Below are positions 1 to 64,000 of a stretch of DNA of 64,000 bases, in pieces. The stretch covers positions 1 through 64,000 of the forward strand of contig NZ_JALKBE010000006.1 of assembly GCF_023015885.1 (NCBI RefSeq). The letters run 5' to 3'. The notes under the pieces were generated by a model. It saw only the letters and a program-made list of their open reading frames with translations. It was not told the origin of the DNA and did not search any database. How positions within the stretch are numbered: position 1 is the stretch's first letter; every line of letters starts with the position of its first letter. The position numbers and the translations under genes were made by a program. The stretch comes from Aliiroseovarius sp. S1123. GTDB lineage: Bacteria; Pseudomonadota; Alphaproteobacteria; Rhodobacterales; Rhodobacteraceae.

Positions 1-57
1 CAAACAAAAGACACTCGAAACGCGACGCTTGCATCACCGCCACCACGCCGCATAATG

Positions 58-217
58 AAACCAACCAGATGAGCCAAACTCTCTATTAGTTTACGCAGCC
101 ATTGGTTCCAAAAACCCTGACGACGGACAGTTCGTCGTCCAGCATTCGTAATGACCCCAAATGTTCTGTCATAGACCGGCGCCCAACGGGCGTATGAGGT
201 TTTGACGGCATTGAGTT
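58..217 (-). pseudogene. N-terminal remnant of phosphatidylethanolamine N-methyltransferase (pmtA-like)
   Basis: Reading leftward from about 217, one frame gives AVKTSYARWAPVYDRTFG followed by an ITNAGRR stretch, which is the recognisable N-terminus of alphaproteobacterial PmtA-type phospholipid N-methyltransferases. The likeness stops near 120 and no S-adenosylmethionine-binding motif follows, so only about 30 codons survive. It lies just downstream of pssA in the same direction, where an enzyme that methylates PE to phosphatidylcholine would fit the pathway. The call rests on recalled family sequence; a truncated pmtA is inferred. Nothing recognisable is left in bases 1-57. Confidence 0.55.
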
Positions 218-225
218 CCAAGACA

Positions 226-981
226 CTATCCCTCGACAGGTTTTGATTTTCGTGAACAGCGGTATGCCCAAACAAGGCACGATGCGTAAACTAAGGTCAG
301 AAATGTCAGCGTAGCCCATAGGTAGGTCAGCAGGGCTGCGGCCAAAATCCCGGCCCCCAACAGGAAGAATTTGGCGTTGGCGCGATCCATGGCCATGTTT
401 TTAAATGAGTAGGTCGGAATACGACTGATCATCAGCAGACCAACCAAGCAGATGTACAAAGCAACAACGACCGGAGGGGTCAGAGGCATGTCTGCAACTG
501 CAAACGAGAAGACCATCGGCAACATCACCAAGACCGCTCCAGCAGGTGAGGGTACACCGACAAAAAACTCAGACGGCGTTGAACCCGTTTCCAAGCGACA
601 GCTGACATTGAAACGCGCAAGGCGCAAGACACAGCAAATTGCGTAGAACAATACAGCAATCCAGCCAGCACTTCGAAAGTCTTGAAAGGCCCAACTGTGC
701 AAGATCAGCACCGGAGCGACGCCAAAGTTAACAAAATCAGCCAGTGAATCGAGTTCAGCTCCTACAGCGGTTGCCCGGTTCAATAGACGCGCCAACCGAC
801 CGTCGAGACCATCAAGAACACAGGCTGCCAGAATAAGCTGAACAGCCAATTCAAAGTTGCCCTCATACCCAAATCGTATGGCGGTAAGCCCTGCGCAGAT
901 TGCGGCGATGGTAATGAGATTGGGCAACAGATAGATCAAGCGAATATCTGATTGCTTCTCACTATCCAAGGGCTCGGTCAC
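226..981 (-). CDS. pssA: CDP-diacylglycerol--serine O-phosphatidyltransferase
   Basis: This 251-residue integral membrane enzyme joins CDP-diacylglycerol and serine to form phosphatidylserine, the first committed step to phosphatidylethanolamine. The CDP-alcohol phosphotransferase signature is complete at residues 60-82 (DGRLAR, then Gly74, Asp78 and Asp82). About seven hydrophobic segments follow or surround it, as in the bacterial type II enzymes. It starts 3 bases after the stop of psd, so the two consecutive steps of PE synthesis are co-transcribed. Length is normal for the family. A broken pmtA-like gene follows. Confidence 0.93.
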   Translation of the reverse strand: MTEPLDSEKQSDIRLIYLLPNLITIAAICAGLTAIRFGYEGNFELAVQLILAACVLDGLDGRLARLLNRATAVGAELDSLADFVNFGVAPVLILHSWAFQDFRSAGWIAVLFYAICCVLRLARFNVSCRLETGSTPSEFFVGVPSPAGAVLVMLPMVFSFAVADMPLTPPVVVALYICLVGLLMISRIPTYSFKNMAMDRANAKFFLLGAGILAAALLTYLWATLTFLTLVYASCLVWAYRCSRKSKPVEG

Positions 982-984
982 TGA

Positions 985-1677
985 TCAATCCGCCCAGGCG
1001 GTGCGCGCGGGTTCAGTAGAGGCAAGATCTGCTAAAACGGTCTCACCTGCGATCATGGTTTGTCCTAGGTTGACCATTGGTTCTACCCCATCGGGCAAAT
1101 AGACATCCAACCGTGAGCCAAAGCGGATCAGGCCGAACCGCTCTCCGGTACGCAAGGTGGCACCTTTCGTCGTGAAGCAAACGATCCTTCGGGCGACCAG
1201 CCCCGCAATCTGCACCACGGCAATTTGGCGGCCGTCAGCCATCTCAATACAAAGGCTGTTGCGCTCGTTGTCAGCACTGGCTTTGTCCAGTGACGCATTG
1301 AAAAACTTGCCAGGACGATAGGCTATCGCTGCGACCTGACCCGCTATTGGGGCACGGTTCACATGGCAATTGAAGACACTCATAAACACGCTGACGCGGG
1401 TGAGAGCCGTATCAGGCATTCCAAGTTCGGCTGGCGGGACAGCTTTTTCGATGAGCGAGACGATGCCGTCAGCAGGACTGACGATCAGCCCATCGCGTGA
1501 AGGTGTGACGCGCACGGGATCCCGAAAAAAGTAGTAGCACCAAATCGTCAGCCCCACTCCAATCCACCCCAGAACGGACCAAATGAGAAAGAGGACGACC
1601 GTGATTGCGGCAAAGATGCCGACAAATTTGCGCCCCTCAGGATGCATTGGCTTTAGGAACGTGTCACGCATCTTCAT
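985..1677 (-). CDS. psd: phosphatidylserine decarboxylase proenzyme
   Basis: This 230-residue protein belongs to the short class of phosphatidylserine decarboxylases, which make phosphatidylethanolamine at the inner membrane. Self-cleavage should occur at Gly187-Ser188 in the RFGSRLD motif, turning Ser188 into the pyruvoyl cofactor. Asp70 (SPADG) and His105 (NCHVN) match the residues used for self-processing in the family. A hydrophobic hairpin at residues 18-50 anchors the protein. It is directly upstream of pssA. No strong ribosome-binding site is visible before the ATG at 1677, and ATG at 1671 is a possible alternative start. Confidence 0.93.
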
Positions 1678-1779
1678 GGGGGCAACCTGATCTGGTTTGA
1701 AACGACTCCTTCTATCGTCAAAGTGACAAAATTTGCAATGTTATAATCTGCAGTGTTTTAGGGTCAGGATCGAACGGTC

Positions 1780-1960
1780 TTAAATGTCCAAGCCTAGATC
1801 CACTGTCCGCGCCGAATGGGTCAGCACGCCGGACGAGATATAATCCACGCCCGTCGCAGTGATCGAGGCGATCCGATCCAATTTCACATTGCCGCTGGCG
1901 TCGGTTTTCAACCGGCCATCAACCATCACGACGGCCTCGCGCAACATATCATTATCCTCG
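1780..1960 (-). pseudogene. 3' fragment of a second nadC (quinolinate phosphoribosyltransferase)
   Basis: The last 59 codons of a nadC gene lie here. The tail (VDGRLKTDASGNV, then ATGVDY and THSARTVDLGLD) nearly repeats the C-terminus of the intact nadC at 56070-56918, with substitutions such as DI for DF at the end. The likeness begins at about 1960 (EDNDMLREAV); before it come about 50 unrelated bases and then the tRNA-Ala fragment. The NadC active-site barrel is absent, so it cannot be functional. The copies differ, so this looks like an old duplicate or an imported allele rather than a recent copy. Confidence 0.85.
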
Positions 1961-2007
1961 ATCATCCGCGCACGCAGCGGGCTCATCTTCCCCTGTGCCA
2001 TGCGAAC

Positions 2008-2060
2008 CTCGCCCATGGCATGCAAGAGGTCAGCGGTTCGACCCCGCTAGGCTCCACCAA
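2008..2060 (+). repeat. 53-bp direct repeat, 3' half of tRNA-Ala(GGC): left attachment-like site
   Basis: The sequence from ATGGCAT (anticodon loop, GGC) through the T-arm to the acceptor end AGGCTCCACCA is the 3' half of a tRNA-Ala. It is preceded by CTCGCCC, which cannot pair with the 3' side of the anticodon stem (GCAAG), so the tRNA is incomplete. An identical 53-bp copy in the same orientation is at 16701-16753. Repeated tRNA 3' ends are the usual footprint of tyrosine-recombinase integration. No intact tRNA-Ala is in this window. Confidence 0.8.
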
Positions 2061-2082
2061 TTCTCTTTCCCATATTAGATAA

Positions 2083-2263
2083 TAGTTTGAAGCGGTTACG
2101 TGGTATCCGTCTACCTTTCGCGCATTGTGTCACCAGCTTGCATGAAGTCCTGTGTCACTCGGATCTGGTGACAAATGTGGCGAAAGCCGTAAAGCAGACC
2201 TTCGAATTGATCGCAGCGAATGGTAGCTTCGAACCGACCTACACAGGCACCAGTCAGCGCTGG
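2083..2263 (+). pseudogene. 3' coding remnant of unknown gene
   Basis: An open stretch ending in a TGA at 2261-2263 encodes a plausible C-terminus (HSDLVTNVAKAV, then QTFELIAANGSFEP and TGTSQRW). It has no start codon with a ribosome-binding site and follows the tRNA fragment directly. I do not recognise the family. It may be the tail of a gene cut by the integration event, or a chance open frame. Confidence 0.3.
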
Positions 2264-2283
2264 TGAGAAGTAACTCAAGTAGC

Positions 2284-2568
2284 CTAGATGCCCTCAATCA
2301 CGCGCATATCGCGCAAGACACCCAAACGCGGCAATATCGCTTGATATGTCGGGTCTTCGTAAGCCCGAATTGCTGCGTCGGTGGAGGCGAACTCAATGAT
2401 GATCGAACGCTCGTTCTGACCCGCCTCGAAGGTCTTGACCGGCATACCTCTTGCGATGAAACGACCGCCCAACGCTTCTATCGCCTGTTTCGCGTCTGAT
2501 GCATAGGCTGCTAAGTTTCCTTCGGTTGGCGGGGATCTGTAGCAAACCACCAGATAACCTTTGCCCAT
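2284..2568 (-). CDS. DUF1330 family protein
   Basis: This 94-residue protein has the features of the DUF1330 family (ferredoxin-like alpha/beta barrel): an N-terminal strand GKGYLVV, a central GGRFIARGMPVKTFE segment and a C-terminal YQAILPLR-like stretch ending in a final strand. Members are of unknown function and resemble dimeric alpha/beta-barrel stress-response monooxygenase folds. The start at 2568 was chosen because AGAGGA lies 7-12 bases upstream and the homology begins there; the longer open frame upstream is not protein-like. It is a single gene among remnants. Confidence 0.8.
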   Translation of the reverse strand: MGKGYLVVCYRSPPTEGNLAAYASDAKQAIEALGGRFIARGMPVKTFEAGQNERSIIIEFASTDAAIRAYEDPTYQAILPRLGVLRDMRVIEGI

Positions 2569-2769
2569 AGCCAATCCTCTAACTCGAAATTCAAAATCAG
2601 CATTCCGAAAACGAAAAGTCAATGGCAGCTTCGGGCTCAAGGACGAAGCCGCTCTCGCGGCAATGGTGCTTGTGGCTGATGTTTCGCATTGTTCCTGACG
2701 TCGTGCATTTTGTGAACTGACGAACCTGTCTGACGATTGGGGTTTTCTCAGTCGACAGAGGAGGTTCCA

Positions 2770-2859
2770 ATGACAGAGGAGAGGACAACGCCGCTTCGGG
2801 AGCGGATGATAGAGGATATGCGCATTCGGGGTCTGGGGCGCCAATCTCGGTCAGTATAG
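2770..2859 (+). pseudogene. N-terminal remnant of a tyrosine recombinase/integrase
   Basis: Starting at the ATG at 2770 behind a GAGGAGG-type ribosome-binding site, 29 codons read MTEERTTPLRERMIEDMRIR and then end at a TAG. This resembles the start of the short integrases that travel with IS91-like elements (PLRERMIEDMxIRG). The catalytic domain is missing. The evidence is short but the motif is distinctive; this is a recognition from memory. Confidence 0.5.
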
Positions 2860-3114
2860 GATACCCCACGGCTTCTTTTTTAGCCCCAAGCCAAGTGGCT
2901 CTTGGCGCGCATGAATATTTTGAACAGAAAAGGTATTGAACAGATCTAATTGGCAGGCCACCGCCCTCATAAAACGCACAGCGGGAAATGTGCAGGACGA
3001 CCCGACTCGCAGCAAGCGACCACATCGATTAACGAGCAAAAAAAGTGCGTCTTGATTTGAATCATTGCCCGCCACCTGTTTGAGCCACCAAGCTATAAGC
3101 AGGAGGACACCACT
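2860..3114. other. intergenic region upstream of the synthetase-dehydrogenase operon
   Basis: This stretch separates the integrase remnant from the ATG at 3115. It holds a clear ribosome-binding site (AGGAGG about 3100-3106). I see no protein-like frame on either strand and no convincing promoter hexamers, operators or riboswitch. The promoter of the four-gene operon should lie here. Confidence 0.4.
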
Positions 3115-4850
<1,736 letters not shown>

Positions 4851-4854
<4 letters not shown>

Positions 4855-6845
4855 CCGCCAAGAAACCCAAACTGGACCACACCCATGTGCGGCGGCTGTT
4901 GCAGGACATGATCCGCATCCGCCGATTCGAAGACAAATGCGCCGAGCTGTATACGCAAGAAAAGATCCGCGGCTTCCTGCATCTCTATGACGGGGAAGAG
5001 GCCATCGCGGCGGGGATCATCCCGTGCCTGACCGCCGAAGATCGCGTCGTGGCCACCTACCGCGAACACGGCCATGCGCTGATGCGGGGCGTCTCGATGT
5101 CGTCTGTCATGACCGAGATGTACGGCAAGGCCGAAGGCTGCTCGGGCGGGCGTGGTGGCTCTATGCACCTTTTCGACGCCGCGACGAATTTCTATGGTGG
5201 CAATGCCATCGTAGGGGGCGGGCTTCCCTTGGCGGCGGGCTTGGCGCTGGCCGACCACATGCGGAGTGACCGCGCGGTCACGGCCTGTTTCTTCGGGGAA
5301 GGCGCCGTGGCCGAAGGCGAATTTCACGAGTCCATGAACCTCGCTGCCCTGTGGCAGCTTCCAGTTCTGTTCGTCTGCGAAAACAACGGCTACGCGATGG
5401 GCACCGCGCTAGAGCGTTCGGAATCTGAGACCGACATCAGCGCCAAGGCCGCCGCCTATGGCGTCGAAGCACGCGTGGTGGACGGCATGGATGTCGTTGC
5501 GGTCGAGGCCGCAGCGATGCAGGCGCTGGACCACATTCGAAGCACCGGACAGCCCGTTTTTCTGGAATGCCGCACCTATCGCTTCCGACCGCATTCGATG
5601 TTCGATGCCCAGCTTTACCGCGACAAGGACGAGGTCGAAACATGGCGCGCAAAAGGACCCATCGTCCGCTTCCAGACGTGGCTTTTGGTCAACGGATTGA
5701 TCCACGAAGATGAGATTGCCGCGATCGAAGCAGAGGTGGCGGCGGAAATCGACGAAGCCGTCGCGTTCGCCGAAGCCGGCACGTGGGAGCCTGTCGACAC
5801 GCTGACCAAGGATGTCATGGCGCCCTCGGCACCTCCGCCAGAAGTCACGATGCCCTCTGGAGCTCTGGTCGAAACCACCTACCGCGAAGCCGTCCGCACC
5901 GCGATTTCGGACGCCATGGCGCGCGACGACCGTGTCTTTTTGATGGGCGAGGATGTGGGCGCCTATGGCGGCTGCTACGCGGTGTCGAAGGGGCTGATGA
6001 AGGTGTTCGGCCCGGATCGCATCCGCGACACGCCCCTGTCAGAATCCGGGTTCACCGGGGCCGGGATTGGCGCGGCCTGCGCGGGGATGCGCCCCATCGT
6101 GGAGCTGATGACGGTCAACTTCAGCCTATTGGCGCTGGACCAGATCCTGAACACTGCGGCGACCCTGCGCCATATGTCCGGAGGGCAGTTCGACGTACCG
6201 GTGGTCATTCGGATGGCGACCGGGGCGGGCAAGCAGCTTGCCGCGCAGCATTCGCACAGCCTTGAAGGCTGGTACGCCCATATCCCGGGGCTGAAGGTGC
6301 TCGCCCCAGCCACGCTGGAAGATGCGCGCGGGATGTTGTGGACGGCGTTGCAGGACCCCGATCCTGTGCTGATCTTCGAGAACGTGATGCTGTACAACAG
6401 GTCTGGCAAGATCGACACGAACGCTGGCCCCGTCGACATTTCGCGGGCCGCAATCCGCAGGCCGGGCAACGACGTGACGTTGATCACCTATGGCGGTTCG
6501 CTTTACAAAACACTCGATGCGGCCGAGGCACTTGCCGGCGAAGGGATAGACGCCGAGGTAATCGACCTGCGGTCTCTGCGACCTTTGGATGATGAGACCA
6601 TCATGGCATCCGTTGCCCGCACCCGCCGCGCGGTCATCGTGGACGAGGGCTGGCGCAGCGGCTCGCTGGCGGCAGAAATCTCGGCGCGGATCACAGAGCA
6701 GGTATTCTGGACGCTGGATGCGCCGGTTGGGCGGGTCTGCGCCGCCGAAGTGCCAATCCCCTATCCGAAACACCTAGAGGATGCCTCGATCCCGCAGGTG
6801 CCCGTGATTGTCGCGGCGGTGAAGGCAACCATGGGGCGCGAGTGA
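4851..6845 (+). CDS. 2-oxoacid dehydrogenase E1, fused alpha and beta subunits
   Basis: This 664-residue protein joins the two subunits of a thiamine-diphosphate 2-oxoacid (pyruvate/acetoin type) dehydrogenase. Residues 1-330 are E1-alpha, with GSMHLFD and the ThDP/Mg motif [15 protein letters not shown] followed by ENN. Residues 340-664 are E1-beta ([26 protein letters not shown], and a C-terminal transketolase domain). E1-alpha and E1-beta are usually separate genes. It would decarboxylate a 2-oxoacid and pass the acyl group to the lipoyl arm of the E2 encoded next. Substrate cannot be read from the sequence; pyruvate, acetoin or a branched 2-oxoacid are possible. No E3 gene is nearby. Confidence 0.9.
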
Positions 6846-6846
6846 T

Positions 6847-8013
6847 ATGGCTATTTTTCGGATGCCATCACTGGGCGCGGACATGGAAGCGGGAACATTG
6901 GTCGAATGGCTAATAAAGCCAGGAGACGAGGTGCGCCGGGGCGATGTCGTGGCCGTTGTCGAAACACAGAAAGGGGCAATCGAGATCGAAAGCTTCGAGG
7001 CTGGGATCGTAACGGAATTGATTGCAAGCGTCGGGCAAACCGTACCGGTTGGCCAAGAACTGGCCTGGATTGGTGCAGAGGAGCCACCAACAGTCGAGGC
7101 CGTACCCGAACCGAGCTCCAAGCAACCAAGTGTAGCTGTTGCAAGCAAACTCTCCGCGCCAAAGGTCACCGCAGGCCCACCCAGATCGCTGACAAGTATC
7201 GGTGCAAGCCCTGCAGCCCGCCGTGCAGCACATAAGTTGGGAATAGACCTCTCTACCCTACAAGGTAGCGGCCCTGGCGGAGCAATCGTTCTCGCCGATG
7301 TCGAAGCAAGCGAGAAACCGAAGAATATAGCCAAGACAACTGAAGGCGGTCTTTCAGAAATGCGCAAAGCCGTTGCCGCAGCCATGGTGCGTTCAAAACG
7401 CGAAATACCCCATTTTTCCGCCTCGCATACGATCGAGACACAGGGCGTCTCGGACTGGCTTGCTGCCCGAAATTCAGACCGCCCCCCTTCCGAACGGGTG
7501 TTGTTGGGTGCTGTGCTCGTGAAAGCCGCCGCCCTTGCCGCGCGCTCGGTCAAAACGTTGAACGGCCATTTCACCGATGGCGCTTTTGTCCCGTCGGACG
7601 AGATCAACACAGGTGTGGCCATTTCATTGCGCGGTGGAGGACTGATTGCACCGGCGCTGCACCGGACCGACACCATGTCGCTTGATGATGTCATGGCCGG
7701 GATGCGTGACCTCGTCACCCGGGCGCGGAGCGGACGGTTGCGCGGTTCAGAAATGACCCGTGGGACACTGACAGTGTCGAGCCTAGGCGAAAATGGTGCC
7801 GAGCAAATGACGGGTGTAATTTTCCCTCCACAGGTTGCACTTCTGACGGTCGGCGCCCCCCAGGTCCGGCCATGGGTGGTGGGGGACGCGATCATACCCC
7901 GTGAAGTGACGAATTTTGTACTCTCGGCCGACCACCGTGTCTGCGACGGGCTGCAAGCATCGAAATATCTGACTGTGTTGGCTGAAAAGCTTTCAAGACC
8001 GGAGGAATTATGA
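6847..8013 (+). CDS. 2-oxoacid dehydrogenase E2, lipoyl acyltransferase
   Basis: The 388-residue E2 has the full domain order. A lipoyl domain covers residues 1-78 with the lipoylated Lys42 in ETQKGAIEIE. A peripheral-subunit-binding domain lies near 120-150 (SPAARRAAHKLGIDL, GSGPGGAI). A catalytic acyltransferase domain follows from about 170, ending in the active-site motif DHRVCDG. The family moves an acyl group from dihydrolipoyl-lysine to CoA. It begins one base after the E1 stop and overlaps the ACP gene by ATGA. Coupling to an ACP suggests the acyl group could be handed to phosphopantetheine on a carrier; this is inference. Base composition is somewhat less GC-biased than E1. Confidence 0.9.
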   Translation: MAIFRMPSLGADMEAGTLVEWLIKPGDEVRRGDVVAVVETQKGAIEIESFEAGIVTELIASVGQTVPVGQELAWIGAEEPPTVEAVPEPSSKQPSVAVASKLSAPKVTAGPPRSLTSIGASPAARRAAHKLGIDLSTLQGSGPGGAIVLADVEASEKPKNIAKTTEGGLSEMRKAVAAAMVRSKREIPHFSASHTIETQGVSDWLAARNSDRPPSERVLLGAVLVKAAALAARSVKTLNGHFTDGAFVPSDEINTGVAISLRGGGLIAPALHRTDTMSLDDVMAGMRDLVTRARSGRLRGSEMTRGTLTVSSLGENGAEQMTGVIFPPQVALLTVGAPQVRPWVVGDAIIPREVTNFVLSADHRVCDGLQASKYLTVLAEKLSRPEEL

Positions 8014-8258
8014 ACGACAGTGAAATCAGAGATATCGTCCTGAGTGAAATCCACAAGGTTGCACCAGATATCGATCCCGCCGACGTGTCCGATGATGACC
8101 ATCTTCAGGATGATCTGGAGCTGGATTCGATGGATATCTTATCCCTCGTCACAGCTTTACACGAACGCCTAGGCATATCGATCCCCGAAGCTGAGTATCC
8201 AGAGATCGATACCCCTGCCAAGGCTGTTCGATACCTCGCTGGCAAGATCACCGGATAA
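8010..8258 (+). CDS. acyl carrier protein
   Basis: This acidic 82-residue protein has the four-helix acyl carrier pattern with the phosphopantetheine attachment serine at residue 40 (ELDSMDILSLV). It is not the housekeeping AcpP, which has a different sequence (DSLD or DSLDTVE) and normally sits between fabG and fabF. Its ATGA overlap with the E2 gene and position as last gene of the synthetase-E1-E2 operon suggest it carries an acyl group made or used by that complex. A phosphopantetheinyl transferase is not in the window. Confidence 0.88.
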   Translation: MNDSEIRDIVLSEIHKVAPDIDPADVSDDDHLQDDLELDSMDILSLVTALHERLGISIPEAEYPEIDTPAKAVRYLAGKITG

Positions 8259-8458
8259 GACGTAGTACCATATTTCCAGAGACGCGGACAAAGACGCGAC
8301 TTGTGGTGAAGGTCTGAAATCCGCTCTAATTGCTTGCGCATGCCGGGTATGGTGGCACCCCGGCTCCATCTCCCTGCCCACCGGAGGGTGCACGGAGCGC
8401 CCGGCGACTTGCGCCAGCTATCTACCCGGCTCCTGCGGGCCTCCTGGGCGTCTCTCCG
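8259..8458. other. non-coding stretch after the ACP gene
   Basis: Between the ACP stop and the integrase remnant no frame looks like protein on either strand. GC-rich partial inverted repeats occur around 8340-8420 but none is followed by a T-run, so I do not call a terminator. Confidence 0.3.
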
Positions 8459-8840
8459 TCAGGCGCCGCTCTTGACCTGATAAAGACGATCCAGCACCTC
8501 AGCCCCACCTCGACGCCTTGCGCCTGTAGAGTGGAGACAAAACTGTGCCGCGCTGAATGGTGAGTGGCGTAACGGACCCGAGCGGCTTTGAAAGCCGGTC
8601 GCCAATAACGCTTGAGGAAATTTGAGTAGAGCACCGGCCCACCGCCACCTTGGCGGGGCAGGGGCCATTGCTGAGCGACACCGGGCCCCGGGAACACGCG
8701 GTAGAGCTTGCCGTCCAGACGCGGGTAGCCGCCAAGCAAGAGGTCAGTATTTGGAAGGGCAGAAAGCGGTTGTTCGCCGCGACCATTCCCAAGGTCAGCT
8801 TTGCAGGTCGGGAGGGCTCGGCGGTGCCGTCTGGCAAGGC
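8459..8840 (-). pseudogene. degraded tyrosine recombinase (integrase) catalytic domain
   Basis: A leftward frame carries THHSARHSFVSTLQAQGVEVG, the His-x-x-Arg box of phage-type integrases. Before it is a plausible stretch (YSNFLKRYWRPAFKAA). The next residues jump out of frame, and another frame supplies a typical integrase end (EVLDRLYQVKSG) with stop at 8459, so the section with the second conserved His and catalytic Tyr is deleted. The N-terminal half is also unreadable. It lies between the two tRNA-Ala repeats, consistent with the dead integrase of that element. Confidence 0.7.
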
Positions 8841-8925
8841 TGTCGTAGTCGAAAGCTGACGCGGAACGTGGCAGCCAGATCCCCTCTAATCCAAGCTTCA
8901 TACTGTGAGGTAAACTATGGCCGCT

Positions 8926-9612
8926 TCAAAATCGAGCCGGCGATAACCCCGCGTGAAACCAGTTGAGAAAGGTGACCACCGAGTAGACCGGGCAGCCAGT
9001 GGATTTAGTGATGTCTGCCGCATAGGGCGCCATGTTGGTGCATTCCAGAACGATTGCTTTGACCTTTGGTGCGGCTTGAAGAAGCGATGTTGCAGCCCAG
9101 ATCATCTCGTCTCGGCAGGCCGCGTAGTCCATTTCCTTTCGATCTTCGAACACGGCACTGGCAAAGGCACCCTCTCTTGGCAAGCCTTCCATAGCCGTAT
9201 CCGGCCGCGCACCTGCCGCGCGAAGATGTGCGTCGCTAAGGCTATCTTTCGAGATGGTCAAAACACCGGCTTCTTGGCCCGACGGAAGCAGGGTTTCAAT
9301 CATCGCTAATTGCATCAGGGGGGAACTGGCAAACGGCACACCCAATGCTGACTTGAGATCATCCTGTAGAAGAGAAAGAAAGCCGCAGGAGGTCGCGATT
9401 CCAGTGCAACCTTCAGCGATAAGCGAACGACCTGCATCAACAAAGTCGCCCAGAATTTTCCGCGGGTCGTCCAGCACCACCTTTCCCGCACTTGCTCCGG
9501 GCACGGTGTGAAAGCGCACGGGAAACCCCCATGTCCCCGGGTTTCCAATATCGCCCAACGGGCGCGGAAATTGCGTTTCAAGCATCAAGACGCCAAGGCT
9601 TGGCTGGTTCAT
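8926..9612 (-). CDS. aspartate/glutamate racemase family protein
   Basis: This 228-residue protein belongs to the cofactor-independent Asp/Glu/hydantoin racemase superfamily. The paired active-site cysteines are visible as Cys76 (ATSCGF) and Cys191 (LECTNM), one in each of the two alpha/beta lobes. The family includes racemases, maleate isomerase and arylmalonate decarboxylase; two cysteines favour a racemase. It overlaps the stop/start with the upstream LysR gene by 4 bases and diverges from a D-amino-acid-dehydrogenase-like flavoprotein, so a role in interconverting amino-acid enantiomers before oxidation fits. The exact substrate is unknown. Confidence 0.8.
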   Translation of the reverse strand: MNQPSLGVLMLETQFPRPLGDIGNPGTWGFPVRFHTVPGASAGKVVLDDPRKILGDFVDAGRSLIAEGCTGIATSCGFLSLLQDDLKSALGVPFASSPLMQLAMIETLLPSGQEAGVLTISKDSLSDAHLRAAGARPDTAMEGLPREGAFASAVFEDRKEMDYAACRDEMIWAATSLLQAAPKVKAIVLECTNMAPYAADITKSTGCPVYSVVTFLNWFHAGLSPARF

Positions 9613-10559
9613 GTTTTTTCGCTTTTACTCATTGCCCCAATCGGTGCACCGGTTGCCGAATAGGGTTCCAGTTCTTCAAGGAGATAGGCCAGAAATTCCT
9701 TTCCCACCAGTGACAGGGGGCGTGTGGCGGATGTTACGATCGCCATGTCCATGGTGATCTGTGGTTCGAACCTACGTGCCACAAATCGATCATCATAGTC
9801 GAACTCAAGGCCAAAACGGTCAAGCAGGGCTACACCCATCCCTTCTTTGACGAAGCTCAGAAGGTTCTTGAAGAGATGCGAATGAACGCGCGTCCTTAGC
9901 GGAACTTCAGCCGCCTCGAACACGTTTCTAAGTCGCCGCGACGTGATGTGCTCTGGCCCCATAACGATGAAAGATTCATCGCGCAGCAAGTCCGGCGTCA
10001 GAACCTCGTGGCGCGCCAGCGGATTGTCCTTGTGCAAGGCGATTTTGGTTTCGATATGAAGCGGATACACTGTGAGCGCATCATAGAGCATTGGCATTTC
10101 GCATATGCCGATTTCAAACAGTCCAGACAGAACCCACTCCTGAATTTTCGAGCTGTACTGCGACTGGAACGAGATATTCATGTCCGGCCGTGTCTTGGAA
10201 AACTCTGCGATCAGCTTGGGCATGAATCCAAAGGACATAGAGTGCTGAGACGCCACTTGAAGGTGCCCTGCTTGCTTGTTCTGTAGGTCCACGACTGCCT
10301 GTGTTACATGGTCAAGCCCCCGGACAACGGTGTCGATTTCACGGTGCAGCAATTCAGCTTCCGGTGTGGGAACAAGCCGTCCGTGCAGACGCTCAAAAAG
10401 CTTCAGCCCGGTTTGACGCTCAAGTTCGGCAAGCAGGTTAGATATCCCCGGCTGCGAGATGCCCAGCGCATCGGCTGCTCCGGTCACGGTGCCGGTGTCT
10501 ACTATCGCGTGGAAGGCTTGTAACTGTCTGAATCTGAGTTTCATTCCTCTTTCTATCAT
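9609..10559 (-). CDS. LysR family transcriptional regulator
   Basis: The N-terminus carries the LysR winged helix-turn-helix (RFRQLQAFHAIVDTGTVTGA, then ADALGISQPGISNLLAELE), followed by a two-lobe effector domain. Total length of 316 residues (311 from the internal Met) is normal. Start is uncertain: ATG at 10559 has little ribosome-binding sequence, while ATG at 10544 has AGAGGA immediately before it. It is transcribed divergently from the flavoprotein/TRAP operon and is coupled to the racemase gene; LysR proteins usually activate the divergent operon with an amino acid or related metabolite as co-inducer. Confidence 0.92.
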   Translation of the reverse strand: MIERGMKLRFRQLQAFHAIVDTGTVTGAADALGISQPGISNLLAELERQTGLKLFERLHGRLVPTPEAELLHREIDTVVRGLDHVTQAVVDLQNKQAGHLQVASQHSMSFGFMPKLIAEFSKTRPDMNISFQSQYSSKIQEWVLSGLFEIGICEMPMLYDALTVYPLHIETKIALHKDNPLARHEVLTPDLLRDESFIVMGPEHITSRRLRNVFEAAEVPLRTRVHSHLFKNLLSFVKEGMGVALLDRFGLEFDYDDRFVARRFEPQITMDMAIVTSATRPLSLVGKEFLAYLLEELEPYSATGAPIGAMSKSEKT

Positions 10560-10573
10560 TTTTTATGATATAC

Positions 10574-10609
10574 CTGCCATAAATTAATATTGGAAATGAT
10601 ATTTGGCAG
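10574..10609. promoter_or_regulatory. candidate LysR operator in the divergent promoter region
   Basis: The 36-bp interval begins CTGCCA and ends TGGCAG, perfect 6-bp arms (10574-10579 and 10604-10609) with further partial symmetry (TAAAT against ATATT). The AT-rich centre lies between the divergent LysR and flavoprotein genes. It is a candidate operator for the neighbouring LysR protein; spacing and symmetry fit but no binding evidence exists. Confidence 0.4.
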
Positions 10610-10646
10610 CTGCGAGACTGTTGTCCTTAAAGAGGAGCATGATCGA

Positions 10647-11897
10647 ATGAAGCCAAAGCACGTCGTCATTGTTGGAGCGGGGATTGTTGGCACCGCGTCG
10701 GCCATCTGGCTAAGGCGTGCCGGTTTTGACGTTACCTTGCTTGATAAGGGCACGCCCGGGATGGGGGCGTCCTATGGCAATGGCTGCATTCTGGCGAGCT
10801 GCTCGGTCGTGCCGGTTACCGGGCCGGGGCTGTTGATGAAAAGCCCGAGCTATCTGCTCGATCCCAACTTTCCGTTGTTTCTGCGTTGGGGATACGTCCC
10901 CAAACTGCTTCCGTGGCTCGTGAAGTACATGTCACACGCCAACGAAAGCGATACACGCCGCATCAGCCAAGGCTTGGCGACGATCGTTGGAGATAGCTTT
11001 GAACAGCATCAATCGCTCACCGCGGGCACCGACGCCGCAAAATGGGTACAAAGCAGCAGCTACAGTTTTGCATATGCGGATCGCGCAGCATTCGAGGCGG
11101 ATGCGTTCGCGTGGCAGCTGCGCAAGGAAGCGGGCTTTGAGCCCGAGTTGGTCGAAGGCGACGCCGTGCAGGAAGCTGAGCCGATCCTGGGTTCGAACAC
11201 CCAGCTTTTGGCCGTTCTGAAGAACCATGGATTTATCCTGAACCCGGGGTCGTATGTACAGGATCTGGTGAAGCTGCTCGAGAAAATGGGCGGAAAGTTT
11301 GTTCAGGCGGAAGTGACGGATTTTGACCTGAGCGGCGGACAGGTCAGCGCGGTGGACACGACGCAAGGGCGCTTTCATTGCGACAGGGTTGTGGTTGCGT
11401 CGGGGGTCTGGTCCCGTCCTTTGATGCAAAAACTGGGGATCAATGTGCCGCTCGAGGCCGAGAGGGGGTATCACATCACCTTCAAGGGGCCGAGCCAGCG
11501 CCCCAACAATCCGATGATGTTGACCGCTGGAAAATTCGTCGCGACAGCGATGGATCAGGGCGTTCGCTGCGCGGGCGTGGTCGAGTTCGGCGGGCTGAGC
11601 GAGAAGCGCTCAAAAGCGCCTTTGAAGCTCCTTCGCCGTAAAGTGAAAGAGATGTTTCCGGGCCTTGAATGCGAATCCGACGAAGAATGGCTGGGGTTCC
11701 GCCCGGCCCCCACGGACAGTCTGCCGTTGATCGGCGAACTCGGGTCCACCGGTGTATTCACGGCATTTGGCCACCACCATATCGGTCTAACAGGTGGTCC
11801 CAAAACGGGCCGGCTGGTGGCCGAGATGATTGCCGGAAAACACCCAAACTATGACACGAGCCCATTCGAACCCATGCGGTTCGCTTCGGGTCACTAA
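10647..11897 (+). CDS. FAD-dependent D-amino-acid dehydrogenase/oxidase family protein (DadA-like)
   Basis: This 416-residue DAO-family flavoprotein has the dinucleotide-binding motif VIVGAGIVGTASAIWLRRAG at residues 6-25 and a C-terminal FAD contact GHHHIGLTGGPKTGR. Family members oxidise D-amino acids or glycine-type amines to imines and then 2-oxoacids, feeding electrons to the respiratory chain. Start at 10647 is set by GAGGAG nine bases upstream. The operon continues with a TRAP transporter, a BASS-like carrier and RidA, which destroys reactive imines; the set implies uptake and oxidation of an amino acid. The substrate is unknown. Confidence 0.87.
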   Translation: MKPKHVVIVGAGIVGTASAIWLRRAGFDVTLLDKGTPGMGASYGNGCILASCSVVPVTGPGLLMKSPSYLLDPNFPLFLRWGYVPKLLPWLVKYMSHANESDTRRISQGLATIVGDSFEQHQSLTAGTDAAKWVQSSSYSFAYADRAAFEADAFAWQLRKEAGFEPELVEGDAVQEAEPILGSNTQLLAVLKNHGFILNPGSYVQDLVKLLEKMGGKFVQAEVTDFDLSGGQVSAVDTTQGRFHCDRVVVASGVWSRPLMQKLGINVPLEAERGYHITFKGPSQRPNNPMMLTAGKFVATAMDQGVRCAGVVEFGGLSEKRSKAPLKLLRRKVKEMFPGLECESDEEWLGFRPAPTDSLPLIGELGSTGVFTAFGHHHIGLTGGPKTGRLVAEMIAGKHPNYDTSPFEPMRFASGH

Positions 11898-11930
11898 CGA
11901 AGAAACGTGCACCAAATCAGGGAGAGAACC

Positions 11931-12911
11931 ATGACTGCACTTACAAAACTGAAAACTGCCGCTGCAATCGTAGCAACTACCATCGCCGGCACTGCGGCGT
12001 CCGCCGAAAAATGGGACATGCCCATGGCCTATGCCGCGACGAACTTCCATTCCGAGCATGGCGTCATGTTCGCCGATAAGGTCCGCGAATACACCGGCGG
12101 CGCCATCGACATCACGCCACACCACGGCGGTTCGCTGTTCGGCGGTGCCGAGATCAAACGCGCGGTTCAGACCGGCCAAGCACCGATCGGCGAGCGATTC
12201 ATGTCGGCCCACGCCAACGAAGAGCCGATCCTTGGATGGGACAACCTGCCCTTCGTCGCAACGTCCTATGCAGACAACGACAAGCTCTGGGCCGCGGCCA
12301 AGGACATCGTGAATGAACGCCTGTCACACCATAACCTGGTGACCCTCTACACCTGCCCATGGCCGGGCCAGGGTTTCTACTTCAATCAGAAAGTCAACTC
12401 GTCGGCTGATATCCAAGGTGTGAAATTCCGCGCCTACAACTCTGCCACCGCGCAGATCGCCGAAAAACTGGGCATGATTCCGGTCACCATCGAAGCGGCT
12501 GAAATCGCGCAAGCCTTCGCCACTGGCGTTGCGGCTTCCATGATCTCGTCGGGGTCCACCGGCTATGACCGGAAGCTGTGGGAACATGTGTCCGATTACT
12601 ACAAGGTCAACGCTTGGTTCCCGCGCAACTATGTGTTCGTGAACAAAGGCATCTGGGATGGTCTGGACGCCGACACGCAGGCGGCCATGCAGAAAGCAGC
12701 TGACGAAACCGCAGTGTCCTGCGCGGCCAAGTCGGCAGAATTGGCCAGCTGGTACTTCGAACAGTTCGTTGAAAACGGCATGGCTGTTCAGGAAGCGGGC
12801 CCTGATTTCCGGGCAGAGCTGGAGCAAATTGGCGCTGAAATGACCGCAGAATGGCTGGAAGCCGTTGGTGAAGACGGTCAGGCTATTCTTGACGCCTACA
12901 ACGCCAACTAA
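11931..12911 (+). CDS. TRAP transporter substrate-binding protein (DctP family)
   Basis: This 326-residue periplasmic protein has a signal peptide (residues 1-25, cleavage near TAASA-EK) and the DctP fold, with the ligand-facing VKFRAYN segment whose arginine normally binds a carboxylate. It captures the substrate for the DctQ/DctM permease encoded after it. Start at 11931 follows GGGAGAG; the open frame extends 8 codons further up without support. A strong hairpin follows, which usually allows more binding protein than permease to be made. The neighbours suggest an amino acid or its 2-oxoacid as ligand. Confidence 0.92.
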   Translation: MTALTKLKTAAAIVATTIAGTAASAEKWDMPMAYAATNFHSEHGVMFADKVREYTGGAIDITPHHGGSLFGGAEIKRAVQTGQAPIGERFMSAHANEEPILGWDNLPFVATSYADNDKLWAAAKDIVNERLSHHNLVTLYTCPWPGQGFYFNQKVNSSADIQGVKFRAYNSATAQIAEKLGMIPVTIEAAEIAQAFATGVAASMISSGSTGYDRKLWEHVSDYYKVNAWFPRNYVFVNKGIWDGLDADTQAAMQKAADETAVSCAAKSAELASWYFEQFVENGMAVQEAGPDFRAELEQIGAEMTAEWLEAVGEDGQAILDAYNAN

Positions 12912-12930
12912 GGCTGAAACCAAGCACTCT

Positions 12931-12964
12931 GGAGAAGGCCCCTGACACGAAAGGGGCCTTCTCC
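12931..12964 (+). terminator. hairpin between TRAP binding-protein and permease genes
   Basis: Perfect 12-bp arms GGAGAAGGCCCC and GGGGCCTTCTCC enclose a 10-base loop. There is no long T-run after it, so it probably acts as a partial terminator or RNA-stability element protecting the upstream dctP message rather than a full stop. Confidence 0.7.
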
Positions 12965-12989
12965 AAACTTCATCGCGGGGGACAACTTG

Positions 12990-13703
12990 ATGCGAGATTG
13001 GCAACCATTTCTGGGCCTACCTTTATGGGTTTGGCTCTTTGTTTTTCCGACCTGTCTGGCTCTCTATTGCCTGTGGCAAGGTCCCAAGGCCGCGCGGCTT
13101 TTGCAGCCCGTTTGGCGCATTCTTGACAAGATCTATAAAGCCGCAGGTGTCATTGGCGCCGGTTTCATGATGGTGATCCTCCTGCTCATCATTGGGCAAA
13201 TGGTCGCGCGGTGGTCGAGTATGACCTTCCCCGGAGCAACGGAATACGCAGGCTATGCCATGGCCGCGACATCGTTCTTCGCACTTGCCTACACGCTTAC
13301 TCAAGGTGGGCATATTCGGGTTTCGGTGTTGCTCAATCTCAACCGGCACACCGAATTCTGGCTAGACGCCGCTGCCAAGTTCATCGCCGCGATCACGGCG
13401 ACCTATTTCGCGAGATATGCGATCAAGACCAACATCGTGTCCGAGATGATCAATGATCGCACACAGGGGCAGGACCTGGTGCCTGAGTGGCTGCTGACCA
13501 CGCTCGCCATGTTCGTAAACTCTCCTGCCAAATGGGGAGAGATGTGGGCCGCGACCGGTTCTGACTGGGTCTATACACCCATTTGGCTTCCACAACTTCC
13601 AATGTCGATCGGCGCGGTTCTGCTGGCCGTTGCCATTTGGGATTACCTCACACGTCTCCTCGCCTTGGGGGAAAGCCAGATTCACGAGGAGGTTCTGGAA
13701 TGA
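12990..13703 (+). CDS. TRAP transporter small permease (DctQ family)
   Basis: This 237-residue membrane protein carries the four-helix DctQ domain in its second half (hydrophobic segments near residues 55-80, 90-110, 125-145 and 200-225) with an additional N-terminal helix (PLWVWLFVFPTCLALYCLW) that makes it longer than the common 160-180 residues. It forms the membrane complex with the DctM protein. ATG at 12990 with GGGGGAC upstream was preferred over the TTG at 12987. Its stop overlaps the DctM start (ATGA). Confidence 0.88.
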   Translation: MRDWQPFLGLPLWVWLFVFPTCLALYCLWQGPKAARLLQPVWRILDKIYKAAGVIGAGFMMVILLLIIGQMVARWSSMTFPGATEYAGYAMAATSFFALAYTLTQGGHIRVSVLLNLNRHTEFWLDAAAKFIAAITATYFARYAIKTNIVSEMINDRTQGQDLVPEWLLTTLAMFVNSPAKWGEMWAATGSDWVYTPIWLPQLPMSIGAVLLAVAIWDYLTRLLALGESQIHEEVLE

Positions 13704-15013
13704 GCGAACTTTACACCACAGCGATCTTCCTTTTCGTGCTCTTTGCCCTTTTGGGCGGATCCGTTTGGATTGGTCTTGCGCTCATGGGCGTGGCTTGGGT
13801 CGGCATGGAGCTGTTCACGTCGCGGCCTGCGGGCGACGCGATGATCACGACGATCTGGGCCGGGTCCTCGAGCTGGACACTGACGGCGCTGCCTTTGTTC
13901 ATCTGGATGGGAGAGATCCTCTATCGAACGCGATTGTCGCAAGACATGTTCCGCGGACTTGCCCCTTGGATGCGCTTTCTGCCGGGTGGGCTTTTGCACA
14001 CCAATATCGCTGGATGCACCATTTTCGCGGCCGTTTCAGGGTCGTCGGCAGCAACCCTTAACATGGTCGGCAAGATGTCGATCCCCGAACTGCGCAAACG
14101 CGGCTATCCAGAGTTCATGATCATCGGGACGCTGGCCGGTGCGGCGACCCTTGGGCTGATGATCCCGCCGTCGCTGACGCTTATCGTCTACGGCGTGACC
14201 ATCAACGAGAGCATCACCAAGCTTTTCATGGCAGGCGTCTTCCCCGGCCTCGTGCTGGCAGGGTTGTTCATGCTCTACATCGTGGCGTGGCACTTCATCT
14301 ACAAAGACCAACGGCCCGAGCCCGAACCCAGAATGTCTCTTGGCGCCATGCTGTCGGAAAGCCGTTTCCTGTTGCCCCTCTTCGGTCTTGTCTTCGTTGT
14401 CATCGGGTCGATGTATATGGGGTTTGCGACCGCGACCGAGGCCGCTGCCGTCGGCGTCACCGGCGCGCTTCTTCTGTCCGCGATGCAAGGATCGCTTAGC
14501 TGGGATACGTTCAAGAACAGTCTGATGGGCGCGACGAAGACCTCGGCGATGATTGCTTTCATCCTGATGGGGGCCGAGTTCCTGTCCTTGTCTATGGGCT
14601 TCACAGGCCTGCCGCGCGCGCTGGCCGAGATGATCGACAGCTACAACCTGTCGCCCATCGCGCTGATTGCGGTGCTGACGGTCTTTTATCTGATCCTGGG
14701 CATGTTCATGGACGGGCTGTCCTCGGTTGTTCTGACCATGGCGATTGTCGAGCCGATGATCCGCGCAGCCGGAATTGACGTGATCTGGTTCGGCATCTTC
14801 CTTGTGGTGGTAATCGAAACTGCACAGGTGACGCCGCCCATTGGGTTCAACCTGTTCGTGCTGCAGGGCATGACCCGCCACCAGATCGGCTATATCGCGA
14901 AAACCGCGATCCCGATGGTCGGTCTGATGCTGCTTATGGTGGTGATCCTTGTGGTCTGGCCAGAGCTTGCGACCTGGTTGCCCAATAACATTCGGCAGGG
15001 ACCCGGCGGTTGA
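13700..15013 (+). CDS. TRAP transporter large permease (DctM family)
   Basis: This 437-residue protein with 11-12 membrane segments is the transport channel of the TRAP system, driven by a sodium or proton gradient. The first segment begins at once (LYTTAIFLFVLFALLGGS), and the family sequences GTLAGAATLGLMIPPSLTLIVYG and TPPIGFNLFVLQG are present. Start at 13700 overlaps the dctQ stop. The next gene begins at the TTG overlapping its TGA, so the set is translationally coupled. Confidence 0.92.
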   Translation: MSELYTTAIFLFVLFALLGGSVWIGLALMGVAWVGMELFTSRPAGDAMITTIWAGSSSWTLTALPLFIWMGEILYRTRLSQDMFRGLAPWMRFLPGGLLHTNIAGCTIFAAVSGSSAATLNMVGKMSIPELRKRGYPEFMIIGTLAGAATLGLMIPPSLTLIVYGVTINESITKLFMAGVFPGLVLAGLFMLYIVAWHFIYKDQRPEPEPRMSLGAMLSESRFLLPLFGLVFVVIGSMYMGFATATEAAAVGVTGALLLSAMQGSLSWDTFKNSLMGATKTSAMIAFILMGAEFLSLSMGFTGLPRALAEMIDSYNLSPIALIAVLTVFYLILGMFMDGLSSVVLTMAIVEPMIRAAGIDVIWFGIFLVVVIETAQVTPPIGFNLFVLQGMTRHQIGYIAKTAIPMVGLMLLMVVILVVWPELATWLPNNIRQGPGG

Positions 15014-15954
15014 CCCTGATGCTGCAATCGCTCGGGCTGTTCGCACGGTATGGGCGGTTTGTCCTTGTTGCCGGATTGCTGGCGGGGCTTGCCCTGCCAG
15101 CAGTCGCACAGGCCCTTCGCCCTTGGTTGAGCGAAATGGTCTTGTTCCTGCTGTTCCTGACCGCGTTCCGTGTTGGGTTTCCAGCAACCCATGAAGGGCT
15201 GCGCCGTTCCTGGAGCGTGTTGGGCGTGGTCTTGACCTATCAGCTTGTCCTACCTCTGGTCTGCCTGGGTGTTTTTGGTCTGTTTGGCCTCGCTCAAAGC
15301 CCCGTCACGATTGCCTTGACGCTGATGCTCGCAGCCCCTCCGCTTACGGGAAGCCCCAATCTGTCATTGCTGCTTGGTCATTCACCCGAACCGGCCTTTC
15401 GTTTGCTTGTCTTGGGTACTCTGCTCCTGCCGCTCACTCTTATTCCGGTTTTCTGGTTTTCCCCGGCCCTCGGAAGCCTGACACAGGCGCTTGCTGCGGC
15501 GTTGCGCCTTGGCGCGGCTCTTGGTGTGACGATTGCCTTCGCCTTTGTCGCACGCGCCCTTCTGCACCCCAATATGAGCGAAACAGAAATCCGTGGGGTC
15601 GATGGGATAACCATTCTGACGCTTGCCATTGTCGTTGTCGGTCTGATGAGCGCAGTGGCGCCCGCCCTGTCGACCAATCCTGCGGCTCTTGCAGGTTGGC
15701 TGTTCATTGCACTGGTCATTAATCTGGGCCTGCAGGTGATCGCCTATCTGGTTCTCAATCGTGGTGGGGACGTGGTTAGCTCAGCCCCAATGGCCGTGGT
15801 TGCAGGCAATCGAAATGTGGCGCTCTTTCTTGTCGCGTCCAGCGCCACCCAAACAGACAGTTTTCTGATGTTTTTGGGGTGCTACCAGATCCCCATGTAT
15901 CTCACACCTTTCCTGATGCGCCCTCTACTGGGAAGGCGGATCCCCTCGGCGTGA
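15010..15954 (+). CDS. BASS-like integral membrane transporter
   Basis: A 314-residue protein with about nine or ten hydrophobic segments. Its layout (inverted five-helix halves, AAPPLTGSPNLSLLLGHSPEPAFR in one and VVAGNRNVALFLVASS in the other) resembles the bile acid/sodium symporter superfamily. The gene starts at TTG 15010, overlapping the DctM stop, or at ATG 15019. In this operon it could export or import the amino acid or its oxoacid product, giving two unlike carriers in one unit. The family call is from topology and motifs, so moderate. Confidence 0.65.
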   Translation: MTLMLQSLGLFARYGRFVLVAGLLAGLALPAVAQALRPWLSEMVLFLLFLTAFRVGFPATHEGLRRSWSVLGVVLTYQLVLPLVCLGVFGLFGLAQSPVTIALTLMLAAPPLTGSPNLSLLLGHSPEPAFRLLVLGTLLLPLTLIPVFWFSPALGSLTQALAAALRLGAALGVTIAFAFVARALLHPNMSETEIRGVDGITILTLAIVVVGLMSAVAPALSTNPAALAGWLFIALVINLGLQVIAYLVLNRGGDVVSSAPMAVVAGNRNVALFLVASSATQTDSFLMFLGCYQIPMYLTPFLMRPLLGRRIPSA

Positions 15955-16036
15955 TGTCGGGGCAGCAGAGCTTTCATACTCAAACCAGTCGAAGTTTCCG
16001 GCTTGCGCATTTAACCACCTATCGAAGGAATGACAC

Positions 16037-16375
16037 ATGATCGAGCGTATCCATACCGGCCAGCGCATGAGCAAAATCGTAAAACACAACGGAACTGTCT
16101 ATCTGTGCGGGCAGGTCGGGGCTGGCGATACGGTCGCCGAGCAAACACGCGATTGCCTATCGCGAGTCGATGCCTTGCTTGCCGAAGCGGGCACATCAAA
16201 AGAAAATATTTTGCAGGCAATCGTCTGGGTGGCGGATATGGCTGACTTCGCAGAAATGAACGCGGTTTGGGATGCCTGGGTTCCCGAAGGCTATGCCCCG
16301 GCCCGCGCTTGCGGCGAGGCGCGCCTTGCACGCTCCGAGCTGAAGGTAGAGGTCATCGTTACCGCTGCCTGTTGA
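16037..16375 (+). CDS. RidA family protein (imine/enamine deaminase)
   Basis: This 112-residue protein is of the RidA/YjgF/YER057c family, trimeric enzymes that hydrolyse reactive 2-imino/enamino acids to 2-oxoacids. The catalytic arginine is present as Arg90 in APARAC, and the family segment [10 protein letters not shown] is near residue 19. Being last in an operon with an amino-acid flavoprotein oxidase explains it: oxidation of amino acids releases imines. An 82-base gap after the carrier gene separates it slightly from the rest. Confidence 0.9.
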
Positions 16376-16411
16376 TAGTCGGCTCTTTCCCCTTCACACC
16401 AACTCAGATTA

Positions 16412-16428
16412 GCGCCCCTTCGGGGCGC
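16412..16428 (+). terminator. short GC hairpin after the RidA gene
   Basis: GCGCCCC and GGGGCGC form a perfect 7-bp stem with a TTC loop, 37 bases after the RidA stop. No T-run follows, so termination is uncertain. No gene is evident from here to the tRNA repeat at 16701. Confidence 0.4.
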
Positions 16429-16700
16429 CCCGAAAGGGTGGTTGTTGATTATCTGACCAAGGAACGGACCTCCACGACCGATGGCGCGAATGTCTGGAAT
16501 AGGCCGATAAGGGACTTCGGAATCGAAACAAATCCGTCTCTTTGTCACCCTTTGGTCACTTGTATAAAACCCAAGAGCTTTCAACCAAACTCAGCGAAAT
16601 TGAACTTTCTGCCCTGAATTCCAACCCTTTCCAGAACCCACAATTCGGTCCAATTTCGTCCACTTCCCTCCATTTACCTGTACGGGTCTCACAAACCAAT

Positions 16701-16753
16701 CTCGCCCATGGCATGCAAGAGGTCAGCGGTTCGACCCCGCTAGGCTCCACCAA
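16701..16753 (+). repeat. 53-bp direct repeat, 3' half of tRNA-Ala(GGC): right attachment-like site
   Basis: Identical over 53 bases to 2008-2060 and in the same orientation: a CTCGCCC lead, the GGC anticodon loop, T-arm and acceptor end with CCA. The 5' half of the tRNA is absent here too. Both ends of the 14.7-kb interval therefore look like the remnant (non-functional tRNA) side of integration events. The IS3 remnant begins 18 bases to the right. Confidence 0.8.
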
Positions 16754-16770
16754 ATCTCTCACCCAGATTT

Positions 16771-17130
16771 GATAATGGCCCGGAGTTCATTGCTCAGGCC
16801 GTTCGAGATTGGATCGCAGCGGTCGGTGCCCAAACGGCCTACATTGAACCAGGATCACCTTGCGAGAACGGATACTGTGAAAGCTCCAGCGCACGCTTCA
16901 GAGACGCGTTGCTGAATGGAGAGGTATTTTGCAGCCTACGGGAAGCGCAAATCCTGATTGAACAACGGAACCGCTCGGTGAATGCATGCATTCACCGAGC
17001 GGTCAGTGGAAAACACTACAACACCAAACGACCGCATAGTGCTCGGTGCTACCGCCCGCCGGCTCCGGAGGTCATCGTTCCGGTGGAAACCAGGCCGATC
17101 ATGCACGAACACTCAAATTGGACCACTTAG
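16771..17130 (+). pseudogene. IS3-family transposase (OrfB) C-terminal remnant
   Basis: The frame reads DNGPEFIAQAVRDWIAAVGA, then IEPGSPCENGYCES, which is the DDE integrase core around the last catalytic Glu of IS3-family OrfB. The usual family tail follows (HYNTKRPHSA and YRPPAPEVIVP) and ends at TAG 17128. The front half of orfB, orfA and the terminal repeats are missing, so it is dead. A 34-bp palindrome (16970-17003) interrupts it where the protein normally has a Trp-Arg segment before HYNTKRP. Confidence 0.9.
16970..17003. repeat. 34-bp perfect palindrome inside the IS remnant
   Basis: The left half ACCGCTCGGTGAATGCA is followed without spacer by its exact reverse complement. It replaces a few codons in the transposase remnant and keeps the frame open. 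Long spacer-free palindromes are unstable in bacteria, so its presence is noteworthy. Confidence 0.95.
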
Positions 17131-17460
17131 ATGGGGCTGATCAACCCTTCGGCTGGTACAGACAGCTCAACCAACTTCAACTCATCTGGGCGAAGCTGCA
17201 TCTCTCATCCAAATCTGAAAGTCACGAGAAAGACCTTGGAACGGGTTCTACTTTCCAACGACCTGGATCAGAGGGCTGTGTCACATGGCCCGGCGGCCGT
17301 TAACCGGACCCCTCCTCAGGTAGGGGAGCAATCAAGCCCTAGGCGGATTTGGAATGTCCGGTAATCCTCTGGGGCAGGTGTATTTACCATCGCGTTTGAT
17401 AGAGGGTTCAATGACCGCGCCAGATAAGTTATTGTTTATGGGTAAAGAGTGAGAGTACCG
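17131..17460. other. gene-free stretch after the IS remnant
   Basis: No frame here looks like protein; short open frames lack ribosome-binding sites. It probably contains the lost end of the IS element and the promoter of the small secreted-protein gene at 17461. Confidence 0.3.
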
Positions 17461-17754
17461 ATGAAGAATGTTATTGTGGCCGCCGTTCTTGGCCTTTCTG
17501 TTGCGACGCCTGCGCTTTCGCAATCCACCCACACAATTCATAATCCTTGCGAAAGAGGGCCGTTGCCTAAGGTAAGGATTATCAACGATTCCAAAGCCGA
17601 ATTTATTGGATTCTTGCAGGGAATTCGGCCCGCTATGCCCTACGGCACCGCCCGTGTCATTGCATATAGCCTATGTGACGATTTGAGTTTGGTCGGAGAT
17701 TCGCGTGGCCTGACGACGCGCCTGAACCAACTTCTTAAGTTGCACGGATACTGA
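17461..17754 (+). CDS. small secreted protein of unknown function
   Basis: A 97-residue product with a good signal peptide (MKNVIVAAVLGLSVATPALS, cleavage after about residue 20). The mature part is about 77 residues with two cysteines (NPCERG and YSLCDD), able to form one disulfide. The start at 17461 was chosen over the GTG-type codon upstream because the signal peptide begins there. I do not recognise a family. It stands alone between remnants and the HxlR gene. Confidence 0.6.
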   Translation: MKNVIVAAVLGLSVATPALSQSTHTIHNPCERGPLPKVRIINDSKAEFIGFLQGIRPAMPYGTARVIAYSLCDDLSLVGDSRGLTTRLNQLLKLHGY

Positions 17755-17787
17755 ACGGGTCTAAGGCGTAAGTCTGTTCCCTTAGGG

Positions 17788-17935
17788 AAGAGTTTGCTGG
17801 ATTGGTCGAGCGTATCGCTCGACTGTCTCCATTGGTGCGCCGTGGTGGTGGGGATGTTGTCGGGGTCGCGCCCGAACGCCTTGCTGAATTGACCACGCAA
17901 GCGATCAAGCTCATGGCAGACCCTGCGCTCTGCGT
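17788..17935 (+). pseudogene. possible coding remnant of unknown origin
   Basis: One rightward frame reads EEFAGLVERIARLSPLVRRG followed by VVGVAPERLAELTTQAIKLM. It looks like real helical protein but has no start and runs out into the region opposite the HxlR gene. I cannot assign a family; it may be a scrap of a deleted gene. Confidence 0.25.
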
Positions 17936-17991
17936 TGTGCGATCTGCCGACCGTCCCACGTGCCAGCGGATCAAATGAATGCGGCCTGTTA

Positions 17992-18690
17992 TTAGAAGCA
18001 GGTTTCTGCGTCGGCAGGCCGTGGAATGCCGGCAGCCGTCGACAGCGGGAACCATTTACGGAACCGATTGCAGATGGCGGTTTCCCCGATCAGCACAATG
18101 CGTTCATCCGCAAGCGCCTCTGACAGGGGGACATCGCCCATCCAAACCCCCATCAAGTCGCGCAATGACGCGGTCACAAACACATCAATGTCTTTGCCCG
18201 GATCCTGATAACACAGGTCCACCTCTTTGTGCGTGCAGACCAGCCACCATTTTCCGAACTCTTCAAGGCCCGGGAACTGGAAGCAAAGGACGGTTTCACC
18301 CCCCGGAAGCTCGTCCAGCTTCAGGTTGCGCTGGATGTCGAACATCAGAAACGTCACATCCAGATCGTCATCATCCATTTCATCGCGCGCCCAGCGCATC
18401 CCCCACACGACCAGAGCCTCGACAACGGCGGACAGCTCGTTCCCGGCAGGGGTCAAGCGGTATTCATGCCCGCGCTGGCCGCTCAGGCGCCGCTTCACGA
18501 TCACGCCGTTTTCTTCCAACTCTTTGAGCCGTGTGTTCAGGACGGTCGGGGATATCCGGGGAAGCCCCTTTTGCAGCGCAGAGAACCGGCTGCTGCCCAG
18601 AAGCAGCTCGCGCACGATCAAAAGTGTCCAAGGGTTTCCCAGAATTTCTGCCGATTTCGCCACGGGGCAGAACTGGCCATAGCTGCGCAT
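17992..18690 (-). CDS. HxlR family transcriptional regulator with C-terminal ligand-like domain
   Basis: A 232-residue regulator. Residues 1-105 are an HxlR winged helix (FCPVAKSAEILGNPWTLLIV, then RISPTVLNTRLKELEENGVI and GHEYRLTPAG). The remaining about 110 residues resemble the SCP2-like sterol-carrier domain found in a subset of HxlR proteins, which could sense a hydrophobic ligand. It diverges from a membrane-protein/methyltransferase/GFA operon and probably controls it and itself. Confidence 0.88.
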   Translation of the reverse strand: MRSYGQFCPVAKSAEILGNPWTLLIVRELLLGSSRFSALQKGLPRISPTVLNTRLKELEENGVIVKRRLSGQRGHEYRLTPAGNELSAVVEALVVWGMRWARDEMDDDDLDVTFLMFDIQRNLKLDELPGGETVLCFQFPGLEEFGKWWLVCTHKEVDLCYQDPGKDIDVFVTASLRDLMGVWMGDVPLSEALADERIVLIGETAICNRFRKWFPLSTAAGIPRPADAETCF

Positions 18691-18730
18691 GTTGGAACCT
18701 CCTGATGTCAGGATAGTGTCGTGCGGGCGG

Positions 18731-18747
18731 ACTACGCAATACGTAGT
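18731..18747. promoter_or_regulatory. candidate HxlR operator
   Basis: ACTACG (18731-18736) and CGTAGT (18742-18747) form a 6-bp inverted repeat with 5-base spacing, with a further ACTAC at 18753. It is in the divergent region between the HxlR gene and the membrane-protein gene, where a dimeric winged-helix repressor would bind. Inference from symmetry and place only. Confidence 0.45.
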
Positions 18748-18839
18748 TGTTTACTACACTGGGCGCAGTATGTCCTGCCTGCTCGCTTGGGTACTTCTTC
18801 TTCATCGCCGGACCACACCGGCAACAGAAGGAGGAAACC

Positions 18840-19268
18840 ATGTACAACTTCGTAAAAAACGTGCTGCAGATCTTCGGTGTCGTCTATCTGCGGTTTCGCA
18901 TTGTCCCACGGATCTGGAATGTCTGGCTTGTCGGCGTCAATCTGGGCTGTCTGTATTTCATCACGCATATCGAGGCACAGGTCCTGCTGGCCGTAACCAG
19001 TGTTGCCGTTGCCGGGCAAGCCCTGATCTACGACCGGATTGGCTTCACGCGCATTTTGGGCATTGTCCACCTGATGTGGATCCCGATGTTCGCCTGGATG
19101 GCCACCCGGCTTGAGGCAATTCAAGCCGATCCGCAGCTGGCAAGCTGGATTGCCGTGCTGTTCGTGACGAACCTGGTGTCGCTTGTCGTCGATACCACGG
19201 ACGTCCTTCGCTATCTGCGCGGCGAACGTGCCCCCCACTATAGCTGGTCCCGCGCCTCGGCCGCCTGA
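18840..19268 (+). CDS. four-helix membrane protein of unknown function
   Basis: A 142-residue protein with four likely membrane helices (around residues 25-42, 45-65, 70-95 and 105-125). Start at 18840 follows AGAAGGAGG. I do not recognise the family. It is the first gene of a unit with a methyltransferase and a GFA protein, opposite an HxlR regulator, so its expression is probably controlled by that regulator. Confidence 0.75.
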   Translation: MYNFVKNVLQIFGVVYLRFRIVPRIWNVWLVGVNLGCLYFITHIEAQVLLAVTSVAVAGQALIYDRIGFTRILGIVHLMWIPMFAWMATRLEAIQADPQLASWIAVLFVTNLVSLVVDTTDVLRYLRGERAPHYSWSRASAA

Positions 19269-19320
19269 TGATCCCCGGGTCGCGTTGATCATGCGACCCG
19301 GCTTTCCAAGGAGAATTCCC

Positions 19321-20211
19321 ATGACCAAGATTGACCACACCACCCCCTTTGCGGTGCCAGTCTCGCCGATTGTCGAGTTCTGGAATGACGTTCTAGCCCC
19401 GAAGTTCCTGACCTATCGCCACATTCTGGAAGGTGGCCTGTCGCGCCACAGCGCCCAAGTTTTTCCGCGCCTGGAAATCCAGAACGGCGCGCAGGTTCTC
19501 GATGTTGGCTGCGGTTTCGGCGACACCACGCTGGCTCTGGCGCGGATGGTCGGCACGAGCGGCCATGTGACCGGAGTCGATTGCTGCCCCGATTTTGTAA
19601 ACGTCGCGCAATCCGAACTGCGCAGCTCGGGGCTGGCGAACGCCAATTTTCACGTCGCAGACGCCGAGGTTCACCTGCCCGAACAGCAATATGACAGTGT
19701 CTTTGCGCGTTTCGGCACCATGTTCTTCGTGAACCCCGTGTCTGGCCTGCGCACCATGCGCAAAGCACTTCGCCCCGGTGGGCGGCTGACCCATATTGTC
19801 TGGCGACATCGCGCGGAAAACCCGTGGCTGGCGGCTGCGCGGTCGGTTCTTCTGGAGCACCTTCCACAGCCGGACGCAGACGCGCCCTGTTGTGGCCCTG
19901 GCCCGTTCTCGATGGCGGACCCGACGCTTGTACGGACGCAAATGGAGGCGGCGGGATTCACCGACATCTCATTTGAAAAGATTGACGCACAGGTTCTGGT
20001 CGGGCGAACAATTGAAGAGGCGATCGCGTTTCAACTGGCCATTGGCCCTGCGGGCGAGATTTTTCGCACGGCAGGCGACGCGGCCGAACGTAAGCGGTCC
20101 GCCATCGAAACGGATCTGCACGCGTTGTTTTCCGCGGCGCGTCACGATGCAGACGGCATCTGGATGAACAGCGCATCTTGGATGATCTCGGCGACTACGC
20201 CGCAGCAGTGA
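19321..20211 (+). CDS. class I SAM-dependent methyltransferase
   Basis: A 296-residue methyltransferase with the Rossmann motif I VLDVGCGFGDTTLALA at residues about 59-74, acidic motif II (GVDCCPD) and motif IV region (YDSVFARFGTMFF). It resembles UbiE/COQ5-type enzymes that methylate small molecules or lipids. Start at 19321 follows AAGGAG; the open frame extends 46 codons upstream across the preceding gene without homology. The substrate is unknown. Confidence 0.87.
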   Translation: MTKIDHTTPFAVPVSPIVEFWNDVLAPKFLTYRHILEGGLSRHSAQVFPRLEIQNGAQVLDVGCGFGDTTLALARMVGTSGHVTGVDCCPDFVNVAQSELRSSGLANANFHVADAEVHLPEQQYDSVFARFGTMFFVNPVSGLRTMRKALRPGGRLTHIVWRHRAENPWLAAARSVLLEHLPQPDADAPCCGPGPFSMADPTLVRTQMEAAGFTDISFEKIDAQVLVGRTIEEAIAFQLAIGPAGEIFRTAGDAAERKRSAIETDLHALFSAARHDADGIWMNSASWMISATTPQQ

Positions 20212-20222
20212 AAGGACGCAGA

Positions 20223-20765
20223 ATGGGAAAAAATTCCGATGCAACGGTGGATGCAGAGGGGACCTTTGAGCCCTATGCCGGCGGATGTACCTGCGGTCAT
20301 GTGCGATACCACATGCACTCCAAGCCTCTGATCGTACATGGTTGCCACTGCACATTCTGCCAAATCCAGACCGGCGCAGCCTATGCGGTCAATGCTTTGA
20401 TCGAGTCAGATCGGGTAGAGCTCCTTTCCGGTGCGGTGCGCGACCACCAAGTGACAACACCCAGTGGGGCCGGGCAGACGATCTCGCGTTGTCCGGAATG
20501 CGGAGTTGCCGTCTGGAGCAGATATCACGCCCTGCCGAAGGTCGGGAACCATGTCCTCTTCATACGCGCCGGAACGCTGGACGACCCAAGCCTGACGCCC
20601 CCCGATGTGCACATCTACACATCTTCCAAACAGAAACATGTCCTTCTGTCCGGCCCAGCGCCACAGTTCGACGCGTACTATGATCCCGCGAAAACTTGGT
20701 CGAAAGAAAGCCTCGCACGCTATGCGGTGATCATCGCTTCCAAAACGCGTGGTACCGCGCATTGA
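20223..20765 (+). CDS. GFA family zinc protein (glutathione-dependent formaldehyde-activating-like)
   Basis: A 180-residue protein with the GFA-type zinc cysteines: GGCTCGHVRYH near residue 20, GCHCTFCQ near 40 and CPECGVAVW near 94. The family is named for spontaneous glutathione-formaldehyde adduct formation, but most members are of unknown activity. It starts at ATG 20223, 11 bases after the methyltransferase stop, so is co-transcribed with it. No glutathione-dependent formaldehyde dehydrogenase is nearby, so the name should not be taken as function. Confidence 0.85.
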   Translation: MGKNSDATVDAEGTFEPYAGGCTCGHVRYHMHSKPLIVHGCHCTFCQIQTGAAYAVNALIESDRVELLSGAVRDHQVTTPSGAGQTISRCPECGVAVWSRYHALPKVGNHVLFIRAGTLDDPSLTPPDVHIYTSSKQKHVLLSGPAPQFDAYYDPAKTWSKESLARYAVIIASKTRGTAH

Positions 20766-20987
20766 TGAACGGAAAGGGAATGTGACAGTAGTTGGCGTCC
20801 CTGCGGCAGGCGCCGCGAAGCCCCGCTTTCCGCTCTCTGTTTCCAAGCCGATCTCAGAACAGGTCGCCAAGCACCCCTACCAACTGTGGCAGAATTGTCC
20901 TGCAGTTTGGAAAGGCGGTATTGGCTAGATCCAGTCGGCGCACACCCGTATGGTGTTCATTTTTCGCATGCTTTCCAAGGATGACCT

Positions 20988-21420
20988 ATGATCATTTCAA
21001 GCAAGATGCGGGTGTTGATCGTGTTTTGCCACCCGTCCCCCGAAAGCTTCAACCCGGTCATGGACGGGGACGAATTGCGCAACTATTTGGACACCGGTCG
21101 CAACCGTCTTGGGTAGAGGACGATATCGAGGACATTCTTTGGTGCAATGCCCTGATCTTCATCTACTCTACCTGGTGCTATGGCCCACCCGCGATGCTGG
21201 AACGCTGCCTTCTGCCCGGAGTGGCGTTCGATCCAGCGCTTTGGGCAGCGACACGATCCCGCGTGGGCTGGCGCATGTCACACGCTTGGGCGGTTTCACC
21301 ACCTGCGACGCAAGCCTTGCGCTAACACATATGATGGGATCCCCAGGCAAGAACACATTCTTGCGGGGCGTGCGGGCGCTTTTGGCAGTGCGCTGCAAGA
21401 CCAGCTTTGAGGGGTATTAA
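20988..21420 (+). pseudogene. broken NAD(P)H:quinone oxidoreductase (flavodoxin-like fold)
   Basis: Three different frames carry successive pieces of one NQO-type flavoprotein: the N-terminus MRVLIVFCHPSPESFN after a good start at 20988; the middle DDIEDILWCNALIFIYSTW-CYG with PAMLERCLLPGVAF; and the end GGFTTCDASLALTHMMGSPG with RGVRALL. At least two frameshifts and an internal loss of about 60 codons make it dead. It ends on a TAA at 21420 facing the ABC ATPase gene. Bases 20766-20987 hold an unassigned open stretch, possibly another scrap. Confidence 0.75.
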
Positions 21421-22409
21421 ATGCGCGCGCCTTCCGGGCTAAAGAAATACGCATTGTCGGCGTCGAATCCGAGTGACAGGGACTGCCCTTCTGCAATGTC
21501 ATGTTGACCGAACAGGCGTGCCGTAATCTGCTGGTCGCCGAGTTTGGCGATCACGTTCGTATCTCCACCAAGTTTTTCAACATGGCTGACATGTACCGAT
21601 AGTGCGCCGTCGTCTGCCAGATACAGATCCTCGGGGCGCACGCCCATAGTCCGATCATCGCCTTCCGTCACCAGACCGGCTGGGAAGAAATTCATCGCCG
21701 GAGAGCCCAGAAAGCCCGCGACAAACTGGTTTGCCGGGTTGTTATACAGCTCCATCGGGCTGCCAATCTGCTCGACCCGTCCGTCACGCAGAACAACAAT
21801 CTTATCGGCCAGTGTCATCGCTTCGGTCTGATCATGGGTCACATAGACCATCGACGTGCCAAGCTGCGCATGCAGGCCGGCGATCTCGATCCGGGTGTTC
21901 ATGCGCAGGGCTGCGTCGAGGTTCGACAGGGGCTCGTCAAAGAGGAATATCTTTGGCTGGCGCACGATGGCGCGCCCGATGGCGACGCGCTGACGCTGGC
22001 CGCCCGACAGCTCTGACGGGAAGCGATCAAGATATTCCTCAAGGTTCAGCATGCGGCTGGCCTCGGCCACGCGAGCGTCGATCACATCCTTGGGCTGCTT
22101 TTCCTGTTTCAGCGCCAGCGACATGTTCTTGCGCACGTTAAGGTGCGGATAAAGCGCGTAGCTTTGGAACACCATCGCGATGCCGCGCTTGGACGGCGGG
22201 GTCATGTTCACCACATCGTCCCCGATCCGGATCTCGCCCGAGCTTGCGTCTTCCAGCCCGGCGATCACGCGCAGAAGGGTGGACTTGCCGCAACCGGATG
22301 GGCCGACGAACACAACGAACTCGCCTTCTTCGATTTCGATATTGATGTCTTTCAGCACATGAACTTTGCCGAAGGATTTGTTCACATTGGTCAGGGTCAG
22401 CGCCGTCAT
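21417..22409 (-). CDS. sugar ABC transporter ATP-binding protein (UgpC/MsmK type)
   Basis: This 330-residue ATPase powers the sugar ABC importer in this operon. Walker A is GPSGCGKST at residues 36-44, the signature LSGGQRQRVAIGRA near 134, Walker B FLFDEP near 155, and a C-terminal regulatory OB-fold domain (MGVRPEDLYL) typical of carbohydrate importers. It is the last gene of the leftward unit and overlaps the oxidoreductase stop by 4 bases. Confidence 0.93.
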   Translation of the reverse strand: MTALTLTNVNKSFGKVHVLKDINIEIEEGEFVVFVGPSGCGKSTLLRVIAGLEDASSGEIRIGDDVVNMTPPSKRGIAMVFQSYALYPHLNVRKNMSLALKQEKQPKDVIDARVAEASRMLNLEEYLDRFPSELSGGQRQRVAIGRAIVRQPKIFLFDEPLSNLDAALRMNTRIEIAGLHAQLGTSMVYVTHDQTEAMTLADKIVVLRDGRVEQIGSPMELYNNPANQFVAGFLGSPAMNFFPAGLVTEGDDRTMGVRPEDLYLADDGALSVHVSHVEKLGGDTNVIAKLGDQQITARLFGQHDIAEGQSLSLGFDADNAYFFSPEGARI

Positions 22410-23440
22410 GGCGTCACCTCCATCAGGTTTACGGGTTGTCCAGTACGGACGCTTTCGTCAGCAGCCAAACAAATGGCCAGCGATTGAACGGCGTCCTGCA
22501 TATGTCGGGTTAGGTCGATATCTTCGCGGATCGAGCGCAGCATATAGGCTTGCTCGGCGTCGCAAAGCTCTTGGTGGCCGGGTTCATCAGGCAGGTCGAT
22601 CACGGTGTCGCCGTCTGGGCGGTGCACCAACAGGCCTCCGACCTTGGTGTGGCCATCCACGTCCGAAGAACCGGCCTTGTCGGCTTCAGTGATCGACACC
22701 GATCCCGCGGGCGAGATTACGTCTTTCACGAAAAACGCGGTCTCGGACATCATCGGGCCCCAGCCTGCCTCGTACCAACCGACCGATCCGTCGTCGAACG
22801 TGACCTGAAATTGGCCGTAATTGTACATGTTAGGCGCGATTTCGTCTGATAGGCGCAGCCCCATAGCGTTCACGCGCACGGGTTTGGCATCGGTGATCTG
22901 GCACCAGACATCCACATAATGCACGCCGCAATCAACGATCGGGGCGGTGGTCTGCATTAGTGCCTTGTGGGTCTCCCACTCGGCACCTGTGCTTTGCTGG
23001 TTCAGGTTCATGCGAAACACATATGGACCGCCCAAAGCGCGAGCCTCTTCGATCAGGCGCACCCAGCTGGGATGGTGGCGCAGGATGTATCCTACGGCCA
23101 GCTTCAGGCCCAGCCGGGTTGCCGTGTCCACCACCCGGCGCGCATCTTCCACTGTCGTCGCCAGTGGCTTTTCGACGAAGACATGCGCACCTGCTTCCAT
23201 CGCGGCCACAGCATAGTCGGCGTGGCTGTCGGAATAGGTGGCAATAACCACGAGGTCGGGGTGAGTGGTGGAGAGGGCCTCGTGGAAATCAGTGAAAACG
23301 GGGTAGGGGGCCAGATCGGGGGCGTCTACCTTGCCCGACCGGTTCACCAATCCCACAATCTCGGCGTCTGGATGATGGTGATGCGCCAGCGCGTGGCTCA
23401 TCCCCATATTCCCCAGACCTGCGATCAGAACACGGGTCAT
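22406..23440 (-). CDS. Gfo/Idh/MocA family oxidoreductase
   Basis: A 344-residue NAD(P)-dependent dehydrogenase. The Rossmann motif VLIAGLGNMGMSH is at residues 4-16 and the catalytic-lysine motif EKP near 93 (VFVEKPLATT). The C-terminal half forms the substrate beta-sheet. Start at 23440 was chosen at the Rossmann fold; the upstream extension of 65 codons is non-homologous. It sits between the permease and ATPase genes, so it likely acts on the imported sugar or amino sugar. Substrate unknown. Confidence 0.87.
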   Translation of the reverse strand: MTRVLIAGLGNMGMSHALAHHHHPDAEIVGLVNRSGKVDAPDLAPYPVFTDFHEALSTTHPDLVVIATYSDSHADYAVAAMEAGAHVFVEKPLATTVEDARRVVDTATRLGLKLAVGYILRHHPSWVRLIEEARALGGPYVFRMNLNQQSTGAEWETHKALMQTTAPIVDCGVHYVDVWCQITDAKPVRVNAMGLRLSDEIAPNMYNYGQFQVTFDDGSVGWYEAGWGPMMSETAFFVKDVISPAGSVSITEADKAGSSDVDGHTKVGGLLVHRPDGDTVIDLPDEPGHQELCDAEQAYMLRSIREDIDLTRHMQDAVQSLAICLAADESVRTGQPVNLMEVTP

Positions 23441-24276
23441 TTCACGGCTCCCGACGTGATGCCGCGGATCAGTTGACGCGAGAAGATGACGTAGAGCACC
23501 AAGACCGGCAGGATCGCCATCGACAGGGCGGACAGGACCGCGTTCCAGTCGGTCACGAATTGTCCGATGAAGACCTGGCTGCCAAGGGTGAGCGTCTTGG
23601 TTTCCTCGGCCGGGGCCAGGATCAGCGGGAACCACAGGTCGTTCCAGATTGGGATCATGTTGAACACGGCGACCGTTGCCATCGCCGGGCGCACCAGTGG
23701 CAGCACCAATTTAAAGAAAATCGTGTATTCAGACAGCCCGTCGATCCGGCCTGCGTTTTTCAGGTCGTCCGACACCTGCCGCATGAACTCGGACAGGATG
23801 AAGACGGCAAGCGGCAGGCCTTGTGCGGTGTAGACAAGGATCAGCGCCCAGAGCGAGTTGACCAGCCCGGTCGCCACCATCATTTCAAGAATGGCCACGG
23901 TACCGATGCGGATCGGGATCATGATGCCAAGGGCAAGATAAAGCCCCATCAGCGTGTTGCCTTTGAAACGGTATTCGCTCAGCGCGAAGGCCGCCATTGC
24001 GCCGAACAGCAGCACGAAGAACAAGGACGCCACGGTCACGATCATCGAGTTCTGGAAGTAGAGGAAGAAATCCCCCTGCTTCATCACCGTCTGATAGCCG
24101 ATCATCGAAAAACTGTCTGCATCCGGCATCGCCAAAGGCTCGCGGAAGATCGCTTTGCGCGTCTTGAAGCTGTTGATCAGGATCACGAAGACCGGGAACA
24201 GCGCGATCAGCGTGTAAAGGATCAGCGCGCCATGCATCGCGGCTGTATTCAGCGGGTTTGTGCGGGCCTGATTCAT
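23437..24276 (-). CDS. carbohydrate ABC transporter permease (MalG type)
   Basis: A 279-residue inner-membrane permease with six hydrophobic segments and the coupling-loop motif around EYTIFFKLVLPLVRPAMATV that contacts the ATPase. The N-terminus has the MalG-type leading helix followed by the FKTRKAIF segment. It pairs with the MalF-type permease encoded 12 bases upstream. Confidence 0.92.
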   Translation of the reverse strand: MNQARTNPLNTAAMHGALILYTLIALFPVFVILINSFKTRKAIFREPLAMPDADSFSMIGYQTVMKQGDFFLYFQNSMIVTVASLFFVLLFGAMAAFALSEYRFKGNTLMGLYLALGIMIPIRIGTVAILEMMVATGLVNSLWALILVYTAQGLPLAVFILSEFMRQVSDDLKNAGRIDGLSEYTIFFKLVLPLVRPAMATVAVFNMIPIWNDLWFPLILAPAEETKTLTLGSQVFIGQFVTDWNAVLSALSMAILPVLVLYVIFSRQLIRGITSGAVK

Positions 24277-24288
24277 GGTCCTAACTCC

Positions 24289-25203
24289 TTACAGCTGATA
24301 CCGGCGCATCCGGGTTTGGATGCCGAAAAGATAGATGCAGACCCCCACAAGGATGATCGCGAACATGGCGCCAGCGATGGCCGATCCCATATGCGGGTCT
24401 CCCAGTTGCAGCTGGAAGCCAAAGAATGTCCGATACATGAACGTGCCAAGGATATCGGTCGAGAAGGCCGGCCCCGCCAACGCGCCTTGCGCGGCATAGA
24501 TCAGGTCGAAGGCATTGAAATTGCCGACGAATGTCAGGATCGAGATGATACCGATCGAGGGCAGGATCAGCGGAAGCTTGATCTTCCAGAAGGCAGACAT
24601 GCCAGTGATACCGTCAATTTCGCCCGCTTCCAGAACCTCTTCGGGGATCGACAGAAGCGCGGCGTAGATCAGCATCATCGGGATACCGACGAACTGCCAG
24701 ACGGAAATGAGTGCAAGCGTGGTCAGCGCGTATTCTTCCTTGCCCAACCAAGGCGCAAATAGGGATTTCAGGCCCACCGCATCCAGCATCGAAGGAGCGA
24801 TGCCCCAGATGGGCGACAGGATCAGTTTCCACGCAAAGCCAACAATCACGAAGCTTAGGATCGTTGGGATAAAGATGGCCGAGCGGTAAAGTGCAGCGAA
24901 GCGCAGCCGGGGATGGCTGAGGATCGCGGCCAGAGCGATGCCGATCGGGTTCTGAACCAGCATGTGGATCAGGAAAAACCAGAAATTGTTGCCCAATGCG
25001 TTCCAGAATTGCTCGGACCAGATCGGATCCCCAAACAGGGTCTGGAAGTTCTGAAGCCCGACATAGACGCGCTCCTGATCAATCTTGCTGAACAAGGACA
25101 GGCGCAGCGTGTTGAAAAGCGGGAAGATCATCACCGCCGTATAGACAAGCACAGCAGGGGCAAGGAACACGGCAATGTGCCAACGGATACGAGGCTTTTG
25201 CAT
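24289..25203 (-). CDS. carbohydrate ABC transporter permease (MalF type)
   Basis: A 304-residue permease with six membrane helices and the EAA-like coupling loop (EVLEAGEIDGITGMSAFWKI, then KLPLILPSIG). It forms the channel with the MalG-type partner. A hairpin separates it from the binding-protein gene upstream. Confidence 0.92.
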   Translation of the reverse strand: MQKPRIRWHIAVFLAPAVLVYTAVMIFPLFNTLRLSLFSKIDQERVYVGLQNFQTLFGDPIWSEQFWNALGNNFWFFLIHMLVQNPIGIALAAILSHPRLRFAALYRSAIFIPTILSFVIVGFAWKLILSPIWGIAPSMLDAVGLKSLFAPWLGKEEYALTTLALISVWQFVGIPMMLIYAALLSIPEEVLEAGEIDGITGMSAFWKIKLPLILPSIGIISILTFVGNFNAFDLIYAAQGALAGPAFSTDILGTFMYRTFFGFQLQLGDPHMGSAIAGAMFAIILVGVCIYLFGIQTRMRRYQL

Positions 25204-25222
25204 GGGAAACTCCGGGTGTGTG

Positions 25223-25247
25223 CCCGGACGCCATCAAAGCGTCCGGG
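25223..25247 (-). terminator. hairpin between binding-protein and permease genes
   Basis: CCCGGACGC and GCGTCCGGG form perfect 9-bp arms with a 7-base loop just after the binding-protein stop. As at the TRAP locus, it lacks a strong T-run and probably limits read-through or stabilises the binding-protein message. Confidence 0.65.
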
Positions 25248-25267
25248 TCGTTTGCAACAGAGGGAGG

Positions 25268-26521
25268 TTACTGCTGCGGTGCGTACCAGCTGGCCAGACC
25301 GTCTTGCAGTTTCTGACCAAGCTCTTCAGGTGACGACGTGCCTTTGATGGCGGCCACGGACGCGCCCCAGGTGTCGTTCTCTAGGTTCGGCGTACCACGC
25401 GACAGGATCTGATAGGTCGAGCGGATTGTGCTTTCGCACTCGCCGCGCCAGCCTACGATCTCTTTCGCCAGCGGATCTTCCAGTTCAACAGGTGTGCTGG
25501 ACAGCGGGAAGAAGCCGGGCAGAGCGTTGCCAAAGATCGACGCGAACTCGGGGCTTGCGACCCAAGACAGGAACGTCTTGGCAGCGTCCGGGTTGGCAGT
25601 CTTGGCGTTCATGCCGATGCCGATGTCCGTGTGGTCCGAGATATAGCAGGTGTCGCCTGCATTCTGGACGGGCGGCTTGAAGGCACCCATTTCGAAGTCA
25701 ACCAAGGCGTTGAAGCCCGAGATCTCCCACGATCCGGCCGGATAGACGGCAGCACGGCCCAGCGTGAACAGGTTTTGGCTGTCGGGATAGGTTTGAGCCT
25801 CATAGCCGTCACCCAGATAGCCGCCCCATTTGGCCAGTGTCGCATAAGGCGCAACCCATTGCGGGTCGGTCAGCTTCTGTTCGCCTTTGATCAGCGCCAG
25901 ACGACCTTCTTCGCCCTTCCAATAGTTCGGACCGATGTTGTTATAGCCCATGGTGGCCGCTTCCCACTGGTCGTTGGTGCCCATCGCCATCGGGATATAG
26001 CTGCCGTCTTCCTTGATGGTGTCGAGAGCGGCGAAGAACTCGGCCTCGGTGGTCGGAACCTCGATGCCCAGCTCGGCAAAGGCGTCCTTGTTGTAGATGA
26101 AGCCGTGGATCACGGATGCCATCGGCACGCAGAAGCTGGCCGAACCATCATCTGTCTGCCATGCGGACTTTGCCACGTCCGAGAAGTTGCCCATGGCCTC
26201 CATGTCGTCCAGATCAGCCAAGTGACCTGCTTCGAACAGGGCCAGCGAGGCATCGAACGGGCGGCAAGTGATCAGATCACCAGCCGACCCAGCGTCCAGT
26301 TTCGAGTTCAGGACCGCGTTGTATTCGGCAGGGGCCGACGGGCTGAATTTCACCTTGATGCCGGGATGTTCGGCCTCAAAAGCCGGAATGATCTTGTCCT
26401 GCCACAGGGTCAGGTCGTCATTGCGCCAGCTTTCGATGGTCAGCGTGACGTCTTCTGCATAGGCGCTTGTCGCGACCAATGCGGTGCCGGCAAGCGCCAG
26501 CGAGAACAAACTACGTTTCAT
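25268..26521 (-). CDS. sugar ABC transporter substrate-binding protein
   Basis: A 417-residue periplasmic binding protein of the MalE-like extracellular-solute-binding family 1, with a signal peptide (MKRSLFSLALAGTALVATSAYA). Features include the N-terminal LTIESWRNDDLTLWQDKIIP and the tryptophan-rich sugar site region. Start at 26521 is where the signal peptide begins, preceded by GGAGG. It lies between MurQ and the permeases; context suggests GlcNAc, chitooligosaccharide or another amino sugar as ligand. Confidence 0.92.
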   Translation of the reverse strand: MKRSLFSLALAGTALVATSAYAEDVTLTIESWRNDDLTLWQDKIIPAFEAEHPGIKVKFSPSAPAEYNAVLNSKLDAGSAGDLITCRPFDASLALFEAGHLADLDDMEAMGNFSDVAKSAWQTDDGSASFCVPMASVIHGFIYNKDAFAELGIEVPTTEAEFFAALDTIKEDGSYIPMAMGTNDQWEAATMGYNNIGPNYWKGEEGRLALIKGEQKLTDPQWVAPYATLAKWGGYLGDGYEAQTYPDSQNLFTLGRAAVYPAGSWEISGFNALVDFEMGAFKPPVQNAGDTCYISDHTDIGIGMNAKTANPDAAKTFLSWVASPEFASIFGNALPGFFPLSSTPVELEDPLAKEIVGWRGECESTIRSTYQILSRGTPNLENDTWGASVAAIKGTSSPEELGQKLQDGLASWYAPQQ

Positions 26522-26543
26522 TTTTTCCTCCCAGAAGTTTGAT

Positions 26544-27437
26544 TTATTCGTTCTTGAGTTTCTCCAACACGGGGCGAAGGTGCCCCTTGCGGGCATTCAA
26601 TAGCGCGGTTGCCTTGGGCAGGCTCTCGACGCCGGATGCGATCAGAATGGCGGGTTTCACGGCGCCACCTGCTTGTGACAGGGCGTTTTCGGCCACGGCG
26701 TCATCGACCCCCGCGATCTTCGCGACAATCCCACGTGCACGGCCAAGCAGCTTGGCGTTGTCCGCGGTCAGATTGACCATCATCCCGTCATGCACATGGC
26801 CCAACTGGACGGCCATCAACGTCGACAGCATGTTCAGGGCAATCTTCTGCGCCGTGCCCGCGCCCATCCGGGTCGAACCCGAAAGCAGTTCGGACGGGGT
26901 GGCCAACAGAATTGGATGATCGCTGAGGCACAGCAGCTCGGCCCCGGCGTTGTTGGCAATGCCGACCACCGTTGCCCCTGCGGATATTGCGACCCGGGCG
27001 GCCTCATTTGTGTATGGCGTCGAGCCACTGGCCGATACGGCTATCACAGTATCATGTGGTCCGATGTCTGCGAGGCTCTTGCGAATTTGGTCGGTTTCAT
27101 CTTCCGTGCCGCCGGGCATTTCCGCCCCTGTTGGCAACCCTCCGGCCATGTGAATGCGGATCTGAGAAGGTGGGATCGAGAACGTGCCGCCCAGCTCCAT
27201 CGCGTCAGCGGCAGCCATCAAGCCCGAGGACCCAGCTGCCACATAATGCAACACAGCATCTTGGGAAATGCTCTGGGCCATGGCCTGACTGGCGTCTGCA
27301 ATCTGACCAGAAGCCTTTTCCACGCATGTGGCCGCGTTGCTTTGGCCTTGCGACAAAAGCAGAGCGATCTCGGTCAGAGGCCGGCAATCAAGCCCCTCTG
27401 CCTTTTCGTGCAATTGTTCTGTGACACGCTGTGGCAC
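26544..27437 (-). CDS. murQ: N-acetylmuramic acid 6-phosphate etherase family protein
   Basis: A 297-residue SIS-fold lyase of the MurQ family, which removes the lactyl ether of MurNAc-6P to give GlcNAc-6P in peptidoglycan recycling. Visible are the SIS phosphosugar segment YVAAGSSGLMAAADAMEL, the SASGSTPYT loop and the family-typical STRMGAGTAQKIALNMLST. Length is normal. It leads the leftward operon of sugar uptake genes and feeds NagA and the deaminase encoded on the divergent arm. MurQ paralogs acting on other sugars exist, so the symbol is by family and context. Confidence 0.85.
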   Translation of the reverse strand: MPQRVTEQLHEKAEGLDCRPLTEIALLLSQGQSNAATCVEKASGQIADASQAMAQSISQDAVLHYVAAGSSGLMAAADAMELGGTFSIPPSQIRIHMAGGLPTGAEMPGGTEDETDQIRKSLADIGPHDTVIAVSASGSTPYTNEAARVAISAGATVVGIANNAGAELLCLSDHPILLATPSELLSGSTRMGAGTAQKIALNMLSTLMAVQLGHVHDGMMVNLTADNAKLLGRARGIVAKIAGVDDAVAENALSQAGGAVKPAILIASGVESLPKATALLNARKGHLRPVLEKLKNE

Positions 27438-27467
27438 GCGATTCCCCCCATTGGATTGTCAAATAAC

Positions 27468-27483
27468 ATACCTATTAAATACC
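27468..27483 (-). promoter_or_regulatory. GGTAT direct-repeat element in front of murQ
   Basis: On the murQ-reading strand this is GGTATTTAATAGGTAT, two GGTAT boxes 11 bases apart. A near-identical element in the opposite orientation precedes the kinase gene (27579-27594). The pair is a candidate binding site for the GntR/UTRA regulator encoded in the rightward arm. Confidence 0.5.
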
Positions 27484-27578
27484 ATTTGTCTACCATTTTG
27501 TTGTGATCCATGATTATTGCGCCAATTTGGTTTGAATTTAGGCTCCTGGGTCGATTTTGGTCTTTTAAAACTAAAATA

Positions 27579-27594
27579 GGTATTATAAAGGTAT
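27579..27594 (+). promoter_or_regulatory. GGTAT direct-repeat element in front of the kinase gene
   Basis: GGTATTATAAAGGTAT ends 3 bases before the start codon at 27598 and overlaps the likely ribosome-binding site (AAAGG). It matches the murQ-side element in 13 of 16 positions. Binding here could block both transcription and translation start. Confidence 0.5.
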
Positions 27595-27597
27595 CAC

Positions 27598-28494
27598 ATG
27601 ATTCATTCATCCAAGCATACATCCAATCCCGTGGTGGCCATCGACGGTGGCGGTACGCGTTGTCGCCTTGCTTTGCGCAATGGGTGCGCTGATGCGGTGG
27701 TCGAATTGGGGTCCGCTAATGTCACCACAGATTTCGATGCCGCGATTTCCGAGATCTCGCGCGGGTTGGGGTTGTTGGGCGCGCGCGCCGGGATTGAAAT
27801 GGCCGAACTGATCAGCCTGCCGGCCTATGTGGGTCTTGCTGGGGTTGCGGGCCCATCTGTCGCTAAGGACGTCGCTGAAGCCCTGCCATTTACACATATA
27901 CGTGTTGAAGATGATCGCCCGTCCGCACTGGTGGGTGCATTGGGCGCGCGTGATGGCGTGGTGGCGCATTGCGGCACCGGGTCGTTCTTGGCAGCCCAGA
28001 TCAATGGAGATCGGAGATTTGCAGGGGGCTGGGGACCGGTTCTGGGTGATCCGGCATCTGCGCAATGGGTTGGGCGACGCGGTTTGACGCTGACGCTGGA
28101 TGCGGTGGATGGGATTTGTGCGCACACTGCCTATTCCCAACATGTTTTGGACAAGCTGTCTGGCGCAGCGGGTGTCGTGCAGTTCGCTTCGACAGCCCGC
28201 CCGGCGGATTTCGGGGCGTTGGCCCCGGCAATCACTGCCTACGCAGCAAAGGGCGACGCCCTTGCGCGGCAGGTCGTGCAGGAAGCCGCCAACAGCATCG
28301 CGGAATTGCTGCCGATCCTGGGGTGGAAGCCCGGCATGGCCATCTGCCTGACCGGAGGGATCGCGCCGCAATACGCATCCTATCTGCCCGACGACATGCA
28401 AAGCTGCGTCACCGCCCCAGCGGGGGAACCCCTGAGCGGGGCGCTGTCCTTGGCCCAATCGTTCAGCGAGGAGATTGCCCATGAACATCTCTGA
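27598..28494 (+). CDS. BadF/BadG-type sugar kinase (probable N-acetylglucosamine kinase)
   Basis: A 298-residue actin-fold ATPase. The phosphate-1 motif VVAIDGGGTRCRLAL is at residues 11-25 and the phosphate-2 motif VVAHCGTGSFLAAQ near 122, followed by GGWGPVLGDPASAQWVG, as in GspK/NagK-like kinases of amino sugars. It should phosphorylate imported GlcNAc or MurNAc so that MurQ and NagA can act. It is the first gene of the rightward operon and overlaps the GntR gene by 14 bases. Confidence 0.83.
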   Translation: MIHSSKHTSNPVVAIDGGGTRCRLALRNGCADAVVELGSANVTTDFDAAISEISRGLGLLGARAGIEMAELISLPAYVGLAGVAGPSVAKDVAEALPFTHIRVEDDRPSALVGALGARDGVVAHCGTGSFLAAQINGDRRFAGGWGPVLGDPASAQWVGRRGLTLTLDAVDGICAHTAYSQHVLDKLSGAAGVVQFASTARPADFGALAPAITAYAAKGDALARQVVQEAANSIAELLPILGWKPGMAICLTGGIAPQYASYLPDDMQSCVTAPAGEPLSGALSLAQSFSEEIAHEHL

Positions 28495-29236
28495 TTTTCT
28501 GGATCCTCAGGAATGGCTGGGACACCGCTCGGGTCCGCGTTACGTGCAGTTGCGTCGCCGGATTGAAGAAGCAATCGAAAAGGGCATTTTGCCGCCCGAC
28601 AGTTCTTTGCCCCCAGAACGCGAAGTTGCCGAGATCACTGAACTGTCCCGCGTTACCGTGCGCAAAGCCATTCAAGAGCTGGTAAAGCTGGGTGTTGTCG
28701 AACAGCGCCAGGGCTCGGGCACGTTCGTTCGCGCCCCCGTTGCGCGGGTCGAACAGTCGCTGTCGCATCTGACGTCGTTCACCGAAGACATGAAACGGCG
28801 TGGCCTTGAAACCACCTCGCGGTGGTTGGAACGGGGCGTCTTCATCCCGTCGCCGGAAGAGGTTCTGACATTAGGCCTTGCTGCCGGGGATTCCGTTGCC
28901 CGAATTTACCGCCTGCGCGAGGCTGGTGGGCAACCTATGGCGCTTGAGCGTGCGTCGCTTCCGCTGGACATTCTGCCCAACCCGATCGAGGTGTCCCGCT
29001 CGCTTTATGAAGTGCTCGAACAATCCGGCAATCGTCCGGTGCGCGCGGTGCAGAAAATCTCGGCGGTGAATCTAGAACCCGATGATGCCGAACTTCTTGG
29101 CGTGGCTGAAGGCACCGCAGGACTGAGCATCCAACGTATTTCCTATCTGGACAGCGGCCGCGTGGCCGAGCTGACCCGATCCGTCTATCGCGGTGACGCC
29201 TATGACTTCGTGGCCGAACTGCGCCTTTCAACGTGA
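28481..29236 (+). CDS. GntR family regulator, HutC/UTRA type
   Basis: A 251-residue regulator. The GntR winged helix covers residues about 18-88 (LPPEREVAEITELSRVTVRK). A UTRA ligand domain fills residues 105-245, of the type that senses phosphorylated amino sugars in NagR/DasR-like repressors. It starts at ATG 28481 within the end of the kinase gene, behind GAGGAG. It probably represses both divergent arms, through the GGTAT elements. Confidence 0.9.
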   Translation: MNISDFLDPQEWLGHRSGPRYVQLRRRIEEAIEKGILPPDSSLPPEREVAEITELSRVTVRKAIQELVKLGVVEQRQGSGTFVRAPVARVEQSLSHLTSFTEDMKRRGLETTSRWLERGVFIPSPEEVLTLGLAAGDSVARIYRLREAGGQPMALERASLPLDILPNPIEVSRSLYEVLEQSGNRPVRAVQKISAVNLEPDDAELLGVAEGTAGLSIQRISYLDSGRVAELTRSVYRGDAYDFVAELRLST

Positions 29237-29262
29237 CCTGACAAACATTAAGGCTGCCTGAC

Positions 29263-30306
29263 ATGTCCCAAGACACGACAACGCGCATGCGGCGCGAAAT
29301 CAATGAAATCCCTGATGCCGTCGAACGGCTTCTGACCGAAGGGCGCGCGGGTGTTCTGGCAACCGCTGCCGAAATCCGCGAGCGCGATCCACGGTTCCTG
29401 CTGTCCGTCGCACGCGGCTCGTCCGACCACGCGGCGACCTATCTGAAATATGCCAGCGAGCTGCTGCTGGGCTTGCCGATGGCATCCGTCGGGCCGTCCA
29501 TCAAGTCGATCTATGGTGTGGACGTCGCGGGCGAAGGCTCGCTGTGCATTTCCGTGTCGCAGTCCGGCCAAAGCCCCGACATCGTGCGGCTGACCGAAGC
29601 CTTCGCCAAAACCGGTGCCTATACCGTGGCCATCACAAATGATGCGACGTCGCCCTTGTCCCAAGCCACAGCGGCCACCTTGCCGATTTATGCCGGGCCC
29701 GAGCTGAGCGTGGCAGCCACCAAGACCTTCGTGACCTCGCTTGTCGCCGGTCTTTGGCTTCTGGCGCAGCTGAAGGATGACGCCGAGTTGATCGCCGCAA
29801 TTCACGCGCTGCCTCAGCATCTGCAGAAGGCAACCGAGTGCGACTGGACCCCCGTCGTGGATGCCATCATTGGCTCCAGCGAGTGTCAGTCTCTGTTCAC
29901 TCTTGGGCGTGGGCCCAGCTGGGCAATCTCGAATGAAGCGGCGCTGAAGTTCAAGGAAACCTGCCAGATCCACGCCGAAAGCTATTCCTCGGCCGAGGTG
30001 CTGCACGGCCCGGTCTCGATCGTCGAGCCAGGCTTCCCGGTAATTGCTTTTGCCGCCCGCGATGCTGCCGAAGACAGCATTGCAGGTGTGGCTGATGCAC
30101 TGGCCGAGAAAGGTGCGCTGGCGTTCACGACCTCGGACAAAGCCAAGGTCGCAACGCATCTGCCGCATGTCTGCACCGATCACTGGATCACGGATCCCGT
30201 GGCCTCGATCGTATCGTTCTATGGCATGGTGGAAACGGTTGCAGCCCGGCGTGGGATCAACCCGGATACGCCGCGCCATCTGAAGAAAGTGACGGAAACG
30301 GTATGA
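29263..30306 (+). CDS. SIS-domain glucosamine-6-phosphate deaminase (NagB-II type)
   Basis: A 347-residue protein with two SIS domains, like the isomerase half of GlmS but without the glutaminase. The first holds VARGSSDHAATYLKY and SVSQSGQSPD, the second TLGRGPSWAISNEAALKFKE. Such proteins in GlcNAc operons of proteobacteria are the alternative glucosamine-6-phosphate deaminase (NagB-II), giving fructose-6-P and ammonia. ATGA overlap with nagA supports this. Deaminases of other amino sugars (AgaS-like) are related. Confidence 0.88.
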   Translation: MSQDTTTRMRREINEIPDAVERLLTEGRAGVLATAAEIRERDPRFLLSVARGSSDHAATYLKYASELLLGLPMASVGPSIKSIYGVDVAGEGSLCISVSQSGQSPDIVRLTEAFAKTGAYTVAITNDATSPLSQATAATLPIYAGPELSVAATKTFVTSLVAGLWLLAQLKDDAELIAAIHALPQHLQKATECDWTPVVDAIIGSSECQSLFTLGRGPSWAISNEAALKFKETCQIHAESYSSAEVLHGPVSIVEPGFPVIAFAARDAAEDSIAGVADALAEKGALAFTTSDKAKVATHLPHVCTDHWITDPVASIVSFYGMVETVAARRGINPDTPRHLKKVTETV

Positions 30307-31442
30307 TCCATGGCACGGTGACATATCGCGGCGGGCGGATCTTCGACGGGACGCGACTGATTGACGGTTACGCGATCAGTTTCAAGGACGGGCAGCGCCT
30401 GGCGTATGGCCCCGACGCGGATGTGCCTGACATGGGCGCGGTGATCGATCTTGGAGGAGACATCCTTGGCCCCGGCTATGTAGATTTACAGGTCAATGGC
30501 GGGGATGGGATCATGCTGGGGGACGATCCGTCGGTCGACACCCTTTCGCGGATCGCGCGTGCCCATCGCGCCCTTGGCGTGACGCATCTGTTGCCGACCC
30601 TAATCACCGACACGCCCGAGATCACACGCGCCACGATTGCCGCAACGATTGATGCCGTTCGCGAAGGCGTACCGGGTATCGCCGGGTTGCATCTTGAAGG
30701 CCCGCATTTGTCCGTTGCCCGCAAAGGCGCACATGACGCAGCGCTGATCCGCCCGATGACGGACGATGATCTGACCGAGCTTCTGGCAGCCGCCGACGCC
30801 CTGCCATGCCTGAAAGTCACCATTGCGCCCGAGAACGTCACCGAAGCGCAGGTTGCCGCCATGGCGCAGGCGGGCATACTTGTATCGCTGGGCCATACGG
30901 ATGCTGACTATGATACCTGCCGCAGCTACATGGCTGCCGGTGCGCGCTGTGTGACGCATCTGTTCAACGCGATGAGCCAACTTGGCAATCGCGAACCGGG
31001 GCTTGTCGGTGCGGCCCTCGCATGTGGCAAGGTATTCTCTGGGTTGATCGCCGACGCGGTTCATGTCCATCCGGAAGCAATTCGTACTGCATGGGCTGCC
31101 AAGTCCGGGCCGGGGCGGATCTTTCTTGTCAGCGATGCGATGGCCGTCGCAGGCTCAGACAAAACAGAGTTCACGCTGAAAGATCGCACCATCCATCGCC
31201 GGGAAGGTCAGTTAACGCTTTCAGATGGCACGTTGGCCGGGGCAGATCTAGATCTGACCACGGCCATCCGGGTGATGGTCGAACAGGTCGGGCTGCCATT
31301 AGAGGCCGTGCTGGGCGCGGCAACGACAGCGCCATCGCAATTGCTCAACGCGGGCTTGGTCACGCCGGCCGATCCAAACTGCCGCGCATCAGATTTGATC
31401 CGCATTTCGCGCGATTTGCGCGCGGTGTCTGTTTTGATCTAA
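30303..31442 (+). CDS. nagA: N-acetylglucosamine-6-phosphate deacetylase
   Basis: A 379-residue amidohydrolase that removes acetate from GlcNAc-6P. The metal and substrate motifs are present: DLQVNGGDG near residue 60, HLEGPHLS near 129, SLGHTDADY near 198, THLFNAMSQL near 219 and the catalytic aspartate in LVSDAMAVAG near 277. Length is standard. It ends the rightward operon. The pathway encoded here is uptake, phosphorylation, lactyl removal, deacetylation, deamination. Confidence 0.93.
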   Translation: MIHGTVTYRGGRIFDGTRLIDGYAISFKDGQRLAYGPDADVPDMGAVIDLGGDILGPGYVDLQVNGGDGIMLGDDPSVDTLSRIARAHRALGVTHLLPTLITDTPEITRATIAATIDAVREGVPGIAGLHLEGPHLSVARKGAHDAALIRPMTDDDLTELLAAADALPCLKVTIAPENVTEAQVAAMAQAGILVSLGHTDADYDTCRSYMAAGARCVTHLFNAMSQLGNREPGLVGAALACGKVFSGLIADAVHVHPEAIRTAWAAKSGPGRIFLVSDAMAVAGSDKTEFTLKDRTIHRREGQLTLSDGTLAGADLDLTTAIRVMVEQVGLPLEAVLGAATTAPSQLLNAGLVTPADPNCRASDLIRISRDLRAVSVLI

Positions 31443-31514
31443 GTTCGCCTGAACCAGCACGTAAGCGCTTTGCCTCTGCGGTGAAGCAGCACAAAGCAGA
31501 GCGGGAAGACCCGC

Positions 31515-32168
31515 TTACATGGCCGCCAATGTGTGCTCCAAACCGTTGCGAATGTGCTCTTCAAGCAGTCGCTTGGCCTTGCTCGCATCCCGTGACAGCG
31601 CCGCGTCAAACATGGCGTTGTGTTCGACCACGGCTTCTTCACCGCGATACGTCAGGACCAACATCTGATAGCGCAGGTATTTGTCGTATAGTGTCGAGTG
31701 GAGCGAGAGCAGGTTCTTGGAATTGCACGCCTCGATCATGGCCAAATGGAATTCCCAGTCATAGCGTTTCCACATCTCTTTCTCGGAATGATCGCCGGAA
31801 AGCATGCGTTGTTCCATCAGGTGTAGCTTGTGATGGGCGGCGACCAGATTGCCTTCCCAGTCGGTGTCTCCGTTCTTGATCGATTGTTCAAGCGCATGAC
31901 ATTCCAGAAGGACGCGCAGCTCGGTGATTTCGATCAGGTCTTCACGAGAGACCGGGGTCACAAAGAAACCGCGTTGTTCAGGCGCTTCAACGAAACCTTC
32001 GCTTGCAAGACGATTTAGGGTTTCGCGCAGCGTCGATGAACTGGCCGAGTAGCGCTGCTTTAGCGCCTCGAGCTTTAGTTTCGCGCCAGGGGTCAATTCG
32101 CCGAAAATGATGTCGTGCTTGATGCGCTGATAGGTGCTTGATCCGACAGTGGCGAATTGTTTGTTCAT
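31515..32168 (-). CDS. GntR family regulator, FCD type
   Basis: A regulator of 217 residues from the chosen start, with a GntR winged helix (YQRIKHDIIFGELTPGAKLK, then SSSTLRETLNRLASEGFV) and an all-helical FCD domain with metal-binding pattern (E..LH....W.FH near 150). FCD regulators usually sense carboxylates or sugar acids. Start at ATG 32168 has GGA eight bases before; ATGs at 32198 and further upstream are alternatives. It diverges from the oxidoreductase at 32374 and is the likely owner of the AAAATATCAGATATTTT operators. Confidence 0.87.
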   Translation of the reverse strand: MNKQFATVGSSTYQRIKHDIIFGELTPGAKLKLEALKQRYSASSSTLRETLNRLASEGFVEAPEQRGFFVTPVSREDLIEITELRVLLECHALEQSIKNGDTDWEGNLVAAHHKLHLMEQRMLSGDHSEKEMWKRYDWEFHLAMIEACNSKNLLSLHSTLYDKYLRYQMLVLTYRGEEAVVEHNAMFDAALSRDASKAKRLLEEHIRNGLEHTLAAM

Positions 32169-32254
32169 CTTTTTATCCGGTTTTTTCTGCTTTTCCATTT
32201 TTTGTACCATTTCGCTGATACAGTCACAATAACTCAATAAATCCGTTAAAACAA

Positions 32255-32271
32255 AAAATATCAGACATTAT
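32255..32271. promoter_or_regulatory. degenerate copy of the FCD-GntR operator
   Basis: AAAATATCAGACATTAT matches the 17-bp palindrome at 33458 and 43096 in 15 of 17 positions. It lies in the divergent region between the regulator and the Gfo/Idh gene, the expected place for autoregulation. An ATTGCAA follows, as TTTTGCAA does at 33471. Confidence 0.6.
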
Positions 32272-32373
32272 TGCAAATTACGTTTGCCGCGCCTAGGGTG
32301 AGGTGATGACGCCGGCGACTCTGTCGGTCAACGAAATTCAAGGCGCGTCTGCGCTCTAGGGGGGACTGTCCCG

Positions 32374-33459
32374 GTGGAGACTGTTCAAATTGCAATTGCT
32401 GGGGTGGGTCTGGTTGGCCGACGTCATGCGGATGCCATCAACCAACTGAAACACGTAACCCTGTCCGGGGTCGTGGATCCCAGCGCTGAAGGGCGTGCCT
32501 TCGCCCAAGACCGGGGGGTTGCGTGTTTTGACACGCTGGAAGAGCTGTTTGCGGTGCAAAAGCCGGATGGGTTGGTTTTGGCAACGCCCACATTTCTTCA
32601 CGTCGAACAGGGACTTGAAGCTGTACGCCATGCGTGTCCGGTTCTGGTCGAGAAACCCTTGGCGACCTCGGCCCGCGAAGCGCGGACGCTTGTTGAGCAG
32701 GCAGAAGAGAAGGATGTGCCCATTCTTGTCGGGCACCACCGCCGTCACAACCCACTGATCCGCAAGGCGCATGAAGTTGTCTCGGATGGTGGGATCGGTG
32801 AAGTGCGCGCGGTGCACGTCAATTGCTGGTTCTACAAGCCCGACCATTATTTCGATGAAGCGCCTTGGCGCAAAAAAGCGGGGGCGGGGCCGATCTCGGT
32901 CAATCTGGCGCATGATGTGGATCTGATCCGCCATCTGTGCGGCGAGGTTAAAAGCGTTCAGGCGCAGTCAGCGCCGTCAATGCGCGGGTTCGAGAATGAA
33001 GACGTCGCCGCTGCTGTCTTGCGGTTCGAGAATGGCGCGATCGGCACAATCACCGTGTCCGACAGTATCGTCGCGCCCTGGAGCTGGGAGCTGACGTCGA
33101 ACGAATACCCGATTTACCCGCCGACGCCCGAAAGCTGCTACATGATCGGCGGCGCGCATGGATCACTGTCCGTTCCCGATCTGCGGTTGTGGACACACCA
33201 AGATGGAAAGCGTGATTGGTGGACGCCGATTTCGGCGACGACGCTTATCCGCGAGGCCTCGGACCCGCTGGTCAACCAGATGCACCATTTCGCGGATGTT
33301 ATCACCGGACGGGCTGTACCCTTGGTGTCCGGACGCGAGGGATTGCGCACGTTGAAAGTGCTGGAAGCCATTCAGTTGGCCTGCCTAACTGGTAAAATTG
33401 TCGACATTCACCCCGGTCAAGATATTGAAACTGAAGGGGAATATGTGGCTACAGGATAA
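32374..33459 (+). CDS. Gfo/Idh/MocA family oxidoreductase
   Basis: A 361-residue NAD(P)-dependent enzyme: Rossmann motif IAIAGVGLVGRRH at residues 6-18 and lysine motif LVEKPLATS near 91, then the HHRRHNP segment. The probable start is the GTG at 32374 behind a G-rich ribosome-binding site (GGGGGG). It is the first of three such dehydrogenases in the regulon. Shikimate, quinate, inositol and sugar-acid dehydrogenases are all found in this family, so substrate stays open. Confidence 0.85.
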   Translation: METVQIAIAGVGLVGRRHADAINQLKHVTLSGVVDPSAEGRAFAQDRGVACFDTLEELFAVQKPDGLVLATPTFLHVEQGLEAVRHACPVLVEKPLATSAREARTLVEQAEEKDVPILVGHHRRHNPLIRKAHEVVSDGGIGEVRAVHVNCWFYKPDHYFDEAPWRKKAGAGPISVNLAHDVDLIRHLCGEVKSVQAQSAPSMRGFENEDVAAAVLRFENGAIGTITVSDSIVAPWSWELTSNEYPIYPPTPESCYMIGGAHGSLSVPDLRLWTHQDGKRDWWTPISATTLIREASDPLVNQMHHFADVITGRAVPLVSGREGLRTLKVLEAIQLACLTGKIVDIHPGQDIETEGEYVATG

Positions 33460-33474
33460 AATATCAGATATTTT
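33458..33474. promoter_or_regulatory. 17-bp perfect palindrome, putative FCD-GntR operator (TRAP operon)
   Basis: AAAATATC-A-GATATTTT, a perfect 8+1+8 palindrome starting over the end of the preceding oxidoreductase gene and about 80 bases before the DctP start. The identical 17 bases occur at 43096-43112 before the next operon. Size and symmetry suit a GntR dimer. Confidence 0.7.
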
Positions 33475-33496
33475 GCAAAAAATATTGCAAAATATC
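33467..33496. repeat. second overlapping inverted repeat upstream of dctP
   Basis: GATATTTTGCA and TGCAAAATATC are perfect 11-bp arms around an 8-base AT spacer. The left arm overlaps the right half of the 17-bp palindrome. This may be a second regulator site or allow two dimers to bind side by side. Confidence 0.6.
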
Positions 33497-33554
33497 CAAA
33501 ATCAGGCAAAGCTTACAATCGAGCTGATCAATGCGATATTCAGGGAGGAAAATC

Positions 33555-34565
33555 ATGATCACCAAACTTACACGCCGCGCGGCGATTTCTGCCATCGTGG
33601 CAGCGGGCGTTGTTGCGGGCACATCGGGTGCCAGCTTCGCGGCCGACAAAATCCAACTGCGTCTGGCAACTTCGGGTTCGGAAACGGACCAGCGTTCGGT
33701 CGCGATGGCCGAAGTCTTTGGGCCGATGGTCGCAGACTTCGCCGACTATCAACCCAGCTATAACGGCACCATCTTCGCCCAAGGCACCGAGCTTGACGCG
33801 ATCTCGCGCGGGAACCTTGAGATGTCGATCGCCTCGGCGCAGGAACTGGCACAGTTCTTCCCCGAGTTCTCGATCTTCGCGACAGGTTATGTCCATCAGG
33901 ACGCTGCCCACCAGGTTGCCGTGTTCAACGATCCGCTGATGGATCCGTTCAAAGCCAAGGTGGAAGACGAACTGGGCGTAAAGCTGCTGTCGGTCATGTA
34001 TCTTGGCCGTCGTCAGGTGAACCTTCGCCAGTCGAAAGACGAATTGACCGTCATGACTCCGGCTGACCTTGCAGGCGTGAACCTGCGTATGCCGGGCACG
34101 GATGCATGGCAGTTCCTAGGTGCCGCTCTGGGGGCCGCGCCCACGCCGATGGCATTCTCGGAAGTTTACACCGGTCTGTCGACCGGTGCCGTAGATGGCC
34201 AAGACAACCCGCTGCCGACCGTTGTGGACAAGAAGTTCTACGAGGTGACCAAGCAGATCGTTCTGACGTCGCACCTTGTTGACCTGAACTACATCGCGAT
34301 GTCGAAAGCTGTTTGGGATGGCATGTCGGCTGACCAGCAGGCCACCGTACAGAAAGCCGCCGATGCTGCTGCCGAAAGCGGCCGCCAGAAGCAGCTGGAG
34401 CTGGAAGGAAGCCTTGTGTCCTTCTTGGAAGAGCAGGGCATGTCGGTCTACGAGCCCGATCTTGATGCCTTCCGTACCCACGTGCAGGCACAGTATGTTG
34501 GTTCTGAATTTGCAGCCAGCTGGCCCGAAGGTGTGCTTGAGAAAATCAACGCACTGGGCAACTAA
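33555..34565 (+). CDS. TRAP transporter substrate-binding protein (DctP family)
   Basis: A 336-residue periplasmic protein with a signal peptide (twin-arginine-like RRAAISAIVAAGVVAGTSGASFA) and the DctP fold, including LAGVNLRMPGTDAW with the carboxylate-binding arginine. It presents substrate to the DctQM pair encoded next. Start at 33555 follows GGGAGGA. Context with an AroE-like dehydrogenase and dehydroshikimate dehydratase suggests a hydroxylated cyclic carboxylate such as quinate or shikimate; this is inference. Confidence 0.92.
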   Translation: MITKLTRRAAISAIVAAGVVAGTSGASFAADKIQLRLATSGSETDQRSVAMAEVFGPMVADFADYQPSYNGTIFAQGTELDAISRGNLEMSIASAQELAQFFPEFSIFATGYVHQDAAHQVAVFNDPLMDPFKAKVEDELGVKLLSVMYLGRRQVNLRQSKDELTVMTPADLAGVNLRMPGTDAWQFLGAALGAAPTPMAFSEVYTGLSTGAVDGQDNPLPTVVDKKFYEVTKQIVLTSHLVDLNYIAMSKAVWDGMSADQQATVQKAADAAAESGRQKQLELEGSLVSFLEEQGMSVYEPDLDAFRTHVQAQYVGSEFAASWPEGVLEKINALGN

Positions 34566-34592
34566 GCCAAACTGACAAGGGGGAGAACGACA

Positions 34593-35159
34593 ATGGAGAA
34601 AGCCTTCAAGTGGTTCTCCCGACTTGCAGAAGCGATTGCCGGCGGTTTGCTGGCGGCAATCTTCCTGACCTTTCTTCTACAGATCGCGCTGAGATACCTG
34701 TTCACGCCCGCCGGCTGGACGTTGGAGCTGATTGGTATCCTGTGGGTCTGGGTGATCTTCTTCAGCTGCGCCTTCGTAGTGCGCGAACAGGATCAAGTGA
34801 AATTCGACATTATCTATCTGTCGGTTAGCAGACCGGTTCGTCGGGTCTTCGCGCTTATCTCGGCTGTCGCACTGGTCGTTGGGATGCTCTACACGCTTCT
34901 TCCGACGCTGGACTACATCGACTGGATGAAGATCCGCAAAACCGCAACGGTGCGCAATCCGTTTACGGGCAACAAGATTCCGCTACGCGATGTCTTCTCG
35001 ATCTACGGCGTCTTCATCGTTGCGATCGCCGTACGGTATGCTTGGCTGTTCGTCGACACCCTTCGGAACGGACCGCCCAAGACCGAGCTGGAACTGGCCG
35101 TCGAGGCGCTTCACGAGGCTGAAGCCGCAGAGAATTCCCAAGAGGATGCAAACAAATGA
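34593..35159 (+). CDS. TRAP transporter small permease (DctQ family)
   Basis: A 188-residue four-helix membrane protein of DctQ type, with LRYLFTPAGWTLELIGILWV and the conserved acidic-basic segment VREQDQVKFDII. ATG at 34593 follows GGGGGAG, and its end overlaps the DctM start by ATGA. Confidence 0.9.
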   Translation: MEKAFKWFSRLAEAIAGGLLAAIFLTFLLQIALRYLFTPAGWTLELIGILWVWVIFFSCAFVVREQDQVKFDIIYLSVSRPVRRVFALISAVALVVGMLYTLLPTLDYIDWMKIRKTATVRNPFTGNKIPLRDVFSIYGVFIVAIAVRYAWLFVDTLRNGPPKTELELAVEALHEAEAAENSQEDANK

Positions 35160-36451
35160 GCTTTGAGCTGATTTCCCTTCTTGTCACTCTCTTCTTCTTG
35201 GCAGGGATTGGCACGCCGATCGGGTATTCGATCTTGTTGGCATCTGTTGTCTATCTGGGTGTTGCCGGGCTGGACGTGGCTTTGGCGGGCGAGAAAATCC
35301 TGCAGGGCTTCTATCGCAGCACCATCCTGCTGGCCGTGCCGCTGTTTATCGTCGCCGCCAACATCATGAACGCCGGGTCGATCACCGACCGACTTCTGAA
35401 TTTCTGTGTCGCGGCTGTTGGGCGTTTCAAAGGCGGCCTTGGGCATGTGAACGTCGTGGCGTCTCTTATCTTCTCGGGCATGTCGGGATCGGCTGTCGCG
35501 GATGCTGCCGGTATTGGCAAAATCATCATCGAGATGATGACCAAAGGCGACCGCTACCCGCGCGGATATGCAGCCGCGATCACCGCTGCCACCGCCACAA
35601 TCGGTCCGATCATTCCGCCGTCGATCCCCATGGTGCTCTATGCGCTTGTGTCTAAGGCATCTATCGGATCGCTGTTCCTTGCTGGCATCTTGCCGGGCCT
35701 GATCATGGGTGCTGTGCTGATGGGCATTAACGGCTACCTGGCCCGCAAGCGTGACTTCGCGTTGGAAGAGCCTATTCCGCTGCGCGAACTGCCGCGGAAA
35801 ACGGCGAATGCCTTCCCTGCGCTTCTGATGCCCGCGATCCTGCTTTATGGCATCTATGGGGGCGTCACGACGCCAACAGAAGCTGCCGCTGTTGCTGCAT
35901 TCTATGCGCTGATGCTGGCCTTCATGTTCTACCGCGCCATTTCATTGGGCAAGCTTTATCAGGTGTTCGTGGACAGCGCCCGGTCGTCGGCATCTGTCGG
36001 GATCGTCATCGGCGGCGCGTTCATCCTGAACTTCATCGTGATCCAGGAACAGATCCCGCAGGCGATCTCGTCCATGCTGGAAGGCTCGGACATCAGCCCG
36101 ATCATGTTCCTGATTTTGGTGAACGTCCTGATCTTGGCGCTGGGCTGCGTTCTGGATGCCACCACAATCATCTTGGTGATTGTCCCGCTGTTCATCCCAA
36201 CATGCGAGGCCTTGGGCATCGACCTTGTTCATTTCGGTGTGCTGGTGGTTGTGAACTCGATGATTGGTTTGATTACGCCACCTTATGGAATCCTGCTCTT
36301 TGTGATTAACGCGGTTACAGACATCCCACTGCGTGAAATCATCGCCGAGATCTGGGCCTTCCTGATTGTTCTGGTTCTGGCGCTGATCGCGATGATGCTG
36401 TTGCCTGACATGATCCTGTGGCTACCGAGGCTCTTTGGATACCAAGGCTAA
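35156..36451 (+). CDS. TRAP transporter large permease (DctM family)
   Basis: A 431-residue channel subunit with about 12 membrane segments. Family sequences include FSGMSGSAVADAAGIGKIII, TAATATIGPIIPPSIPMVLY and the C-terminal NSMIGLITPPYGILLFV. Its stop codon overlaps the next start (TAATG), coupling it to the dehydratase fusion. Confidence 0.93.
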   Translation: MSFELISLLVTLFFLAGIGTPIGYSILLASVVYLGVAGLDVALAGEKILQGFYRSTILLAVPLFIVAANIMNAGSITDRLLNFCVAAVGRFKGGLGHVNVVASLIFSGMSGSAVADAAGIGKIIIEMMTKGDRYPRGYAAAITAATATIGPIIPPSIPMVLYALVSKASIGSLFLAGILPGLIMGAVLMGINGYLARKRDFALEEPIPLRELPRKTANAFPALLMPAILLYGIYGGVTTPTEAAAVAAFYALMLAFMFYRAISLGKLYQVFVDSARSSASVGIVIGGAFILNFIVIQEQIPQAISSMLEGSDISPIMFLILVNVLILALGCVLDATTIILVIVPLFIPTCEALGIDLVHFGVLVVVNSMIGLITPPYGILLFVINAVTDIPLREIIAEIWAFLIVLVLALIAMMLLPDMILWLPRLFGYQG

Positions 36452-38334
36452 TGTCACTTGCAATTTCGACCACGTCCATCCCCGGTGATCTCGAGGAAAA
36501 ACTCTCGGTCATCGCGGAAGCGGGCTTTCAAGCTGTGGAGCTGCACGAGCCGGATTTCACCGGATTTCACGGGGCCGCCGAGGATGTTGCTCAGATGGCG
36601 CAGGGGTTGGGGCTGTCGATCAACCTGCTGAAGCCCTTCAACGAACTTGAAGGGTGGGACGGGAAAGAACGCACCCGCGCTTTTGATCGGCTCGAGCGGA
36701 AGTTCGACTTGATGGGCGCGCTGGGCACCGATATGCTGCTGATTGGTGCCTCCAGCCGGGAAGTGTCGATTGAGCAGGCCACAACAGATCTTGCAGATGC
36801 TGCCGCCCGTGCGAAAGCGCGTGGGATGCGTCTGGCCTATCTTGCGTTGCCGTGGGCGGGATCGGTTCAAACCGATGCGCAAGCGCTGGACCTGATTCAG
36901 CAGATCGACAGTCCCAATCTGGGTCTCGCGCTCAATAGCTATTTCTCGCTTGCGGATGGGGCGAAGCCTGCCCAGTTGCGGGACCTGCCGGGCGAACGTG
37001 TGTTCCACGTTCAGCTGTCCGACGCGCCGCGCACGCAAGGGGCCATTCGCAGTCTTAAACGGCACTTCGGCATGCTGCCCGGTTTGGGATCTCTGAACCT
37101 CGCGGGGTTCGTGAAGGTGCTGTCGCGTGCGGGTTACAATGGCGCGTGGTCGGTGGCGCGTGTGAACGAACACAGCCCGCGTCCCGGCGGGCGCACATTG
37201 GCGCAAGATGGCTATCGGGCGCTGGTGAACCTGCTGGACGAAGTGTCCCGCAGCGATCCCGACCTACGCTTCGACATCCCCGATCTTCCGCCGCGCGTTT
37301 ACACCTCGGGGTTTGAGTTTATCGAGTTTGCGGCGGACACCACCAGCGGCAAAGAGCTGACCGACATGCTGTCGGCCATGTGTTTCCGGATGGAGCGCAA
37401 ACACGTCTCAAAATCAGTCGAGCTGTGGCGACAGGGTGCGATCAATATCGTCGTGAACACCGATACAGAGGGCTTCGCGCATTCCGCCTTTATCGGCCAC
37501 GGCCCGTCGGTCTGTGACATGGGGTTGCGCGTTAAGGACGCGGAGCAGACTGTCGCGCGCGCAACCGCGCTTGGCACGCCGAAGTTCTCGCAACCCGTGG
37601 GTACGGGCGAATTGGACATTCCTGCGATCCGCGGCGTTGGCGGCAATGTGGTGCATTTCATTGACGAGAAATCCGACCTGCATCGCGTCTGGGATATCGA
37701 GTTCGAACCCGTCGCCAAGACCGAAGCCACCCAGCCAGCGGGCCTGCGCCGTATCGACCACGTGGCCCAGACCATGCGCTATGAGGAAATGCAAAGCTGG
37801 CTGCTCTACTACACCTCGACCTTCGAGATGTCGAAATCTCCGATTGTCGATGTGGCGGACCCGGCAGGTGTGGTGCACAGCCAAGCCATTGAAAGCCCAG
37901 AAGGCGAAGTGCGTCTGAACCTGAATGGCGCCGAGGGGCACCGAACTTTCGCGGCTTCGTTCTTGGCCGACAAGTTCGGGGCAGGGGTGCAGCATATCGC
38001 GTTCCTGAGCGACGACATTTTTGAGACCTCCGCGCAGCTTGCGGCACATGGTTTCCCACGGTTGGAGATCTCGCCCAACTATTACGACGATCTTCAGGCG
38101 CAGTTCGGGTTGGACGACGACCTGATCGCACGTTTGCGCGCCGGCAACATCCTCTACGACCAGCAAGGTGACACTGCCTATTACCAGATCTACAGCCAGC
38201 CGATCTTCCAAGGGTTCTTCTTCGAGATCGTCCAGCGCACCCGCAGCTATGCCGGATACGGCGCGCGCAACGCGTCCGCCCGACTGGCTGCACAGATGAA
38301 ACACCAACGACCAGCAGGGATACCGCGCACATGA
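36451..38334 (+). CDS. 3-dehydroshikimate dehydratase, TIM barrel fused to an HPPD-like domain (QuiC type)
   Basis: A 627-residue fusion. Residues 1-270 are a xylose-isomerase-like TIM barrel (AISTTSIPGDLEEKLSVIAE, LHEPDFTGFHG). Residues 285-615 are two vicinal-oxygen-chelate modules like 4-hydroxyphenylpyruvate dioxygenase (FEFIEFAAD, then RRIDHVAQTMRYEEM, QHIAFLSDD and the metal Glu in FFFEIVQRT). This architecture and length match the QuiC1-type 3-dehydroshikimate dehydratases, which make protocatechuate. ATGA overlap with the AroE-like gene supports a quinate/shikimate route. No protocatechuate-cleaving genes are in the window. Confidence 0.85.
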   Translation: MSLAISTTSIPGDLEEKLSVIAEAGFQAVELHEPDFTGFHGAAEDVAQMAQGLGLSINLLKPFNELEGWDGKERTRAFDRLERKFDLMGALGTDMLLIGASSREVSIEQATTDLADAAARAKARGMRLAYLALPWAGSVQTDAQALDLIQQIDSPNLGLALNSYFSLADGAKPAQLRDLPGERVFHVQLSDAPRTQGAIRSLKRHFGMLPGLGSLNLAGFVKVLSRAGYNGAWSVARVNEHSPRPGGRTLAQDGYRALVNLLDEVSRSDPDLRFDIPDLPPRVYTSGFEFIEFAADTTSGKELTDMLSAMCFRMERKHVSKSVELWRQGAINIVVNTDTEGFAHSAFIGHGPSVCDMGLRVKDAEQTVARATALGTPKFSQPVGTGELDIPAIRGVGGNVVHFIDEKSDLHRVWDIEFEPVAKTEATQPAGLRRIDHVAQTMRYEEMQSWLLYYTSTFEMSKSPIVDVADPAGVVHSQAIESPEGEVRLNLNGAEGHRTFAASFLADKFGAGVQHIAFLSDDIFETSAQLAAHGFPRLEISPNYYDDLQAQFGLDDDLIARLRAGNILYDQQGDTAYYQIYSQPIFQGFFFEIVQRTRSYAGYGARNASARLAAQMKHQRPAGIPRT

Positions 38335-39191
38335 AAGCCGCGCTGATTGGACAGAATATCGGGGGGTCTCTGACCCCGGACATGCATATGGCCGAGGCGA
38401 AAGCTCAGGGCTTTAATTATGCATATCAACGATTTGACACCGTAACGCCCCCGTTTAACGGGATGACCTTGAAGGAGATCCTGCAACGGGCCGAGGCTGA
38501 AGGCATGGTCGGTGTAAACGTGACCCACCCTTTCAAAGCGGACGCTGCCGGTTTGATGCACGAGCTTTCCGAGACCACACAGACGTTGGGCGCTGTGAAC
38601 ACCGTCCTGTTCGAAAATGGGCGTTGGATTGGTCACAACACTGATTATGTCGGGTTCCGCTCGGCGCTGCGGCGCGAAATGCCGATGGCATCCATTGCGA
38701 AGGTTTTGCTGGTTGGGGCAGGGGGCGCGGGCGGTGCCGTTGCGCTGGCCTTGATAGATCAAGGATGCGGTGCGCTGTGCGTAACAGACCTATCCCGTGA
38801 TCGTGCCAATGCGCTCGCCACGCGGCTGAAGGCGGCGCGACCTCGGGCGGATATTCAGGTTGTTCGTGACATTGAAAGCGCTGATCCCTCCAGCCTGAGC
38901 GGTGTCGTCAATGCAACCCCCGTTGGGATGGATGCTCATCCGGGTATGGCTTTTGATCCGGACCAGCTTTCGCCCGCGTGTTGGGTCGCAGACATCATCT
39001 ATTTTCCGCGTCAGACCGAGCTTCTGAAACGCGCCGCGTCGCGTCGCCTGCGCATAATGGACGGGTCTGGCATGGCAATTTTTCAGGCGGCGGCCGCGTT
39101 TCACTTGCTGACCGGGAAAGCGGCATCTCCTGAACGGATGTCCGAGCAGTTCAAGCATCTTGTATCTTTGGAGCGGGAGGAAATGGCATGA
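38331..39191 (+). CDS. shikimate/quinate dehydrogenase family protein (AroE-like)
   Basis: A 286-residue AroE-fold enzyme. The substrate-site serine-threonine is in GGSLTPDMH, the catalytic Lys in VNVTHPFKAD near residue 65 and the catalytic Asp in NTDYVGF near 104. The NAD(P) motif GAGGAGGAVALAL is near 128. Position in a catabolic operon indicates oxidation of shikimate or quinate to the 3-dehydro compound for the dehydratase upstream, rather than the biosynthetic role. Confidence 0.87.
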   Translation: MKAALIGQNIGGSLTPDMHMAEAKAQGFNYAYQRFDTVTPPFNGMTLKEILQRAEAEGMVGVNVTHPFKADAAGLMHELSETTQTLGAVNTVLFENGRWIGHNTDYVGFRSALRREMPMASIAKVLLVGAGGAGGAVALALIDQGCGALCVTDLSRDRANALATRLKAARPRADIQVVRDIESADPSSLSGVVNATPVGMDAHPGMAFDPDQLSPACWVADIIYFPRQTELLKRAASRRLRIMDGSGMAIFQAAAAFHLLTGKAASPERMSEQFKHLVSLEREEMA

Positions 39192-40012
39192 CCACCCAAT
39201 CTTCAGATGCAGACGCCATTCGCCATTGGTGGCGCACCTCGATCATCGACATGGAACCGGGCAAGATCGCGTTCCGGGGCCACCCAATTCAGGACCTGAT
39301 TGGCAATGTGTCCTTTCCCCAGATGATCTGGCTGATGGTGCGCGGTGACATGCCAAACGCCGACGAAGCCGCCCTGTTCGAAGCCGCTTTGGTGGCCGGG
39401 GTGGATCACGGACCACAGGCGCCCTCGATCGCCGCTGCGCGTATGGCGGCGACCTGCGGGGTTGGGCTGAACAACGCCATGGCGACGGCTGTAAACATGC
39501 TGGGCGATGTGCATGGTGGCGCGGGCGAGCAATGCGCCGAGCTTTACTATGGCATCTCGGACAAGCTGCGCGCGGGGCAGGGGCTGAACGAGGCCGTCAC
39601 CAGTGGGCTGGACGACTGGCGCACGCAGTATGGGAAGATCGTCTCGGGCTTTGGGCACAGGTTCCACAAACCCGTCGATCCGCGTGCCCCGCGGCTGATG
39701 CAATTGGTGCGCGACGCTGCGGCCAAAGGCACGGTGTCCGGCCGTTTTGCCGATATCGGCGAAGAGGTTCAGGCCGAGCTTGGTCGTCAGCGCGGCGGGC
39801 GTCCCATTGCGATGAACATTGACGGCGCGACCGCGGTAATTTTCTGCGAACTCGGCTTCCCGGCACCCCTGTCGCGCGGGCTGTTTTGCCTGTCTAGATC
39901 CGTCGGCGTGCTGGCGCATGCTTGGGAGCAGATGAACCAGGGTGGTCGGAACAAAGGTCCGATGCCGCCCAGCTATTTACCACTTTATGAAGCGAAAGAA
40001 GATGACCGGTGA
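39188..40012 (+). CDS. citryl-CoA lyase / citrate-synthase-like protein
   Basis: A 274-residue protein with only the citrate synthase large-domain core, as in citryl-CoA lyases and the C-terminal part of ATP-citrate lyase. Active-site elements are kept: GDVHGGAGEQ (His), GFGHRFHK with VDPRAPRL, and NIDGATAVIFCELG (Asp). It should make or break a C-C bond beside a CoA thioester. Its place in this operon is unexpected; the substrate may be a CoA ester of a pathway intermediate. Overlaps both neighbours. Confidence 0.8.
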   Translation: MTTQSSDADAIRHWWRTSIIDMEPGKIAFRGHPIQDLIGNVSFPQMIWLMVRGDMPNADEAALFEAALVAGVDHGPQAPSIAAARMAATCGVGLNNAMATAVNMLGDVHGGAGEQCAELYYGISDKLRAGQGLNEAVTSGLDDWRTQYGKIVSGFGHRFHKPVDPRAPRLMQLVRDAAAKGTVSGRFADIGEEVQAELGRQRGGRPIAMNIDGATAVIFCELGFPAPLSRGLFCLSRSVGVLAHAWEQMNQGGRNKGPMPPSYLPLYEAKEDDR

Positions 40013-41198
40013 CGCACCGAAAACCTTCCGGGTCGGCCTTGTTGGATGTGGCCGCATAAGTGACATCTATCTGACGACACTTGCGAAATTCCCTGAACTC
40101 GAGGTTGTAGCCTGTGCCAGCCTTGATCTGGAGGAGAGCCGGGCAAAGGCCGCGCAACACGGGATTGCACGCGCCTGTTCCGTGGACGAGGTGATTGCCG
40201 ATCCCCAGATCGATTGCATCCTCAACCTGACCATTCCGGCAGCCCATGCTGATATCACGCGGCGGGCGCTTCTGGCGGGCAAACATGTCTACTCGGAAAA
40301 ACCCTTTGTGACGGACATGGACGACGGGCGCGAGCTGCTGGAATTGGCCGAGGCACGCGGGCTGAAGCTGGGCAATGCGCCTGACACCTTCCTTGGCGGA
40401 CGCTGGCAAACCGTGCGCCGTTTGATCGACGAGGGCGCGATTGGTCGTCCGACCGGGGTGTTCGCCCATGTGGGCACCCATGGCACAGAACGGCACCACC
40501 CGAACCCGGATTTCTATTATCAGACAGGGGGCGGGCCGCTTCTGGACCTTGGTCCCTACTACCTGACTGCCATGGTGTTCTGCCTTGGCCCCATCGCGCG
40601 CGTGGCGGGCATGGCAAACCGCGCCTTTGACCGCCGCCAGATCGAAAACGGCCCCCGCAATGGCGAATGGATAGATGTGCAGGTCGATACCCATTCGCTC
40701 AGCTTGATCGAGTTTGAAACCGGGGCCATCGGTTCGATGACCATGAGTTTCGACATCTGGGACAGCGAAACCCCGCGGTTCGAGATCTATGGCGAGACCG
40801 GCGTGATCTCGATCCCCGATCCCGACCCTGTGCATGGGGCGAATGATTTTCACGGCCCGGTCTGGCTGCGCACGCGCGAGACCTCGCGCTGGTCACACCA
40901 ACCTCGCCCCACCGGACGCGACGATTGGCAAGTGGTCGAGAACACCCACGGCTTCAATGAAAACAGCCGCGGTCTGGGCTTGCTTGATCTGGCCTTGGCG
41001 GTGCGGGACGACCGGCCCGTACGGGCAAGCGGTGCGCTGTCTTTCCACGTGTTCGAGGTGATGGACGCCATCGCCCGCGCCCCGCACGAAGGGCTCTACC
41101 AGAGTATTGCCAGCACATGTCCCGTGCCCGAACCGCTTCCCGAAACCTTCCCTGCCAGCGAAAACACCAGGACTCATGAGGCCGCCAATGCCCATTGA
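40002..41198 (+). CDS. Gfo/Idh/MocA family oxidoreductase
   Basis: A 398-residue NAD(P)-dependent enzyme with VGLVGCGRISDIY at residues 10-22 and YSEKPFVTDMDDG near 103. It starts at 40002, 11 bases inside the preceding gene's end. Together with 41855-43045 and 32374-33459 it gives three distinct family members in one regulon, implying several oxidation or epimerisation steps on a polyol or sugar acid. Confidence 0.87.
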   Translation: MTGDAPKTFRVGLVGCGRISDIYLTTLAKFPELEVVACASLDLEESRAKAAQHGIARACSVDEVIADPQIDCILNLTIPAAHADITRRALLAGKHVYSEKPFVTDMDDGRELLELAEARGLKLGNAPDTFLGGRWQTVRRLIDEGAIGRPTGVFAHVGTHGTERHHPNPDFYYQTGGGPLLDLGPYYLTAMVFCLGPIARVAGMANRAFDRRQIENGPRNGEWIDVQVDTHSLSLIEFETGAIGSMTMSFDIWDSETPRFEIYGETGVISIPDPDPVHGANDFHGPVWLRTRETSRWSHQPRPTGRDDWQVVENTHGFNENSRGLGLLDLALAVRDDRPVRASGALSFHVFEVMDAIARAPHEGLYQSIASTCPVPEPLPETFPASENTRTHEAANAH

Positions 41199-41853
41199 AA
41201 CCGTTACTATCGCCGAGCCGTTTTTCGGCATACGCCACGTCACGGTCGAGGCCCAGTATGAGGTCTCCGACCGCGCGATTGTGGTGAACGTCTCCGACCG
41301 CCCCATTCGTGTCGAGCGGCAGACCCTTGCCCCGCTGCAATCGGCGATCTTCGCCAATGTTACCTTGGACGATGTGGATCGCGCCATCGTGGTAGAGCGG
41401 TTCGACGCCCATGCCGATGACGCCGCCCTTTGCGCTGACGTGCGCAAGGCGTGGCCGACGGCTTTTGAGTTGCGAGGGGAAGAACGGCTGCGCGGGGTTG
41501 AACACTACATGTCGCCCAAGGTTTTCGTCGGCAATATCGGTCTGACCATGTATCATTCTGCCTCGGTGCCGTTGAATGTCGGTCTGCACAAAGATCACCC
41601 GTTCTGCCCGGTGCCGGGCTTTCGCGAGGTGCACACCCAGATCGTCGGGTTCGGCAAGATGCAGCAATGCCGCGAACGCGACCCGGCCACGCTGTATCTG
41701 GAAGAACCAATGGCGCCGGGCATGACCCATCGACCGATGTATGACGACCAAGGCAACTATCCTTGGCACCAATATGAAACGACCACGCCCAGCATTTTCA
41801 TGGCGCTGGAAATCCTGCCCGAGGGGGCAGAGATCCCGAAACTGGGAGGATAA
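41188..41853 (+). CDS. uncharacterised cupin-like protein
   Basis: A 221-residue protein that I do not recognise with certainty. The middle shows clustered histidines (GLHKDHPFCPVPGFREVHTQIVG in pieces HKDHPF and REVH) in an all-beta context, consistent with a cupin metal site, and a later WHQYETTTPS. It sits between two Gfo/Idh genes with overlaps, so it probably handles the same substrate, as isomerase, lyase or dioxygenase. Start at 41188 by overlap with the preceding stop. Confidence 0.65.
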   Translation: MPIETVTIAEPFFGIRHVTVEAQYEVSDRAIVVNVSDRPIRVERQTLAPLQSAIFANVTLDDVDRAIVVERFDAHADDAALCADVRKAWPTAFELRGEERLRGVEHYMSPKVFVGNIGLTMYHSASVPLNVGLHKDHPFCPVPGFREVHTQIVGFGKMQQCRERDPATLYLEEPMAPGMTHRPMYDDQGNYPWHQYETTTPSIFMALEILPEGAEIPKLGG

Positions 41854-41854
41854 A

Positions 41855-43045
41855 ATGACCGAAAGACTTCTGCCTGAAAACTTGGATTTCAACGGGCCAT
41901 TCCCGGCCCTCTCGCGCCGCCTGCGCCTTGGTGTCGTTGGCGGCGGACGCATTTCGGCGACGCAGGCCACCGCCGCGCGGATGACCGACAGGTGGGAGGT
42001 GGTGGCTGGTGCGCTGTCGTCCGACCCGAAGAGGGCGAAGGCGCGTGGCGCGGAGTGGTTCATGGATCCAGATCGCTGCTATGCCTCGTTCGAGAAGATG
42101 GCGCAGGCCGAGGCCATTCGTCCCGATGGCGTCGACGCGGTGATGATCACCACGCCGAACAACCTGCATTTCCCCGCGGCCAAGGCCTTTCTGGACGCGG
42201 GCATCGACGTGATCTGCGACAAGCCCCTGACCAACGAGGTGGACGAGGCCACGGCGCTGATCGACCTGACCGCACAAACCGGGCGGGTGTTCGGTGTGGG
42301 CTATGTCATGTCTTGTTTTCCAATGATCCGTCAGGCGCGCGAAATCGTGGCCGTGGGGCGCATTGGCAACATCAACCAGATCCATGTGGAGTTCCTGCAG
42401 GACTGGATGACGCCCGATGATGCGGCCGACGCGCCGCATGTGAAATGGCGGCTCGATCCGAAGATCTCGGGCCCGACCAGTTGTGTGGGCGACATCGGCA
42501 CCCACGCGGCCCATCTGGCGAGCTTTGTCAGCGGGCTTGAAATGACGGACCTGCGGGCTGAGTTCCATGTCTGCGGCACGCCAAAGCCGCTTGAAGACAC
42601 GGTGTTCATGTTCACACGTTTCCAAAACGATGTGCCCGGCACGCTGATGGCGACCCGTCTTGCACCGGGCAATCGCGGTGGGTTGCGGCTTCGGATCTAC
42701 GGGTCCGAGGGCGGTCTGGAATGGGATTTGGAAACCGCCGAGCAGCTGAAATTCTATCGCTTTGGCGAGGCGGATCGCGTGATCAGCCGTGGTCATGGCC
42801 ACGGGGTCAGCGCCGCGACCGAGCGGCTCGTGCGCACTGGTCGTGGCTTTTCAGAGGGGTTCATTGAGGCTTGGGCCAATCTCTATACCGAGTTTGCCAT
42901 GGCCGTGGCGGCGCGGCGCGACGAAGTGGCGTTGCCGGATGATTGGCTGAGCTTCCCCAAAGTGGCTGAAGGTGCCACCGGGGTGCAATTCATCGCGGCC
43001 TCGGTTCGGTCGAATGAGCAAGGCGGGGAGTGGGTCACGATCTGA
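41855..43045 (+). CDS. Gfo/Idh/MocA family oxidoreductase
   Basis: A 396-residue enzyme with LGVVGGGRISATQA at residues 25-38 and ICDKPLTNEVDEA near 122. The N-terminal 20 residues precede the Rossmann fold, slightly longer than usual. Start at 41855 follows GGGAGGA. It is the last gene of the TRAP-led unit; a 119-base gap with the second 17-bp palindrome follows. Confidence 0.88.
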   Translation: MTERLLPENLDFNGPFPALSRRLRLGVVGGGRISATQATAARMTDRWEVVAGALSSDPKRAKARGAEWFMDPDRCYASFEKMAQAEAIRPDGVDAVMITTPNNLHFPAAKAFLDAGIDVICDKPLTNEVDEATALIDLTAQTGRVFGVGYVMSCFPMIRQAREIVAVGRIGNINQIHVEFLQDWMTPDDAADAPHVKWRLDPKISGPTSCVGDIGTHAAHLASFVSGLEMTDLRAEFHVCGTPKPLEDTVFMFTRFQNDVPGTLMATRLAPGNRGGLRLRIYGSEGGLEWDLETAEQLKFYRFGEADRVISRGHGHGVSAATERLVRTGRGFSEGFIEAWANLYTEFAMAVAARRDEVALPDDWLSFPKVAEGATGVQFIAASVRSNEQGGEWVTI

Positions 43046-43095
43046 CCCAAATTGGGCAGAGTAACCGGGTTTGAAATCAGTAATTGAAATTATCA

Positions 43096-43112
43096 AAAAT
43101 ATCAGATATTTT
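43096..43112. promoter_or_regulatory. 17-bp perfect palindrome, putative FCD-GntR operator (second operon)
   Basis: The same AAAATATCAGATATTTT as at 33458-33474, 53 bases before the ATG at 43165. Two identical 17-mers 9.6 kb apart, both in front of catabolic units, strongly suggest one regulator. Confidence 0.7.
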
Positions 43113-43164
43113 AGATTGCGTAGGATAAACCTGCGACTCACTGATTTCGTCCGGAGCCCGTTCC

Positions 43165-44079
43165 ATGCCCGATACTGCCCATCAGGCCGATGACACTTCG
43201 CTGTATTCATTGGCGCATCTGACCCTGATCGGGGCGTCGCCGCCCGAGCTGGTCTATATCGCTGCACGTGCGGGCTATGACGCTGTCAGCCCGCGCTTTA
43301 TCCCGATGAAAGTCCCGGGGGAGTTCACGGAAGCCCCTGTGGACAAGGCGCAGGTGCAGGCCACGAAGACGGCCTTGGCCTCGACCGGGTTGAAGGTGTT
43401 GGATGTAGAGCTTGCCCGCATTACCGAAGATGTGGACCCGCGCAGTTTTGAGCGCGCTTTGGAACTTGGCGGCGAGTTGGGTGCCAAGCGGATGATCATG
43501 TCGGCCTGGACGCCGACCCGCGACGACCGCAACTTTTTGGTCGATGTCTATGGCGAGACATGCGATTTGGCCGAGCCCTATGGCATCACGGTCGACCTTG
43601 AATTCCCGTCCTTCTCGCGCTTGCGCACACTGGACGAAGCGCTGGATATCGTTCGTGCTGCGGACCGTCCGAACGGTGGCATTCTGGTGGATACGCTCTA
43701 TCTGCACCTCAGCCGCGTCGATCTGGGCGAGCTTTTGCACGTCCCGTCCGAACTGTTTCACTTCCTGCACATCTCGGACTGCTTGCCGGGCATCGCGGAC
43801 ACGCGTGAAGGGATGATCCAGCTGGCCCGTGACGCACGACTGTATCCGGGCGAAGGCTGGATTGACTTTGCTGGCATCATCGAACGGATGCCCCCGGTCG
43901 ATTACTCGATCGAACTGCCCAACCAGAGCCGCGTGGCGGAACTGGGATACGAAGAACATGCGCGGCGTTGCCTTACGCACGCGAAACGAACCTTCGGCGA
44001 GGCGCGCTCTCAGCGCCGGATGCCGGATGCAGCTACTCTCCAACACAATGAGGAACATCATGAGCAAAGAGCTCACTGA
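43165..44079 (+). CDS. sugar phosphate isomerase/epimerase family protein (TIM barrel)
   Basis: A 304-residue xylose-isomerase-like TIM barrel (AP-endonuclease family 2). Typical parts are ELVYIAARAGYDAVSPRF near the start, VDLEFPSFSRLRTLDEALD with the metal Glu, GILVDTLYLHLS and FLHISDC. IolE, hydroxypyruvate isomerase and sugar epimerases share this fold, so the reaction cannot be fixed. First gene of the second operator-controlled unit; its end overlaps the aldehyde dehydrogenase start. Confidence 0.83.
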   Translation: MPDTAHQADDTSLYSLAHLTLIGASPPELVYIAARAGYDAVSPRFIPMKVPGEFTEAPVDKAQVQATKTALASTGLKVLDVELARITEDVDPRSFERALELGGELGAKRMIMSAWTPTRDDRNFLVDVYGETCDLAEPYGITVDLEFPSFSRLRTLDEALDIVRAADRPNGGILVDTLYLHLSRVDLGELLHVPSELFHFLHISDCLPGIADTREGMIQLARDARLYPGEGWIDFAGIIERMPPVDYSIELPNQSRVAELGYEEHARRCLTHAKRTFGEARSQRRMPDAATLQHNEEHHEQRAH

Positions 44080-45469
44080 CGCGGATCGCCAGTTGGCGGC
44101 CGACATGCTGGCGCGTGCGCGCGCGGCCATGGCTGAAATCGAAGACTGGTCGCAGGAGCGCCTGGACCGCCTGTCACAGGCGATTGCTTGGTATGCGGGC
44201 AACGAGAAAACCTTCACCCGTCTTGCCGAACAGGGCGTGGATGAAAGTGGCATCGGTGACCGCGCAGGTCGTCCCGGCAAACGCTTCAAGATCCAGATGG
44301 TGCTGCGTGATGTGTTGCGCACTCCGTCCACCGGTATCGTTGAGGTGGACGAGGAAAAAGGGCTGGTGAAATACGCCAAGCCCGCCGGTGTGATTGCCTC
44401 GTTGATCCCGATGACGAACCCGGCGATGACGCCGCCGGTGACCGGTGTGTCTTCGGCCAATGCACGCAACGCGGTGATTTTCTCGCCCCACCCGCGCACT
44501 GCCCAGACCACATGGGAAATGACCGAGGTGATGCGCGCGGCGTGTCGTGCTGTGGGTGCGCCTGAGGACCTGTTCCAAGCGATCCGCAAGCCGTCCATCC
44601 CGCTGACCCAGCACCTGATGGAGATCTGCGATCTGACGCTGGCCACCGGCGGCAAGCCGATGGTGAAAGCAGCCTATAGCTCGGGTCGTCCGGCTTATGG
44701 CGTGGGTGCGGGAAACAGCTCGATCGTCATTGACGAAACGGCTGATCTGGACATCGCCGCGATGAACACGCGCATCTCGAAAACCTCGGATTTTGGATCG
44801 GGCTGTTCGGCGGATGGGAACATCATCATCCAGAAGTCGATCTATGAAGATATGGTCAAGGCGCTGGAGGCCGAGGGTGGCTATCTGTGTTCGACCGAAG
44901 AAAAAGCGATGCTTGAGGCCGCCATGTGGGACGAGAAAGGCAATCGTACTTTCCCGACCATCGCCTGCCGCCCGCAGCAAACCGCCGAGGTCGCCGGGTT
45001 CTCTATCCCTGAGGATCGCAAGTTCCTGATGGTGGAAAACCAAGGGCAGATCGGGCCCGAGCACAAGTTCTCGAAAGAGAAGCTGACCACGCTGATGGCG
45101 CTGTATCACTTCGAGAGTTTCGATGATGCGCTCGACACGGTAAGCCAAATCTATGCCACCGGCGGCAAGGGCCATTCCTGCGGCATCTACTCGCACAATG
45201 ACGAGAACATCGACCGTCTGGCCCGTCTGGCCCCGGTCAGCCGCATGATGGTGCGCCAGCCGCAGAGCAAGGCCAATGCAGGCGCTTGGACCAACGGCAT
45301 GCCGATGACCAGCTCGCTGGGGTGCGGCATCTGGGGCGGCAACATCACCAATGAAAACGTCACCATGAAACACATGATGAACTACACATGGGTCTCGCGG
45401 CCCATCGCCGAAGATCGCCCCTCGGAAGAGGAGCTGTTTGGCGAGTTCTACGGACAGGAGGTCGCATGA
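44060..45469 (+). CDS. CoA-acylating aldehyde dehydrogenase (SauS/EutE-like)
   Basis: A 469-residue aldehyde dehydrogenase of the acylating subgroup that converts an aldehyde plus CoA and NAD+ to an acyl-CoA. The probable catalytic Cys lies in GSGCSADGNIII near residue 251, and NPAMTPPVTG (NP in the nucleotide site) near 117. Overall it resembles sulfoacetaldehyde dehydrogenase (acylating) and EutE more than hydrolytic ALDHs. It overlaps the ThDP enzyme by ATGA; a carbonyl product of that enzyme may be its substrate. Confidence 0.8.
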   Translation: MSKELTDADRQLAADMLARARAAMAEIEDWSQERLDRLSQAIAWYAGNEKTFTRLAEQGVDESGIGDRAGRPGKRFKIQMVLRDVLRTPSTGIVEVDEEKGLVKYAKPAGVIASLIPMTNPAMTPPVTGVSSANARNAVIFSPHPRTAQTTWEMTEVMRAACRAVGAPEDLFQAIRKPSIPLTQHLMEICDLTLATGGKPMVKAAYSSGRPAYGVGAGNSSIVIDETADLDIAAMNTRISKTSDFGSGCSADGNIIIQKSIYEDMVKALEAEGGYLCSTEEKAMLEAAMWDEKGNRTFPTIACRPQQTAEVAGFSIPEDRKFLMVENQGQIGPEHKFSKEKLTTLMALYHFESFDDALDTVSQIYATGGKGHSCGIYSHNDENIDRLARLAPVSRMMVRQPQSKANAGAWTNGMPMTSSLGCGIWGGNITNENVTMKHMMNYTWVSRPIAEDRPSEEELFGEFYGQEVA

Positions 45470-47262
45470 TGGACGGAGCGAACGTAGCAGGCAAAACGGT
45501 TGCCGAACATATCGTCGATTTTCTGGAACGACGCGAGGTCGAGCATGTGTTTGGCCTGTGCGGTCACACGAACATCGCCGTTCTGGCGGCGCTGGCGGAA
45601 AGCCCGATTGACTTCATCACCGTACGTCATGAACAGATCGCCAGTCACGCGGCGGACGCTTATGCGCGCGTGACCGGCAAGGCCTCGGTGGTATTGTCGC
45701 ACCTCTCTCCCGGTTTGACCAACTGCACCACCGGGGTCGCCAATGCGGCGCTCGATTGTATCCCGATGGTGGTGATCGCGGGCGACATTCCGACCCATTA
45801 TTATGGCAAGCACCCGCACCAAGAGGTGAACTTGCACGCGGACGCCGCCCAGTGGGAAATCTATCGCCCCTTCGTAAAACGCGCGTGGCGCGTGGATCGG
45901 GCGGACCTGATGGCCGAGATCCTGGAAAAGGCGTTCCACTTGGCCGAAAGCGGTCAGCCCGGTCCGGTTCTGGTCAACGTGCCGATGGACATCTTCTCGG
46001 AAGTGATCCCGTCAGATAGTTTTGACCGCATCATCGACAACACCCGCGCGCTGAAGAAGCCGTCGATTGACGACGAAACCGCGCGCGAGATTGTCGAGAA
46101 ACTGGCACAGGCAGACAGCCCCGTGGCTTATGTGGGCGGCGGCATTCTGTTGGCGCAGGCCAGCGAGGAACTGCGTGAATTTGTCGAGCATATGGGCTTG
46201 CCTGTCGCACATTCCCTGATGGGCAAGGGCGCACTGCGCGATGATCATCCGCTGGTCATGGGCATGACGGGCTTCTGGGGCACCGAGTTGGTGAACCAGT
46301 CCTGTCTGAATGCGGACTATGTCTTCGCCGTGGGGACCCGCTTTAAAGAGGCCGATTGCTCCAGCTGGTATCCCGGCTACACCTTCAATATCGGTGGGAA
46401 GGACGACACAACGAAGGTCATCCATATCGACATCGAGCCGCAGGAGATCGGCCGCAACTATCCGACCGAGATCGGTGTAGTTGCCGATGCCAAAGCTGCT
46501 CTGCGGGTGCTGACGCGCGTTGCGAAAGAGATGTATCCTGACGGCTTCCCCCGCGCCGAGAAGAAGGCCGAGATTTCCGACTTCCGCACCAAGTTCAAAG
46601 CCTCGAACACCGAAATGCAAACCTCGTCCGCGTTCCCGATGATGCCGGAGCGTATTCTGGCGGATGCCCGCAAGGCACTGCCGGAAGACGCGATCATCAC
46701 CACGGATGTGGGCTGGAATAAGAACGGGGTCGGGCAGCAGTTCGATATCCTGACCCCCGGTTCGATCCTGACGCCGGGTGGTTTTGCGACGATGGGCTTT
46801 GGCCCCCCGGCGACGATTGGGGCCAAGCTGGCCGCGCCGGATCGCGTGGTGATCAGCCTTGTGGGCGATGGCGGCTTTGGTCAAAACCCGTCCATGTTGG
46901 CCACTGCCGTCGAACTGGATTTGGGCATCATCTGGCTGGTGATGAACAACAACGCTTTCGGCACTATCGCGGGGCTACAAAAAGCCCATTACGGGCTGAC
47001 CTATGGCACGACCTTCCCCGGCACTGCTGCCGCGCCCACCAACGGGCCGGGTTATGCCGAGATCGCGCAGGCCTATGGTGCCGTCGGGGTGCGGATTACG
47101 TCTGCGGACGAGTTGCTCCCAGCGCTTGAGGCGGCGATTGCCAGTGGCAAGCCCACGGTGCTGGACGTTCCGATGATCAACAACCCGACGCCGACGACGG
47201 GGCATTGGAATATCCTCGATATCTATTCGCCGGACAAAGACGTGTCTCACGTCGCAACCTAA
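45466..47262 (+). CDS. thiamine-diphosphate enzyme of the acetolactate synthase superfamily
   Basis: A 598-residue three-domain ThDP enzyme. The catalytic glutamate is in FITVRHEQIASHAADAYARV near residue 57, and the ThDP/Mg motif is GDGGFGQNPS...NNNAFG near residues 466-495. It differs from acetolactate synthase and from Xsc; relatives include IolD-type C-C hydrolases, glyoxylate carboligase and 2-oxoacid decarboxylases. Together with the acylating aldehyde dehydrogenase it probably cleaves an intermediate to an aldehyde that is then made into acyl-CoA. Start ATG 45466, or ATG 45469. Confidence 0.82.
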   Translation: MMDGANVAGKTVAEHIVDFLERREVEHVFGLCGHTNIAVLAALAESPIDFITVRHEQIASHAADAYARVTGKASVVLSHLSPGLTNCTTGVANAALDCIPMVVIAGDIPTHYYGKHPHQEVNLHADAAQWEIYRPFVKRAWRVDRADLMAEILEKAFHLAESGQPGPVLVNVPMDIFSEVIPSDSFDRIIDNTRALKKPSIDDETAREIVEKLAQADSPVAYVGGGILLAQASEELREFVEHMGLPVAHSLMGKGALRDDHPLVMGMTGFWGTELVNQSCLNADYVFAVGTRFKEADCSSWYPGYTFNIGGKDDTTKVIHIDIEPQEIGRNYPTEIGVVADAKAALRVLTRVAKEMYPDGFPRAEKKAEISDFRTKFKASNTEMQTSSAFPMMPERILADARKALPEDAIITTDVGWNKNGVGQQFDILTPGSILTPGGFATMGFGPPATIGAKLAAPDRVVISLVGDGGFGQNPSMLATAVELDLGIIWLVMNNNAFGTIAGLQKAHYGLTYGTTFPGTAAAPTNGPGYAEIAQAYGAVGVRITSADELLPALEAAIASGKPTVLDVPMINNPTPTTGHWNILDIYSPDKDVSHVAT

Positions 47263-47270
47263 GACCAACA

Positions 47271-47291
47271 GCCGGGGCCTCGTGCCCCGGC
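47271..47291 (+). terminator. hairpin between the ThDP-enzyme gene and uspA-like gene
   Basis: GCCGGGGC and GCCCCGGC form a perfect 8-bp stem with a CTCGT loop, then CATTTATT. It lies 8 bases past the stop and could end most transcripts or attenuate expression of the stress protein. Confidence 0.65.
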
Positions 47292-47310
47292 CATTTATTG
47301 GGGGATCACC

Positions 47311-47721
47311 ATGTTCAACACCATCCTCGTTCCGGTCGCTTTGGACCACACCGAAACACTTGCGCGGAAACTGGACATCGCCCGACAATTGCGCGCGCCT
47401 GACGGTCGCATCATTGCGATCTCTGTGTTCGAAGACATTCCGTCATATGTTGCCGAATACGCGATGGTAAAGCCCGACCGGAAGAAGATGGTGCAGGAGA
47501 TCAGGAAAGCCTTTGACGATGCCTTGGCCGGTCAAGATGACATTGACCGGGTAACTCTTGCCGGCAAGCCCGGCGTTGTGATCGCGACCTACGCCGAAGA
47601 GATCGGCGCGGACCTGATCGTCACAGGCGCAAGCCGACCCGGAAGCGAGGGCTATGCGCTGGGGTCAACCGCGTCCCGGCTTGCACGCCGCGCTCCATGC
47701 TCGGTATTCGTGATCAGGTGA
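47311..47721 (+). CDS. universal stress protein UspA family
   Basis: A 136-residue single-domain UspA fold. It begins FNTILVPVALD and ends with the ATP-binding pattern VTGASRPGSEGYALGSTASRLARRAPCSVFVI (G-2x-G-9x-G-S/T like). Comparable UspA genes often accompany TRAP transporters. It has its own ribosome-binding site (GGGGGA) after the hairpin. Confidence 0.9.
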   Translation: MFNTILVPVALDHTETLARKLDIARQLRAPDGRIIAISVFEDIPSYVAEYAMVKPDRKKMVQEIRKAFDDALAGQDDIDRVTLAGKPGVVIATYAEEIGADLIVTGASRPGSEGYALGSTASRLARRAPCSVFVIR

Positions 47722-47830
47722 TCTGTCACTTTGGTTGCTATGTGGGTGTCTTCGATGCAGGATCGCGAGGCTGTGACCGGCGCACCGGAAACGTGTTTTC
47801 CGCCAACCACACGCGCATCCCCACACTCTT

Positions 47831-49051
47831 CTAGAAAACGAGCATCCCCAGCACGGCCGCGATGAGCACAGTCCAGATTTCACTCTTTTTCAGGTACATC
47901 AGCACGACGCAGGACAACAGGAAGATCACCGCCGGTGTCAGAAGGTTTGACGCCTCGCTGGCGATCCCGATGAGCAGTGACAGCGCAGCTGAGATGATCA
48001 TGCCGAAAACGGCAGTCCGAATCCCGGATTGTGCGGCTTTGAATCGTGCAAGGTGGCTGATGCGTTCAAGTTGCCGTGCGGCCAGTATGATGAGAGCCGC
48101 CGGAGGCATGAAGATCGCAACTGTTGCAACCATCGCCCCCGCCAAGCCCGCAACTTTATACCCGATGAATGTCGCACTGATCAGGATCGGTCCCGGCGTG
48201 ACCTGACCCAGCGCAATGCTTGCTGCGAAATCTTCAAGGGACAGCCACCCGTAAGCAGTCACCACGGCCTCTTGGATCATCGGAATGAAGATGTAACCGC
48301 CCCCAAACAGCAACAGGCTCATGCCAGAGAACACCGAGAACAACTGAATCAGGATCGATGAGATATCCAACTGGGGAAGGAACAGAAATAAGACGATGCA
48401 CGTCGCCAAGAACAGAGTGACGACACGTGATCCGATGCCAAATGATGGATGCCGTCGTGCGTTTGGGGCGCGACTATCCGTATCGGCCGCGCGATGCCGC
48501 AGGATACCTACGACAGCAGCGACCGTGAAAGTGCAGACGACGATCCAGATTCCACCGACCGCCAAAAGCAAGACGGCCGCACCCACCGCCATTGCCATGT
48601 CGATTGGGCCCTGTATGGCCTTTTCACGCATTTTCCAGCCGGCGTTTAAGATGATCGCGGCGATCGCGGGCAGAACGCCTGCCAACGCCTTGTCAGCGAC
48701 AACCATCGTGCCCCACGATAGGTAGAGGGCTGCAAAGCCCACCATCAGGAAGAAAGACGGAAGGATCACCGCCGCAGCGCACACCGCGCCACCCAATGGG
48801 CCACGGATTTTGTCGCCAACATAGGCGACGACATTCACTGCGACGGGCCCGGGAAGCAGCATCGCTAGGGCGACACCGTCCATAAGCTCGTCATCCTCAA
48901 TCAGACGATGCTTCCCCACGACCTCGGATCGAACGACCGAGATCAGCGCCATGTATCCCCCCCACGAGATACAGCCGATTTTGAAGAAAATTAGAAACAG
49001 CTGGGCGAGAGAGATCTCGTCGGCGTAGGTGCTGGCAGATTTATGCGACAT
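47831..49051 (-). CDS. chrA: chromate transporter family protein (ChrA)
   Basis: A 406-residue membrane protein with the two-domain CHR architecture. The N-terminal half has LFLIFFKIGCISWGGYMALI and MLLPGPVAVNVVAYVG; the C-terminal half repeats the pattern (LLLFGGGYIFIPMIQEAVV, LGQVTPGPILISATFIGY). Members export chromate or possibly take up sulfate-like anions. It overlaps the sulfotransferase start/stop by 11 bases, so the two are co-transcribed; sulfate-related transport is therefore worth considering. Confidence 0.88.
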   Translation of the reverse strand: MSHKSASTYADEISLAQLFLIFFKIGCISWGGYMALISVVRSEVVGKHRLIEDDELMDGVALAMLLPGPVAVNVVAYVGDKIRGPLGGAVCAAAVILPSFFLMVGFAALYLSWGTMVVADKALAGVLPAIAAIILNAGWKMREKAIQGPIDMAMAVGAAVLLLAVGGIWIVVCTFTVAAVVGILRHRAADTDSRAPNARRHPSFGIGSRVVTLFLATCIVLFLFLPQLDISSILIQLFSVFSGMSLLLFGGGYIFIPMIQEAVVTAYGWLSLEDFAASIALGQVTPGPILISATFIGYKVAGLAGAMVATVAIFMPPAALIILAARQLERISHLARFKAAQSGIRTAVFGMIISAALSLLIGIASEASNLLTPAVIFLLSCVVLMYLKKSEIWTVLIAAVLGMLVF

Positions 49052-50027
49052 GGCGATTTATGTTTCTGCTAGCGAGGCGTTCCTTGATCTCTTGCATTAC
49101 TGACGCCTGAGCCTTTCTTTTCTGCAGATCCTCTGGCTTCGCGCTTTCCAAGGCCTGTGCCTTAAGACGCTGGTTCTCGTCGTCAAAGCCGCTCATCAGT
49201 GGATACCCCATCTTGTGCAGCGTGTCGCCTGCGACGGCTTCGAATACGGCAATGTCCTGCGCGCTCATCTCGCGCAGGAACTTGTTCGTATTCTGCGACA
49301 TGACTGGCTTTTGCACATTGGACCACATCTGCCCGGCCACCGACGTGCTGGCTGCTTCGCGGGATTTGTGGAATTCAAGCATGTCAGGATAGAATTGAAC
49401 CTTCATGAAGTCGCACAACCGACGCAGTTCGGTTTCTGGGCGCGTGATCAAGTCGGAATACGCGACCGAAATGAACCGGTCGGCCGGTAGGTTCCGCCCA
49501 AGATCCAATGCCTTCTCCTGTTCGTCACGCCATTGCTTCGCGATGTGATAGAACGATTTTTCGCCCACAATCGCCTTGCGGAACGACAATGCTGAATCCC
49601 GACCATCGCGATGTAGGTGGATGAACTTCGCACGCGCACCACCAAAGCGGTCGATCTCGTCCGCGAAGTGCACATTCGCAAGGGATTTGCACACCCAATC
49701 TGTTGCCATGTTGTGTCGCGCCAACAGGTTGTGGATTTCGAAATAGATGGCCACGAGCGACTGTTCCGCGCACGCGTCTTCCAGTGCCGCGCGATCAATC
49801 GTGCCAAGTTTCCAACTGACCGGGTTGGTTTCCACCAGCAGGCAAACATCATCAACCAAGCGCGAAAACGACTGTGAATTCTGCAAGTCGCCATACTCGG
49901 TCAGCAATGGCCAAAGTCTTTCCAGAATATGAGGCGGATGGGGCGCGACAAGTTCGGGTGATTGATTCAACATAATACGCAGTAGGTTCGAACCAGACCT
50001 TTGGGTCCCGATCATAAAATATGGCAT
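49041..50027 (-). CDS. sulfotransferase family protein
   Basis: A 328-residue PAPS-dependent sulfotransferase-like protein. The 5'-phosphosulfate loop is TQRSGSNLLRIM at residues 8-19 and the 3'-phosphate region FIHLHRDGRDSALSFRK near 136. A charged, probably helical C-terminal tail of about 50 residues follows the core. The ATG at 50027 has GGAG 8 bases upstream; a GTG lies 9 bases earlier. The acceptor is unknown; polysaccharides or lipids are typical. Confidence 0.85.
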   Translation of the reverse strand: MPYFMIGTQRSGSNLLRIMLNQSPELVAPHPPHILERLWPLLTEYGDLQNSQSFSRLVDDVCLLVETNPVSWKLGTIDRAALEDACAEQSLVAIYFEIHNLLARHNMATDWVCKSLANVHFADEIDRFGGARAKFIHLHRDGRDSALSFRKAIVGEKSFYHIAKQWRDEQEKALDLGRNLPADRFISVAYSDLITRPETELRRLCDFMKVQFYPDMLEFHKSREAASTSVAGQMWSNVQKPVMSQNTNKFLREMSAQDIAVFEAVAGDTLHKMGYPLMSGFDDENQRLKAQALESAKPEDLQKRKAQASVMQEIKERLASRNINRHVA

Positions 50028-50302
50028 CTGCAGCACTCCGTTTTAGGCCACGTTCACTGTTGCGTCACAGATGCGGTGGCAGCTCCGATGCTCAACTAAA
50101 GCGCGTAAATCGTTTACGTTTCGTTAACGCAGATGAAAGTTTTGTTAACCATAGAGGCTCGTTCTGAGCAGGGGATGAGAGCGAAAAAAACATCTATGTA
50201 GTGAAAATATTAAGCAATCCGCCCCAAGCTTGCTGCGCGACCACACAAATGCGTTGGCAGAGTTGTGGATCGAAATCCGGCGACGTCCAAAGAGGGGCAG
50301 AT
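50028..50302. other. divergent intergenic region
   Basis: This separates the leftward sulfotransferase from the rightward PhnD-like gene. It has an AT-rich segment with repeated GTTAAC words around 50110-50150 that may hold promoters for either side. No gene is apparent. Confidence 0.35.
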
Positions 50303-51142
50303 ATGATCAGAAATAGACTCCAAACAACCATTGGTGGTATTGTTGGTGTGATTGCAGCGATGTGGCTAAATGCTTCGCCACTTGTTGCACAGACCTACAC
50401 ATTCGGTATCGTTCCGCAATTCGAAGCGCGAAAGCTCGCGCGAATTTGGGAACCGATTATCAGCGAAATCGAAAAGCGTACGGGCTACGATTTCGAGATT
50501 GTAGGGGCGCCACGGATCCCGGAATTTGAAACAAGTTTCATGAATGGTGAGTTCGATTTCGCCTACATGAATCCCTATCACGCGATCATTGCTGCCCAAA
50601 CGCAAGGGTATCAGCCAATCATTCGGGATGGGGGGCGTGAACTGTTCGGCATCTTGGTTGTGCGCGATGATAGTGACTATCAATCGGTTGAAGATCTTGA
50701 AGGGCAAACCATTGCCTTCCCTGCGCCCAATGCGCTTGGCGCATCATTGCTGATCCGGTCCGACTTGACCAATCAACATAGCGTCGATTTTTCACCAATG
50801 TATGTGTCGACACACGGGTCGGCATACTTGAACGTTATCCTGAACCAAGCCGCAGCGGCTGGCGGGGTAATGGGAACGTTTCGGTCGCAGCCAATCGAGA
50901 TATCCGAACAACTACGCGTCCTCTACAAAACGACCCGTGTCCCACCGCACCCAATCGCTGCTCATCCACGTGTACCGGAGGATGTTCAAAGGCAGGTTGC
51001 TCAGGCCTTCCTTGACTTGTGGAAAACTGGATATGGTCGTGAGTTGCTTGAACGCGTTCCGATCCGCGAGGTGATTGAGACGAGTCTGGACGACTACACT
51101 GAACTGCAAGGAATGGGCTTGGATGCGTTCTTTGTTAAGTGA
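50303..51142 (+). CDS. PhnD-like periplasmic binding protein (phosphate/phosphonate type)
   Basis: A 279-residue secreted binding protein: signal peptide to about residue 30 (GVIAAMWLNASPLVA), then TYTFGIVPQFEARKLARIW and FDFAYMNPYHAIIAA, as in PhnD/TauA-like family proteins. There are no permease or ATPase genes. It overlaps the hybrid histidine kinase by 20 bases, so it most likely delivers ligand information to the kinase's periplasmic domain rather than to a transporter. Start at 50303 follows AGAGGGGCAG. Confidence 0.88.
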   Translation: MIRNRLQTTIGGIVGVIAAMWLNASPLVAQTYTFGIVPQFEARKLARIWEPIISEIEKRTGYDFEIVGAPRIPEFETSFMNGEFDFAYMNPYHAIIAAQTQGYQPIIRDGGRELFGILVVRDDSDYQSVEDLEGQTIAFPAPNALGASLLIRSDLTNQHSVDFSPMYVSTHGSAYLNVILNQAAAAGGVMGTFRSQPIEISEQLRVLYKTTRVPPHPIAAHPRVPEDVQRQVAQAFLDLWKTGYGRELLERVPIREVIETSLDDYTELQGMGLDAFFVK

Positions 51143-53033
51143 CCCTCCACTTGTGGCACCTGTCAAAGCCGTGATTGCGTCGGCATTGGCAGGGGTGCGC
51201 TTTAAACTGCGCAGCCGCTTTGTGGCCTTGCTTGCCTGCATGATGTGCGTGTGTGTGCTTGGGTTGTCATTTATCTGGGAGCCGCGCCTGACAAGAGAGA
51301 TGACGGCCTCTCAAATTCGGAATCTGGACCAGAACGTTGAAATTCTGTCTGACGCCCTTATCCCATTTCTACTACAAAATCAGATCGGTGCGGTTTTCGA
51401 GACTCTAAGCAGCATGCAGAGCCGCTATCAGAATTGGGAAACTGTTGTTCTAACAACGCCAGAGGGCGCGCAGCTTTATCCCCTGTCTGCGGTGGATCCA
51501 GAGGCCAAGCCCGACATCATTCAGACCTCGCGGGCCATCTCGTTCGAAGGAAAAGAGCTTGCCGCGCTTTCTGTTCAGGTCAACATTTCTGATGATCTCG
51601 GACAGATCCGGCATCAGGTTCGCTTCCTCGCAATTCTGATCGCACTCTTCTTCCTTTGGGCGCTTCTTGTAGTTGGCGTGCTTCTTGATCGTTGGGTTGT
51701 TAAACGCGCAGCCCTGCTGGCCTCGGCGGCTCAACAGCTGGCACAAGGCAACTATCAAGCGAAAATTCCACCCAGTTCAAACGATGAAATTGGCGATCTG
51801 ACCAACAGCTTTTCCACGATGCGGACAACCATCAAAGAAAACGAGAAAAATCTTATCGCATCCCGCGACGAAGCCCAAGCCGCGGCCGAGGCCAAATCGC
51901 GCTTTCTAGCTACCATGAGCCACGAAATCCGGACGCCTCTGAATGGGGTCATTCCGATTGCCGAATTGCTATTGGAGCAAGATCTGCCGAAAGAGCAGGC
52001 TCAACTTATCGAAACGATACAGGAATCGGGGAAGGCGCTTAAGTCTATCATTGATGACATCCTGGACATCACGAAGATGGACGAGGGAAAATTTGTGCTC
52101 CACAGCGATGAGTTCTCGCTTAATAGCCTGGCCCAGAGCGTCATTGGGATTTTTCGCGTTTCGGCACAAAACAAGGGGATATCACTTGATTTTTCGGTGC
52201 AGGATACTTGCCCAAAGATGGTTGTGGGCGATGCAAACAGACTGCGGCAGATACTGATAAACCTTGTCGGGAATGCCATCAAATTCACTTCGGAAGGTGG
52301 TGTTACTTTACGCGTAAATGGGTTTGCTGATTTAACCCCCCAAACCGGCACCATTTGTTTTGAGGTTTCCGATACCGGCATTGGGATCTCGGAACAGGAT
52401 CAGGCGCAGGTCTTCGAGCGGTTCGTACAAGTGGATAATCGTAGCAACCGAGAATACCAAGGCACGGGGCTGGGATTGTCAATCTGCAACATGCTGGTCG
52501 CAGAGATGGGTGGTGAACTGTCTGTAGACAGCCGCGAAGGAGAAGGTAGTCGGTTCTACTTTTCGTTACCGTTCAACTTTGTTGATGTTGAAAGCGAAAC
52601 CCAAGCAGATCTTGCGCATGGCCCCGAAGCCACTTCTTCTCATCGCCAGACACCCGCAAAACCCTCCAGCGTTCTGGTGGTAGATGACAGCAAAACTAAT
52701 CTGAAGATCGCCAAGGTCATACTGCGGTCGCTCAAGCACGAGGTATCAACTGCCGAAAGCGGTGAAATTGCGATCGATCTGATGCAAGAGAACCAGTTTG
52801 ATCTGGTGTTGATGGACGTCAACATGCCTGGGATTGACGGGCTGGAAACAACGCGCCGTATCCGGAAAGGATCACAACACATGATCCAGACCCCCGTAAT
52901 CGGTTTGAGCGCGAGCGCCTTCGCAGACGATATCCAGAACTGTCTTGATGCTGGTATGAACGGCTTTCTCGCCAAGCCGCTGTCAAAAGCCGAATTGGCC
53001 ACGACTTTGTCAGAGCATCTAGGTCACGCGTGA
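51123..53033 (+). CDS. hybrid sensor histidine kinase with receiver domain
   Basis: A 636-residue membrane sensor. Two membrane helices (about residues 33-52 and 165-190) bracket a periplasmic sensor of about 110 residues; a HAMP-like linker follows (LASAAQQLAQGNYQAKI). His267 is in MSHEIRTPLNG. The ATPase domain has N-box LVGNAIKF, DTGIGIS and GTGLGLS. The C-terminal receiver has Asp565 in LVLMDVNMPG. No output regulator or Hpt gene is adjacent. The upstream binding protein is the likely ligand adaptor. Confidence 0.93.
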   Translation: MRSLLSDPPLVAPVKAVIASALAGVRFKLRSRFVALLACMMCVCVLGLSFIWEPRLTREMTASQIRNLDQNVEILSDALIPFLLQNQIGAVFETLSSMQSRYQNWETVVLTTPEGAQLYPLSAVDPEAKPDIIQTSRAISFEGKELAALSVQVNISDDLGQIRHQVRFLAILIALFFLWALLVVGVLLDRWVVKRAALLASAAQQLAQGNYQAKIPPSSNDEIGDLTNSFSTMRTTIKENEKNLIASRDEAQAAAEAKSRFLATMSHEIRTPLNGVIPIAELLLEQDLPKEQAQLIETIQESGKALKSIIDDILDITKMDEGKFVLHSDEFSLNSLAQSVIGIFRVSAQNKGISLDFSVQDTCPKMVVGDANRLRQILINLVGNAIKFTSEGGVTLRVNGFADLTPQTGTICFEVSDTGIGISEQDQAQVFERFVQVDNRSNREYQGTGLGLSICNMLVAEMGGELSVDSREGEGSRFYFSLPFNFVDVESETQADLAHGPEATSSHRQTPAKPSSVLVVDDSKTNLKIAKVILRSLKHEVSTAESGEIAIDLMQENQFDLVLMDVNMPGIDGLETTRRIRKGSQHMIQTPVIGLSASAFADDIQNCLDAGMNGFLAKPLSKAELATTLSEHLGHA

Positions 53034-53368
53034 GACGTGTGACTGTCCATCACGAGGCTTTCTGAATGAACGCGATACCGGCCGCATAGGTGTCGCAGCA
53101 TCAGCTTGGGGTAGAGTGTGACAGCAAGACCAATGCCGCCACCGCTTGGTTGTTTCAGTGCCGTCACCAAGCGAAAACTGCGAGAATGGGTGAGGGCGAC
53201 ACAGGGGCTTTATCTATCGGCAAAATCGAACCACCCAATTGGTGATGTCATATGTTCCAACTTACTTTGGTCGGCGATTGAGGCGCATGAAGGCTGCGAC
53301 TGGCCTTAATCTTCGCCCTTAAGATAGCAATAACGCTGTGAGACCGGCGACATTTTTAGTTGCTAGCG
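53034..53368. other. gene-poor stretch between the kinase and nadA
   Basis: I see no supported gene. A leftward frame over about 53034-53205 reads protein-like (FRLVTALKQPSGGGIGLAV and YPKLMLRHL), reminiscent of a LysR C-terminus, but it meets a stop upstream and has no start. It could be a remnant of a regulator; confidence is low. Confidence 0.3.
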
Positions 53369-53398
53369 CTGACAAAGTGCAAACGGGTTGTGGATAAT
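53369..53398 (+). promoter_or_regulatory. candidate sigma-70-like promoter of nadABC
   Basis: CTGACA (53369-53374) and GATAAT (53393-53398) are separated by 18 bases, close to consensus, and lie about 50 bases before the nadA start. Assigned by eye only. Confidence 0.4.
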
Positions 53399-53449
53399 GT
53401 GATGAGGCGTTAGGTCTTCCGGCACAAAATGCCTTGTGGAGGGTAACAG

Positions 53450-54499
53450 TTGTTGGACCTTGTAAATCTTCGTTCAGTGCTTTCTGCTAACTATGATCTC
53501 ACACCTTCCCTCGCGTTGGCAGAGTCCATGGAAGATGTGTATCGCAAGATGGATCGCGTGGTGACACCGCCGGACTGGGTCAGTTTTGCCCCCTATGTCA
53601 AAGCCATCAACGAACTTAAGAAAGAACGCAACGCTGTCGTTCTGGGGCATAACTATATGACGCCCGAGATCTACCATGGTGTCTCGGACTTTGTGGGCGA
53701 CAGCCTGCAGATCGCGATGAAGGCGCAAGAGGTGGATGCCGAGGTTATCGTTCAGGCTGGCGTTCACTTCATGGCTGAGACGTCGAAAATTCTGAGCCCG
53801 GAAAAGACAGTGCTGATGCCGGACATGGAGGCTGGGTGCTCTTTGGCTGAAAGCATCACCGCCGACGGTATCGAGGAAATGCGGGCCAAGTATCCGGGCG
53901 CCCCTGTTGTCACCTATGTGAATACCACGGCTGATGTAAAAGCGGCCTCGGATATCTGCTGTACCTCGTCGAACGCGGTGCAAATCGTGGACGCGATGGA
54001 CAGCGATACTGTTATCATGACGCCAGACCAGTATCTGGCGCAAAACGTTGCGAACCAAAGCAAGAAGAACATCGTGTTCTGGCCCGGTTCGTGCATCGTG
54101 CACGAGCAATATACGGCCAAAGATCTGCAAGAGTTCCGCGAATGGAACCCCGGCACGCGCCTGATCGCGCACCCGGAATGCCCGCCCGATGTGGTCGCCG
54201 AAGCTGATTTCAGTGGCTCGACCGCCGGGATCATCAAGTACGTGACCGATGAGAAGCCCGAAAAGGCGATGCTGATCACCGAATGCTCGATGGCGTCGAA
54301 CATCTCGGATGCATTGCCGGAAGTCGACTTTGTTGGCCCCTGCAACATGTGCCCGTATATGAAGAAGATCTCTCTCGAAAAGATCCTTTATGTGCTGCAC
54401 ACGATGGAAAATCAGGTCGAAGTTGACCCATCGGTCGCGGATGGCGCACGCCAATCTGTCCAGAAGATGATCGACCTGTCCCGGAAGCTGGGCCTCTAG
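53450..54499 (+). CDS. nadA: quinolinate synthase A
   Basis: A 349-residue iron-sulfur enzyme that condenses iminoaspartate with dihydroxyacetone phosphate to quinolinate, in NAD synthesis. Cluster cysteines are probably Cys130 (EAGCSL), Cys215 (WPGSCIVHE) and Cys298 or Cys301 (GPCNMCPYMKK). The GHNYMTPEIYHGVSDFVGDS substrate region is near 66. The start is a TTG at 53450 (or the adjacent TTG at 53453) behind a strong GGAGGG, an uncommon start that may limit expression. It is followed at once by nadB and nadC. Confidence 0.95.
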   Translation: MLDLVNLRSVLSANYDLTPSLALAESMEDVYRKMDRVVTPPDWVSFAPYVKAINELKKERNAVVLGHNYMTPEIYHGVSDFVGDSLQIAMKAQEVDAEVIVQAGVHFMAETSKILSPEKTVLMPDMEAGCSLAESITADGIEEMRAKYPGAPVVTYVNTTADVKAASDICCTSSNAVQIVDAMDSDTVIMTPDQYLAQNVANQSKKNIVFWPGSCIVHEQYTAKDLQEFREWNPGTRLIAHPECPPDVVAEADFSGSTAGIIKYVTDEKPEKAMLITECSMASNISDALPEVDFVGPCNMCPYMKKISLEKILYVLHTMENQVEVDPSVADGARQSVQKMIDLSRKLGL

Positions 54500-54504
54500 T
54501 CGCG

Positions 54505-56073
54505 ATGCAAGTTGTCACCACAGATCGCGTCATCATTATCGGCGCGGGTCTTGGGGCTCTTTATGCAGCCTTGAAACTTGCCCCGTGCCCTGTCGTGCTG
54601 ATCTCGCCCGAGACATTGGGTGAAGGGGCAAGTTCGGCTTGGGCGCAAGGTGGCGTTGCGGCGGCTATGGATGCGAATGACAGCCCGGATGACCATGCCG
54701 AAGACACGATCAATGCAGGTGCCGGCACGGTCAACCCCAAGGTCGCCAAGCTGGTAACGCAAGAGGCGCGGGATTACATCCTTGATCTGACCGCACTGGG
54801 CACGCCCTTTGATCGTACCGAAGACGGTGGCTATGTCCTGTCACGCGAGGCTGCGCACAGCTATGCGCGTGTGGTGCGTGTAAAGGGCGACCAGGCAGGC
54901 GCCGAGATTATGGCCGCGTTGATCGAAGAAGTTCGCGAAACGCCATCTGTTCAGGCGCTTGAAGGCGTCATGGCGGTTGATTTCGAAACCGAAGATAACC
55001 GGGTGACGGGCGTTGCCATCCAAGCTGCGCACGATGCGCGGTCTGCGCCAATCATGTTACGTGGCGCGGCAATTCTTGTGGCTGGAGGTGGGTCCGGTGG
55101 CCTTTACGCCTTGACCACAAACCCCCATCGCATCAGAGGGCAGGTGATCGGCATGGCCGCACGGGCGGGTGCCACGATTGCCGATCCCGAGTTCGTCCAG
55201 TTCCACCCGACGGCCATAGATGTCGGCGAAGATCCTGCCCCTTTGGCGACCGAGGCGCTGCGGGGGGAAGGTGCAGTTCTGGTCAACAAGCACGGAACGC
55301 GCTTTATGCTGGATGTCCACAAGGATGCGGAACTGGCCCCGCGCGATGTGGTTGCCCGCGCCATTTTTGAACAGAGCCAAGCCGGGAAACGCCCGATGCT
55401 CGATACCACCACCGCGATCGGTGAAGATATCAAAGCGCAATTCCCCTCGGTGACCGAGGCCTGCCTGCGCAACGGGATCGACCCATCCGTTGACCCCATC
55501 CCGGTTGCCGCTGCCGCGCATTATCACATGGGCGGGATCGCCACCGACACTCACGGCAAGGCCAGCCTTGATGGCCTTTGGGTCTGCGGCGAAGCGTCGT
55601 CGACCGGGCTGCACGGGGCGAACCGGCTGGCCTCGAATGGTCTGCTTGAGGCGCTGGTTTATGCCCGCATTTGTGCCGAAGGGATTTCCACCGAAATTGC
55701 GCCTGCTGAGAACGCGCCTGAAGTCGCACTCGATTTTGCGACCGGCGGCACCGCGCCCGATGCCGAGGCGGTTCAAGAGCTGCGCCAAACCATGACCAAC
55801 CATGTCGGTGTGGTGCGCGATGCGGCGGGCCTGAAAGCTGCGCTTCGCACTATTGCCCGGCTAGAGAAGAACCACGGCAGCAGCCCCTCGTTCTTAAATA
55901 TGTGTGCCACGGCCACTTTGATTGCCGCAGGTGCGTTGCTGCGCGAGGAAAGCCGGGGCGCGCACGAGCGTTCGGACTTCCCGGACACAAAACCCGAGTT
56001 GGCGCAATCAACCCTGTTGACCCTGTCCGACGCCCTGTCCCTACGTTCCAAAATCTGCGGAGAACCTGAATGA
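54505..56073 (+). CDS. nadB: L-aspartate oxidase
   Basis: A 522-residue flavoprotein oxidising L-aspartate to iminoaspartate. The FAD motif VIIIGAGLGALYAAL is at residues 8-22. Other family parts are SSAWAQGGVAAAM near 47, FVQFHPTAI near 231, AAHYHMGGI near 342 and STGLHGANRLASNGLLEALV near 371. It starts 5 bases after nadA and its end overlaps nadC by ATGA, completing the de novo pathway to nicotinate mononucleotide. Confidence 0.95.
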   Translation: MQVVTTDRVIIIGAGLGALYAALKLAPCPVVLISPETLGEGASSAWAQGGVAAAMDANDSPDDHAEDTINAGAGTVNPKVAKLVTQEARDYILDLTALGTPFDRTEDGGYVLSREAAHSYARVVRVKGDQAGAEIMAALIEEVRETPSVQALEGVMAVDFETEDNRVTGVAIQAAHDARSAPIMLRGAAILVAGGGSGGLYALTTNPHRIRGQVIGMAARAGATIADPEFVQFHPTAIDVGEDPAPLATEALRGEGAVLVNKHGTRFMLDVHKDAELAPRDVVARAIFEQSQAGKRPMLDTTTAIGEDIKAQFPSVTEACLRNGIDPSVDPIPVAAAAHYHMGGIATDTHGKASLDGLWVCGEASSTGLHGANRLASNGLLEALVYARICAEGISTEIAPAENAPEVALDFATGGTAPDAEAVQELRQTMTNHVGVVRDAAGLKAALRTIARLEKNHGSSPSFLNMCATATLIAAGALLREESRGAHERSDFPDTKPELAQSTLLTLSDALSLRSKICGEPE

Positions 56074-56918
56074 GCTTTGCAACCGTTCCCGACCTCATCC
56101 TCGAGCCGATGATCCGCAATGCTTTGCTGGAAGATCTGGGCAGCTATGGTGACATTACAACCCGCACGGTTGTCCCTGAAGACATCACCTACACCGCGCG
56201 GATCAATGCGCGTGAAGATGCTGTGGTGTCAGGGATGCAGGTCGCGCAGATCGCGTTCCGTCTTGTCGATCCCGATCTGGTGGTCACCACCCACAAGCCC
56301 GATGGCTCGGCCTGTTCGGCGGGCGAGACACTGATGACCATCGAAGGGCGCGCGCGGTCGATCTTGTCGGCTGAACGGGTCGCCTTGAACTTTGCTGGCC
56401 GGTTGACGGGCATTGCGACGAAAACGGCGGGTTTCGTGGCCGAGACCGAAGGGACCAAAACCCGGGTCACCTGCACGCGCAAAACGACACCCGGATTGCG
56501 GATCGTTGAAAAGCTTGCCGTCCTGCACGGCGGGGGTTCCAACCACCGCTATAGCCTGAGCGATGCCATTTTGATCAAGGACAACCACATCGCTGCCGCG
56601 GGTGGTGTTCGTGCTGTGCTGGAAGAGGTGAAAGCCAAAGCAAGCCACATGATGGCGGTCGAAATCGAAGTGGATCGCCTTGATCAGCTGGAAGAGGTGC
56701 TTGAGGTGGGCGGCGCACACACGGTGTTGCTGGACAACATGGACAATGACACCTTGCGCAAGGCTGTCGCTCTGGTCGATGGCCGGTTGAAGACAGAAGC
56801 AAGCGGCAACGTGACACGCGAGCGGATCGCCTCGATCGCGGCGACGGGTGTCGACTATGTGTCATCCGGAGCCCTGACCCATTCGGCGAGAACGGTTGAT
56901 CTGGGGCTCGACTTTTAA
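56070..56918 (+). CDS. nadC: nicotinate-nucleotide diphosphorylase (quinolinate phosphoribosyltransferase)
   Basis: A 282-residue enzyme that converts quinolinate and PRPP to nicotinate mononucleotide. The family motifs are LGSYGDITTRTV at the start, TRKTTPGLRIVEKLAVLHGGG with PRPP-binding basics near 132, ILIKDNH near 167, VEIEVD near 197 and LDNMDND near 221. Intact and of normal length. A diverged 3' fragment of a second nadC lies at 1780-1960. Confidence 0.95.
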   Translation: MSFATVPDLILEPMIRNALLEDLGSYGDITTRTVVPEDITYTARINAREDAVVSGMQVAQIAFRLVDPDLVVTTHKPDGSACSAGETLMTIEGRARSILSAERVALNFAGRLTGIATKTAGFVAETEGTKTRVTCTRKTTPGLRIVEKLAVLHGGGSNHRYSLSDAILIKDNHIAAAGGVRAVLEEVKAKASHMMAVEIEVDRLDQLEEVLEVGGAHTVLLDNMDNDTLRKAVALVDGRLKTEASGNVTRERIASIAATGVDYVSSGALTHSARTVDLGLDF

Positions 56919-56936
56919 GCGTCGACCACGCCCGCT

Positions 56937-59567
56937 CTACGCTTTCTGCGTCCAATCCACGCAAGGGATGCTGCCGTTCAAACGAAAGGCGATTGCCTGC
57001 AAGATGACACCATTGGTGTTGACGTCGCTATAGGCCTGATCCGATTTGCCAGTCACCGAGAATACTCCGGGGCTGAAGCCCAGCTTATCTGTCGTCGCTT
57101 TCTCGCGGACCTGCGCGACCAAGCGGTCCGTATAGTCGTTCGGCCTGCAGGCGTTCCACAGGAAGGCGCCTTTGCTGTTCAGCATATCGACCGCACGGAC
57201 AAACCCCTTGGTCTTGAAACGTGGGGACGGATCAAGGGTTTCGGCAGTCCATTGGCCGCCATCGTCGGTGATCTGATAGCCTTGATACACAAACCACGGC
57301 GCGCGATTGACGGGGCCTTCCGAAACGCAGACCAGCTTGCCGGTTGCGCGGTATTCGTCGATCTGCGCGGCGAACAAAGCCTCGGCGGCGGTGCCGGCCA
57401 GAGGCGATGCACCAAGTTCTACTGCCTCAAGAAGATGGGGCTCGGTGCCGATTGGGCCGAACTTTGCCACATCATGCAGAATTTGAACCCCTTGATCGAA
57501 GGGGGATCCGGGGCTGGGGGCTGCGTAGGGCGAGGTCACAGGATAGTCCCAAAGGCTAAAACCGCGTGCGATGTATCCGGCGTAGTTGGATCGGTAGGCA
57601 GACACCAGTTTGCCGCCACGCACCGTCATTGGTGCGCCGTCTTGGATGGTCTGTTCCAAGTCCCACCCGGCAAGAATGCCTGAGATCCCCAGATCCTGCT
57701 TGGTATAGGATTGGACCAGATGAAGCGCGGTCAGCAAGCGCGAGGTGTCGCTTGCATTATAGTCATCGTCCCCCTTGGCCTTGCCATCGGTCGACGTAAG
57801 TCCCTTGGGTAAACCAAGCCCGTTGAACGTGCCGGTCGCCAGCCCGCCAAGGACCGCTTTCAACCGGGCGGTATATTCGTCGTCCTCCAATATGCCGATG
57901 CTATGTGCACTCATGATTGCCAGCAGATGGGTCCCTGTGTCCCACATCGTGCTGAACCGATAGGTCTCAATCTGGTCGTTTTCGGCCCACGCCGTCGCGG
58001 GCGCCAGCCCGGTCGCGGGATCGGTCAAACGCGCGAAATAGGACCAAGCGGTTTTGGCGTCCTGCATAAGCTGTTCGCGCTCATTATTCGCGACGGCGCT
58101 GGGCGCACGTGCTGGCCAGCGGCTGGCAGCGCGAAGAAGCCGCGCTGGTTCGCTTTTTATCGATACAGCGCTGAAGTGATCTGCAAGGTCCAATAGGCGA
58201 AACTGTTCCGAGCTTCCCAGTGTGATCAGGGTGTTGACCAGCGTCTGTACGTCTTCGGGTCGCGTGAAGGCGCTTTCCTTGACCAGTATGGTGGCGTCTT
58301 CACCGAGCGGGGCAGATTGCAGCAGTTTTTCCTGAAACCTTTGCGTAGAGATCGGCGCATCAAGCACCATTGATACCCCAAGGTGAAGCGAACCTTGTGC
58401 GTCAAATCCGATATCGCCTTTGCGGGTTTCGGACATGTCAAGAACGACCTCGAACCCGGCGAGGGTACGGGTGTCCGTGGGCATGGACTTTTCGCGCTCA
58501 AGCGCGACGCTGTGCACGGCAACGCCAGTGCTCGTGTCGAATGCGGCTTTCCGTATGCTTTGCCAATCGTGCGTGTCCGGGCTTGATGCCAGAAAACATC
58601 TGTGAGGGGTCTTTTCCGTCAAGTCGTCTACGGTATTGGCGGGTGGCACGGGCGGCAGAAGCTCGGTGAAGGGAACATGCGCTGCGGCAAGTTGCGCCCT
58701 GAGGCCGTTTTCGGCTTTTGCGGACCCGGCGGCGTCGAGGCAAAGAACCATGTGACGGGCGAAAGCGGCACCCGAGCGGAAGCGGAGCTCCGAGGGTAAA
58801 ATGAAATAGTTGCGACTAGAGCTCAAGGCGCGCCGAAAGCTGTCACCAAGAACGGCGCCCTGATCGAAAAAGGCATCATCGCCTTGCATGTCTTCGCCTG
58901 GAAAGGACGCGACGAAAACCAAGGGTCCGTCTTGCGATGCTGCTTGCGTGAATGTGGTCTTGATCTCATTTGCGGAGGGCATGAGGGGAAACGTCCATCC
59001 CCCGTTCACTTGCTGTGTGCCATCCGCATTGCGCCAGACCTCGGTCGTGCTGCCGTCGTTCGGGATCAAGAATGAGGTCAGAAACCCCGCAGATCGAAGC
59101 CCTTCAAGCGTCGGAGTTTCGCCGTCAGGCAGGTCGGAAATCAATGTTTGCGGCGTGTAAGTCCCGCCAACTTTGGCCATCGCCTGCCCGAACCGGTTGC
59201 GCGCTGTGCTGGCGGCGCGCATTCGCAGATAGGGAAGCGCGCCTGCAAGCCCCGGTATCTCGATCGCCAAATCCACCAGACCGGGATAGTCGATGATCAG
59301 CCTTTGCAACACCTCCATCAACTCGGTGTTCTGGTCTGCGCTTTCCCATTCCGCTTGGTCGAACTTGATCGCTACGCAGACGGGCACGTTGTGTGATGTG
59401 ATCGGATCCAGAAAGGAAAAGAGCGCCGATGCCGAGCTGCGCGGCGTTACATTTCGGACAAACAACAGGCTGGGATGCGTGGCTGCGGCATGGGCCATTT
59501 GCCAGGGCGAAGAAAGTGCTGCCGCTCCTCCGGCCAAGGTGCGAGAGAGAAATGTCCTGCGATCCAT
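56937..59567 (-). CDS. Tat-exported DUF3131-domain protein
   Basis: An 876-residue exported protein. The N-terminus DRRTFLSRTLAGGAAALSS is a twin-arginine signal. Residues about 30-500 contain two alpha/beta segments with some likeness to polysaccharide-deacetylase-like folds but no visible NodB metal motif. Residues about 505-865 form the DUF3131 region, an alpha/alpha-toroid like glucoamylases (TAWSYFARLTDPATGL, FSTMWDTGTHLLA, RSNYAGYIARGFSLWDYPV). It diverges from the GH18/CE4/GT2 fusion; a role in trimming or guiding an exported polysaccharide is likely. Start at 59567 follows GAGGAG. Confidence 0.83.
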   Translation of the reverse strand: MDRRTFLSRTLAGGAAALSSPWQMAHAAATHPSLLFVRNVTPRSSASALFSFLDPITSHNVPVCVAIKFDQAEWESADQNTELMEVLQRLIIDYPGLVDLAIEIPGLAGALPYLRMRAASTARNRFGQAMAKVGGTYTPQTLISDLPDGETPTLEGLRSAGFLTSFLIPNDGSTTEVWRNADGTQQVNGGWTFPLMPSANEIKTTFTQAASQDGPLVFVASFPGEDMQGDDAFFDQGAVLGDSFRRALSSSRNYFILPSELRFRSGAAFARHMVLCLDAAGSAKAENGLRAQLAAAHVPFTELLPPVPPANTVDDLTEKTPHRCFLASSPDTHDWQSIRKAAFDTSTGVAVHSVALEREKSMPTDTRTLAGFEVVLDMSETRKGDIGFDAQGSLHLGVSMVLDAPISTQRFQEKLLQSAPLGEDATILVKESAFTRPEDVQTLVNTLITLGSSEQFRLLDLADHFSAVSIKSEPARLLRAASRWPARAPSAVANNEREQLMQDAKTAWSYFARLTDPATGLAPATAWAENDQIETYRFSTMWDTGTHLLAIMSAHSIGILEDDEYTARLKAVLGGLATGTFNGLGLPKGLTSTDGKAKGDDDYNASDTSRLLTALHLVQSYTKQDLGISGILAGWDLEQTIQDGAPMTVRGGKLVSAYRSNYAGYIARGFSLWDYPVTSPYAAPSPGSPFDQGVQILHDVAKFGPIGTEPHLLEAVELGASPLAGTAAEALFAAQIDEYRATGKLVCVSEGPVNRAPWFVYQGYQITDDGGQWTAETLDPSPRFKTKGFVRAVDMLNSKGAFLWNACRPNDYTDRLVAQVREKATTDKLGFSPGVFSVTGKSDQAYSDVNTNGVILQAIAFRLNGSIPCVDWTQKA

Positions 59568-59742
59568 CACCACTCCTCAGAAATACCGCTCGACCCACCA
59601 TTGCAGCTTTAGTCTTGGCCGCCAACTACCAAGACGTCACACCCGGCATGCCTGCGACCATATACGCATTCCTTCAGCGTACCGGCTGTGACAGACTAAT
59701 GAAAACGCCAGCCTAGAACGGGACGCGATACAGGTAACTGAC
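59568..59742. promoter_or_regulatory. divergent promoter region of the polysaccharide genes
   Basis: The 175 bases between the divergent start codons should hold both promoters. I see no clear hexamers or inverted repeat. The rightward gene begins with TTG at 59743 and only a weak AGG before it. Confidence 0.3.
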
Positions 59743-62700
59743 TTGAACAGCCAAAAAGACAACAGGGACAAGCCCAAGGCGAAGCCGATATTCTTCGATC
59801 CGACGTCCCATCGGCTCGTTCTTTTCAGCGTGTTGTCAGCTGTATTCTTGGTGTTTGCCGTGGTCTGGTTCGTGTCTTTCCTAGTCCATCTGCATGAGTC
59901 CGAGCTGCCGCCTCAGGTCGGGAATTCTGACTTAAGTAAGACAGAAGTGTCCGATGCCATCGGATCACCAAACCTGACAGAGGACGAGGCTGCCACAGCG
60001 TCGCAAGCGCAGCTTTGGACGGACGCAATTGAAGGCACTATTCTGCCCGGTGACGTCTACATCGCCCAAGATGCAAAGGTGCACGCCTTCGTGCCGTCAT
60101 GGTCGATGGCGGGTTATGTCGAAGCGCGAACGCATATCGACGCGATAGATGTTCTGATGACCGACTGGGTCACGATTGATGGAACAACTGGTGCGGTAAC
60201 GACCCCTTCTGCGCCCCAGAAGGATAAGCTTCGGGAGTTATGGGCATCAAACAAATCTCGGGTTAGTTTTTTCCCCGTTGCCCAGATCGAGTTCGCCCAA
60301 GGAAGAACGCAACCAAATGTGTTTACCTCGGTCGCGAAACAATCTGGTTTGATCTCTGCGCTGACATCCGTAGCTGTTTCTGAAGGCGCCGAGGGGCTGT
60401 GTGTGGACCTTTCGGGTGCCCCCAATGTGACGGTGCAAGACCTGGTGGGTTTTGCGACAACTTTGCAGGCCGGGCTTGAGGCGGCGGGGAAAGACAGCTG
60501 TCTCATCGCGGGTACCGATCATGCGCTTTGGGCACAGCCGAATGCGGGTGATCTTGCGGACAAACTGATTGTGCTCGCTTTCAATGAACCGGGACCCTTC
60601 AGCGGCCCCGAGCCGCTGGCGCCGCAGGCGTGGTTCGAGGCGAAAGTCTCGAAGCTGTTGGAGAACTTGCCAGCCGAGAAAGTGGTCGTCGCCATTGGCG
60701 GGTTCGGCATGGACTGGATCAGCGCCAGATCGACACCGGAGTATCTGAACTATTTCGATGTCGTAGAGGCCGTGCAGCGGCACAGTGGCACACTGCGCAT
60801 TGACCAAGACGCCTTGAACACGGAAGCGCGGTTTCTGGATGACAAAGGGCAGCGGCATCACATCTGGCTTTTGGATGCTCTAAGCGGGCACAACCAGCTG
60901 TCGCGCTTGCCCCTTGGCGATTTGGATGGGGTCGCGATTTGGCCGGTGTCTGGTGGGGATCCCGGTATTTGGAAGATCATCTCTCCGGGTTTGCCGGACC
61001 CAAAGATTGCGCGGGACTTTCTGCAAAGGATCAGCGCCGCACCCTATGTAAACTATGTCGGCACAGGTCCGTTCCTGACAGGACACAACTCGGCAACGCC
61101 CGGCCGACGCATCCTGCAACTGGATCAAGAGAGCGGCTTGATCGTCGAGGCGACCTATCTGGACTACCCGCGCGCCTTCACGGTGACACAAAGCGGCGAC
61201 CTGCCGGATCGATCGGTCATCCTAACCTTCGACGACGGACCCAGCGCGAAATACACACCTGCGATCTTGGACATTCTCAAGGAGCATGATGTTCCAGCGG
61301 TCTTCTTTGTGATTGGGACGCGGGTTCAGCAGAACCCCGATATCGCGCGCCGCATTGTGGACGAAGGGCATGAGCTGGGCGTGCATACCTACCTTCACCC
61401 CAATATCGCCGAGGTCTCGGACCTTCGCCTCAAACTCGAGCTGCATGCCTCGCAAGAGCTGATCGAAAGCGTTTCGGGAAAAAGCACCAATCTGTTTCGT
61501 GCGCCCTATGGGTTTGATGAAAACCCCGAGACTCCGAACGAAGCGCGGGTTCTAAGCCTGTTGTCGGACGAGAACTATGTGGTCGTCGGGATCGAGATCG
61601 ACTCGACCGATTGGACCCGTCCGGGCGCCGAGGAAATCGCGAGAACTGTAACGTCACGGGCCGAGGCAGGTTTAGGCAGCGTCGTCTTGCTGCATGATGC
61701 GGGGGGTGATCGCGAACAGACGGTCCAGGCGCTACCCATGATTATTCAGTCGCTCAAGGATGCCGGGATTTCCGTTGTGTCTGTCGCCAGCGTCGCTGGC
61801 CACGATAGCCGCCTCAAGCCGGCCATTTTGGTGGAAGAAAGCGATCAGATGAGCGGCATGTCGTTCTTGCTGATCCGCAGCCTGAAAACCGCGGTTACAA
61901 CGGCCTTTTTTGTGCTGATTACCGCGGGTGTCTTCCGGTCTTTTACCGTCCTGATCTTGGCACTGATCAAGGAACGTCGTGTTCACAAGGGCGGCGAACC
62001 GGTCTTGCCGGTGTCGGTGCTGATCCCGGCCTTCTGCGAAGAAACGGTGATCGTGAAGTCGGTGACGTCGGTGCTTCAGTCGACCTATCCGATTGCTCAG
62101 GTGATCGTGATTGACGACGGCTCGACCGATGACACGGCTCAGGTGGTCAGCGACCATTTCGGGTCCGACCCGCGCGTGCGCCTGATCCGCCAAAACAATC
62201 AAGGCAAGGCCGAGGCACTGAATAACGGCATCCAGCACATCGATACGCCCGTCTTCGTCGCCATTGATGCCGACACGATCATCGCGCCCGAGGCGGTCGG
62301 AGAGTTGGTCAAGCATTTCAATGACGATGAGGTTGGCGCGGTTGCTGGAAATGTCAAAGTTGGAAATCGGCGAAATCTTATTACGCGTCTTCAGGCCATT
62401 GAATATATATCTGCGCAGAATTTGGACCGTCGCGCTTACGAGGTTCTGAACGGGATCATGGTGGTTCCGGGGTCCATCGGGGCCTGGCGCACCGAGGCGG
62501 TAATCGCGGCGGGCGGATACACGACCCAAACACTTGTCGAGGATGCGGACCTGACGGTCTCGGTCATTCGTAGTGATTTTAAGGTCGTATTCGAACCTGC
62601 AGCCCTTGCCTACACAGAGGCACCGGAAACCATCCGGCAGTGGATGCGCCAAAGATTGCGCTGGCATTTCGGAATGCTGCAAATTGCGTGGAAGCACAAA

Positions 62701-63189
62701 GGCGCGTTTTTTGAGCGACGTGCCGTGGGATTGGTGTCGATCCCTGATCTATTCCTATTCGGCGCCGTATTTTCCCTGTTTGCGCCCATTGCGGATCTGG
62801 TGATGATCTTCAATCTGTTTGCACTGGTCGATCTCTTCAATGACGACTCGCGGGCGGCCCTTCAAAGCTCGTCCATATTGGTTGCCATCGGCTATGTGGC
62901 CTATTTGCTGTCAGACCTTGTTCTGGCCACCATCGCGTTCGGGCTTGAACCCAAAGAGGATAAGCGCCTGTTGCCGTGGGTTCTGACCCAAAGGTTCTTC
63001 TATCGTCAGATCTATTGGATGGTGGCTCTGCGCTCTCTTGCGCGGGCGATCACCGGGCGCTTTACCGGGTGGCGCAAGATCACGCGCACATCGTCGATCG
63101 ATCTAAAAAGCGCGCTCGAGCTTTCAAGGGCGCGGGCGCGCGTTGTTCACGTAGATAAGGCCGCGGATGATCAAGGTGGGCAGGCTTAA
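59743..63189 (+). CDS. GH18-like / polysaccharide deacetylase / GT2 glycosyltransferase fusion
   Basis: A 1148-residue membrane fusion. After a signal anchor (residues 27-48) comes a GH18-like barrel (about 90-430), a CE4/NodB deacetylase (about 488-680; TFDDGPS, HTYLH and RAPYG all present), then a membrane helix (about 715-745), a processive GT2 domain (about 755-985; DDGST, DADT, VEDADL and QRLRW) and three or four membrane helices. It could polymerise, export and de-N-acetylate a beta-linked GlcNAc-type polymer in one chain. In the GH18 segment the usual DxxDxDxE catalytic Glu is absent (GLCVDLSGAP near 217-226). Starts with TTG. Confidence 0.88.
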   Translation: MNSQKDNRDKPKAKPIFFDPTSHRLVLFSVLSAVFLVFAVVWFVSFLVHLHESELPPQVGNSDLSKTEVSDAIGSPNLTEDEAATASQAQLWTDAIEGTILPGDVYIAQDAKVHAFVPSWSMAGYVEARTHIDAIDVLMTDWVTIDGTTGAVTTPSAPQKDKLRELWASNKSRVSFFPVAQIEFAQGRTQPNVFTSVAKQSGLISALTSVAVSEGAEGLCVDLSGAPNVTVQDLVGFATTLQAGLEAAGKDSCLIAGTDHALWAQPNAGDLADKLIVLAFNEPGPFSGPEPLAPQAWFEAKVSKLLENLPAEKVVVAIGGFGMDWISARSTPEYLNYFDVVEAVQRHSGTLRIDQDALNTEARFLDDKGQRHHIWLLDALSGHNQLSRLPLGDLDGVAIWPVSGGDPGIWKIISPGLPDPKIARDFLQRISAAPYVNYVGTGPFLTGHNSATPGRRILQLDQESGLIVEATYLDYPRAFTVTQSGDLPDRSVILTFDDGPSAKYTPAILDILKEHDVPAVFFVIGTRVQQNPDIARRIVDEGHELGVHTYLHPNIAEVSDLRLKLELHASQELIESVSGKSTNLFRAPYGFDENPETPNEARVLSLLSDENYVVVGIEIDSTDWTRPGAEEIARTVTSRAEAGLGSVVLLHDAGGDREQTVQALPMIIQSLKDAGISVVSVASVAGHDSRLKPAILVEESDQMSGMSFLLIRSLKTAVTTAFFVLITAGVFRSFTVLILALIKERRVHKGGEPVLPVSVLIPAFCEETVIVKSVTSVLQSTYPIAQVIVIDDGSTDDTAQVVSDHFGSDPRVRLIRQNNQGKAEALNNGIQHIDTPVFVAIDADTIIAPEAVGELVKHFNDDEVGAVAGNVKVGNRRNLITRLQAIEYISAQNLDRRAYEVLNGIMVVPGSIGAWRTEAVIAAGGYTTQTLVEDADLTVSVIRSDFKVVFEPAALAYTEAPETIRQWMRQRLRWHFGMLQIAWKHKGAFFERRAVGLVSIPDLFLFGAVFSLFAPIADLVMIFNLFALVDLFNDDSRAALQSSSILVAIGYVAYLLSDLVLATIAFGLEPKEDKRLLPWVLTQRFFYRQIYWMVALRSLARAITGRFTGWRKITRTSSIDLKSALELSRARARVVHVDKAADDQGGQA

Positions 63190-63656
63190 CTGCACACCTG
63201 AAAATCAACGGTCCCCGAACCCGATCCAAAGCGCCCCATCGTGAACTTCTCGATGTCGATCAGGAAACCGTCGCCGCCAAGGTTTTTCGTGCAGCAACCG
63301 TTGCAGTCGGTATCCGCACACAGGTCGAGCACCTGAACAACAATCTCGCGGTTGCCCTGACGCAGGCGTAGGTGCTTCCCGCCAAGACGCCGCCAGTCCT
63401 TTTGGTGAACTGCAGCGATGTTTTTGCTGGCCACCCAGCTTTCGGATTTCTTGCCGTTTACACCGTAAAACTGACCGGCCCATTTGCATCCATTGTACTT
63501 GACGCATTCGACACTGCCGGGATCAGGATAGCTTTCATAATTGGTCAAAGCCGCGCGTTGCCAGTCACCTTTGCAGGTCACATCTGCCGTTGCCACTGAT
63601 GCGATCAGCGAAAGAAACAAAAGCAAAAAGGGTCTCAGTGTTTTCGACAAAATCAT
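63186..63656 (-). CDS. small secreted cysteine-rich protein, double-psi-barrel-like
   Basis: A 156-residue protein with a signal peptide (MILSKTLRPFLLLFLSLIASVATA) and eight or nine cysteines in the mature part (VECVKYNGCKW, DLCADTDCNGCCTKN, FQVCS). The pattern of LGGKHLRLRQGNREIVVQVLDLC with FLIDIE and RFG-FQVC resembles expansin/barwin-like or RlpA-like double-psi beta-barrels. Its stop overlaps the end of the GT2 fusion tail-to-tail by 4 bases. It might bind the polymer made by the neighbours. Fold assignment is tentative. Confidence 0.7.
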   Translation of the reverse strand: MILSKTLRPFLLLFLSLIASVATADVTCKGDWQRAALTNYESYPDPGSVECVKYNGCKWAGQFYGVNGKKSESWVASKNIAAVHQKDWRRLGGKHLRLRQGNREIVVQVLDLCADTDCNGCCTKNLGGDGFLIDIEKFTMGRFGSGSGTVDFQVCS

Positions 63657-64000
63657 ACCGGTCTCCTTAAGGTGGCATCGGAATGTTGGGCTGGAACTTA
63701 TGCTCGATTAGTGTTGTTTCAATGGATTGGATCGCATTGTCACTACTTTTAGGTGTGGATTTAGGCATTACTATGTTCACATCGCGAAATCCATATGTGT
63801 TGCTGCGGTGTGCGATTTTTCGCCCAGTGTCAGGTCCAGAGATACTCAGGAACGACGGAATGGGATTTTTACAAGGGTTCTTCCGGCGTGAAGCTGGGGT
63901 TGGGGCTGATCAGATCAGACTCAGGAAGTTCATGTCACAATATCCTGCATTGGAAATGACTGATTGAGTGATGGCTTGCTGCTGACCTATGCTGCAGTCA
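63657..64000. other. region without a confident gene at the right edge
   Basis: A rightward open frame at 63683-63967 (94 codons) has atypical composition, no clear ribosome-binding site and no recognisable motif. I do not call it as a gene. The promoter of the small secreted protein should lie at its left end. Confidence 0.3.

Follow-up and report, generated by a model that had tools for sequence, protein, structure and literature searches.

A polysaccharide synthase fused to its own deacetylase, in which a GH18 barrel would have been retained without its cutting activity and which would work together with a DUF3131 protein encoded beside it, is the preferred reading of a locus in Aliiroseovarius sp. 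S1123 (probability about 0.65). The locus lies in the window analysed here, a stretch of 64,000 nucleotides (contig NZ_JALKBE010000006.1, positions 1 to 64,000). Loss of the catalytic Glu from the barrel is a clade-wide property, accompanied by a pair of Cys residues and by the DUF3131 neighbour. The fused gene, its parts and the gene that converges on it are the following:

59743..63189, + strand: fused GH18-like/CE4/GT2 gene, 1148 aa, TTG start (ORF listing, Pfam matches, hydropathy)
59818..59874, + strand: N-terminal membrane helix, residues 26-44 (hydropathy and flanking charges)
60064..61032, + strand: GH18-like TIM barrel, residues ~108-430, judged non-catalytic (AlphaFold model, 5jh8 fold match)
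60391..60414, + strand: former DxxDxDxE motif, EGLCVDLS, residues 217-224, Ser224 at the Glu position
60400..60402, + strand: Cys220, fourth barrel strand (alignment of clade sequences, strand from the model)
60499..60501, + strand: Cys253, fifth barrel strand (alignment of clade sequences, strand from the model)
60577..60588, + strand: former xYDx site, AFNE, residues 279-282, Tyr to Phe and Asp to Asn (alignment)
61198..61812, + strand: CE4 (NodB-type) deacetylase, residues 486-690 (PF01522, 121 bits; motifs intact)
61864..61968, + strand: membrane helices separating CE4 from GT2, residues 708-742 (hydropathy)
61990..63072, + strand: processive GT2 synthase, residues 750-1110 (PF00535, 111 bits; motifs intact)
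63186..63656, - strand: small convergent gene, 156 aa, signal-like N-terminus (hydropathy and neighbourhood comparison)

As stated in the original prediction, three domains are joined in a single chain of 1148 residues: the open reading frame gave matches to PF01522, PF00535 and solved GH18 structures, and these together with hydropathy placed the parts in the order membrane helix, GH18-like part, CE4, membrane helices, GT2 and additional hydrophobic helices close to the C-terminus. The alignment with a same-genus relative (86% identity) starts at residue 1. With the N-terminal helix in the membrane, the GH18-like part and CE4 would both be periplasmic. The CE4 and GT2 motifs, which had also been predicted to be intact, are all present in the alignment (TFDDG, HTYLH, APYG and LHD in the former; DAD, ED and QRLRW in the latter). 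Together with the Pfam matches, they assign these parts to the predicted CE4 deacetylases and processive GT2 synthases, families marked by the metal/catalytic motifs and by DxD, ED and QxxRW, respectively. Among the best 25 of 47 NCBIfam matches, the top match of the GT2 part was PgaC/IcaA (TIGR03937), at 201 bits under the 422-bit cut-off of this equivalog. Among the loci searched, the small convergent gene sits next to the fused one in the genus and in two near relatives (L100 and L056); it has no Pfam family, and its matches to solved structures by sequence were at chance level.

By sequence, the GH18-like part matched the solved GH18 proteins 5jh8 (E 6e-9) and 3cz8 (YdhD, E 1e-6), and also SleL. 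The structure prediction and fold comparison proposed along with the original prediction gave a GH18 TIM barrel: the AlphaFold model of residues 108-465, based on a 21-sequence alignment, had a pLDDT of 89.1 and matched the Chromobacterium chitinase 5jh8 with Z 30.9 and rmsd 2.7 over 301 aligned residues, which rules out a chance resemblance. Judged by this model, the part is a genuine GH18 barrel. In the Pfam scan the part had no match to PF00704 over the cut-off, and GH18 is also absent from the best 25 of the 47 NCBIfam matches of the protein; its assignment to GH18 is made from the solved-structure matches and the model. The equivalent domain was above the PF00704 cut-off in five of seven other members of the fused family (from Deinococcus, Sphingomonas, Sphingobium, Prevotella and a Verrucomicrobia relative), supporting a common origin. 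Within these seven, PF00704 missed the Glu-bearing Novosphingobium sequence L061 and detected the Glu-less L057, so the Pfam model cannot separate live from dead domains.

The catalytic motif of GH18 is DxxDxDxE. In the alignment with 3cz8, GVTIDFEQV of YdhD stands opposite GLCVDLSGA of the fused protein, so that Ser224 occupies the position of the Glu, which we take to be the catalytic one; GLCVDLSGAP, to which the original prediction had pointed, lies at residues 218-227. A sequencing error at the motif is ruled out by GLCVDLS in four same-genus sequences, and a single odd gene by the 25 sequences of one clade that share the loss. Among the 42 sequences of the fused family that were scored, Glu224 is kept in 15 and missing in 27. 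N182, E224, M278, Y280, D281, Y321 and Y323 are each found in all 15 Glu-bearing sequences; in the 25 clade sequences E224 is absent throughout and the other six remain in few or some. Altogether, 16 positions are conserved in 14 or all 15 of the Glu-bearing sequences but in less than half of the 25 clade sequences. The window protein has lost N182, M278, Y321 and Y323 along with the Glu and the Tyr and Asp of MxYD. Loss of catalysis in the GH18 part, the central claim of the original prediction, is thus well supported by the comparison of sequences.

In the tree of the GT2 part, 25 of the 27 Glu-less sequences form one clade with a support of 100/99. The tree was built on this part alone, with the GH18 and CE4 columns excluded and an Actinobacterial outgroup; no branch separates the outgroup from the remaining sequences, the tree is in effect unrooted, and gains and losses were read by parsimony. 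Long branches were flagged for L059, L057, L093 and the two outgroup sequences. The family comprised 46 sequences including two pieces of one broken gene; those left unscored were L056, whose contig begins behind the motif, L098, with the GT2 part only, and both pieces (L065) of the broken gene, which comes from Sulfitobacter and in which the GH18 piece lacks the Glu and has the Cys pair. With two partial sequences and one broken-gene piece added, the same branch makes a set of 28. The clade is called here the Rhodobacterales form after its named members Sulfitobacter, Limimaricola, Boseongicola and Aliiroseovarius, the others belonging to the genus or family of the window; eight of the 25 sequences come from the genus of the window or its nearest relative, so that the sequences are not independent.

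All 25 clade sequences have the pair Cys220 and Cys253, which occurs in none of the 15 Glu-bearing ones and in neither of the other two that lack the Glu. The model places these residues on the neighbouring barrel strands 4 and 5, and a Cys220-Cys253 disulfide is possible; a third Cys, at position 132, occurs in 16 of the 25. In four sequences of one sub-branch the CE4 motifs have also been lost and the GT2 motifs are intact. By parsimony on the GT2 tree, one change each is needed for the Cys pair, the DUF3131 neighbour and the CE4 loss, and two for the Glu. Outside the clade the Glu is missing from L102, which belongs to a different family of the class, and from L057, a Verrucomicrobia sequence with Gln in its place; as two changes suffice, one outside loss is separate, and for L102 both a loss shared with the Rhodobacterales clade and one of its own fit the tree.

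The fused gene is accessory within the genus (seven of 21 genomes, own genome included). It was found in five Aliiroseovarius contigs at 61-86% identity, three of which represent counted same-genus genomes (86, 84 and 78%), and five of the seven loci of this extra set duplicate genomes already counted. In the family search, with one genome per genus and the two best candidates per genome scored, it was present in 16 of 248 genomes (17 genes) among the matches listed, and every fused match was far above the cut. With an E limit of 1e-12 and no more than five scored candidates per genome, a search with the GH18 part gave nine of 385 genomes of the class and ten of 398 of the phylum, the own genome and two family genomes being counted in both figures. 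One candidate carrier, G884, was dropped, having a 358-aa frame with a stop within the match and no fused protein. In the plasmid collection, 20 records cover at least 80% of the query; the ten records taken from the 40 listed do not include numerous near-duplicates from Sulfitobacter and Sphingobium.

Upstream of the fused gene and divergent from it lies the DUF3131 partner:

56937..59573, - strand: divergent partner gene, 878 aa, twin-arginine signal (PF11329, 220 bits; model pLDDT 88.2)
56973..58061, - strand: DUF3131 domain of the partner (Pfam match)
59574..59742: gap of 169 bases separating the divergent genes (coordinates), likely a shared promoter region

Within the flanks examined, a DUF3131 homolog adjoins the fused gene in 25 of 25 clade sequences but in no scored sequence outside the clade (0 of 17); none was seen in the flanks of the partial and broken loci L098 and L065, and the flank of L056 was too short. 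Among the matches listed for the 248 family genomes, the 16 with the fused gene were also the ones with a long DUF3131 form (frames of 823-1164 aa, 17 genes), and in the remaining 232 neither this form nor a full fused gene was found; shorter or much longer DUF3131-matching frames were present in 40 of these 232, so that 56 of the 248 had any match. One family genome (G033) had the GT2 part only and no DUF3131 match. Forms from outside the clade were represented by 18 genomes or plasmid records, five of them searched on the plasmid only and one (G884) without a fused protein; a single one of the 18 had a DUF3131 match, to part of a 2991-residue frame. These co-occurrence counts come from related genomes, which are not independent events, and correspond to one change on the tree. 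Neither genome of the Glu-less outsiders L102 and L057 had a DUF3131 match, which argues that the partner is not required for the loss of the Glu.

The DUF3131 proteins of all 25 clade loci share the twin arginine, so Tat export is likely. The model of the protein, obtained from a 23-sequence alignment, had a pLDDT of 88.2, and its C-terminal half matched the GH189 cyclization domain 8wy1 (Z 33.3, rmsd 3.1, 342 aligned); the model also matched the GH144 glucanase 5gzh (Z 28.3, rmsd 3.2, 337 aligned). The predicted (alpha/alpha)6 fold is that of the GH144/GH162/GH189 clan, at a sequence identity to the two structures of 11-13%. Six acids are invariant in the 25 partners (D426, D505, D609, E711, E752 and D850). 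In the available parts of the respective reports, catalysis by the GH189 cyclization domain involves two Glu residues (PMC10834661) and the clan is defined by one Glu, one Phe and one Tyr (PMC12102758). For the N-terminal half, Foldseek returned a few NodB-fold deacetylases (best E 1.7e-4), and a sub-threshold Pfam match to DUF2334 was seen in one of four DUF3131 proteins scanned; neither is strong enough for an assignment.

If the GH18 part still cut, another acid would have to replace Glu224, for example Asp/Glu141, Asp222 or Glu282. Position 141 speaks for this, being D or E in 22 of the 25 clade sequences vs two of the 15 Glu-bearing ones, as does the PgaB barrel, an active hydrolase (GH153) without the GH18 consensus motif according to the available part of its description (PMC5933820). 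However, three clade sequences carry T, A or G at 141 instead, positions 222 and 282 differ among sequences, and Tyr280, Asp281, Tyr321 and Tyr323 are mostly lost too. A search for a newly fixed acid across the 25 clade sequences gave none: D378 is the sole acid present in all of them and is equally present in all 15 Glu-bearing sequences. A catalytic Glu supplied from another position, the finding named beforehand as contrary to the original prediction, did not appear in this comparison, and continued cutting is very improbable. Less remote, yet still unlikely, is that the part is a relic in slow decay, a mere spacer from the membrane to CE4. The residues in place of Glu224 are as varied as would suit a relic (S, A, T, R, G or H, depending on the sequence), four relatives have no CE4 motifs either, and locus L098 retains the GT2 part only. 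In ten pairs of five same-genus sequences, omega was 0.123-0.199 for the GH18 part, 0.042-0.103 for CE4 and 0.039-0.062 for GT2, that is, per pair, 1.2-4.6 times the CE4 and 2.4-4.3 times the GT2 value; these ranges are without the five L082 pairs, which were excluded for saturation of synonymous sites in at least one domain, and some retained pairs have dS > 1. Values above those of CE4 and GT2 are compatible with slow decay, but they are far below 1, the domain can be aligned throughout in relatives at 19-81% identity, and the two Cys together with several Trp, Asp and Gly (among them W325, W375, D378 and G454) are constant in 25 of 25 clade sequences. On these rates the GH18 part is under purifying selection, retained less strictly than the neighbouring domains. 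The suggestion that it binds or guides the polymer fits with such selection, and the interpretation offered in the original prediction is, overall, partly supported.

A third account adds to the preferred reading rather than opposing it: the DUF3131 protein would have assumed the cutting or transfer of the chain, permitting the loss of the GH18 site. The two genes are co-present one to one and adjacent, the six acids are invariant, and the twin arginine indicates the same compartment; if any cutting or transfer remains, its glycosidase-like C-terminal half, with the predicted fold of GH189 and GH144 enzymes, would be the most likely part to carry it out. On the other hand, Glu loss and the DUF3131 partner coincide in a single event on the tree, L102 and L057 lost the Glu with no such partner, and the nearest known enzymes target, in the available parts of their descriptions, beta-1,2-glucan and not amino sugars (PMC10834661, PMC12102758). 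This hand-over is a tentative addition, rather more doubtful than probable.

Known systems provide further context for the preferred reading of a synthase with a retained, non-cutting barrel. PgaC is a GT2 synthase. PgaC plus PgaB resemble the window protein in combining such a synthase with a periplasmic CE4 domain and a polymer-contacting barrel, the two latter as given for PgaB in the available part of PMC5933820; in E. coli and Bordetella these are separate proteins, whereas those of the window are fused, and the PgaB barrel is an active GH153 (PMC5933820), whereas that of the window is a GH18 derivative without the Glu. In Streptomyces, MatB carries an extracellular CE4, a membrane helix and an intracellular GT2 in one chain, an arrangement shared by the window protein, and is needed together with MatA for PNAG (PMC5972031); the available part of that report names neither a GH18 part nor a DUF3131 gene for MatB. 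Streptomyces and Kocuria plasmid proteins have 35-36% identity to residues 477-1134 of the window protein, and the match begins at residue 477 or 491, behind its GH18 part. The Glu-intact GH18-CE4-GT2 proteins of Sphingobium, Sphingomonas, Novosphingobium, Deinococcus and Prevotella have the same domain order over nearly the full length but keep D-x-E and Y-D, have no Cys pair, and are carried on plasmids in which a DUF3131 match is absent. The animal chitinase-like proteins YKL-39, SI-CLP and Ym1 share the GH18 fold with the barrel (Z 27.4-28.5), and YKL-39 is, from the title of 4ay1, a pseudo-chitinase with retained oligosaccharide binding; they differ in being stand-alone and eukaryotic, and no common origin of the loss is implied. 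The DUF3131 partner has the (alpha/alpha)6 fold in common with the GH189 cyclization domain and the GH144 beta-1,2-glucanases. Altogether, the fused protein has the GH18 fold, falls outside the active hydrolases for want of the Glu and is otherwise like MatB or PgaC plus PgaB. In open-licence PubMed Central literature, searched by titles and abstract starts, the matches listed included no paper about the fused family or about what DUF3131 does (three papers mention this domain once each), nor did a like search for bacterial GH18 pseudoenzymes give anything on the fused family among the matches listed.

Based on this evidence, the fused protein is probably an inner-membrane polymer synthase carrying its own deacetylase, MatB-like or equivalent to PgaC plus PgaB in one chain. 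Judging from the intact motifs, the cytosolic GT2 would add sugars and thread the chain across the membrane, and the periplasmic CE4 would strip some of the acetyl groups; the product is most likely a GlcNAc polymer, as suggested by PgaC/IcaA as the top NCBIfam match, although under its cut-off, and by the requirement of MatB for PNAG. The GH18-derived barrel ahead of CE4 would have lost the ability to cut, converted, by parsimony, at the base of the Rhodobacterales form through loss of the active site and fixation of the Cys pair on strands 4 and 5. It would have been retained as a non-catalytic part, most likely holding or steering the nascent chain or docking a partner. The adjacent Tat-signal DUF3131 protein would cooperate with the fused protein and may cut or transfer the chain. 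A bolder version, in which the barrel is a Cys-linked guide, cutting or transfer has passed to the Tat-exported DUF3131 enzyme and a sub-branch has given up the deacetylase as well, leaving two dead periplasmic domains, seems unlikely as a whole, though worth keeping in mind.

If the preferred reading is right, the family would offer a clean natural comparison between intact and disabled versions of one three-part synthase, and DUF3131 proteins would gain a testable function. It would also add a bacterial pseudo-chitinase, placed within a biofilm-type polymer machine, and may inform the purpose for which hydrolases are fused to synthases, whether to cut the chain or to hold it.

The fused gene of the window, which joins a GH18-like part, a CE4 deacetylase and a GT2 synthase, is convergent with a small gene:

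63186-63656, (-), small gene with a Cys-rich, secreted-looking product

Homologs of this gene were present in the genus and near relatives among the loci searched, and its protein had no family match in Pfam, while sequence comparison with solved structures remained at chance level. In Sphingobium and Sphingomonas, VirJ-type and lysyl-phosphatidylglycerol synthase (MprF-type) genes were detected close to the fused form that keeps the GH18 catalytic Glu:

L060 8078-11423, Glu-bearing form and nearby genes
L062 3732-4484 and 10911-12982, Glu-bearing form and nearby genes

On a Kocuria rosea plasmid (L117, 2671-5976), one gene has the annotation bifunctional polysaccharide deacetylase/glycosyltransferase and is adjoined in convergent orientation by a separate gene annotated as chitinase.

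On a plasmid of Sulfitobacter sp. OXR-159 (L065, 4218-7727) two frames replace the single fused gene, adjoined by IS21 and IS5 family elements, and the DUF3131 gene was not found within the stretch examined. Genome G146 encodes two fused genes (L085 and L095) and two DUF3131 genes; these pairs differ, as the CE4 motifs are intact in one and lost in the other. In the fused genes of L094, L095, L096, and L097 the CE4 motifs are lost besides the GH18 site and the GT2 motifs are intact; based on these motifs, their products would be synthases carrying two dead periplasmic domains.
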